Source: Bacillota bacterium | GTDB lineage: Bacteria > Bacillota > Dethiobacteria > DTU022 > UBA8154 | Direction: 5' to 3' | Assembly: GCA_030656575.1 (NCBI GenBank) | Contig: JAUSPO010000117.1 | Span: 1 to 33,525 of the forward strand | Length of the DNA: 33,525 nucleotides | Part shown: positions 1 to 33,525 of the stretch, in pieces | Layout of the letters: every line of letters starts with the position of its first letter | How positions within the stretch are numbered: the first letter of the stretch is position 1 | Program-made: the position numbers and the translations under genes | The notes under the pieces: model-generated | Told to the model about the DNA's origin: nothing | The model's database searches: none | What the model saw: the letters and a program-made list of their open reading frames with translations, nothing else

Positions 1-1263
1 GCTCTGTTCCTTGTATTCTTTTAAGATTTCCCGGTCAGAGTACTGATCCAGGATATTAGTGATCAGAACAAAGCAGCTTTTTCGTTCTTTTTCTTTGACA
101 ATAGCCGCTTCATCAGTAAGGATTTCAAACTGCAAGCGGTAGAGGGTTTCTGTATGAGGTGCTCCGTTTTTCGGCTGGCGCCCGGGCTTTCTTTTCTCTT
201 CAGTTACCACCTGTCCCTGCATAGGATAGAAGGGATCACGATGTTGAAGCAGAAACTCCTCTAGAGCCTGCTGGGCGTCGGGCAAACAGGCAAAGCACTG
301 TTTCTCCGCCTTTTTGATGGCTTTCTCCTGTGACTGGCGCTTTTCCAAGAGATTTTTCTCCAAAGACTTGGCCTTACGCCCGTCCAGTACGGAAGAATGT
401 ACTACAATGAAACGGTATCTTCGGCCGTCTATCTCTTCAATAAAGGACTTAGACTTGTAAGTAGCTGCTTTCTTTGCATCAGAAAATGTGCCCAGTTGCT
501 CCCAGTTATCCAGCTGCCAGGCCTTTGCCTTGAGCTCTTTTTCCAGATCAAAGTTGCCTGGAAAGCGTGAGATGAACTGTAAAGAGTGCTTTGCAGCTTG
601 CGTTAAATTATCTTCTGTAATCATGGCCGAATCGGCCACATAGATCACTTTTTGCATTAATTCGGGGTTGAGCATCTTACCCAGTTTGGCCATAAATTTG
701 AAGTTCCAGGTCTTGTCATCGGTGTTGCCACTTTCTACATCGCCAAGCAGTGGGATCTTATCGCCGGTAACACTCAGGCCTACAATAACCTGGTTCAGAT
801 CAGGTCTTTTGTCTTTACTGTAGCCTTTGGTGATATCCAGTTCATCATCATCATCTTCGTATTCACCATAAAAAGACCAGGATGTGGTATCGCTGTGTAT
901 AAAGGAAACGGGTACCTTTTCCTGACAGATGGCGTGCATGCTAAGCGTAGAGAATACTTTTTCTTCACCAGCCAGGTGTAGCTTATCCATTGCCCGGGCC
1001 AGGTTGTAATCACTTAGATCCTCCGGGGTTATCCCTATGCCGAAAAGATTTCCCGTATCCATACCTGTATAAAACTCGTTTACCCGGTAAAGGGGCCTGC
1101 GTCCGCAGAAAATATTGATGACCATGGCCTTTATCCTGGCTCCCGGAGAAAGCAAACATTGTGCCGGGTCCCACGGAAGCAACTCATCAATAATTTTACC
1201 AAACTCCAGTTGGTCGTATAACGCCGCGATGAATCCGGCCGGGCCGGACGTGTAAACAAACAT
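1..1263 (-). CDS. IS1634-like transposase, 3' end cut by the window edge
   Basis: I translated the minus strand and found one uninterrupted frame of 421 codons from ATG at 1263 to base 1, with no stop, so the gene continues beyond the window. A GGGAGG ribosome site lies just before the start (about 1270-1276). The protein has the look of the IS1634 family of DDE transposases. A motif around residue 125 (HSDTTSW) would hold the first catalytic Asp and VADSAM near 211 the second; GYSKDKRPDLNQV around 147-159 is typical of the family. The reading ends at LKEYKEQS, where the region carrying the catalytic Glu normally begins, so the Glu lies outside. It would cut and rejoin the element's own ends. 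I could not fix the terminal inverted repeat; the element's upstream edge probably lies between 1290 and 1400. The visible part is intact. Confidence 0.85.
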   Translation of the reverse strand, partial: MFVYTSGPAGFIAALYDQLEFGKIIDELLPWDPAQCLLSPGARIKAMVINIFCGRRPLYRVNEFYTGMDTGNLFGIGITPEDLSDYNLARAMDKLHLAGEEKVFSTLSMHAICQEKVPVSFIHSDTTSWSFYGEYEDDDDELDITKGYSKDKRPDLNQVIVGLSVTGDKIPLLGDVESGNTDDKTWNFKFMAKLGKMLNPELMQKVIYVADSAMITEDNLTQAAKHSLQFISRFPGNFDLEKELKAKAWQLDNWEQLGTFSDAKKAATYKSKSFIEEIDGRRYRFIVVHSSVLDGRKAKSLEKNLLEKRQSQEKAIKKAEKQCFACLPDAQQALEEFLLQHRDPFYPMQGQVVTEEKRKPGRQPKNGAPHTETLYRLQFEILTDEAAIVKEKERKSCFVLITNILDQYSDREILKEYKEQS

Positions 1264-1455
1264 AACAGCACCTCCCGGTTCTATAATACTATAACCGTAC
1301 CAAAAGTACAAGGTAAAATATGGAAATTAGCGCTGTTTTTGCAACTTTTTTGAACTTTTTTTCTGCAATTGTGTTGCCATTATAAATATTGCGTTTGGGA
1401 AAAGTTAGGTTGTTGAATGTGAGGTGCATCGCAAAAAGCTCAAGTAAAAAAATTC

Positions 1456-1484
1456 TTGACATGTTACGTCCAGCGTGTTATTCT
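1456..1484 (+). promoter_or_regulatory. Consensus sigma-A promoter facing the hairpin-rich non-coding region
   Basis: TTGACA at 1456-1461 and TATTCT at 1479-1484 are separated by exactly 17 bases. No good open frame follows for about 790 bases; the sequence downstream is a run of inverted repeats. This suggests a promoter for an untranslated RNA, or one carried by the end of the neighbouring insertion sequence. The match is direct; promoter activity is inferred. Confidence 0.5.
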
Positions 1485-1556
1485 TAATTTACTGAATTGT
1501 TACTAATAACCTACGCTCCTATGCAGCGTAGGTTTGTCAAAAAGTTTTTTGTTAAA

Positions 1557-1584
1557 CTTATGAATCAAATATTTGATTCATAAG
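1557..1584. repeat. 28-bp perfect palindrome
   Basis: Two 14-base arms, CTTATGAATCAAAT and ATTTGATTCATAAG, are exact reverse complements with no spacer. On DNA this could be an operator or a recombinase/transposase binding site. On RNA it would fold as a very stable stem with a tight loop. It is not followed by a T-tract, so it is not a simple terminator. Confidence 0.7.
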
Positions 1585-1719
1585 TCAATTGAGATAATAA
1601 GATCTCAATTTTGTATGTCAGGACGTTAAGCTCCTGGCAAAAAAAATGGTACACGTGTGTGTAACGTGTATCGGGAAGCTGACAACTTCCCTGTTCCGCG
1701 TCGTTTGTGTTGATGATGG

Positions 1720-1795
1720 AATAAGCTCCTTGGCAGAGCTCTACTCTTTTTTAGGGCTTTTTTTGATCCGTGGAGCTTATTTTATTTTTATTTAA
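1720..1795 (+). terminator. Probable terminator with long stem-loop
   Basis: AATAAGCTCC (1720-1729) pairs with GGAGCTTATT (1772-1781), followed by a T-rich run to about 1793. Inside the loop a second hairpin (AGCTC with GGGCT) is followed by seven T. Either could end a transcript started at 1456. The large loop makes this less certain than a compact terminator. Confidence 0.4.
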
Positions 1796-2053
1796 GTGGA
1801 TAAAAAAACAACTCGTTGTGAACCGGCAATTTCTACGCCTGATTTCGAGGGCGAAGAAAGACCAGCTATTAAATGTCAAGTGACTTTTGAAGAAAAATTT
1901 TAAGTGTCTTGGCATTAATATCCTCTAATCTTGACCAGAAAAAAGCGCATCGCAAACGTCATTAATATCAATTCCAGTATCTGATGATATTGATGGTGAT
2001 CTATTACCTCCCCGGTTCTGCTTTAGTCAGTTTTACAGAAAATGACAGGACAA
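1796..2053. other. Intergenic stretch without a clear gene
   Basis: Only very short frames are present. A 35-codon GTG frame (1796-1903) has no ribosome binding site. A possible stem pairs ATTAATATCA near 1961 with TGATATTGAT near 1986 (one G-U). I see no tRNA, repeat array or recognised riboswitch here. Confidence 0.4.
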
Positions 2054-2126
2054 AATCCCCGGCGAAGCTTTATGCTTTTTTGCCGGGGATTGTTAATTTG
2101 CAGCCCATAGTAAGGGCTGCTTTTTA
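2054..2126 (+). terminator. Tandem hairpins ending in an intrinsic terminator
   Basis: The first hairpin pairs AATCCCCGGC (2054-2063) with GCCGGGGATT (2082-2091). It is followed by a compact terminator, GCAGCCC (2100-2106) with GGGCTGC (2114-2120) around a seven-base loop, then TTTTTATTTTTT. The second is a standard rho-independent terminator. It closes whatever is transcribed from upstream and isolates the two small genes at 2271 and 2582. Confidence 0.75.
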
Positions 2127-2270
2127 TTTTTTAAAAACTCAATACTGTATTAAATAAGTCAGGTAGATGCGAACCCCCGCAGTTGCGGGGACTGTGCGGC
2201 TTGTCCGTGACCCTGCCGGTGACGCTACATATGTTTTTATTTTTTTAAGAGATAGGGATGTTGGAATTAA
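2127..2270. other. Leader region with GC-rich hairpin before the small-gene module
   Basis: CCCCGC (2175-2180), AGTT and GCGGGG (2185-2190) form a tight hairpin in otherwise AT-rich DNA. GTGAC repeats follow at about 2206 and 2220. No clear promoter was found. This could be a recombinase binding region or a regulatory leader; nothing decides between them. Confidence 0.3.
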
Positions 2271-2549
2271 ATGAAAATAGATAGTTTGGGCTTGCCGGAG
2301 AGGATCAAGCAAGCTCTTATGGCGGCGTTGTCAGGGGGTGAACTAATGCTAATTAACAGCATCACTACTGTTGATGTTGTCAAAATATCCGGGTCGCTGG
2401 GAAAGCAGGGCTGGAGTTTATATCAACCACAACAGCCTGAACAACCAGCGGTTGCAGAATTAAATACTGCGCTAGATGGTTTAAAGATATTGAATGATAA
2501 ATTGATAGAATTTAACAAAATTGTTGATGAGCTTCAAGATTATCTTTAA
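2271..2549 (+). CDS. Small protein of unknown function in the recombinase module
   Basis: The frame encodes 92 residues from ATG at 2271; the ribosome site is weak (GGAA a few bases upstream). I do not recognise the family. The N-terminal half is mixed. After a Pro/Gln-rich linker around residue 62-70 the last 30 residues are rich in Leu, Ile, Asn and Asp with heptad-like spacing, suggesting a short coiled coil and self-association. No membrane segment or metal motif is visible. It lies 32 bases before the next small gene and in the same direction as the serine recombinase, so the three probably form one operon. It could be an accessory factor of the element, such as a directionality or copy-control protein, but that is inference from position only. 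Confidence 0.5.
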   Translation: MKIDSLGLPERIKQALMAALSGGELMLINSITTVDVVKISGSLGKQGWSLYQPQQPEQPAVAELNTALDGLKILNDKLIEFNKIVDELQDYL

Positions 2550-2581
2550 CATATGGGAAATATTAAAGGAGGTGATCGATA

Positions 2582-2812
2582 ATGCAAAGAGCAGCAAGAA
2601 TAATTATTGCTATTTTAATAGCACTCATATTGTTTTTACGTGACGAAGTGGGAACTGCACCAATGCCTAAAAAAAATAAGTTACAACAGATATCAATTCT
2701 ATACAATAGCATAAATGACATAAATGATCAGAATATAAATTACGATGTGGCCGCTGAAATACTTTTGTCTTTGCTTCAAACGAAAGGAATTGTTCCAGTT
2801 AATGATGAATAA
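2582..2812 (+). CDS. Small protein with N-terminal hydrophobic segment, recombinase module
   Basis: The frame encodes 76 residues from ATG at 2582, behind an excellent ribosome site (AAAGGAGGTGATC, 2567-2579). Residues 4-19 (AARIIIAILIALILFL) form a single hydrophobic stretch that could be a membrane anchor or an uncleaved signal. The remaining part is soluble and polar, with the pattern of a small helical domain (QQISILYNSIND and VAAEILLSLLQTKG). I do not recognise a family. It sits 30 bases before the recombinase start and shares the AT-rich composition of its neighbours. A role in the same mobile element is likely from context but the function is unknown. Confidence 0.55.
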   Translation: MQRAARIIIAILIALILFLRDEVGTAPMPKKNKLQQISILYNSINDINDQNINYDVAAEILLSLLQTKGIVPVNDE

Positions 2813-2842
2813 TAATATATCTTATTGAAAGGGGGTGAGTTT

Positions 2843-4366
2843 ATGCAAAAAGCAGTAGCATATGGCAGATATTCGACTAATATGCAACGCGAAGAATCTA
2901 TTCAAGCACAAATGAGAGCCATTCGGAAATATGCTGATCAAAACAATATATTTATTATTAAAGAATATGTAGATGTTGCGCAATCTGGACGAAGTGACAA
3001 GAACAGATCTCAATTTAAGCAAATGATAAATGATGCTATGAACAAGCATTTCGATCTAATACTTGTTCATAAACTAGACCGGTTTGCACGTAACAAATAT
3101 GATAGTGTTATACACAAGAAGAATCTAAAAAATTGCAATGTAAAAGTTATTTCGATTACTGAATACATTGGCGAAGGCCCCATCTCTATCGTCATGGAAA
3201 GTCTTTTAGAAGCCATGGCTGAATTCTATTCTTTAAATTTGAAAGATGAATCGCTGAAAGGTTTACTTGAAGATGCTTATAAAGGACTTTTTAATGGGGG
3301 TAGGTCACCACTAGGATATGATATAGTAGAACGTAAATATGTAATTAACGAATGGGAATCTGGTGCAGTCAGAACAATATTTAATATGTATGTAAACGCA
3401 GCAACTTATCAAGAGATAATTGAAAAATTGCATGAAAAAGGCTATAAAACTAAGTCTGGTAAACCGTTTAAAAATACTGGCTTACATGCGATTTTAAACA
3501 ATGAACGATATGCGGGAGTGTATGTTTTCAACAAGATACCACGATCAAAGGATAACGACAATGATATTAGAAACAACAGAATTACTAACTCGGAAGAGAA
3601 AATAATAAGAATTCCGGGGGCTATCCCGGCGATCATAACCACAGAAACATTTAAAAAAGCACAAGAAGTAATGAAGAAACGTAAACAGCGGCCACGGAAT
3701 GAACTAAAAGCTGACGAACAATTTATTTTAACCGGGTTGATTACTTGTAGTTGTTGCGGAAACAAAGTATATGGCAACAGCCGTCGAAACGGTGAGGGTA
3801 AAAAATACCGGTATTATACTTGTAAAAATTATCACAAGGGTGGGGGATGCAGCACAAAACCTGTACCAAAAGAAACGTTTGAAAATCTTATTACCAATTC
3901 ATTAATTAAGAACATTTTTCATCCAAACAATGCTGAGGTATTAACCAAAAGACTTAATGAACAAATTAAAGAAAGGTTCACTCAATCATTCGAAGATGAA
4001 AAAGTTATAAAATCACAATTAACTCAAGTGCAGAATAAAACTAAAAACCTTCTTAAAGCTATCGAAGAAGGAGCAAGTGAATTTATTATAATCAAAGACA
4101 GATTAAAAGAGCTGCAGGAAGAAAAAGAAAAACTGCAATTGCAACTGGATCAGCTACAAATGCAGCTAAATAGAAAAACAATTGATACTGACACGGTCCG
4201 GGAATTCATGGCAAGGGGCCTGGAAAACCTGCAAGCCAGTAATCCCGAAGCTTGCAAAAAACTTTGCAATGAATACGTTGAAAAGATTATTGTTTCACAA
4301 GATGAAGTCAAAATTTATCTCTGTTTCACTTGTGTGGATAGCAATGGTGTCGGGGATGGGACTTGA
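2843..4366 (+). CDS. Large serine recombinase (integrase type)
   Basis: The protein has 507 residues. I chose ATG 2843 because GAAAGGGGGTGAG ends seven bases or fewer before it; an in-frame TTG at 2825 would precede that site. The resolvase domain (about 1-150) carries Arg9 and the catalytic Ser11 in YGRYS, plus LDRFAR at 78-83. A Recombinase domain follows (about 155-280; GGRSPLGYD at 152-160). A zinc ribbon has Cys302, Cys305, Cys327 and Cys336. A charged coiled coil spans roughly 370-450. This is the layout of large serine integrases, which insert and excise DNA by double-strand exchange through a phosphoserine bond. All key residues are present, so it may be active. Its last codons read into the 3' end of convergent tRNA-Leu, as expected if the tRNA end is the attachment site. 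The gene is visibly more AT-rich than the core genes downstream. Confidence 0.9.
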   Translation: MQKAVAYGRYSTNMQREESIQAQMRAIRKYADQNNIFIIKEYVDVAQSGRSDKNRSQFKQMINDAMNKHFDLILVHKLDRFARNKYDSVIHKKNLKNCNVKVISITEYIGEGPISIVMESLLEAMAEFYSLNLKDESLKGLLEDAYKGLFNGGRSPLGYDIVERKYVINEWESGAVRTIFNMYVNAATYQEIIEKLHEKGYKTKSGKPFKNTGLHAILNNERYAGVYVFNKIPRSKDNDNDIRNNRITNSEEKIIRIPGAIPAIITTETFKKAQEVMKKRKQRPRNELKADEQFILTGLITCSCCGNKVYGNSRRNGEGKKYRYYTCKNYHKGGGCSTKPVPKETFENLITNSLIKNIFHPNNAEVLTKRLNEQIKERFTQSFEDEKVIKSQLTQVQNKTKNLLKAIEEGASEFIIIKDRLKELQEEKEKLQLQLDQLQMQLNRKTIDTDTVREFMARGLENLQASNPEACKKLCNEYVEKIIVSQDEVKIYLCFTCVDSNGVGDGT

Positions 4367-4429
4367 ACCCACATGGTGTTATCCACACGGCCCTCAACCG
4401 TGCGCGTCTGCCTGTTCCGCCACCCCGAC
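4345..4429 (-). tRNA. tRNA-Leu (anticodon GAG)
   Basis: On the minus strand the acceptor arms GTCGGGG/CCCCGAC pair. There is a long variable arm as expected for leucine, an anticodon loop TTGAGGG between CACGG and CCGTG, and an encoded CCA at 4345-4347. The last 22 bases of the recombinase gene, on the opposite strand, lie within its acceptor and T arms. The tRNA is complete and should be functional. Confidence 0.93.
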
Positions 4430-4447
4430 ATGCTTTCCTGGATTCTA

Positions 4448-4476
4448 ATTTTAGCATAACAAAAGTGAAAAATCAA
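4448..4476 (-). promoter_or_regulatory. Promoter of tRNA-Leu(GAG)
   Basis: Read on the minus strand, TTGATT (4476-4471) and TAAAAT (4453-4448) are spaced by 17 bases and lie about 20 bases before the tRNA. It is the only promoter-like pair between the tRNA and the divergent crotonase gene. Confidence 0.6.
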
Positions 4477-4606
4477 GGTTAAATCGATTTTTAATGTGTT
4501 TAATCAATTTTAAAGGACTTTCAAGGTTTCTTTTTCTTATAAAAAGGTAACAAAAAGAATTTGTCGAATATATTGTCAGAACATTGATAAGGGGAGAATG
4601 GAGAAG

Positions 4607-5392
4607 ATGCGAGAGAGATTGGTTTGTTGGACTAAGGAGAGTAATATTGCTATTGTTGTCATTGATAACCCTCCCATGAACGTCTTAAGTTTTAAAGTTA
4701 CAGAGGATCTTTTTGAATGTCTCTGTGAGATTAATGCTGACAATAACTGCCGGGCAATGGTTCTTACCGGAGCGGGGGACAAAGCATTTATGGCAGGTGC
4801 TGATATAAATGAGCTTGCAGAGATAATCAGGCTTTCCGCTTCATCATTACCGTATTCAAAAAGGCTGCATGAAACTTTTAATTATCTTGAGAACTTACCC
4901 ATACCTACAATAGCAGCTATTAATGGGTATGCACTGGGGGGTGGGTTAGAACTTGCCTTGACTTTTGATATCCGGATAGCATCAGAAAACGCATTGCTGG
5001 GAGTCCCGGAAATAAAACTTGGGCTTTTCCCCGGGGCAGGTGGTACCCAGAGATTGCCGCGCCTGATAGGGGCTTCTCTTGCCAAGGAAATGCTCTTTTT
5101 TGGTGAGCCTCTGACTGCTGTTGAGTCTTTACGGATTGGTCTGGTAAACAGGGTTGTTCCTCATAATGAAGTTCTTGATGCAGGCAGGAAACTTGCCCTT
5201 CAGCTTGCATCCAGATCGGGAATGGCACTGAGATTGGTTAAAGAAGCGGTTGACCGGGGCATGAAGACATCCCTGGAAGAGGGGTGCAGGATAGAGAGAG
5301 ATCTATTGGAGAGAGCCTTTAAGACAGATGATGCCAGGGAAGGCGTTTGCTCTTTTATCGAAAAAAAGGAGGCTGACTTCAAACACCGTTAA
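4607..5392 (+). CDS. Enoyl-CoA hydratase/crotonase family protein
   Basis: The protein has 261 residues, the usual length for crotonases, which hydrate 2-enoyl-CoA or catalyse related CoA-ester reactions in fatty-acid, butyrate or amino-acid pathways. I see the oxyanion-hole segments (FMAGADI at 61-67; GYALGGG at 107-113) and both catalytic glutamates of true hydratases, Glu115 in GGGLEL and Glu135 in GVPEIKLGL, then FPGAGGTQRL. I chose ATG 4607 because GGGGAG (4591-4596) is at a normal distance; ATG 4598 is in frame but nearly touches that site. It is followed after 22 bases by a LarA-like gene, suggesting an operon. The actual substrate cannot be told from the sequence. Confidence 0.85.
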   Translation: MRERLVCWTKESNIAIVVIDNPPMNVLSFKVTEDLFECLCEINADNNCRAMVLTGAGDKAFMAGADINELAEIIRLSASSLPYSKRLHETFNYLENLPIPTIAAINGYALGGGLELALTFDIRIASENALLGVPEIKLGLFPGAGGTQRLPRLIGASLAKEMLFFGEPLTAVESLRIGLVNRVVPHNEVLDAGRKLALQLASRSGMALRLVKEAVDRGMKTSLEEGCRIERDLLERAFKTDDAREGVCSFIEKKEADFKHR

Positions 5393-5414
5393 GGGATATC
5401 TCTGGAGGAATCTG

Positions 5415-6653
5415 ATGGAAAAATTAAGATTGTATCAGGTTAAGCAAATTATAAATAACGAAAAAATATTTTCTGTAAAAGATGCACTCCGGCATGAACT
5501 CAAGGATAAAAAAATTGGAGGACTCATCCGCCCAGGTCAGAAAATAGCAATTACTGTGGGAAGCAGAGGGATCGCTTCATTAGCGGAAATTGTCAGCAGC
5601 CTGGCAGAATGGCTCCTGGGTTACGGGGCTAAGCCCTTTATTGTCCCTGCCATGGGAAGCCATGGAAATGCCAGTGCCCGGGGGCAGCTTGAGGTTTTAG
5701 AGGGCTATGGGATTACAGAACAACAAATAGGGGTGCCAATTGTGTCCTCCATGGAAGTGATAAAGATCGGGGAAACGTCTTCAGGCAGCCCCGTTTATTG
5801 TGATAAGGAAGCCTATAACTCCGATGCTATTGTTGTGCTAAACAGGGTTAAACCTCATACAACCATGTCAGGCCCGGTGCAGAGTGGACTTATGAAGATT
5901 TTGGCGGTAGGTCTGGGAAATCATAAAGGTGCCGAAAGCATGCATCGTCACAATCTCGAGAAAAACGTTCCCGAAGCTGCCGCAGTTATTTTGAAAAAAG
6001 CGCCAGTTCTATTCGGGGTTGCCATTGTTGGAAACGCTCTTAATAAGCCTTATAAATTTTATGCCATACCGGCAGAACGGATAGAGTTCGAAGAACCGCC
6101 TATTCTTCAGGAAGCCATAAAGATTTTACCTGTTATTCCTTTTGACCATATCGATGTCCTCCTTGTTAGAATGATGGGGAAAAATATTTCCGGTTCAGAT
6201 ATGGATACAAATGTTGTGGGGCAGTGGCGGCGTGTGGGAGGAGAAATTGACAAAAACATCAAACGTATTGCAGTTTTCCAGCTTTCCCCGGAGAGTCACG
6301 GTAATGCTATTGGCGTTGGAATGGCCGATTTTATCACCAGGTCTCTTTACGAAAAAATTAACCTGGATGAGACATATAAAAATGCATTGACAGCTGGTTG
6401 GACAAACGGGGCAAAAATTCCTATGATCATGGAAGATGAAAAAGCTGTTGTGGAAAAAGTAATCTGTGGTTATGACAGTGAAAAACTCCGCCTGGTGTTT
6501 ATAGAAGACACCTTGAACTTACACAAATTTTGGGTTTCTGAAAAAATAAAGGATGAAGCTGCTGCTTCACCCCGAATAGATTTTATTAGCGGGCCATCTG
6601 AAGTATGCTTTTCGCGTGAAGGAAAATTATTGTTGAAGGAAAAAGTTGTCTAA
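5415..6653 (+). CDS. LarA-like (lactate racemase superfamily, DUF2088) protein
   Basis: The protein has 412 residues from ATG 5415 behind GGAGG (5404-5408). It resembles the LarA superfamily, whose characterised members use a nickel-pincer nucleotide to racemise or epimerise alpha-hydroxy acids. Candidate active-site positions are His83 in AMGSHGNA, His148 in VKPHTTMSG, Lys161 in SGLMKIL and His170/Lys171 in GLGNHKG. It differs from classical LarA in the wording of these motifs, so it is probably a divergent subgroup with another substrate. The cofactor-making genes larB, larC and larE are not in this window. Its place directly after a crotonase suggests a hydroxyacyl or hydroxy-acid route, but this is inference. 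A frame opening upstream (TTG-type) overlaps the crotonase and lacks a ribosome site. Confidence 0.72.
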   Translation: MEKLRLYQVKQIINNEKIFSVKDALRHELKDKKIGGLIRPGQKIAITVGSRGIASLAEIVSSLAEWLLGYGAKPFIVPAMGSHGNASARGQLEVLEGYGITEQQIGVPIVSSMEVIKIGETSSGSPVYCDKEAYNSDAIVVLNRVKPHTTMSGPVQSGLMKILAVGLGNHKGAESMHRHNLEKNVPEAAAVILKKAPVLFGVAIVGNALNKPYKFYAIPAERIEFEEPPILQEAIKILPVIPFDHIDVLLVRMMGKNISGSDMDTNVVGQWRRVGGEIDKNIKRIAVFQLSPESHGNAIGVGMADFITRSLYEKINLDETYKNALTAGWTNGAKIPMIMEDEKAVVEKVICGYDSEKLRLVFIEDTLNLHKFWVSEKIKDEAAASPRIDFISGPSEVCFSREGKLLLKEKVV

Positions 6654-6702
6654 GGGTGCTCCCGATAGTATTATTTGTTCGAGAGAGGATGTTGGAGAAG
6701 AG

Positions 6703-7137
6703 ATGAGTAGATGCCCTAAATGCAGGAAACAATTTTTTACAGCATCCTTTAAATGCACTTGCGGTGCTGTCTTTGAACATAATACATGGACTAGCCTATT
6801 TGATATAAAAACGGTTGTTAATATGGAAAGCGATTCTTTTCAAAATACATACCTTTACTATATAAAAGATCTTCCCCGGATAATCAAAGATGAAATGGGC
6901 CTGGAAATTATTTTTAAGAAATACATTGGCTATAAGAAGATAAGAACAAGAAATAATCACGTTGTTCTAATCTTTCGCTTTACTGAAAAAAATGAATCAC
7001 GCTATCTGGCCTGGAATATTAACAACAATATGGTTTTTCGATGTAAAACAAACCAAAGGGAAACCCGGGCGTTTATCGGGGAAAAGGAAATTAATAATTT
7101 AGAAGAATGGGTCCGTTCTCTTGTGGGGGAACTATAG
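6703..7137 (+). CDS. Zinc-ribbon protein of unknown function
   Basis: The protein has 144 residues from ATG 6703, with GGAG at 6694-6697 supporting this start. The N-terminus has Cys4, Cys7, Cys18 and Cys20 (CPKC and CTC), most likely binding one zinc. The rest is a mixed alpha/beta region rich in Lys, Arg and aromatic residues, with no catalytic motif I know. It follows the LarA-like gene by 49 bases in the same direction and may be co-transcribed. Zinc ribbons of this kind often bind nucleic acid or mediate protein contacts; neither is shown here. Confidence 0.55.
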   Translation: MSRCPKCRKQFFTASFKCTCGAVFEHNTWTSLFDIKTVVNMESDSFQNTYLYYIKDLPRIIKDEMGLEIIFKKYIGYKKIRTRNNHVVLIFRFTEKNESRYLAWNINNNMVFRCKTNQRETRAFIGEKEINNLEEWVRSLVGEL

Positions 7138-7158
7138 AAAATAATTTATACCAAAAGA

Positions 7159-7179
7159 TAAGGTGGCAGTGCCACCTTA
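7159..7179. terminator. Bidirectional hairpin between convergent genes
   Basis: TAAGGTGGC (7159-7167) pairs with GCCACCTTA (7171-7179) around a three-base loop. It lies between the ends of the zinc-ribbon gene and the minus-strand membrane gene. Read on the minus strand, TATCTTTT follows; on the plus strand the tail is only weakly T-rich. Confidence 0.5.
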
Positions 7180-7216
7180 CTTCTTAACAGAAAAAGACTA
7201 TGATATTGCTGTTTTT

Positions 7217-7399
7217 TTAGGATTGATGAACATCAACATTTTTTCTGGCAAAAAGATAGTAAGCGTTGTAAACAGCGACGACGATACCTAAAATTACGTT
7301 ATTCCAGGCCAAAGTAGTAGGAGACATAACAGGAGTAAAGTTAACTAGTGCTAACCATATTCCTACTATAAGGTGGATAATGTGAAATGTGGTCATCAT
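7217..7399 (-). CDS. Small SPW-repeat-like membrane protein
   Basis: The protein has 60 residues starting at ATG 7399, behind GGAGGGAA on the minus strand; a longer upstream extension lacks a ribosome site. Two hydrophobic segments (about residues 6-20 and 36-53) flank a short loop. The pattern LIVGIWLALVNF ... AWNNVILGIVVAVYNAYY matches SPW-repeat proteins (PF03779), two-helix inner-membrane proteins of unknown function. A TATAAT box on the minus strand (7450-7445) is its likely promoter, although no good -35 is seen at the right distance. It is a stand-alone gene between two hairpins. Confidence 0.6.
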   Translation of the reverse strand: MMTTFHIIHLIVGIWLALVNFTPVMSPTTLAWNNVILGIVVAVYNAYYLFARKNVDVHQS

Positions 7400-7578
7400 A
7401 ATTTTCCCTCCTTTCGCCAAATATTTTAACCCGAATATTGAAGAATTATACTTCTTTAAATAAAAAAGATAGCTCAAATCGACCTCATAATAAGAGTAGA
7501 AGAGGAAAGGTACATTTATAAGAAAATGTAGTGTCCTTTTCTTTTTTCAGCTCTTTGTGTTATATTAAAAACAGGAAA

Positions 7579-8409
7579 ATGGCGGTGAAAGTGATAGCAG
7601 ATATTTCAAACGAATATAAAGAAGACTTTTTAAAATTTTTAGGCACTGCAGGTGCTCGTTTTGTAGTATCAACCCAACTGAGGTCTTCAGGAGGGCTTTG
7701 GCTCTCCCTCGGTGGTGAAGATATTTTAATTGATCCGGGGCCAGGATCACTTCTGAAGTGCCTGTCATCCCGTCCCAAGCTTGATCCCCCAAAATTGAGT
7801 GGGATTATCTTAACCCATCGGCACCTTGATCATTCTAATGATGTGAATATTCTTATTGAAGCCATGACCGTTGGAGGGAGAAACAAAAAAGGGTTTGTCT
7901 ATGCTCCAAGAGATGCTTTTGAGTCAGCAGATCCAGTGATTCAAATATATGTACAATCGTTTTTAGAAAAGACAGGCTTTTTGGAAGAAGGCGGCATTAT
8001 TAAACGACCTTCTTACTCCCTTGCAACCCCTGTAAGGCATCAACACCCGGTGGAAACATATGGCCTGAGGTTTTTTTTGCCTTATGGGAATTTATCTATA
8101 ATTTCCGATACAGCTTTTTTCCCCTCATTAATTGATAATTATAAGGGATCAGATATTTTGATTCTTAACGTAGTAGTATTTCAAGATCATGTTGATAAGA
8201 AAATTTATCACTTAAATTTTAATCAGGCAGCGGAGATTATTGAAGGTATAAATCCAAAGGTTGCTATACTCACTCACTTTGGGATGACCATGCTGCAGCA
8301 AAAGCCCTTTCTTTTAGCCCAGAAACTCCAATCTGAGCTGGGTATCAAGGTTCTGGCCGCAAGCGATGGAATGAAATTGGGGCTTGCCAGTCTGGTTGGT
8401 TCTGATTAG
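7579..8409 (+). CDS. Metallo-beta-lactamase-fold hydrolase
   Basis: The protein has up to 276 residues. The fold is shown by THRHLDHSND, giving metal ligands His80, His82, Asp84 and His85, and by FLGTAGARFVV near the N-terminus, HQHPVETYG in the middle, the Asp of SDTAF and a late THFGM. This resembles RNase Z/arylsulfatase-like members of the superfamily; the substrate is not predictable. The start is uncertain: ATG 7579 has only AGGAA very close by, while GTG 7591 follows a GGCGGTGA site at good distance and gives a protein four residues shorter. A TATATT box just upstream (about 7560) would leave a short leader. Confidence 0.75.
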   Translation: MAVKVIADISNEYKEDFLKFLGTAGARFVVSTQLRSSGGLWLSLGGEDILIDPGPGSLLKCLSSRPKLDPPKLSGIILTHRHLDHSNDVNILIEAMTVGGRNKKGFVYAPRDAFESADPVIQIYVQSFLEKTGFLEEGGIIKRPSYSLATPVRHQHPVETYGLRFFLPYGNLSIISDTAFFPSLIDNYKGSDILILNVVVFQDHVDKKIYHLNFNQAAEIIEGINPKVAILTHFGMTMLQQKPFLLAQKLQSELGIKVLAASDGMKLGLASLVGSD

Positions 8410-8436
8410 CACCGAAATTGCAGGAGGGAGTCAAGC

Positions 8437-8490
8437 TTGAGGTTATTGCTAACAGGCTTGAGACAAAAAAATGTTTGTAGGTATTTGTAG
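8437..8490 (+). CDS. Possible 17-codon leader ORF overlapping the DUF503 gene
   Basis: An excellent AGGAGGG site (8422-8428) sits eight bases before TTG 8437. That frame runs 17 codons and stops at TAG 8488-8490, 18 bases inside the following gene. The following ATG at 8471 has no ribosome site of its own. This arrangement fits translational coupling through a short leader peptide. It may also be a decayed start region; there is no protein similarity to judge by. Confidence 0.35.
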   Translation: MRLLLTGLRQKNVCRYL

Positions 8491-8752
8491 GCTGGAATTA
8501 CTATTGTCAGAATGCAATTCACTTAAAGATAAGAGACATGTGATTAGAAGCCTGATTGAAAGGTTGAAGAGCCGGTTTAACATTTCTATCGCAGAGGTAG
8601 GCTATTTGGATCTTTTAAGAAGATCTGAAATCGGCTTTTCTGTTGTTAGTAACGAAACGAGACACCTTGAAAGTCTGATGGGCAAGGTAGTTAACTTTAT
8701 TGAAGGCGACGGCCGCGTTCAGATTATCTCTATACATAAAGAAATATATTGA
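8471..8752 (+). CDS. DUF503 (YlxP-like) protein
   Basis: The protein has 93 residues, the normal size of DUF503. It begins with the characteristic MFVGICRLELLL, then SLKDKRHVIRSLIERLKSRFNISIAEVG, which is diagnostic. In Bacillus subtilis the relative YlxP lies in the nusA-infB cluster and is associated with ribosome function; here it stands alone. The motif usually reads EVGYLDLWQ or similar, and the equivalent region is kept. No Shine-Dalgarno sequence precedes ATG 8471; translation probably depends on the overlapping short ORF starting at 8437. Confidence 0.82.
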   Translation: MFVGICRLELLLSECNSLKDKRHVIRSLIERLKSRFNISIAEVGYLDLLRRSEIGFSVVSNETRHLESLMGKVVNFIEGDGRVQIISIHKEIY

Positions 8753-8834
8753 CAGGTATCAACTGAGATGTTCCCCTAAACAACCATCCTTGTATTTTTG
8801 TCATGTGAGGGCAAACTATAAAGGGTGATAATTA

Positions 8835-9548
8835 TTGTTTACTGTTTTTTTTAGGACAATTTTAATTTACGTTATTATATTAATAGTAATGCGATTAATG
8901 GGCAAGAGGGAAATAGGACAGCTTTCAGTTTTTGACCTGGTTGTGGCAATTATGATTGCAGAAGTTGCCGTATTCCCTATGGAGGATCTAACTATACCCC
9001 TGTATATGGGATTGCTTCCTCTGTTTGTCTTAGCTGGCGCAGAAATTCTATTATCCTGGCTTTGTCTGCGCTTTACTTTTTTTAGAAGAATCACTGATGG
9101 ATACCCAAGTGTTCTAATCTTCAAGGGAAAAGTTAACGAAAAAGAAATGCGCAAGCAGCGTTATAATATTAATGATTTAATAGGGCAGCTTCGCCAAAAA
9201 AGTATTTTTAATATCTCTGATGTGGAATATGCTATTTTGGAAACATCCGGAGATTTAAGTGTCATGGTAAAGAATACAAAAAGGCCTGTTAATCCCGAGG
9301 ATTTAAATATCTCCCCGCTTGCTGAGGATATTCCTGTTCCATTAATCCTGGATGGTGCTGTGCTTCAAAAAAATCTGGATTACCTGGGCCTTACCCGTTC
9401 ATGGCTGGAGGAAGAACTAAAGGTCAATGAACTGGATGTAAAAGAAATAATCTATGCTAATCTTGACTCTCAGGGACAGCTCTACATCAGCGAGAAAGAT
9501 TCCTCTGGAAGGAATAGTGATAAGGGAAATAGGCGGCCTGTTTTTTAA
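8835..9548 (+). CDS. DUF421/YetF-family membrane protein
   Basis: The protein has 237 residues from TTG 8835, with AGGGTGAT just upstream. The N-terminal third has about three hydrophobic segments (residues 3-21, 32-48, 56-76) and the family signature RLMGKREIGQLSVFDLVVAI. The C-terminal part is a soluble domain with INDLIGQLRQKSIFNISDVEYAILE, as in YetF/DUF421 proteins. Their role is poorly defined; some Bacillus members affect spore or membrane properties. The end is low-complexity and polar. It ends 12 bases before mnmM, so the two are likely co-transcribed. Confidence 0.85.
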   Translation: MFTVFFRTILIYVIILIVMRLMGKREIGQLSVFDLVVAIMIAEVAVFPMEDLTIPLYMGLLPLFVLAGAEILLSWLCLRFTFFRRITDGYPSVLIFKGKVNEKEMRKQRYNINDLIGQLRQKSIFNISDVEYAILETSGDLSVMVKNTKRPVNPEDLNISPLAEDIPVPLILDGAVLQKNLDYLGLTRSWLEEELKVNELDVKEIIYANLDSQGQLYISEKDSSGRNSDKGNRRPVF

Positions 9549-9560
9549 TTGGAGGAAGTT

Positions 9561-10130
9561 ATGACTGCTGTGATTCAAAGACCGTTAACTATGGCAAGAA
9601 CATTTATTGCCAGCCGTGTATCAGAAGGAGCTCAGGTCATAGATGCAACAGCCGGTAACGGGCATGATACTCTTTTTCTCGCACGACTGGTCGGTAATCA
9701 GGGAAGGGTATTTTCTTTTGATATTCAGCAGGAAGCCATTGAACACACACGCAGGCGCCTGGAAGCGGAAAACATCCTTGAACGTGTTAACTTAATCCAG
9801 CATGGCCATGAACAGATGCATTATTTTGTACATGAACCTGTTGCAGCTGTGATGTTCAATCTGGGTTACCTGCCTCGGGGGAATCATCTTATTGTGACCC
9901 GACCGGACAGTACCGTGGGCGCCCTTGAAGCAAGCCTGCAGATACTCTGCAGGGGAGGTATTATCACAATCGTGCTCTATACTGGCCATAATGGGGGCAG
10001 GGAAGAACAGGATGCCGTTCTGGAGTTTTGTCAAAAATTAAATCAAAAACATTATACAGTGCTTTCATATAGTATAATCAACCAGGTTAATGAGCCTCCA
10101 TCTTTGCTGGTTATAGAAAGTTTGCATTGA
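9561..10130 (+). CDS. mnmM: tRNA U34 methyltransferase MnmM (YtqB family)
   Basis: The protein has 189 residues from ATG 9561 (GGAGGA at 9551-9556; an in-frame TTG at 9549 precedes the site). It is a class I SAM-dependent methyltransferase with motif I DATAGNGHDT at 28-37, the acidic FSFDIQ strand end at about 53, and NLGYLPRGNH near 98-107, typical of the YtqB/rRNA_methylase (PF06962) family. Bacillus subtilis YtqB has been shown to make mnm5s2U at the tRNA wobble position by methylating nm5s2U. Function here is assigned by family resemblance. It follows the DUF421 gene by 12 bases. Confidence 0.82.
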   Translation: MTAVIQRPLTMARTFIASRVSEGAQVIDATAGNGHDTLFLARLVGNQGRVFSFDIQQEAIEHTRRRLEAENILERVNLIQHGHEQMHYFVHEPVAAVMFNLGYLPRGNHLIVTRPDSTVGALEASLQILCRGGIITIVLYTGHNGGREEQDAVLEFCQKLNQKHYTVLSYSIINQVNEPPSLLVIESLH

Positions 10131-10267
10131 ATTCTTATGGGTATATGACCCTACCTCTCCACCTGATACCCCGTTGTTTCAGCTTACTAAAACGGGTTCA
10201 ATGATTTTTTCTGTATTTTCCGTCTATTCTATGTTAGAATTAACTACCATTCAGGAGGCTTTATGAT

Positions 10268-10801
10268 ATGATGCCAATTTTTTCTGTAATCGGACACACT
10301 AAAACGGGGAAAACAACCATCATTAGGGATATTGTCAGAGGGCTCCGTTCCAGGGATTATAAAGTTGCTGTAATTAAACATGACCCCCAGGACCATGGAA
10401 ATGTTGACAGAGAGGGGAGTGATACTTCTGTCTTTTTCGAAGAGGGAAGCAGTGCTGTAGTTCTCTCTTCAGCGTCGAGGCTTACCATCTTCCGAAGGGT
10501 AGATGAGGATACGCCTCCTGAGGATATTATTCCTCTTCTCGGTAGTGTGGATTGTGTCATTCTAGAAGGTTACAAAGGTTGGGAATATCCAAAAATCGAG
10601 ATCTGGTCAGCTGAAAAAGGAGAGGTAAAAACAAACGCCGACCTTTTAATGGCCATTATCTGTCATGATGTTCATGAAAAGAGTCTATTACTGACAAGCC
10701 GTCCCAAAAACATATCTATTTTCAGTATCGATGAACTTAATAATATTTTAGATTTCATTGAAGAAAAAGTACTGAGAGGTAGCGGCAAAGGAGGAGAATA
10801 A
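10268..10801 (+). CDS. mobB: Molybdopterin-guanine dinucleotide biosynthesis adapter MobB
   Basis: The protein has 177 residues. A P-loop (GHTKTGKTT, 9-17) is followed by KVAVIKHD, DREGSDT and VILEGYKGWEYPKIEI, all typical of MobB, a GTP-binding partner of MobA in attaching GMP to molybdopterin. This suggests the cell uses Mo/W-bis-MGD enzymes such as formate dehydrogenase, though none is in this window. AGGAGG (about 10253-10258) serves ATG 10268 or the adjacent ATG 10271. The gene ends six bases before rex, so both probably share a transcript. Confidence 0.88.
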   Translation: MMPIFSVIGHTKTGKTTIIRDIVRGLRSRDYKVAVIKHDPQDHGNVDREGSDTSVFFEEGSSAVVLSSASRLTIFRRVDEDTPPEDIIPLLGSVDCVILEGYKGWEYPKIEIWSAEKGEVKTNADLLMAIICHDVHEKSLLLTSRPKNISIFSIDELNNILDFIEEKVLRGSGKGGE

Positions 10802-10807
10802 AACGAG

Positions 10808-11449
10808 ATGGTTAATAAAAATGCGCCGAAATCTGTTATCAGGCGTCTTCCCGTTTATTTACGAATATTAGATAACCTGATCAGAAATGAAGTGGAAGTT
10901 ATTTCATCCAAAGATTTAAGCGAGGAAATCGGCTTTACCGCCGAGCAAATCAGGAAGGACTTGGCCTTTTTTGGCGCCTTCGGTACCAGGGGAACAGGCT
11001 ATAATACGTCTTTTCTCAGAGATAAAATAATTGAAATTATCGGCCTTGGTGAACAAACCAACATAGTCGTTGTTGGGGCAGGGCACCTGGGGATTGCACT
11101 AATACGCTATAATGTCACAAAGAACCCTTATGTTAATGTGGTAGCTGGCTTTGATGTAGATCCCTCAGTTATAGGAGAAAATATTCTCGGAGTTGAGGTT
11201 ATGAATATCGCCCGTATTAATGAAATAGTTGAACGCTATAATGTTAAAGTGGCTGTTTTGGCTGTCCCGGCAGAACAGGCTCAGGCGGCTGTTGAAAATA
11301 TTCTTGAGAGCGGAATAAATGTAATTTTTAATTTTGTTCCTACAAAACTGTATGTAAAAAAAGGTGTTTATGTTCACAATGCCGATTTAAGCATGGAACT
11401 TCAAAGCCTTATTTATTATGCAACAGCAGAAAACATCAAAGACAGTTGA
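10808..11449 (+). CDS. rex: Redox-sensing transcriptional repressor Rex
   Basis: The protein has 213 residues, the normal length. The N-terminal winged helix (about 1-75) has IRRLPVYLRIL and SSKDLSEEIGFTAEQIRKDLAFFG. The Rossmann domain has GAGHLGIAL at 90-98, and the NADH-binding region ends with a swapped C-terminal helix (SLIYYATAENI). Rex binds DNA when NAD+ is high and releases it when NADH rises, controlling fermentation and respiration genes. AAAGGAGGAG lies 10-18 bases before the ATG. I did not find a clear Rex operator (TTGTGAA-n4-TTCACAA type) nearby. The stop codon overlaps the -35 box of the tRNA promoter. Confidence 0.95.
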   Translation: MVNKNAPKSVIRRLPVYLRILDNLIRNEVEVISSKDLSEEIGFTAEQIRKDLAFFGAFGTRGTGYNTSFLRDKIIEIIGLGEQTNIVVVGAGHLGIALIRYNVTKNPYVNVVAGFDVDPSVIGENILGVEVMNIARINEIVERYNVKVAVLAVPAEQAQAAVENILESGINVIFNFVPTKLYVKKGVYVHNADLSMELQSLIYYATAENIKDS

Positions 11450-11474
11450 CTTTCCTGTTATTTTTGTGTATACT
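11446..11474 (+). promoter_or_regulatory. Promoter of the five-tRNA operon
   Basis: TTGACT (11446-11451) and TATACT (11469-11474) are 17 bases apart, about 13 bases before the first tRNA. The -35 overlaps the rex stop codon. Confidence 0.75.
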
Positions 11475-11486
11475 AATAATCACGGT

Positions 11487-11563
11487 GGAGCCGTGGTGTA
11501 GTCGGTTAACATGCCGGCCTGTCAAGCCGGAGATCGCGGGTTCGAGTCCCGTCGGCTCCGCCA
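11487..11563 (+). tRNA. tRNA-Asp (anticodon GTC)
   Basis: Acceptor GGAGCCG pairs with CGGCTCC, the anticodon loop is CTGTCAA between CCGGC and GCCGG, and CCA is encoded at 11561-11563. First gene of the tRNA operon. Confidence 0.96.
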
Positions 11564-11568
11564 AAAAT

Positions 11569-11644
<76 letters not shown>

Positions 11645-11649
11645 TTTAT

Positions 11650-11724
11650 GCGAAAGTAGCTCAGCGGTAGAGCATCGCCTTGCCAAGGCGAGGGTCGCGG
11701 GTTCAATTCCCGTCTTTCGCTCCA
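11650..11724 (+). tRNA. tRNA-Gly (anticodon GCC)
   Basis: Acceptor GCGAAAG pairs with CTTTCGC, the anticodon loop is TTGCCAA between TCGCC and GGCGA, and CCA is encoded. Confidence 0.96.
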
Positions 11725-11732
11725 TTTTATTT

Positions 11733-11806
11733 GGCGACATAGCCAAGTGGCAAGGCAGAGGACTGCAAATCCTTTATCCCCGGTTCAAATCCGGGTGTCG
11801 CCTCCA
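11733..11806 (+). tRNA. tRNA-Cys (anticodon GCA)
   Basis: Acceptor GGCGACA pairs with TGTCGCC, the anticodon loop is CTGCAAA between AGGA and TCCT, the discriminator is T and CCA is encoded. Confidence 0.95.
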
Positions 11807-11812
11807 TTTTCT

Positions 11813-11901
11813 GCCGGAGTGGCGGAATAGGCAGACGCAAGGGACTTAAAATCCCTCGATCATAAATGGTCGTACCGGTTCAAGTCCGGTCTCCGGCACC
11901 A
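11813..11901 (+). tRNA. tRNA-Leu (anticodon TAA)
   Basis: Acceptor GCCGGAG pairs with CTCCGGC, the anticodon loop is CTTAAAA between AGGGA and TCCCT, and a long variable arm is present. CCA is encoded at 11899-11901. Last gene of the operon. Confidence 0.95.
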
Positions 11902-11928
11902 TAAAAAGGAGTTTTACGGCTTTTTGAG

Positions 11929-11951
11929 TGACCACATAAGTGGTCATTTTT
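11929..11951 (+). terminator. Terminator of the tRNA operon
   Basis: TGACCAC (11929-11935), loop ATAA and GTGGTCA (11940-11946) are followed by TTTTT. It is a compact intrinsic terminator 28 bases after the last tRNA. Confidence 0.85.
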
Positions 11952-12179
11952 ATGTACCATTGGTGATAATGATTGATTCGGGTTACATAAGCCTTTGCTC
12001 TTTGGGCAACATTAACAGGAAACAAAAAAATCCTGGAAAGAAGCATCATTGTAAGGATCTAGATGTAATGCTAAAGGGTATCCGCTTTTTATTCAGCCAA
12101 AATAACCAGTTGTACTTTTATAATAGTATTAGGAGATTTCTTAGGAGAATATATAGATTAAGATGGTGAAGAGTATATT

Positions 12180-12449
12180 ATGCAGCGTTTTCTAAGAGAA
12201 AAGCTTTTGAGCCTCTCCGAACAAATAGCAAAATTTAATCTTGTTGAAAATATGCTCAGTCTAAATACTCGTCGTTACCTAATGATAAATTTCTGGAGTG
12301 GTGTTTCCCGGGGAATGGGAATAACTTTGGGGGCGACTATTTTTGGAGCACTTATTATTTTTTTCATGCAAAGATTAGTTGTCTTGAATTTACCTGTTGT
12401 TGGGGATTTTATTGCCAATCTAGTACGTATTATCCTTGCTCATTTGTAG
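12180..12449 (+). CDS. DUF5665 membrane protein
   Basis: The protein has 89 residues. The first half is an amphipathic, charged region. Residues about 46-64 (ITLGATIFGALIIFFMQRL) form one membrane helix preceded by NFWSGVSRGMG, followed by LNLPVVGDFIANLVRIIL. This pattern is typical of DUF5665, a small family common in spore-forming Firmicutes and of unknown function. GGTGA at 12165-12169 is the likely ribosome site for ATG 12180. The 228 bases between the tRNA terminator and this gene hold a TATAAT box near 12119 but no clear -35. Confidence 0.75.
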   Translation: MQRFLREKLLSLSEQIAKFNLVENMLSLNTRRYLMINFWSGVSRGMGITLGATIFGALIIFFMQRLVVLNLPVVGDFIANLVRIILAHL

Positions 12450-12508
12450 ATGCAGAAATATTAAAGCTGCCTGTCTTATTTAAAAACAAGTAGATGGCTA
12501 AGGCAGAA

Positions 12509-12715
12509 TTACCTTTTCCTGCTCATCATGAATCCTGCAGCTGCTGCGGTTATGGGAATGGAGACAATAAGGCCGATGCTTCCTGCAATACCCCTGACAA
12601 CTTCCGTCGCAAAAAGGTCTAGGTTGATAATCTTGAGCCAGTCCAATTCATAACCCATAAGCAGAAGAAGAGAGCCGCTCAGAAAGGAACCATTTAAAAA
12701 TAAGTTTCCCGTAAT
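12509..12715 (-). pseudogene. Truncated YibE/F-family gene fragment (C-terminus only)
   Basis: On the minus strand an open frame from about 12715 to a TAA at 12511-12509 encodes GNLFLNGSFLSGSLLLLMGYELDW, then KIINLDLFATEVVRGIAGS and IGLIVSIPITAAAAGFMMSRKR (shown in pieces). This is the C-terminal end of YibE/F proteins, multi-pass membrane proteins of unknown function. A stop codon (12718-12716) lies directly upstream and there is no start codon or ribosome site, so the N-terminal part of more than 250 residues is gone. The rest of the 12450-12724 gap shows nothing else. Confidence 0.7.
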
Positions 12716-12724
12716 TTACCAAGT

Positions 12725-12777
12725 AATGGCGCACCATCTTAAGGGAAAGATAGTAAAAATGAAGGAGGTGTGCCATT
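12725..12777 (+). promoter_or_regulatory. Hairpin masking the ribosome site and start codon of the 12777 gene
   Basis: AATGGCGCACC (12725-12735) can pair with GGTGTGCCATT (12767-12777), eleven pairs with one G-U. The 3' arm contains the end of the AAGGAGGTG ribosome site and reaches the first base of the TTG start codon. If transcribed together, this would block translation until opened by temperature, a ligand, a protein or coupling. Pairing is visible; regulation is inferred. Confidence 0.45.
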
Positions 12778-12986
12778 TGTATTTGACAAAATATTTTCAA
12801 AAGAAAAAAAGTAGTCCTGCCGTTACAAGCTGGACAGTAATCGGTCTTGGGGCTTTGGTAATGCTTTTGGGGAACTCCATGTCCGATGTTGATGAAAGAT
12901 TCCGGGCAGGAGTTTCCGGCTTCGGACTGGCTCATATTTTATTGGGAGCACTGGATATGTTTCGTCCAACTATTAAAGAGAGATAA
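12777..12986 (+). CDS. Small membrane protein of unknown function
   Basis: The protein has 69 residues from TTG 12777, chosen because AAGGAGGTG ends six bases upstream; in-frame ATGs further up have no such site. One hydrophobic stretch (VTSWTVIGLGALVMLLGN) and a second shorter one (FGLAHILLGALDMF) suggest two membrane helices joined by a charged turn (SDVDERFRAG). Proteins ending in this FGLAHI-LG-D pattern recur in Clostridia without known function. The ribosome site lies in the hairpin at 12725-12777, so expression may be conditional. Confidence 0.6.
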   Translation: MYLTKYFQKKKSSPAVTSWTVIGLGALVMLLGNSMSDVDERFRAGVSGFGLAHILLGALDMFRPTIKER

Positions 12987-13003
12987 ATGGATTTCTTTTT
13001 CTC

Positions 13004-13032
13004 TTGCTTTTTTTAAAACTATTTGTTAAGAT
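13004..13032 (+). promoter_or_regulatory. Promoter of tRNA-Val
   Basis: TTGCTT (13004-13009) and TAAGAT (13027-13032) are 17 bases apart, ending 19 bases before the tRNA. Confidence 0.6.
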
Positions 13033-13051
13033 AGTATCATTACGAATAAGA

Positions 13052-13126
13052 GGGTCCTTAGCTCAGTGGGAGAGCGCTTCCTTGACACGGAAGAGGTCGT
13101 GCGTTCAATCCGCACAGGACCCACCA
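13052..13126 (+). tRNA. tRNA-Val (anticodon GAC)
   Basis: Acceptor GGGTCCT pairs with AGGACCC, the anticodon loop is TTGACAC between CTTCC and GGAAG, and CCA is encoded at 13124-13126. Confidence 0.96.
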
Positions 13127-13139
13127 CATTTGATAACAA

Positions 13140-13166
13140 ACCTGCTGCTAAGCAGGTGTTTTTTTA
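13140..13166 (+). terminator. Terminator of tRNA-Val
   Basis: ACCTGCT (13140-13146), loop GCTA and AGCAGGT (13151-13157) are followed by GTTTTTTT. Confidence 0.88.
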
Positions 13167-13183
13167 TTTCCACTTGGTCCGGC

Positions 13184-13212
13184 TTGACATGCCGGGTGAG
13201 AAGAATTATGAT
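13184..13212 (+). promoter_or_regulatory. Promoter of thrS
   Basis: TTGACA (13184-13189) and TATGAT (13207-13212) are 17 bases apart. The resulting leader of about 75 bases has a small GGTA/TACC hairpin but no T-box element, so thrS here appears not to be T-box controlled from this promoter. Confidence 0.75.
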
Positions 13213-13291
13213 TTAATAAGAATTTGGTAAGTAGAAACTACCCAGATTTTACATATTATAAGAAAGTCCTGTAAGGGGGTAAGAGGAATCA

Positions 13292-15226
13292 ATGGAGGAA
13301 AGCCATGCTCGGCCAGACGAAAAGCTTACAATTCAGGTTAAAGATTTGGGCTCAGCAGATGTAACATCCGGCACTACTGTATTTGAAATGCTGGGAAAGG
13401 TCAGCAGAAGAATGCAAAAGGAGGCCGTTGCGGCCAGGATTAATGATAAGATCGTTGATCTCAACACCCCACTGCAGGAGGAAGTTACAGTAGAGGTGTT
13501 GACTTTTGATGACCCGGAAGGGGCAGCGGTATACAGACATACGGCCAGCCATGTGATGGCCCAGGCTGTTAAAGAGCTCTATGGGAACGTCAAGTTGGGT
13601 ATAGGACCAGCCATCAGCAGCGGCTTTTATTACGACTTTGACCTGGATACTACTTTGAGTACAGAAGACCTGGAAAAAATAGAGAAACAGATACAAAAGA
13701 TTATCAAGGAAGATCAGCCTTTAGAACGAATAGAAGTAAGCCGCGACAGAGCTGTGGAGATATTTAAAGAAAAAGGAGAAAACTACAAAATAGAACTTAT
13801 CTCAGACCTGCCGGAAGATGTAAAGATTACCTGCTACAGGCAGGGTGAGTTTCTTGATTTGTGTTCAGGTCCCCATCTTCCGTCTACTGGCAAGCTGAAG
13901 TCTTTAAAGTTGTTAAACCTTGCAGGGGCTTACTGGCGCGGCAGCGAAAAAAACCCCATGCTTCAGAGAATTTACGGTACTGCTTTTCCTAAACAAAAAT
14001 TGCTTGATGAATATCTGGCCTTGCTTGAGGAGGCGCGCAAAAGGGACCACCGCAAGCTTGGAAAAGAACTGGATCTTTTCAGCTTTCACGAAGAAGGCCC
14101 GGGGTTTCCTTTTTATCATCCCAGAGGAATCGTCATCCGGCGTGAACTGGAAAAATTCTGGCGCGATGAACACCGGAGAGCCGGTTACCTGGAAATAGAA
14201 ACGCCGATCATCTTAAACAGGCAGCTTTGGGAACAATCAGGCCACTGGGATCATTATCAGGAAAACATGTATTTCACAAAAATAGATGACCAGGATTACG
14301 CTATTAAGCCTATGAACTGTCCCGGTTCCATGCTTATTTATAAATCGGGGATGCACAGCTATCGAGACTTTCCTTTGAGAGTAGCGGAAATGGGACTTGT
14401 GCATCGCCACGAAAAATCCGGTACTCTGCACGGATTGATGAGAGTGCGGAGCTTTACACAGGATGATGCGCATATCTTTATGCTTCCTGAACAGATTGAA
14501 GATGAAGCGGCCCGGGTGATAGATTTAGTGGATAAATTTTATCAAGTCTTCGGTTTTGAGTATCATGTTGAACTCAGCACCAAACCGGAAAAATCAATGG
14601 GTTCTGATCAGATCTGGGAAAGAGCAACTACTGCCCTGCAATCTGTTCTCGATAAAAAAGAGATTACCTACAAGATAAATGAAGGGGACGGCGCTTTTTA
14701 TGGTCCCAAGATCGATTTTCATCTGCAGGATTCCCTTGGACGCACCTGGCAGTGTGGGACGATCCAGCTAGATTTCCAGATGCCGGAGAAGTTTGATTTG
14801 AACTATATAGGTGCGGACGGACAAAAACATCGTCCTGCCATGATTCACAGGGTAGTCTACGGTGCCATGGAGCGTTTCTTTGCGCTCCTTATTGAGCATT
14901 ACGGTGGAGCATTTCCTCTCTGGCTTGCTCCAGTACAGGCCGTAGTAATTCCTATTACTGAACGGCAGCATGATTATGCTTTTGAGGTAAAAAACTTCCT
15001 TTGGAATGAGGATATAAGGGTGGAGATTGACGACCGAAGCGAAAAGGTAGGTTATAAAATACGGGAAGCGCAGGTACAGAAGATTCCCTATATGCTGGTG
15101 ATCGGCGATAAAGAAGTAGAGGGACGTTCTGTAGCTGTACGCCACCGGGAGCAGGGTGATTTGGGCGCTGAAGATATTAATTCATTCCTGGAGAAGTTAA
15201 AAGAGGAAATAAAGTTTCGAAAGTAA
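13292..15226 (+). CDS. thrS: Threonyl-tRNA synthetase
   Basis: The protein has 644 residues, the full standard length. In order: an N-terminal TGS domain (about 8-70), the editing domain with HTASH (HxxxH) near 88-92 and CSGPH near 192-196, the class II catalytic core and a C-terminal anticodon-binding domain (from about 540). Catalytic zinc ligands are expected at the Cys of MNCPG, the His of TQDDAH and a later His near QKHRPAMIHR; all are present. The enzyme charges tRNA-Thr and clears Ser mischarging through the editing domain. The ribosome site is GGGGGTAAGAGGA upstream of ATG 13292. It has its own promoter and precedes the infC operon. Confidence 0.97.
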   Translation: MEESHARPDEKLTIQVKDLGSADVTSGTTVFEMLGKVSRRMQKEAVAARINDKIVDLNTPLQEEVTVEVLTFDDPEGAAVYRHTASHVMAQAVKELYGNVKLGIGPAISSGFYYDFDLDTTLSTEDLEKIEKQIQKIIKEDQPLERIEVSRDRAVEIFKEKGENYKIELISDLPEDVKITCYRQGEFLDLCSGPHLPSTGKLKSLKLLNLAGAYWRGSEKNPMLQRIYGTAFPKQKLLDEYLALLEEARKRDHRKLGKELDLFSFHEEGPGFPFYHPRGIVIRRELEKFWRDEHRRAGYLEIETPIILNRQLWEQSGHWDHYQENMYFTKIDDQDYAIKPMNCPGSMLIYKSGMHSYRDFPLRVAEMGLVHRHEKSGTLHGLMRVRSFTQDDAHIFMLPEQIEDEAARVIDLVDKFYQVFGFEYHVELSTKPEKSMGSDQIWERATTALQSVLDKKEITYKINEGDGAFYGPKIDFHLQDSLGRTWQCGTIQLDFQMPEKFDLNYIGADGQKHRPAMIHRVVYGAMERFFALLIEHYGGAFPLWLAPVQAVVIPITERQHDYAFEVKNFLWNEDIRVEIDDRSEKVGYKIREAQVQKIPYMLVIGDKEVEGRSVAVRHREQGDLGAEDINSFLEKLKEEIKFRK

Positions 15227-15269
15227 ACCTGGCAGGCAAGAAGAATATTTAAAGAAATTGAAAAATAAT

Positions 15270-15298
15270 TTGACGAAGATTTTTCTTTATGGTATATT
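15270..15298 (+). promoter_or_regulatory. Promoter of the infC-rpmI-rplT operon
   Basis: TTGACG (15270-15275) and TATATT (15293-15298) are 17 bases apart. Transcription from here would produce a leader of about 155 bases before infC. Confidence 0.78.
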
Positions 15299-15304
15299 AA
15301 ATAT

Positions 15305-15434
15305 CGTATAAAAAGTAGAAGCCCCCGCTTCTCACCTTGAAACGCACTGTGCTGTTAACAGGGTTGCTTGTGACTAAAAAGCTATTGTGGTAGATATAAG
15401 CAGGTGGGGACTATACCTGCTTATTTTTTATTTC
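15305..15434 (+). promoter_or_regulatory. L20-type leader with attenuator before infC
   Basis: The leader begins near a GAAGC/GCTTC hairpin followed by TCTCACC (about 15319-15339), a sequence typical of Firmicute infC leaders. It ends with ATAAGCAGGT (15396-15405) pairing with ACCTGCTTAT (15415-15424) and TTTTTATTT, a strong intrinsic terminator 29 bases before the infC ribosome site. In Bacillus, free ribosomal protein L20 binds this leader and causes early termination, so the operon is balanced against ribosome assembly. Same mechanism is inferred here by position and structure. Confidence 0.75.
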
Positions 15435-15462
15435 ATTACAATTAACCGGAGGTGGATTTAAG

Positions 15463-15969
15463 ATTAATAAAGAGTTACTAATCAATCACAAGATTAAGGC
15501 CAGGGAAGTCAGAGTAGTCGGCACAGAAGGTGAACAGTTAGGTATTATGGTGCTGGATGAAGCTTTGAGGCTTGCTCAGGAAAAAAACCTGGATCTGGTG
15601 AATATCGCCCCACAGGCTAAGCCACCTGTGTGTCGGATTATGGACATCGGAAAACATAAGTATGAACAAAGAAAAAGAGACAAAGAAGCGCGCAAGAAAC
15701 AACACTCTGTTACAGTTAAAGAAATTAAAATGCGTCCTAATATTGAAACTCATGATTTTATGGTTAAAGCCCGCAACGGCATACGCTTTCTCGAAGAAGG
15801 AGACAAGGTGAAAGCAACTGTTGTTTTTCGTGGCAGGGAAATTACTCACCCTGAACTGGGGAGAAAGCTGCTTATACAACTTGCTAAGGAACTTGATAAT
15901 ATCAGCGTTGTTGAAAGAGAGCCCCGAATTGAGGGAAGAAATATGGTCATGTTTCTGTCCCCCAAGTAG
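15463..15969 (+). CDS. infC: Translation initiation factor IF-3
   Basis: The protein has 168 residues and starts at the rare codon ATT (15463-15465), with GGAGGTG at 15448-15454 eight bases upstream. An ATG-only reading would start at 15547 and lose the conserved N-terminal [14 protein letters not shown] segment. Rare ATT/ATC/ATA starts are a hallmark of infC and let IF-3 sense its own level, since it rejects such starts. The N-domain (about 1-75, with [20 protein letters not shown]) and the C-domain (85-168, [14 protein letters not shown]) are intact. It binds the 30S subunit, blocks 50S joining and checks the start codon. It is the first gene of the infC-rpmI-rplT operon. Confidence 0.95.
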
Positions 15970-16007
15970 TCCGCAATAGAAGATCTGGTAATAAAGGAGG
16001 AATTGAA

Positions 16008-16202
16008 ATGCCAAAAATGAAAACGCATAGAGGGGCAGCGAAACGTTTTAAGAAGACCAAAAGTGGGAAAATCAAAAGACACCGTGCCTTTCATAGTCAT
16101 ATCCTGGGGAAAAAATCTCCTAAAAGAAAACGCAGATTAAGGAGCGGAACTACCGTTCATGACAGCGACCTGAAAAGAGTAAGGGATATGCTGCCGTACT
16201 AA
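16008..16202 (+). CDS. rpmI: 50S ribosomal protein L35
   Basis: The protein has 64 residues, the usual length, and is very basic. It opens with [20 protein letters not shown] and contains [12 protein letters not shown], which is diagnostic of L35. AAGGAGG at about 15992-15998 serves ATG 16008. It lies between infC (38 bases upstream) and rplT as in most bacteria and is controlled with them. Confidence 0.97.
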
Positions 16203-16244
16203 ATTTCTAAATATATTTATATACGAGGTTAGGAGGTTTTTAAG

Positions 16245-16598
16245 ATGCCTAGAGTAAAAAATAGCGTAGCTTCCAGGAGAAGGAGAAAAAAGGTCCTTAA
16301 ACTGGCAAAAGGTTACTTCGGTTCTAAGAGCAAACTTTTCAGGGTTGCTAATCAGCAGGTGATGAAGTCCCTGACTTATGCGTACAGGGATCGGAAAGCT
16401 CTGAAAAGAGATTTTCGTAAACTGTGGATAACTCGTATCAATGCTGCCGCACGGATTAATGGTCTTTCATACAGCAAGTTTATGAACGGGTTAAAAAAAG
16501 CAGGAGTTGAGGTTAACCGCAAGATACTGTCAGACTTGGCTATTAATGATCCAGGAGCTTTCAGTAAACTTGTAAAAGTTGCTCAGGAAAAAATCTAA
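16245..16598 (+). CDS. rplT: 50S ribosomal protein L20
   Basis: The protein has 117 residues, the standard size. The N-terminal arm ([20 protein letters not shown]) winds through 23S rRNA; the C-terminal helical part includes [18 protein letters not shown] and IHG-like [11 protein letters not shown]20 assembles early on the 50S subunit and also acts as the repressor of its own operon through the leader at 15305-15434. The ribosome site is TTAGGAGG, about ten bases upstream. A short terminator follows the stop codon. Confidence 0.97.
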
Positions 16599-16606
16599 TA
16601 AGGAGG

Positions 16607-16632
16607 AAGACCTGGCAATAGGTCTTTTTTCT
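16607..16632 (+). terminator. Terminator after rplT
   Basis: AAGACC (16607-16612) pairs with GGTCTT (16621-16626) over an eight-base loop, followed by TTTT and CTTTTATT. The stem is only six pairs, so some read-through into the potassium-transport genes is likely. Confidence 0.6.
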
Positions 16633-16668
16633 TTTATTGCTTTATTTCCTAAGGAGATGCAGTTATTT

Positions 16669-18003
16669 ATGAGTTTCATTAAATTTGCAGGTTTGTCTCC
16701 GGCACGTTTTCTTGTAGGGGGATTTGCCCTGGTAATTATCCTGGGGACCTTTCTGTTATCCTTGCCTATAGCGACGGCGGCCGGGGGGAACACATTAATC
16801 AATGCTTTGTTTACAGCCACCTCAGCTGTATGTGTTACAGGCCTGATTGTTGTCGATACAGGGACTTATTACAGTGTTTTCGGGCAGGTGGTTATTATGT
16901 TTTTGATCCTGGTGGGGGCACTCGGATTTATGACATCAGCTACGTTAATATTTATTGTCCTGGGAAAAAGAATTACTTTAAAAGACAGGTTGATTATCAA
17001 AGAGGCTTTAAATACAGATTCCATTCAGGGCGTAGTCCACTTAATTATTACGATTATTAAAATCTCTCTGCTTATTATTTTTCTTGGAAGTATCCTCCTT
17101 AGTATTCGCTTTGTTCCGCAGATGGGCTGGGTCCGTGGTATTTATTTTTCTCTTTTTCATTCCATCTCGGCTTTCGGGAATGCCGGCTTTGATCTTTTTG
17201 GTGATTTCCAGAGCCTTACGGCCTTTGCAGGTGACTATCTTGTGAGCGGAACCATAATGTCTTTGTTCATTATTGGTGGAGTGGGTTTTATAGTCCTACT
17301 GGATATTTATCAAAAAAAAAGGGTATTACGTTATTCCCTGCATACAAAAATAGTGCTCCTTTTAACAGCTTTTCTTCTGTTGTCGGGAACACTGATTATT
17401 TTTTTATTAGAATATAATAATCCCTTAACAATGGGCGGGTTGGGTTATGGTGAAAAGCTATTCAGGGCATTTTTTACCGCTGCTACTCCGCGGACTGCAG
17501 GTTTTAATCTACTGGCAACAGATGCGCTTCAATCTGCATCGTTGTTTTTTCTATTATTGCTAATGTTCATTGGCGCTTCACCTGCTTCTACGGGGGGAGG
17601 GATAAAAACCACTACTTTCGCCCTTCTGGCAGCCAGTGTGAGGGCACTGATTATGGGTTCCGATGAAGTGGTCTTTTGGGAAAAAAGGATTCCCCTTCCC
17701 CTTGTTCTAAAAGCAATCACAATTATTATTGTGTCATTAAGCTTGATATTTTTCATTATATTTGCTATGACTATAACAGAGGATAAATCTTTTCTCAGTC
17801 TTGTCTTCGAAGTTTTTTCCGCATTTGGAACGGTAGGCCTCAGTACGGGGATTACTCCCGATTTGAGCAGTTCCGGAAAAGTATTGATCATTATTACCAT
17901 GTTTGCCGGAAGGGTTGGGCCGTTAACCATGCTTTACGCATTAACCAGGCGATTCAGGCCAACTGGACTCAGGTATCCTGAAGAAAGAATTCTAATCGGA
18001 TAA
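16669..18003 (+). CDS. ktrB: Potassium uptake channel subunit, KtrB/TrkH family
   Basis: The protein has 444 residues from ATG 16669; AAGGAG at 16651-16656 supports this start or the ATG at 16657, while a longer frame overlaps rplT. The four pore repeats of Trk/Ktr channels are visible: AVCVTGLIVVDTG, AFGNAGFDLFGD, TPRTAGFNLLATD and AFGTVGLSTGITPDL, each with the selectivity-filter Gly. About eight to ten membrane helices are present. It would form the K+ (possibly Na+-coupled) pore in the inner membrane, gated by the RCK protein encoded 20 bases downstream. Its size and single-RCK partner are closer to KtrB than to enteric TrkH. Confidence 0.92.
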   Translation: MSFIKFAGLSPARFLVGGFALVIILGTFLLSLPIATAAGGNTLINALFTATSAVCVTGLIVVDTGTYYSVFGQVVIMFLILVGALGFMTSATLIFIVLGKRITLKDRLIIKEALNTDSIQGVVHLIITIIKISLLIIFLGSILLSIRFVPQMGWVRGIYFSLFHSISAFGNAGFDLFGDFQSLTAFAGDYLVSGTIMSLFIIGGVGFIVLLDIYQKKRVLRYSLHTKIVLLLTAFLLLSGTLIIFLLEYNNPLTMGGLGYGEKLFRAFFTAATPRTAGFNLLATDALQSASLFFLLLLMFIGASPASTGGGIKTTTFALLAASVRALIMGSDEVVFWEKRIPLPLVLKAITIIIVSLSLIFFIIFAMTITEDKSFLSLVFEVFSAFGTVGLSTGITPDLSSSGKVLIIITMFAGRVGPLTMLYALTRRFRPTGLRYPEERILIG

Positions 18004-18023
18004 ACGCCTTTAAGGAGCTAAAA

Positions 18024-18677
18024 ATGAAAAGAAAATCTTTTGCTATATTTGGTGCAGGGACGTTTGGGGCAAGCCTGGCAGTTGCACTTTCAGAAATGGG
18101 GCATGACGTTCTCATTGTAGATAGTGATGAAAATAAGATCCAGGAACTGTCTGATCTAGTGACCCATGCTGTTCAGGCCGATACCACGAACGAGCACATG
18201 CTAAAGACCCTCGGCATTACAAATTTTGATGTTGTTGTGGTTGCCATAGGTGTTGATCTTCAGGCCAGCATCCTCACTTCCCTGCTCGTAAAAGAAATGG
18301 GTGCAAAGTATGTCCTGGCCAAAGCAAGAACAAACCTCCACGGAAAAGTCCTCGAGAAAATTGGTGTAGACCGTGTTGTCTTTCCTGAGAAAGATATGGG
18401 TCTGCGGATAGCCAGGCACCTGACGGATGTTAACGTACTGGATTTTATAGATTTCTCTCCTGATTATTCTGTTACTGAGCTTGTTGCCCCCCCCAAGATG
18501 GAGGGGAAAACCCTCGGAGACTTGTCGCTGCGTGGAAAATATGGGATCAACGTTATCGCTATACGCTCAGGTAAGCAGATAAATATCTCACCTCTGGCTG
18601 ATGATATTATAAATAAAGGTGATGTTTTAATTATTCTCGGAGACAATAAAGCGTTAGAAAAATTTATAAAGGACTAG
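18024..18677 (+). CDS. ktrA: Potassium channel regulatory RCK protein, KtrA type
   Basis: The protein has 217 residues. The RCK_N Rossmann domain (about 1-125) carries FGAGTFGASLAVAL (8-21) and the acidic strand end LIVDSDENKI for nucleotide binding. An RCK_C domain (about 135-217) has APPKMEGKTLGDLSLRGKYG and ends VLIILGDNKALEKF. One RCK pair matches Bacillus KtrA rather than the double-length TrkA. It binds ATP/ADP or NAD(H), forms an octameric ring on the cytoplasmic face and gates the KtrB channel encoded just upstream. AAGGAGC lies seven bases before the ATG. Confidence 0.92.
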   Translation: MKRKSFAIFGAGTFGASLAVALSEMGHDVLIVDSDENKIQELSDLVTHAVQADTTNEHMLKTLGITNFDVVVVAIGVDLQASILTSLLVKEMGAKYVLAKARTNLHGKVLEKIGVDRVVFPEKDMGLRIARHLTDVNVLDFIDFSPDYSVTELVAPPKMEGKTLGDLSLRGKYGINVIAIRSGKQINISPLADDIINKGDVLIILGDNKALEKFIKD

Positions 18678-18686
18678 ACCTTTCCA

Positions 18687-19487
18687 ATGAACAAAAAATT
18701 ATATTCCAGGCATCCCGTTCTAAAAGAATACAATTTACTGGCATCACGAAAGTACAGAAAACAAAAAGGGAAATTTATTCTGGAGGGTTATCATCTCCTG
18801 AACGAGGCTCTTACTGCAGGTATTGAGCTGGAAATTGTTCTCTATACTGCTGAATTCAAGAACAGCTCTGTTAATCGGGAGCTTCTTGCCAGGGCAGGAA
18901 AAGCAGACTTAACAGAAGTGCCCCAAAAAATTTTCCAGGCAGTTGCCCAGACTGAAAACCCCCAGGGTGTGGGAGCTATTGTTGCTTTACCTCGGGAGCC
19001 TGTGAATCATTTCTCAGGCAAGTCTAATTTCTACCTATTACTTGATGAGATTCAGGATCCGGGCAATCTCGGTACTATTATTCGATCTGCTGCTGCAGCA
19101 GCTGTTGACGGTGTTTTTCTTTTACCCGGCACTGTTGATCTCTATAATCCAAAAGTACTGAGGGCCACAATGGGTGGTATTTTTTATCTGCCCGTGTTGC
19201 AGATTAATGAAACTGATAAATGTATTGAGACGCTTAGGCAAAAGCAGATCCAGCTCGTAGCAGCTGATCCAAGAGGTGGTGTCCCTTACTATGAAGTGGA
19301 TTTTACTATACCAAGCGCTGTTGTCATAGGCAATGAAAATAAGGGTATCCAAAAGTCTTTGCTGGAGAAGGCCGATCTACGGGCTTATATTCCTCTCAAA
19401 GGCAGCATTTCATCCCTTAACGCTGCCGCAGCAGCTTCTGTCTTTATTTTTGAGCACGAAAGACAGACAGATGCAATAAAAAGATAA
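18687..19487 (+). CDS. SpoU/TrmH-family RNA 2'-O-methyltransferase
   Basis: The protein has 266 residues. An N-terminal substrate-binding domain (about 1-95, with KYRKQKGKFILEGYHLLNEAL) precedes a SPOUT knot domain with the three family motifs: LLDEIQDPGNLGTIIRSA (motif 1), VVIGNENKGI (motif 2) and IPLKGSISSLNAAAAASVF (motif 3). The catalytic Asn/Arg of motif 1 and the Ser-Leu-Asn of motif 3 are present. It resembles Bacillus YsgA, whose gene also lies just before pheS. It would methylate ribose 2'-OH in rRNA or tRNA; the exact site is unknown. No clear ribosome site precedes ATG 18687, ten bases after ktrA, so translational coupling is likely. Confidence 0.88.
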   Translation: MNKKLYSRHPVLKEYNLLASRKYRKQKGKFILEGYHLLNEALTAGIELEIVLYTAEFKNSSVNRELLARAGKADLTEVPQKIFQAVAQTENPQGVGAIVALPREPVNHFSGKSNFYLLLDEIQDPGNLGTIIRSAAAAAVDGVFLLPGTVDLYNPKVLRATMGGIFYLPVLQINETDKCIETLRQKQIQLVAADPRGGVPYYEVDFTIPSAVVIGNENKGIQKSLLEKADLRAYIPLKGSISSLNAAAAASVFIFEHERQTDAIKR

Positions 19488-19514
19488 CAGGCAATTTTCT
19501 TTTTATTCCGTACA

Positions 19515-19543
19515 TTGTTTTTTAAAGTCGGTTATGCTATAAT
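19515..19543 (+). promoter_or_regulatory. Promoter before yqzL and the pheST leader
   Basis: TTGTTT (19515-19520) and TATAAT (19538-19543) are 17 bases apart. A second pair, TTGTAT (19652-19657) and TAAAAT (19676-19681) spaced by 18, overlaps the yqzL stop codon and would start the T-box leader directly. Confidence 0.7.
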
Positions 19544-19585
19544 TTATCATGGTCCCTTAAAAATGAAATGAATGAAAGGGGTCCT

Positions 19586-19678
19586 ATGAAAATGACTGCT
19601 GAATTTTTTTGGAAGTTATTTGAGAATACCGGTTCTGTTGCTGCTTACTTATTGTATAAAAAACTTCTCTCCCATTAA
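19586..19678 (+). CDS. yqzL: YqzL-like micro-protein
   Basis: The frame encodes 30 residues from ATG 19586, behind AAAGGGG (19576-19582). It contains AEFFWKLFENTGSVAAYLLYKK, here quoted in part: FFWKLFENTGS and AAYLLYKKL. This is the core of the YqzL family, tiny proteins common in Bacillota with unknown function. It is a little shorter than the typical 40-47 residues, lacking the variable C-terminal tail. It lies between a consensus promoter and the Phe T-box leader, an unusual position for a coding gene inside a leader. It is easily missed by gene callers because of length. Confidence 0.72.
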   Translation: MKMTAEFFWKLFENTGSVAAYLLYKKLLSH

Positions 19679-19689
19679 AATTTAATCTT

Positions 19690-19932
19690 GAAAAAGCTAT
19701 GAAGGGGAAAAGTACACCAAAGCAGAATCCACAGAGAAGAAGGCCCTGGCTGAAAGCCTTCAGAGTATGCCTGGTTGAAGTTCGCCCCTGAGTTGCCGGC
19801 TGAAAGTTAAATGTAGACAAGTAGGCCGATTCGGATTTCACCGTTAACGTTAAGAGGGAACTCCATTGGGAGTTTAAGATTGGGTGGTACCGCGGAAAGC
19901 TTTCGCCCCGTATAAAAGGGCGGAAGTTTTTT
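19690..19932 (+). promoter_or_regulatory. T-box leader, phenylalanine-specific
   Basis: The T-box sequence GGGTGGTACCGCGG is at 19882-19895. It is followed by a terminator CTTTCGCCC (19900-19908) with GGGCGGAAG (19918-19926) and TTTTTT. Stem I has an AGTA motif (about 19711-19714) on the 5' side and GAAGTTCGCCCC on the 3' side, putting TTC (19781-19783, Phe) at the specifier position. Uncharged tRNA-Phe pairs with TTC and with the T-box bulge, preventing the terminator and switching on pheS-pheT when phenylalanine is short. Confidence 0.92.
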
Positions 19933-19977
19933 AGCTTAAAAAGGTCTATTAAGAGATTAGGGAGGTCGGCTCGCAGG

Positions 19978-21003
19978 ATGCATGAAAATATTGAAAAGCT
20001 GCAGATAAAATTTCGAGAAGCCATTGAGAATACAGGGGACTTAAGTCAGTTGGAAAATATACGGATTCAATACCTGGGGAAAAAAGGTGAAATTACTTTA
20101 CTGATGCGCAGTATGAATCAGGTACCCGTGGATCAAAGGCCAATATTCGGCAAACGTGTAAATGAACTTAAAAAGCTGGCTGAGGAAATGCTTGAACATA
20201 AGAAAAGCCAGCTGCACAGTGTACACTCTGAAAAACGCTGGGAAAAGGAGCGTCTTGATGTTACTCTTCCCGGTCGCCCCTTTGAGATTGGGAAGAAGCA
20301 CCCTTTAACCATGGTCTTGGAAGAGATTGAAGAAATATTTACCTGTATGGGCTTCAAAATTGCTGAAGGTCCTGATGTTGAATTGGATTATTACAATTTT
20401 GAAGCTTTAAACATGCCTAAAGAGCATCCGGCGCGGGACATGCAGGATTCTTTTTACATAAATCCGGAAATTCTTTTGCGCACACACACTTCTCCTGTTC
20501 AGATACGGACAATGCAGGCCCAGGCTCCTGAACTTCCCGTTCGTATCATCGCTCCCGGTAAAGCATACCGGAGGGATGATGATGTCACTCATTCTCCCAT
20601 GTTCCACCAGGTAGAAGGGCTGGTTGTTGATAAAGGTATTTCCCTGGCCGATCTGAAAGGAACCCTGCTGCTGTTTGCACAGGAGATGTTTGGCAAAGAA
20701 AGGGAAATAAGACTGCGCCCCAGTTTTTTCCCTTTTACGGAGCCAAGTGCTGAAGTTGATATCTCTTGTATAATCTGTGACGGCAAAGGGTGCCGTATAT
20801 GTGGAGAAACGGGTTGGTTGGAAATACTCGGTTCTGGCATGGTCCATCCCAAGGTTCTGGAAATATCCGGATATAATCCGGAAGAAGTCACGGGATATGC
20901 TTTTGGAATGGGTGTTGAACGTATTGCCATGCTTAAATACGGAATAGATGATATCAGATTATTTTATATCAATGACCTGCGCATGCTGCGTAACGTTAAG
21001 TAA
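19978..21003 (+). CDS. pheS: Phenylalanyl-tRNA synthetase alpha subunit
   Basis: The protein has 341 residues, the usual length. An N-terminal coiled coil (about 1-85) that binds tRNA-Phe precedes the class II catalytic core with [12 protein letters not shown] (motif 2 region) and [18 protein letters not shown] (motif 3). The core also has [10 protein letters not shown] and the Phe-binding region [13 protein letters not shown]. Four cysteines ([13 protein letters not shown], about 258-270) form a likely zinc site seen in many PheS proteins. GGGAGGT (about 19959-19965) is the ribosome site. It is regulated by the T-box leader and followed 20 bases later by pheT. Confidence 0.97.
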
Positions 21004-21023
21004 AATGAGGGGGTAGTATTCAA

Positions 21024-23483
21024 ATGAAAGTTCCTTTCAACTGGCTCCGTGAGTATGTGGAGATTCCTTATTCTCCTGAAGAACTTGCGGAACGCCTGAC
21101 AATGTCTGGGATTGAGGTGGGGGCAGTTAATCGTTTTGCCCCCCTTGATGATAATATTGTGGCAGCAAAAATTGAAAACGTGTCTTTACATCCCGGTTCT
21201 GAAAAACTTCAGATCGTTGAAGTAAATGCAGGGAGCAGGCTGCTTAAAATAGTCTGCGGTGCCTGGAATATTAAAAAGGGAGATCTAGTTCCATTTGCTC
21301 TTCCAGGAGCGGTTTTGCCAGGAGGACAGGAAATACAGGCTGCAGAGGTCAAGGGGATTCTTTCCCCGGGGATGCTTTGCTCGGCCGGAGAATTGGGCCT
21401 GGATCTCGTCCAGAACGAGGATGGAATCTTAGTTATTGATGAAGTATGTAAACCTGGAACAAGGTTGACGGATATACTTTTTATCAATGAACCTGTGCTC
21501 GAGCTGGAACTTACTCCGAACCGGTCCGATTGCCTGGGGTTGCTGGGAGTGGCTTACGAAGTCGCCGCCCATACTGGTGGAAGGATAATACTTCCTAGTT
21601 TTGAGGTTGAGGAGAAAGGCAGAGATATTCATGAACTCACGGAAGTTTCAATCTTAGAGCCCGACCTTTGTTACCGTTATACAGCCAGGGTTATGGAAGG
21701 TTTTCGGATAGCCCCATCGCCTTTGAATATGCAGCTTCGGCTTCTTTCGGCAGGCGTTCGTTCAATTTATAACCTGGTGGATGTAACAAACTATGTAATG
21801 TGGGAAACTGGTTTTCCTATGCATGCTTTTGACTATGATAAACTGGAAAAAGGAAAAATACGGGTTCGCCGTGCTCAACCCGGTGAAAAAATTGTTACTC
21901 TTGACGGCTTGTCGAGAAACCTGGACTCTGAGATACTGGTTATCGCTGATGACAGGGTACCTGTGGGATTGGCAGGGGTGATGGGAGGAGAATATACGGA
22001 GATAACAGGGGAAACGACGCGCCTGCTCCTTGAGGCTGCCTGTTTTAACCCCATGAACATTCGCATGACTGCCCGGAGAATGAACCTGCCTTCTGAGGCA
22101 TCTCAGCGCTATGAAAAGGGCGTAGACCCTGAAGGCGCTGTATTTGCCCAGAACAGGGCAGTACACCTTATACAGCAGACTGCCGGAGGAGAAATCTGCC
22201 GTGGTATGATTGATAATTACCCAAAACCTTATCTGGTGCCGCGTATTACTTTGAGATCCAAGAAAGTTGATGAAGTCTTAGGTTTCAGTGTGGGCGAAGG
22301 TGAAATAGAAGGGATCCTGGACAGGTTGCATTTAAAAGTGCAGCCCGTTTCAGATATTGCCACTTCCTCGTCATGTTGCAGGGAAAAGTCCCAGGGAGCT
22401 GTTTATAGTATTGAAGTCCCTTCTTTCCGGGGTGACATAAAGGAGGAAATCGACCTTATCGAAGAAATAGCCAGGATTAAAGGCTTTGACAATATACCTG
22501 TAACTCTCCCGGTAGGTGTTATTACTGCGGGCAGGCCTTCAGAAGAAAGAAGGGTTATGGATAGGGCCAAGGATATCCTGGTTTCATGTGGACTCCAGGA
22601 AATTATTACCCTTTCTTTCATGAGCCCAAGGTTTTTAGATGAACTAAATCTGCCCTCTGAAGACTTGAGACGCAGTGCCATCAAATTGCAAAACCCCCTA
22701 TCCGAAGAACAGAGTGTCCTGCGTACGACTCTAATTCCCGGGGCCCTGCAGGTAATGCAGTATAATTTTAACAGGCAGACAGAACATCAGCTGCTCTTTG
22801 AAATTGGTAAGGTTTTTTTGCCTGATGGTGAAAATGAAAAACTCCCTCTGGAAAAAGTAATGGCCTGTCTTGCCTTGAGCGGCAGCACGCCGCAGAATGA
22901 CTGGCAAAAACCTTCCAGCCCAATCGATTACTATTATCTCAAAGGCATACTGGAGACACTGCTTAACAGCCTCGGTATAGACAATTACCGTTGGATTCCG
23001 GAGCAGCTGCCTCTTTTACATCCTGTCAGGGGTGCTAAACTGATCGTAGATGGTAAAGAAGCAGGTTTTCTTGGGGCAATACACCCTGCGCTGCAGGAAA
23101 AACTCCAATTCAGGCAGGATGTTTACCTCGCTGAGCTTGATCTCCGGGTATTTTTTGGGTCAGCGTCCCTATTACCTTCTTTTATGCCTCTGCCGCGCTT
23201 TCCCTCAGTTTTCCGGGATGTGGCATTTACTGTTTCAGAAGAAGTGAGTGCCGGGGACATTATGCAGGATATCAGGGAATGCGGTGGCCCACTGCTCGAG
23301 GATATAAAATTGTTTGACGTTTACAAAGGCAAACAAATACCTGAAGGCAGCCTCAGTTTAGCCTTTGCCCTTACTTTTCGGCATAGTGAAAGAACCCTGA
23401 AAGACGAAGAAATTGATAAGATTCAGGATGCTATGGAGACAATTCTCCATCAAAAATATAAAGCAGTACTCAGAAAACTGTAA
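21024..23483 (+). CDS. pheT: Phenylalanyl-tRNA synthetase beta subunit
   Basis: The protein has 819 residues, typical for bacterial PheT. Domains in order: an N-terminal FNWLREYVEIP start and tRNA/EMAP-like binding domain (about 40-150), B3/4 editing domain (about 210-385, which hydrolyses Tyr-tRNA-Phe), B5 (about 405-495), a catalytic-like core that lacks activity, and a C-terminal ferredoxin-fold anticodon-binding domain (about 725-819) beginning near PLPRFPSVFRDVAFTV. All regions are present without breaks. It forms an alpha2-beta2 tetramer with PheS. GAGGGGGTAG precedes ATG 21024. Confidence 0.97.
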   Translation: MKVPFNWLREYVEIPYSPEELAERLTMSGIEVGAVNRFAPLDDNIVAAKIENVSLHPGSEKLQIVEVNAGSRLLKIVCGAWNIKKGDLVPFALPGAVLPGGQEIQAAEVKGILSPGMLCSAGELGLDLVQNEDGILVIDEVCKPGTRLTDILFINEPVLELELTPNRSDCLGLLGVAYEVAAHTGGRIILPSFEVEEKGRDIHELTEVSILEPDLCYRYTARVMEGFRIAPSPLNMQLRLLSAGVRSIYNLVDVTNYVMWETGFPMHAFDYDKLEKGKIRVRRAQPGEKIVTLDGLSRNLDSEILVIADDRVPVGLAGVMGGEYTEITGETTRLLLEAACFNPMNIRMTARRMNLPSEASQRYEKGVDPEGAVFAQNRAVHLIQQTAGGEICRGMIDNYPKPYLVPRITLRSKKVDEVLGFSVGEGEIEGILDRLHLKVQPVSDIATSSSCCREKSQGAVYSIEVPSFRGDIKEEIDLIEEIARIKGFDNIPVTLPVGVITAGRPSEERRVMDRAKDILVSCGLQEIITLSFMSPRFLDELNLPSEDLRRSAIKLQNPLSEEQSVLRTTLIPGALQVMQYNFNRQTEHQLLFEIGKVFLPDGENEKLPLEKVMACLALSGSTPQNDWQKPSSPIDYYYLKGILETLLNSLGIDNYRWIPEQLPLLHPVRGAKLIVDGKEAGFLGAIHPALQEKLQFRQDVYLAELDLRVFFGSASLLPSFMPLPRFPSVFRDVAFTVSEEVSAGDIMQDIRECGGPLLEDIKLFDVYKGKQIPEGSLSLAFALTFRHSERTLKDEEIDKIQDAMETILHQKYKAVLRKL

Positions 23484-23545
23484 AAGAAGGATTCAGAGTC
23501 GCTTCAGGCGAATATTGCTATAGATGGTTAAAAGGAGGGTCTTTA

Positions 23546-24379
23546 TTGCACTGCCTATTCCAACGTAACTGGCATTCTTCAGTACGCCTGGAGGATAAAA
23601 ATCTGCTCTCAGAGGTAACGTATTGCGGTACGGACAGGGAGGTTTGTGCGCGGTTAATAGTTGATCCCAAGACCTTTGCTGTAATAAGTGCAGTCTGGGA
23701 AAGATATCGTACTCCCGAAAAAGCAGGTTATGAATCGGTCGTTCTGCCGCAGTTGGATGGAATGGTGGCCTATTTGGGGTGTGGTGGTGCTCTTCGTGAA
23801 GGTCTGGCTCCGCTACACGACTCCTATGCAACTTCATTTTTCGCTGAGACGGTACGTGGTATCGTCCAGGCTGAAACTTTTCTCGTGGAAGAGAGGGGTT
23901 ATCTCTCAGCTCAGGCTTATGAAGAATACTGGAACAAGATCTATCATAATTCCTGCCGCTATTACAGTAATCTGGATCGGGTATCATCTGGATGGTACGA
24001 GCACGTTGGGTATCACATCCGGGATGGATGCCTTTTTAACCGTATGAAGAGCCAAAGTCTTTACCTAAAGGAAGATTCCTACCTGCTGAACGGGCATATT
24101 AACGATTCTTTTCACGGAGTTGCCCTGGAGCTTGAGTTGGAGAAAGATTCAAGGCGGGTAAGAAGGGCCGAAGGTCATCTTTGGCGCGCCCCTGATCCTG
24201 TATGCAAGGAGTCGGCAGCGTTGATAAAAGAACTTGAAGGAATAAATCTTATTGGTTTTTCCAAGAAAGATATAGCTGGATTTTTAGGAAACGGCAGCGG
24301 TTGTGTCCATTTTATCGATCTGGCCTTCGACGCTTTGGAGACCTTAAATCTACAGCAGTCTCTAATGGAGGGTTCTTAG
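23546..24379 (+). CDS. DUF2889-like protein of unknown function
   Basis: The protein has 277 residues from TTG 23546, placed eight bases after AAAGGAGGG. I see no membrane segment. It reads as a mixed alpha/beta protein with clustered motifs: LPQLDGMVAYLGCGGALREGL, YYSNLDRVSSGWYEHVGYH and a C-terminal GSGCVHFIDLAFDALETL. The last motif, Cys-x-His ... Asp, resembles DUF2889 proteins. No enzymatic activity is known to me. The gene is in tight order with pheT and zapA, ending immediately before the zapA start (no gap), so the three are likely co-expressed. Assignment of the family is tentative; existence as a real gene is well supported by codon pattern, ribosome site and spacing. Confidence 0.6.
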   Translation: MHCLFQRNWHSSVRLEDKNLLSEVTYCGTDREVCARLIVDPKTFAVISAVWERYRTPEKAGYESVVLPQLDGMVAYLGCGGALREGLAPLHDSYATSFFAETVRGIVQAETFLVEERGYLSAQAYEEYWNKIYHNSCRYYSNLDRVSSGWYEHVGYHIRDGCLFNRMKSQSLYLKEDSYLLNGHINDSFHGVALELELEKDSRRVRRAEGHLWRAPDPVCKESAALIKELEGINLIGFSKKDIAGFLGNGSGCVHFIDLAFDALETLNLQQSLMEGS

Positions 24380-24631
24380 ATGTCAAAGGATGAATGGAAA
24401 AAAAGAGTTATAGTAAAGATACTGGGTGAGGAATATGTAATCAGCAGTCCGTCGTCGAGCGGGCACATGCACGAAGTCGCTGAACACATTGATAAATTGA
24501 TGATCGAGCTTTGCGAAAAGTACCCCCGCATGAGCATGCAAAAAATAGCTGTTTTAGCTTCGCTGAACCTGGCAAGCGATCTTTTGTCTTTGCAAAGAGA
24601 TAGAAGAGATAAAAAAGACAGAAAAAGGTGA
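24380..24631 (+). CDS. zapA: Cell division protein ZapA
   Basis: The protein has 83 residues, matching small Firmicute ZapA. The globular N-terminal part has RVIVKILGEEYVISS and a helical part has VAEHIDKLMIELCEKYPRMSMQKIAVLASLNLASDLLSLQ, then a charged tail. ZapA binds FtsZ and bundles filaments at the division ring. AGGGTTCTT gives only a modest ribosome site; the start directly follows the stop of the preceding gene, suggesting coupling. The pheT-(unknown)-zapA-cvpA-mutS2 order is conserved in Clostridia. Confidence 0.85.
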   Translation: MSKDEWKKRVIVKILGEEYVISSPSSSGHMHEVAEHIDKLMIELCEKYPRMSMQKIAVLASLNLASDLLSLQRDRRDKKDRKR

Positions 24632-24640
24632 AGCTGAGAA

Positions 24641-25192
24641 ATGAACTGGTTGGATTATATCCTAATCTTTATCTTAATATTAAATTTATATAATGGGTTT
24701 AGAAATGGGCTTATCAGCCAGGTTGTTAAAATGGTAAGCCTTTTTATTGCCATCTATTTCGCTGTTTTTTGGAGTAGTGATTTAAAAGGATACCTGATAA
24801 AATATCTAAAACTGGATGAAGTAATGCCTGCAATTTCCCAAAACGGTGAAGTATCAATATGGTTTACGGAAATCATGCTTAATATTATATCTTTTATGAT
24901 ATTATTTTTGCTCATTGGACTTATTCTGAGCATCTTTACAGGAAGACTCAAAATATTGAACAGGATTCCTATCATTGGCCCTATAAATGCTTTATCAGGC
25001 GGCATCTTAGGCGCTGCCAAAGGAATTCTCATTATTTTTTTGATCGTGTCGCTTCTTTCTTTAGTTGGGACCGATTTCATGAACAATATGGTTGATGCAT
25101 CTGTCCTGGTTGCCCTGTCACATCATTACATGCCCCTGTTTTTTGGTTTGATTATGGACTTTATTATGGGGCGTTTGGGGACAATAGTGTAA
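24641..25192 (+). CDS. cvpA: CvpA family membrane protein
   Basis: The protein has 183 residues with four hydrophobic segments (about 4-25, 29-45, 85-105, 120-142). The start MNWLDYILIFILILNLYNGFRNGLI is the CvpA signature (first 20 residues NWLDYILIFILILNLYNGFR), and GGILGAAKGILIIFLIVSLL is the conserved last helix region. CvpA proteins were named for colicin V production in E. coli and are linked to envelope integrity. The start lies nine bases after zapA. Confidence 0.85.
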   Translation: MNWLDYILIFILILNLYNGFRNGLISQVVKMVSLFIAIYFAVFWSSDLKGYLIKYLKLDEVMPAISQNGEVSIWFTEIMLNIISFMILFLLIGLILSIFTGRLKILNRIPIIGPINALSGGILGAAKGILIIFLIVSLLSLVGTDFMNNMVDASVLVALSHHYMPLFFGLIMDFIMGRLGTIV

Positions 25193-25194
25193 GA

Positions 25195-25788
25195 ATGAGA
25201 TCTAAGATCTTAGGGAAAGAGTTTTTTGAAAAAGATACAATACAAGCAGCTCGTTCTTTATTGGGTGATGTCCTTGTCCATGACTCCCCGCAGGGGCGCA
25301 CTTCCGGCATCATTGTTGAAACGGAGGCATATCTAAGTCAGGGTGACCCCGCATGTCATGCGGCAAAAGGAAAAACGAAAAGAAACGCAGTAATGTTTGG
25401 CCCTCCTGGGAGGGCCTATGTTTATTTGATTTATGGAAGTTATTATTGTTTTAATGCTGTTACAAATCAAGAGGATGTAGGGGAAGCTGTCCTGATCCGT
25501 GCTCTCGAACCGTTAGAAGGCCTGGATCTTATGGAAAAAAGGCGTGGATTAGGCCAAAAGATAACGAACCTGACGAGTGGCCCGGGAAAACTATGTGACG
25601 CGATGGGTATCAGTAAGGAACAAAATGGACTTTCTCTGCAGAAGTATCCTCTTTTCATTACTGAGGGTGTGGAAATAGAAAGCTCTTCTATAGGGGTATC
25701 AGGGCGTATTGGCATTAACCAGGCGCAGGATAAACCCTGGAGATTTTTTATTATTGGGAATATCTTTTTGTCGAGAAGAGGTGTTTAA
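25195..25788 (+). CDS. 3-methyladenine DNA glycosylase (AAG/MPG family)
   Basis: The protein has 197 residues, the normal length for the bacterial AAG family. It contains ARSLLGDVLVHD near 20, the catalytic-region Glu in VETEAYLSQGDPACHA (about 41-56), RNAVMFGPPGRAYVYLIYGSYYCFNAVT (in parts) and LTSGPGKLCDAMGI. These residues form the hydrolase pocket that flips out and excises alkylated purines and hypoxanthine. The gene starts two bases after cvpA and directly abuts mutS2, so it belongs to the same operon. Confidence 0.93.
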   Translation: MRSKILGKEFFEKDTIQAARSLLGDVLVHDSPQGRTSGIIVETEAYLSQGDPACHAAKGKTKRNAVMFGPPGRAYVYLIYGSYYCFNAVTNQEDVGEAVLIRALEPLEGLDLMEKRRGLGQKITNLTSGPGKLCDAMGISKEQNGLSLQKYPLFITEGVEIESSSIGVSGRIGINQAQDKPWRFFIIGNIFLSRRGV

Positions 25789-28191
25789 ATGGACAAAGCC
25801 GGACGTATTCTGGAGTTTGAAAAAATTAGGGGGCAGTTACGGAATTTTACTCTTACAGTTCCGGGTGACCAAATGGCTGCTGATCTGAAACCTTCCACCA
25901 ATCTGGAAAAAGTCATTGCCCTGCAGGGAGAGACTTCAGAGGCAGCGGGTATTATTTTGCAAAAAAACCTCTCTTTTCAAGGATGTGGTGATCTTATGCC
26001 TTATCTCAAACGGGCAGAAAGAGGAGGTATTTTAAACCAGACTGAGCTAAAAGCAATAGAAATATTCTTACGGTCACTGGAGAGGGTAAAAACTTATTTT
26101 TTCAGAGAAAACGAGATGAAAGAAAGATTTCCCCGTCTCCATAAATTTGTCATGGAATTTAAGATATTTCCTGATCTCACATCACAGTTGGAAAAATGCC
26201 TGGATTCCAAAGGCGAAATACGTGACAATGCTTCTCCACGTCTATCTTCTTTACGTTCCGAAGAAAAACGGCTCCAGGAGAAAATCAGACGTTCCCTCGA
26301 ATCTTTCCTGAAGGCTCCCCAGTACCAAAAATACCTCCAGGAGAATATTGTTACGGTAAGACATGATAGGTATGTTCTTCCTATCAAGCAGGAATACCGT
26401 AATAGGTTTCCCGGTGTAGTCCATGATCAGTCCGCAAGCGGCGTTACTCTTTTCATTGAACCCCTTCCTGTGCTGGAACTCAACAATCGTTTACGGGGGA
26501 TAAAAGGCAGTATCGAGGATGAAATAGAGAAAATACTGCAGAAACTAACTCAGCTTGTAAGTATAAATTCAGAAGCAGTAATATCTGCCTACGAGGCCTA
26601 CGGGATGTTGGATTTTGTTCTGGCGCGGGGACACCTCAGCATCTCTCACAGAGCGAGGGAACCTCTTTTTAATAAGAGAGGGTATCTCTCAATAATCAAA
26701 GGACGCCATCCCCTGCTGCCCGTAAGAAGCGCAGTTCCAGTCGATGTTCACTTGGGTGGCGATTTTAATACTCTGGTTATTACCGGTCCGAATACCGGCG
26801 GCAAGACAGTCACACTAAAAACAATAGGCCTTTTTGCTCTCATGGCACAGTGTGGACTTCACATCCCGGCAGATGCCGGCACAGATCTGGGTATCTTTGA
26901 AGGTGTCTGGTGCGACATTGGCGATGAACAAAATATAGAGCAGTCACTCAGCACTTTTTCGGGTCATATGATGAATATCATTGAAATACTTCAAAAGTCC
27001 GGTTCTTCTTCATTAGTACTCCTTGATGAACTTGGGTCGGGTACCGACCCCTCGGAAGGGTCCGCCCTGGCCATGGCTATTCTCGATGAGCTTCATTCCC
27101 GTGGAGCCAGAACAGTGGCAACCACACATATTAATGAATTGAAAGTATTTGCCCATCTAAATGAAGGTATGGAGAATGCATCAATGGAGTTCGATCCCCT
27201 TACATTAAGCCCTACATTCCGTCTGCTTATAGGAGTTCCGGGACAAAGCAACGCGCTCACTGTTGCGGGGATGCTGGGTATGTCGTCAGAGATTATTGAC
27301 AAAGCCCGTTCATATATAAGTAAGGAGTTCCTGGACCTGGAAGAAGTCGTTTCCGGACTTGTGGAAGAGAGGCGCAAGCTTTCTCAGGATAGTGGCAAAA
27401 TCGAGGCAATAAAAATGGAAATGGCGACTTTACTGAGGGAAATTGAAGAGGAAAAGGAAAGCCTGAAGCAGAAAAGGAGAGAAATCCTGAAAAAGGCCCG
27501 GGATGAGGCTGGTGAGATCGTCAGAACTATCGAGAAGAAAACCGGTGAGATATTAAAAGCGCTTCACCGTATTGAACGGGAAAAAAGCGGCAGGGAAGCC
27601 CTTGCACTGGGAGAAGAATCAAGAAAAGAAATGAAAACTTTAAAGGAAGAGTTACGTGCTCATGAAATACGGGAAGAGATGCAAAGAAAACCTCTGAAGC
27701 GGGATGAAATACGAGAAGGACAGGCTGTTTACGTGAAAAGTCTTCGCTGCCCCGGAGAGATTATTCGCATCAATTCAGATGAAGAAATCCAGGTTCAGGC
27801 TGGCGTTTTTAGGATTAACACAGGCCTTTATGACCTTGAAGTATATAATAAAAAAGATGAATTGAAAGAAAAGCAGTTGAAAAAGAAAGAGGAAGTTGCA
27901 AAGAGCCGGGCGTTGATGTGGGAAAAAAGCGGCTCAGTCAGTCATAAACTGGACCTGCGCGGTCTTAACCTTGAAGAAGCAATTATAAAAGTTGAAAAAC
28001 ATTTGGATGATGCCATACTTGCAGGCCTTGACAGAATAGATCTAATCCATGGTAAAGGGACAGGCAGGCTTCGCAGTGGGTTGCAAGAATACCTTCAGGG
28101 CAGAAACCACCTGCAAAGCTACCGATTGGGCGATCAAGGTGAGGGAGGAAGCGGAGTTACTATTGTTTATTTAAAAAAAACCGGCGAGTGA
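25789..28191 (+). CDS. mutS2: MutS2 (ribosome-rescue/recombination ATPase)
   Basis: The protein has 800 residues. A core and lever region (about 1-320) leads to the ABC ATPase with Walker A GPNTGGKTVTLKT near 332-344 and Walker B region LLDELGSGTDPSEGSALA near 409-426. A long coiled coil (about 515-625) follows, then KOW-like and C-terminal Smr domain (about 720-800) with LDLRGLNLEEA and LIHGKGTGRLRSGLQEYL. MutS2 lacks the mismatch-binding domain of MutS; in Bacillus it splits collided ribosomes, and in others it restrains homologous recombination. GAGAAGAGGTG gives the ribosome site. It is the last gene of the plus-strand operon and meets the convergent penicillin-binding protein gene 35 bases later. 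Confidence 0.95.
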   Translation: MDKAGRILEFEKIRGQLRNFTLTVPGDQMAADLKPSTNLEKVIALQGETSEAAGIILQKNLSFQGCGDLMPYLKRAERGGILNQTELKAIEIFLRSLERVKTYFFRENEMKERFPRLHKFVMEFKIFPDLTSQLEKCLDSKGEIRDNASPRLSSLRSEEKRLQEKIRRSLESFLKAPQYQKYLQENIVTVRHDRYVLPIKQEYRNRFPGVVHDQSASGVTLFIEPLPVLELNNRLRGIKGSIEDEIEKILQKLTQLVSINSEAVISAYEAYGMLDFVLARGHLSISHRAREPLFNKRGYLSIIKGRHPLLPVRSAVPVDVHLGGDFNTLVITGPNTGGKTVTLKTIGLFALMAQCGLHIPADAGTDLGIFEGVWCDIGDEQNIEQSLSTFSGHMMNIIEILQKSGSSSLVLLDELGSGTDPSEGSALAMAILDELHSRGARTVATTHINELKVFAHLNEGMENASMEFDPLTLSPTFRLLIGVPGQSNALTVAGMLGMSSEIIDKARSYISKEFLDLEEVVSGLVEERRKLSQDSGKIEAIKMEMATLLREIEEEKESLKQKRREILKKARDEAGEIVRTIEKKTGEILKALHRIEREKSGREALALGEESRKEMKTLKEELRAHEIREEMQRKPLKRDEIREGQAVYVKSLRCPGEIIRINSDEEIQVQAGVFRINTGLYDLEVYNKKDELKEKQLKKKEEVAKSRALMWEKSGSVSHKLDLRGLNLEEAIIKVEKHLDDAILAGLDRIDLIHGKGTGRLRSGLQEYLQGRNHLQSYRLGDQGEGGSGVTIVYLKKTGE

Positions 28192-28226
28192 ATTCCGTCC
28201 GCCAAGCAGCTTTAGCCTTTTCCAGT

Positions 28227-30956
28227 CTACGGAGGAGGCTTTTTCGGCCCTCTGCCCCGGTTATCTGCCCCTGGCTGCGGCTGCTCCGGCAGTATGGCGG
28301 TTACGTCGTTTCCATTATCATCATTAGGGGGATCTTCGCGCTGTATATCTTCAGGAATGAAGATTACCCACTCCAATGGTTTAGATTTTACTCCCTCAGA
28401 ATTAACACCAACCAGGTAATAGATATACACGACTCCACGTTCAACAGTATGATCGAAATATCGTCCGATGGAACCGGGAAGCTTTTGCAAAAGTGATGCT
28501 TCCTCTTCTCCTTCTTTAATCCGGTAAATCCTGTACTCAATAAGGTCCGGGTGAAGCTGCCATTCAAGAAGAGTCCTGAGTGGTTCTATCAGCAGATGAA
28601 CATTGAAATCGATTGGTTCTGATGCTGGCCTTGAATGTTCCTCACAATAATTTGTTGGTGGCATTAATCCCATATCTTCCGGTCCTCTTCCAACCGTTCC
28701 CCTCCAGCGTTCATCGGTCAGCTCAAAATCAGGTCTGTTCAAAAAGGTTCTTGTTTCGATTTCATGATCAGGACAGAAATTTCCTGGTATAAGCCCACTT
28801 ACTGTGCAAATTTCCATTTCCAGATGTAGATTGCAATTATGCTGAGGGACCATACCTGTTGGGAAGATTTCGCTGACGATTGATTCTGATGGACAATAAG
28901 GCCCCGGCCTTAAGCCGGATTTATTGCAAATACTGATGGGCCCGCTGATTCCTGAAGGCCTCACAAAGTCTATTGGTTCAAGATCCTCTATTATTTTGGG
29001 GAGTAGAGCGTTCATGTAGGTTACGGGAGTCCCACTCCCTCCGGCAACAGTCCCAAGCTTTGGAATATCATGACCAATCCAGAAGGAGACCACAATTTCG
29101 GGCGTATAAGATACAAGATATGCGTCCCGGTTTTCGTTAGTTGTTCCGGTTTTTGCAGCCACTGGATATCCTATTCTCAGCCTTCCGGCGGTTCCTCTTC
29201 GTACTACATCTTTAAGAATATCCGTCATCAAAAAAGCTGTTTGCGGCGAAAGCACGGCCTCAGGTTCACTGCGGTGCTCATAGATGAGTTGATCGTTACG
29301 ATCTTTAATTTTCTTTACTGTGAAAAAATCTATCCTTATACCCTGGTTGGCCAGGACTGCGTAGGCCTGTGCCATATCAAAAGCTGTTACACCATGGGTT
29401 AAACCACCCAGGGTAGTTGCAAGGTTAAAGTCATCGCTGTGAAGTGTGGAGAGCCCCATTCTTTTAGCATATTCCATTCCTATATTAGGCGTCAATTGCT
29501 CAAACGCTCTCACAGCCGGCACATTCCATGACCAAACCAATGCCTCGCGAACAGTAATCAGACCTCGGAAGCGCCTGTCAAAGTTCTCCGGTGTCCAAGT
29601 TCCTCGGATATAGGGGGAATCATCGAGAATCGAACCGGGTGTGAGCATGTTTTCTTCTATGGCAGGTGCATACGTGACGAGAGGCTTTATGGCAGATCCC
29701 GGCTGCCTGCGGCTCAGGTAGCGCAGATCCTGGTTATTTTTCCCGTAATCCCTTCCCCCTACAAGGGCCATTACTTCTCCTGTTACCGGGTTGGCAACTA
29801 CTGCTGCTGCCTGGGGTTGAAGGATCCCTGTCTCGGAAAGGGTTTCCTCAGGGTAACGACTGTAATTTCCTTCTGCCATGAGAGTTTTTAAGCGTCGCAT
29901 ATCCACCCGGATGTTCTGAGAATAGAGGCTTTCATCGCTCAGTACATTTTCTGTGGCTTTCTGTGCTTTTGTGTCAAGGGTGGTGTAGATTTTTAAGCCT
30001 GTGTTATAAATAGCTTCGTATGCCTCTTCACGGCTGCTGAATTCGGGCATGGTTAACAGAATGTTTACCAGTTCATTGTGTAAGACATAATCGACAAAAT
30101 AGGGATGGGGATATTCCCTTGTTTGCAGGTCGGTCAGGATGATTTCCTGTTCTTTTGCCTCCACCAGTTCCCTGTGACTGATGAAGCCGACTTCGTGCAT
30201 TTTGTTAAGTACGAGTGATTGCCTTTGCATTGACTCATTCCAATTTAAATAAGGAGAGTAAAAATTGGGTGAGCGTGGAACTCCCGCTAACAGGCCCCCT
30301 TCGGCAACAGTAAGTTCGTTAGCGCTTTTGTTGAAATACGTATTCGCCGCTGCCTCTATGCCATATGCCCCATGGGCAAAGTAGATTCGGTTTAGATACA
30401 TTTCCAGGATTTCACTTTTGGAATACTTTCTTTCCAGATTAAATGCCAACCAAGCTTCTTGAACTTTTCTACGGTTCGTCTTCTCCGGTGTAAGGAATGC
30501 ATTTTTAATTAACTGCTGTGTTATGGTGCTCCCGCCCTGCACGCCCCATCTTCGCTCGCGAATATTGATAAAGAATGAACGTAATATGGCAATGGGATCC
30601 ACCCCAAAATGTTCATAAAACCTTTCATCTTCGATGGCGATAAACGCATTTTGCACGTGTTTTGGTATCTGCTCAAGGGGGATCTCAATCCGGTTCTGTT
30701 CATTATATAACCTGGTTATTTCGTTTCCATCATTATCAAAAATATACGAAGTAACTGATGGAGGGAGAATTCCCTCGTCAAAGTCCGGAGCATCCTTTAC
30801 ATAAGAATAAACGATAGTCAGTGCTCCTGCGCCTACAATGATAAATGCGATTAAAAATAAAAGAAGTAGAATTTTTATTAATTTAAATAATTTCTTTTTA
30901 ACACTTTTTGTTTTTTTAGATTTTTTTCCTTTATTGTTGTTTTGCCTTATTTGCAT
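28227..30956 (-). CDS. Class A penicillin-binding protein (PBP1A type)
   Basis: The protein has 909 residues from ATG 30956; GAGGTG precedes it at about 30963-30968, while the longer frame to 30998 lacks a site. After a very Lys-rich cytoplasmic tail comes one membrane helix (about 24-50). The GT51 glycosyltransferase (about 75-250) has the catalytic Glu in EDERFYEHFGVD (109-120) and GGSTITQQLIKN (141-152). The transpeptidase has SAIK (421-424, active Ser421), SWN (476-478) and KTG (602-604). The C-terminal region (about 690-909) has two Cys-containing CNKSG/CTVSG repeats and a fibronectin-type III-like end, then an Asp/Pro/Gly-rich tail. It polymerises and crosslinks peptidoglycan outside the membrane. 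It is transcribed alone, divergent from tyrS; a TATAAT box lies at 30984-30979 on the minus strand. Confidence 0.95.
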   Translation of the reverse strand: MQIRQNNNKGKKSKKTKSVKKKLFKLIKILLLLFLIAFIIVGAGALTIVYSYVKDAPDFDEGILPPSVTSYIFDNDGNEITRLYNEQNRIEIPLEQIPKHVQNAFIAIEDERFYEHFGVDPIAILRSFFINIRERRWGVQGGSTITQQLIKNAFLTPEKTNRRKVQEAWLAFNLERKYSKSEILEMYLNRIYFAHGAYGIEAAANTYFNKSANELTVAEGGLLAGVPRSPNFYSPYLNWNESMQRQSLVLNKMHEVGFISHRELVEAKEQEIILTDLQTREYPHPYFVDYVLHNELVNILLTMPEFSSREEAYEAIYNTGLKIYTTLDTKAQKATENVLSDESLYSQNIRVDMRRLKTLMAEGNYSRYPEETLSETGILQPQAAAVVANPVTGEVMALVGGRDYGKNNQDLRYLSRRQPGSAIKPLVTYAPAIEENMLTPGSILDDSPYIRGTWTPENFDRRFRGLITVREALVWSWNVPAVRAFEQLTPNIGMEYAKRMGLSTLHSDDFNLATTLGGLTHGVTAFDMAQAYAVLANQGIRIDFFTVKKIKDRNDQLIYEHRSEPEAVLSPQTAFLMTDILKDVVRRGTAGRLRIGYPVAAKTGTTNENRDAYLVSYTPEIVVSFWIGHDIPKLGTVAGGSGTPVTYMNALLPKIIEDLEPIDFVRPSGISGPISICNKSGLRPGPYCPSESIVSEIFPTGMVPQHNCNLHLEMEICTVSGLIPGNFCPDHEIETRTFLNRPDFELTDERWRGTVGRGPEDMGLMPPTNYCEEHSRPASEPIDFNVHLLIEPLRTLLEWQLHPDLIEYRIYRIKEGEEEASLLQKLPGSIGRYFDHTVERGVVYIYYLVGVNSEGVKSKPLEWVIFIPEDIQREDPPNDDNGNDVTAILPEQPQPGADNRGRGPKKPPP

Positions 30957-31031
30957 ATGCCCCCACCTCACTGAACATATTATACCACAAGACAACACAA
31001 GAGAGAATTGACTAAAAATAAAGTTCTTTGC

Positions 31032-31060
31032 TTGCTTAGGAAAAATTTATGATATATAAT
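31032..31060 (+). promoter_or_regulatory. Promoter of tyrS
   Basis: TTGCTT (31032-31037) and TATAAT (31055-31060) are 17 bases apart. The leader of about 40 bases is too short for a T-box, so tyrS is not T-box controlled here. Confidence 0.78.
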
Positions 31061-31106
31061 TTGCTTCAGATAACAATTTCGGTAAAAAAAGTAAAGGGGG
31101 GTACAA

Positions 31107-32366
31107 ATGAATATTCTCCAGGATTTAGAGTTTAGAGACCTAATTTACCAGTCTACTGACTATGATGAACTCAGTGAAAGACTAGAAAAAGGCCCTATTG
31201 CACTCTATATTGGCTTTGACCCCACTGCTGACAGTTTGCATATTGGAAGCCTTCTACCCATCTTGTGCCTTAAACGTTTTCAGCTTGCCGGTCATCTACC
31301 TATCGCCTTAGCTGGCGGAGGCACAGGGATGATCGGCGACCCCAGCGGCAAGTCAACAGAAAGGGGCCTTAATCCTGAAGAAATTATTGACGAATGGACA
31401 GAAAAAATAAGGCTTCAGTTGGAGCAATTCCTGGATTTTGATACGAAAACGAACCCGGCACGAATCGCTAACAATTATCATTGGCTTGGCAAACTGGAAG
31501 TGATTAGCTTCCTTCGCGATATAGGCAAACATTTTTCCATTGGCTATATGCTATCCAAAGATGCTGTTAAATCAAGGCTCTCGACAGGGATTTCTTATAC
31601 AGAGTTCAGCTACATGATTCTGCAGTCTTACGATTTCCTAAAGCTGTATGAAGATTACGATTGCGAAATGCAGGCGGGGGGAAGCGACCAGTGGGGAAAT
31701 ATTACGGCAGGGATAGAGCTGATTCGCCGGGTTTCTAATAAAAAGGGCTATGGCTTGACATTTCCCCTCGTCACAAAAAATGACGGGACAAAATTCGGCA
31801 AAACAGAAGCGGGTACGATCTGGCTCGATTCTACGAAAACCACTCCTTACGAGTTTTTTCAGTTCTGGATCAATACGGATGACAGAGATGTTATTCGCTT
31901 TATAAAATACTTTACATTTTTATCCAGGGATGAAATTGTTAATTTAGAAGAAGAAACAGTTAAAAATCCGGGTAAAAGGGAAGCCCACCGTATTCTGGCC
32001 CGTGAAGTTACTGAGTTGGTTCACGGAAAAGAAGCGCTCGCAAAAGCTGAGAAAATATCACAAGCGTTTTTTTACGGTAACGTAAGGGACTTGAATGAAG
32101 ACGAAGTGGAAGAAGGTTTTAAGGACATCCCTTCCACGACGATCTCTGAAAATGAAATAGGAATAGTAGATCTTCTCGTAACAGCAGGAGTATCTACATC
32201 CAAGAGACAGGCCAGGGAAGACATAAAGAACAAGGCCATCTATATAAATGATGAATGTAGTACAGAAATAGAACGGATTTTACTTCCAAATGACCGGTTG
32301 CATCAAAAATATACAATTATAAGACGGGGAAAAAAGAATTATTTTCTGATAAAATGGCTTCCCTAA
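31107..32366 (+). CDS. tyrS: Tyrosyl-tRNA synthetase
   Basis: The protein has 419 residues, the standard TyrS length. Class I signature HIGS (45-48) in ADSLHIGSL and the KMSKS-like KFGKT (229-233) are present, with QAGGSDQWGNI (189-199) for Tyr/tRNA binding. A C-terminal S4 domain spans about 350-419 (LVTAGVSTSKRQAREDIKN). The KFGKT form marks the TyrS branch that includes E. coli and Bacillus TyrS. The ribosome site is AAAGGGGGG, about eight bases before ATG 31107. A hairpin after the stop doubles as terminator and yunB ribosome site. Confidence 0.96.
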   Translation: MNILQDLEFRDLIYQSTDYDELSERLEKGPIALYIGFDPTADSLHIGSLLPILCLKRFQLAGHLPIALAGGGTGMIGDPSGKSTERGLNPEEIIDEWTEKIRLQLEQFLDFDTKTNPARIANNYHWLGKLEVISFLRDIGKHFSIGYMLSKDAVKSRLSTGISYTEFSYMILQSYDFLKLYEDYDCEMQAGGSDQWGNITAGIELIRRVSNKKGYGLTFPLVTKNDGTKFGKTEAGTIWLDSTKTTPYEFFQFWINTDDRDVIRFIKYFTFLSRDEIVNLEEETVKNPGKREAHRILAREVTELVHGKEALAKAEKISQAFFYGNVRDLNEDEVEEGFKDIPSTTISENEIGIVDLLVTAGVSTSKRQAREDIKNKAIYINDECSTEIERILLPNDRLHQKYTIIRRGKKNYFLIKWLP

Positions 32367-32383
32367 TTAATAATTGTTTCTTA

Positions 32384-32424
32384 AAAAGCCTCCTTCCACA
32401 TAAAGATTAGAAGGAGGTTTTTTT
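32384..32424 (+). terminator. Terminator hairpin whose 3' arm is the yunB ribosome site
   Basis: AAAAAGCCTCCTTC (about 32383-32396) pairs with GAAGGAGGTTTTTT (32410-32423), followed immediately by the yunB ATG at 32425. The same sequence is an intrinsic terminator for tyrS and, in its 3' arm, the GGAGG of yunB at a seven-base spacing. While folded it would both end tyrS transcription and hide the yunB ribosome site. Confidence 0.75.
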
Positions 32425-33132
32425 ATGTTCTATTTATGGAAAAGAGATATTAAACGGTTTATGCGTACCCGTTTCCATAATTACAGCCTCATTACTTTCA
32501 TTATCCTTTGCCTGACGATGTTCATGTTCTACCGGGGGTTTATTATTTTGGAAGAAAGCCTGCGACCTGCTATTATCTCAATCGCAGAGGTAAAAGCAGA
32601 TATGTTGGCTACAGACGCAGTTAACAGGGCAATTATGGAAGAGGTCGCCCGGGGTATTTTTTACCAGGACCTTATATCGATAGAGCAGGATGAACAGGGC
32701 AAAATAATTATGGCGCAGATTAATACTATGGAAGTAAACCGTTTAATGGCACAGACTACAATGGCAACGCAAAATGCCTTGAAAAATATCGGCAAGGAAC
32801 CAATAAAAATACCCATAGGAGAGGTTCTGAACAGCTATCTTCTTGCGGCTTATGGGCCGGAGATTCCCATTAAGATAGTTCCTGTGGGAAGAGTAAACAC
32901 ATATCTGATAGATTCTTTTGAAAGTGCTGGCATAAACCAGGTCCGGCATAAGATATATCTGGATGTCTTTACTGAGATCCGGATCGTAATCCCCTTCATT
33001 GCTACATATATTGAGGTGCATACGACAGTGCCTTTGGCAGATACTATCTATCCCGGTGAAGTTCCTGAAACCATAATAAATCTTAATATGGGAGCAATGA
33101 GCCTCAAAAATAACTTAAAGTTAATCCCATAA
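32425..33132 (+). CDS. yunB: Sporulation protein YunB
   Basis: The protein has 235 residues. After a basic N-terminus comes one membrane helix (about 22-42, SLITFIILCLTMFMFYRGFIIL), then an external domain with LRPAIISIAEVKADMLATDAVN and a conserved C-terminal TTVPLADTIYPGEVPETIINL stretch. This matches YunB, an E-stage sporulation protein in Bacillus made in the mother cell and needed for proper spore formation. Its presence is the main evidence that the host makes endospores. A sigma-E promoter was not clearly found. A start inside the loop of the upstream hairpin would free the ribosome site. Confidence 0.9.
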   Translation: MFYLWKRDIKRFMRTRFHNYSLITFIILCLTMFMFYRGFIILEESLRPAIISIAEVKADMLATDAVNRAIMEEVARGIFYQDLISIEQDEQGKIIMAQINTMEVNRLMAQTTMATQNALKNIGKEPIKIPIGEVLNSYLLAAYGPEIPIKIVPVGRVNTYLIDSFESAGINQVRHKIYLDVFTEIRIVIPFIATYIEVHTTVPLADTIYPGEVPETIINLNMGAMSLKNNLKLIP

Positions 33133-33189
33133 AAAGAATCAAATAAACCTTTACTTACAAATGAAAATTAGAGACAGCATTCTTAATAA

Positions 33190-33381
33190 GGGTTAGGAGG
33201 CTTATGTGTCTTCGTATTTAAACATGGTATAGGTGTAACTGTGGAAACTGGTTGTTCCGGATTATTTTAAAAAATACTGGGACATGTATTGACAGAGCAT
33301 ATTAAAGATGGTAAAGTATACAATTGTGGCGTAAAAACGCCCCCGACAATGAAGAATGTTGGGCCATTAACAAAAAGCTAA
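33190..33381 (+). pseudogene. Possible decayed coding fragment
   Basis: One frame runs from 33190 to TAA 33379-33381 with a single internal stop (33268-33270) and no start codon. Pieces such as FKHGIGVTVETGCSGLF and, after the stop, GHVLTEHIKDGKVYNCGVKT and PPTMKNVGPLTKS look like protein rather than random translation. I cannot name the family. It may be a recently broken gene end; the promoter at 33289-33317 also lies inside it. Confidence 0.3.
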
Positions 33382-33493
33382 AAGCCACGGCGAATTCATG
33401 AAGACAATAAATGGAAATTAAAGAAATAATGCTGGACAAAATCAAAGCAGTTTGGTAAAATATTGCTCAGAACTGTGTCTGGGGGGGTACATA
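33289..33493 (+). promoter_or_regulatory. Promoter and hairpin-rich leader before the last gene
   Basis: TTGACA (33289-33294) and TAAAGT (33312-33317) are 17 bases apart. The leader of about 170 bases contains GGCGTaaaaACGCC and CCCGACA/TGTTGGG (one G-U) hairpins, then GGC/GCC spanning pairs. No known riboswitch core is recognised. It ends with a G-rich ribosome site before ATG 33494. Confidence 0.45.
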
Positions 33494-33525
33494 ATGAGCA
33501 ATGAAAGATACCAAGGAAAGTTTTT
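33494..33525 (+). CDS. Start of a gene that leaves the window
   Basis: ATG 33494 follows a GGGGGGG-type ribosome site by about seven bases and opens MSNERYQGKF before the window ends. Ten residues are too few to identify the product. Confidence 0.5.
   Translation, partial: MSNERYQGKF

Follow-up and report, generated by a model that had tools for sequence, protein, structure and literature searches.

The window, a stretch of 33,525 nucleotides that makes up a whole contig (G000:C36) of a 195-contig genome, contains from position 1456 to 1795 a promoter-like site followed by seven strong hairpins, the last of which is a nested, terminator-like structure, and this stretch lies between the end of an insertion sequence and a large serine recombinase gene at a tRNA gene. 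Judged from its sequence, it is best filed as a real and unusual hairpin array and as a candidate small RNA gene borne by an integrative element, of which we found no relative. The initial annotation had described a promoter with 17-base spacing, a run of at least six hairpins and a T-rich terminator, located between an insertion sequence and a serine-recombinase module by a tRNA, and the features listed in Table 1 bear this out. It had also reported a 28-base perfect palindrome, which is indeed a palindrome but measures 30 bp.

Table 1. Features in and around the hairpin array (window coordinates).
Feature	Position	Strand	Remarks
DUF4277 ORF (insertion sequence)	1-1311	-	Pfam
End of the DUF4277 transposase insertion sequence	1421-1423	none	copies diverge there; sequence to the right lies outside
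Promoter-like site	1456-1484	+	TTGACA 1456-1461, 17-nt spacer, TATTCT 1479-1484, TG before the -10
Hairpin 1	1508-1534	+	10-bp perfect stem, 7-nt loop CCUAUGC
Weak A/U hairpin	1538-1551	+	5 bp; predicted fold
Perfect palindrome	1556-1585	none	30 bp; matches its own complement
Hairpin	1587-1610	+	9-bp perfect stem, loop AAUAAG
Hairpin	1616-1639	+	8-bp stem, loop CGUUAAGC; centroid fold
Hairpin	1650-1670	+	7-bp perfect stem, loop GUGUGUA
Hairpin GGGAAG/CUUCCC	1673-1691	+	loop CUGACAA
Nested terminator	1720-1793	+	inner stem 1735-1760 with U run; outer stem 1720-1729/1772-1781, then T-rich tail
Second structured block	2054-2130	+	strong hairpin 2054-2091; terminator 2100-2120 with T tail
92-aa ORF	2271-2549	+	no Pfam match; best PHROG E 0.2, baseplate
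76-aa ORF	2582-2812	+	hydrophobic N-terminus, ribosome site judged strong by eye; no Pfam family above cut-off (best E 0.072)
Large serine recombinase	2825-4366	+	513 aa; phrog_95 integrase, E 3e-111; listed from TTG 2825, ATG at 2843
tRNA-Leu (gag)	4345-4429	-	likely integration site of the element

The promoter-like site predicts an RNA start at ~1491, and 23 nt separate its -10 from the first hairpin. Perfect arms of at least 7 bp are present in hairpin 1, the palindrome and the hairpins beginning at 1587 and 1650, with further stems in those beginning at 1616 and 1673 and in the nested structure (1720-1781). The predicted fold, in a model of nested pairs only, is a row of simple hairpins in which unpaired stretches of at least 4 nt are short (4-8 nt), and the terminator sits directly at its end. 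An own promoter and an intrinsic terminator framing a noncoding stretch, as in a small RNA gene, are present here at the level of sequence consensus. In line with the initial view that the stretch holds no gene, the two plus-strand frames inside the array, the strand tested, matched no Pfam family, nothing in or beside it scored above the Pfam cut-off, and no leader peptide with a ribosome site was seen by eye in 1491-1790. The best direct-repeat family comprises four scattered 14-nt copies, one of which shares 79% with each of the other three. Further downstream, the region 2054-2250 comprises the second structured block with its terminator, and a CCCCGCAGTTGCGGGG hairpin ahead of the 92-aa ORF.

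The fold of 1490-1800 reached -107.7 kcal/mol, compared to -66.95 ± 4.12 for 100 dinucleotide shuffles (z -9.89), none of which was as good. Three perfect arms of at least 9 bp fall within 103 nt, while 0.023 are expected per 311 nt of random sequence of like composition. When 982 tiles of 250 nt, covering ~251 kb of the genome, were ranked (window and sampled other contigs, plus strand only, with 12 shuffles each and hence rough z-scores), tile 1501-1750 ranked first with z -8.7, the next one scoring -7.2; an extra offset tile, 1520-1769, gave z -6.5. In 217,772 bases sampled from other contigs of the same genome, 154 hairpins have arms of 7 bp or longer, and 35 of these reach 9 bp or more. 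Three hairpins share a 300-nt stretch at only two places in this sample and four do so nowhere, although two loci of other genomes do have four. We also tiled the regions upstream of 12 recombinase relatives besides the window, 11 of which were long enough for scoring, and tiles of two related elements, G132 and G138, are comparable to the window or stronger in folding (z -15.1, -7.8; -6.7, with -7.0 for the window in that tiling), so that strong folding alone is not unique to the window. An array-like row of hairpins was not seen by eye at the four places inspected in these upstream regions.

Two hairpin clusters elsewhere were considered as similar arrays and set aside: the one in G040 (L029/L061) differs and sits among open frames, and the one in G132 (L059 8476-8663) differs and lies inside a 367-aa frame. 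The latter consists of repeated TCTGAAA..TTTCAGA palindromes, perhaps an origin inside a replication gene. G138 carries three long inverted repeats, two of them perfect and ~50 nt in length (L062 5832-6582), 4-4.7 kb upstream of its related recombinase and in a region devoid of listed ORFs of at least 80 aa. At another locus, L095, a three-hairpin cluster is found ahead of a regulator gene, which we take to be LacI-like, the label being our own.

A strict promoter test, demanding 6/6 matches at -35 and at least 4/6 at -10, gave P ~0.001 for an 85-nt and 0.013 for an 847-nt sequence of similar composition, with three such sites window-wide. A loose scan of 1250-2300 on both strands showed no excess (3 sites, 2.5 ± 1.7 expected), and because of this, despite the strict P value, we rate the site as a good promoter candidate and no more. 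Terminator-like sites in the same region and on both strands numbered five, compared to 1.0 ± 1.1 expected, and three of them are on the plus strand.

Both strands of the whole stretch fold strongly (plus strand, z -9.9; minus strand, -89.5 kcal/mol, z -8.22), which leaves room for a role at the DNA level. In the 5' half (1500-1612), none of the 37 pairs on the plus strand is G-U, and the minus strand reaches -41.1 kcal/mol versus -37.2 for the plus strand. The 3' half (1613-1800) folds better on the plus strand (-66.5 versus -45.4 kcal/mol; 10 of 60 pairs G-U), as expected of an RNA read from that strand, with the G/T bias of the plus strand accounting for part of the difference. Going by these predicted folds, the 3' half argues for an RNA read from the plus strand, and the 5' half is neutral.

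Copies of the insertion sequence on contigs C109, C184 and C193 match 1286-1423 (C193 from 1290) at 85-86% and diverge past TTGAATGTRAG. Because these three copies stop there, the end of the element is fixed at ~1421-1423, outside the hairpin stretch, which is itself present in a single copy in its genome (99.25% complete). These two findings speak against an insertion-sequence end or a MITE, and leave the earlier alternative that the hairpins are remains of such ends unsupported. The 35-aa frame at 1796-1903, for which Pfam gave no match, resembles the C-terminus of a conserved ~87-aa protein, presumably SpoVS, with 11-12 of 19 residues alike, in 3 of 10 loci examined. Of 298 other genomes, two have weak matches to the 92-aa ORF (best E 1.8e-4); phages and IMG/VR gave none. 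The four ORFs of 1-4366 that were tested matched no partition or replication family.

The 3' end of the recombinase gene overlaps that of tRNA-Leu(gag), and the element, to which the hairpin array presumably also belongs, is truncated by the contig end. Of 149 genomes, 33, its own among them, encode a relative of the recombinase at an E cut-off of 1e-20. ARAGORN, applied to ten loci (the nine best and L053), placed a tmRNA beside the recombinase 3' end in four, tRNA-Leu(gag) in two, tRNA-Glu in one and none in three, and Rfam detected a tmRNA in one (L037) of four more loci. Thus, at 8 of the 14 loci scanned, from eight other genomes (L025, L026, L027, L028, L030, L032, L037 and L053), the recombinase lies at or beside a tRNA or tmRNA 3' end. 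The 12 nt that close the tmRNA of G132 occur again at a distance of ~40.5 kb, and the 31 nt after this second occurrence resemble the 3' end of the recombinase gene, which would fit an element bounded by direct repeats; a second copy of the RNA-gene 3' end was not found in the examined stretches of G138, G007 and G021. The genome studied here has a second full tRNA-Leu(gag) on contig C26 (1-88; L055, L066), identical over 88 nt and followed by a terminator-like hairpin, which may mark the far end of the element or, in some members of the population, an unoccupied site. A contig-level genome search with the recombinase returned one distant locus only and an IMG/VR scan none; tblastn hits in 429 phage and 279 plasmid records were all below 60% identity, and four of these neighbourhoods were inspected. 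That serine recombinases of one group lie at the 3' ends of tRNA and tmRNA genes is relevant to how integration sites are selected. A 2014 paper states that serine integrases were not then known to use such ends.

Consistent with the initial annotation, in which the RNA was not recognised, Rfam 15 at gathering score over the whole window found no family in the array. The Rfam check proposed for this region, run with relaxed thresholds (E up to 10) on 1300-2300, gave 19 matches, all below cut-off; the best of these, located at the palindrome, was to a plastid 3'UTR hairpin (30.2 bits versus a cut-off of 51.5), and an Rfam scan of 14 recombinase loci gave no match for the array. DNA searches returned matches of 20-48 nt only, in 14 of the 148 other genomes of a set of 149 relatives (best E 9.2e-4) and in 4 of the 397 others of a set of 398 genomes of the phylum (best E 1.6e-4), own genome included in each set, and we take these as chance. 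Phages and plasmids, searched at the DNA level in distant mode, contained no relative of the array. Two covariance models, R1 and R2, were each built from one sequence entered twice because no relative was at hand; models built in this way detect relatives only if they are fairly close, and the stricter filters applied lose weak matches. Either model matched only the own genome among 199, as did R2 among 97 of the class (own genome counted in both), and R1 also matched its own site on the other strand. Applied to 20 further sources, other recombinase elements among them, the models matched only the window, and the exact patterns of two of the hairpins were absent from IMG/VR. The lack of relatives makes a covariation test impossible, so that the absence of homologues with compensatory changes, which had been named as refuting a structured RNA, counts in letter only, the data being lacking. 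The proposed new structured RNA class finds no backing in these searches, which yielded neither covariation evidence nor a second copy, and a single copy that stands alone is not enough to establish a class.

We tentatively read the stretch as a ~300-nt terminated noncoding transcript of an integrative element, probably regulatory, and put this at somewhat under an even chance. In this reading, a small noncoding RNA gene would be carried by an integrative element that entered the tRNA-Leu(gag) gene at its 3' end; RNA polymerase would start near 1491 and stop at the nested terminator near 1790, and the ~300-nt product would fold into seven consecutive strong hairpins. Its regulatory action might depend on short base-pairing contacts, made by short loops on rigid stems, or on protein binding. 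These modes are favoured because a long antisense partner is absent from the own genome, unpaired stretches are short, and loop pairing is unremarkable: for three of four nearby genes, 78, 51 and 23 of 100 shuffles paired as well with the start region, and for the recombinase start region 2 of 100 did so, which is weak given four tests. The P value of the promoter, the terminator at the array end, the fold z-score and tile rank, the plus-strand bias of the 3' half and the single copy outside the insertion sequence speak for an RNA gene. Speaking against it are the lack of homologues or covariation, a 5' half that fits DNA palindromes equally, the absence of a loose-promoter excess and of an antisense partner, the weak loop pairing and the strong folds in two related elements. 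If transcribed, the array would be a compact, sequence-orphan regulatory RNA tied to a serine recombinase, and could help in studying how such elements stay silent while integrated. That it represents a new kind of element-borne RNA, a rigid row of seven hairpins with short exposed loops that controls how serine-recombinase elements integrated at tRNA genes in this bacterial class excise or set their copy number, seems very unlikely.

The same arrangement might instead form the leader of the recombinase operon, transcription from 1456 being meant for 2271-4366, with the terminators at 1720-1793 and at 2100-2130 holding it back until some signal opens them. The 92-aa, 76-aa and recombinase ORFs all lie downstream on the same strand, with two terminator blocks in series, and part of the 5' arm of the terminator (TAAGCTCCT) recurs at 1627-1635 in an earlier hairpin, so that alternative pairings exist, although this repeat is short and may be chance. 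The array is, however, longer and more uniform than attenuators need, no leader peptide was seen, and neither a T-box nor another leader family reached cut-off in 1300-2300 (His_leader at 1956-2098, 16.8 bits versus 49), and we consider attenuation unlikely.

It also appears rather improbable that the hairpins act as DNA, with palindromes extruded or on single-stranded DNA serving as a transfer or replication origin or as protein-binding sites of the element. The Watson-Crick stems of the 5' half, equally strong on both strands, and the z-scores of the whole stretch (-9.9 and -8.2) suit such a site, and elements with related recombinases hold other palindrome-rich stretches, namely the ~50-nt perfect inverted repeats of G138 and the repeated palindromes of G132. 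The GTGTGTA loop at 1657-1663 recalls, in our own likening, the transfer origin of pMV158, but the repeats of that origin, as far as the account used here describes them, overlap and are mutually exclusive, whereas the series here is non-overlapping. No clear iteron array is present, Mob_Pre, the one relaxase family searched for, had no match in the own genome in a search whose control found it nowhere, and a DNA site leaves the framing by promoter and terminator unexplained. Stacked terminators and old mobile-element debris between the insertion sequence and the recombinase, with no function as a unit, would account for the lack of relatives, and the 35-aa frame hints at decayed DNA beside the array. 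Decay would, however, have worn down the perfect stems, and four perfect hairpins lie here within 163 nt, between a promoter-like site and a terminator, a density found nowhere in the 217,772 sampled bases, though at two loci elsewhere; this makes incidental debris quite unlikely.

Several known systems can be compared with the candidate RNA gene. Type III toxin-antitoxin RNAs consist of head-to-tail RNA repeats ahead of a toxin gene. A repeat search found no head-to-tail units in the array, its hairpins differ in sequence, and Pfam gave no toxin match above cut-off for the downstream ORFs, and this system was rejected. ROOL and GOLLD RNAs, to which the stretch had initially been likened, are noncoding, structured and located in phages and prophages, often near tRNA islands; according to the part of the source used here, both are conserved, ROOL is highly complex with multiple pseudoknots and many GOLLD RNAs exceed 800 nt (PMC12286853). 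The array shares with them only its location and noncoding nature, and is a row of simple hairpins of ~300 nt with one known copy, beside one tRNA. Membership is not supported, as there was no gathering-score match, the predicted fold lacks a complex branched architecture, and no second species was found among the genomes searched. As described in the portions drawn on here, the MOBV transfer origin of pMV158 has three overlapping repeats around one nick site (PMC5863519), and the regions deleted in the work on the replication RNAs of mycobacteriophages Alma and LadyBird measure ~400-500 nt (PMC7157519). The pMV158 origin resembles the array in having several inverted repeats beside a promoter with an extended -10, but its repeats overlap and those described here are consecutive. 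The Alma and LadyBird RNAs adjoin parABS in extrachromosomal prophages, whereas the element described here appears integrated; like the candidate, whose transcript is predicted, they are short noncoding transcripts of a mobile element. Within the parts considered, these two systems show that mobile elements use both short RNAs and hairpin DNA (PMC7157519, PMC5863519).
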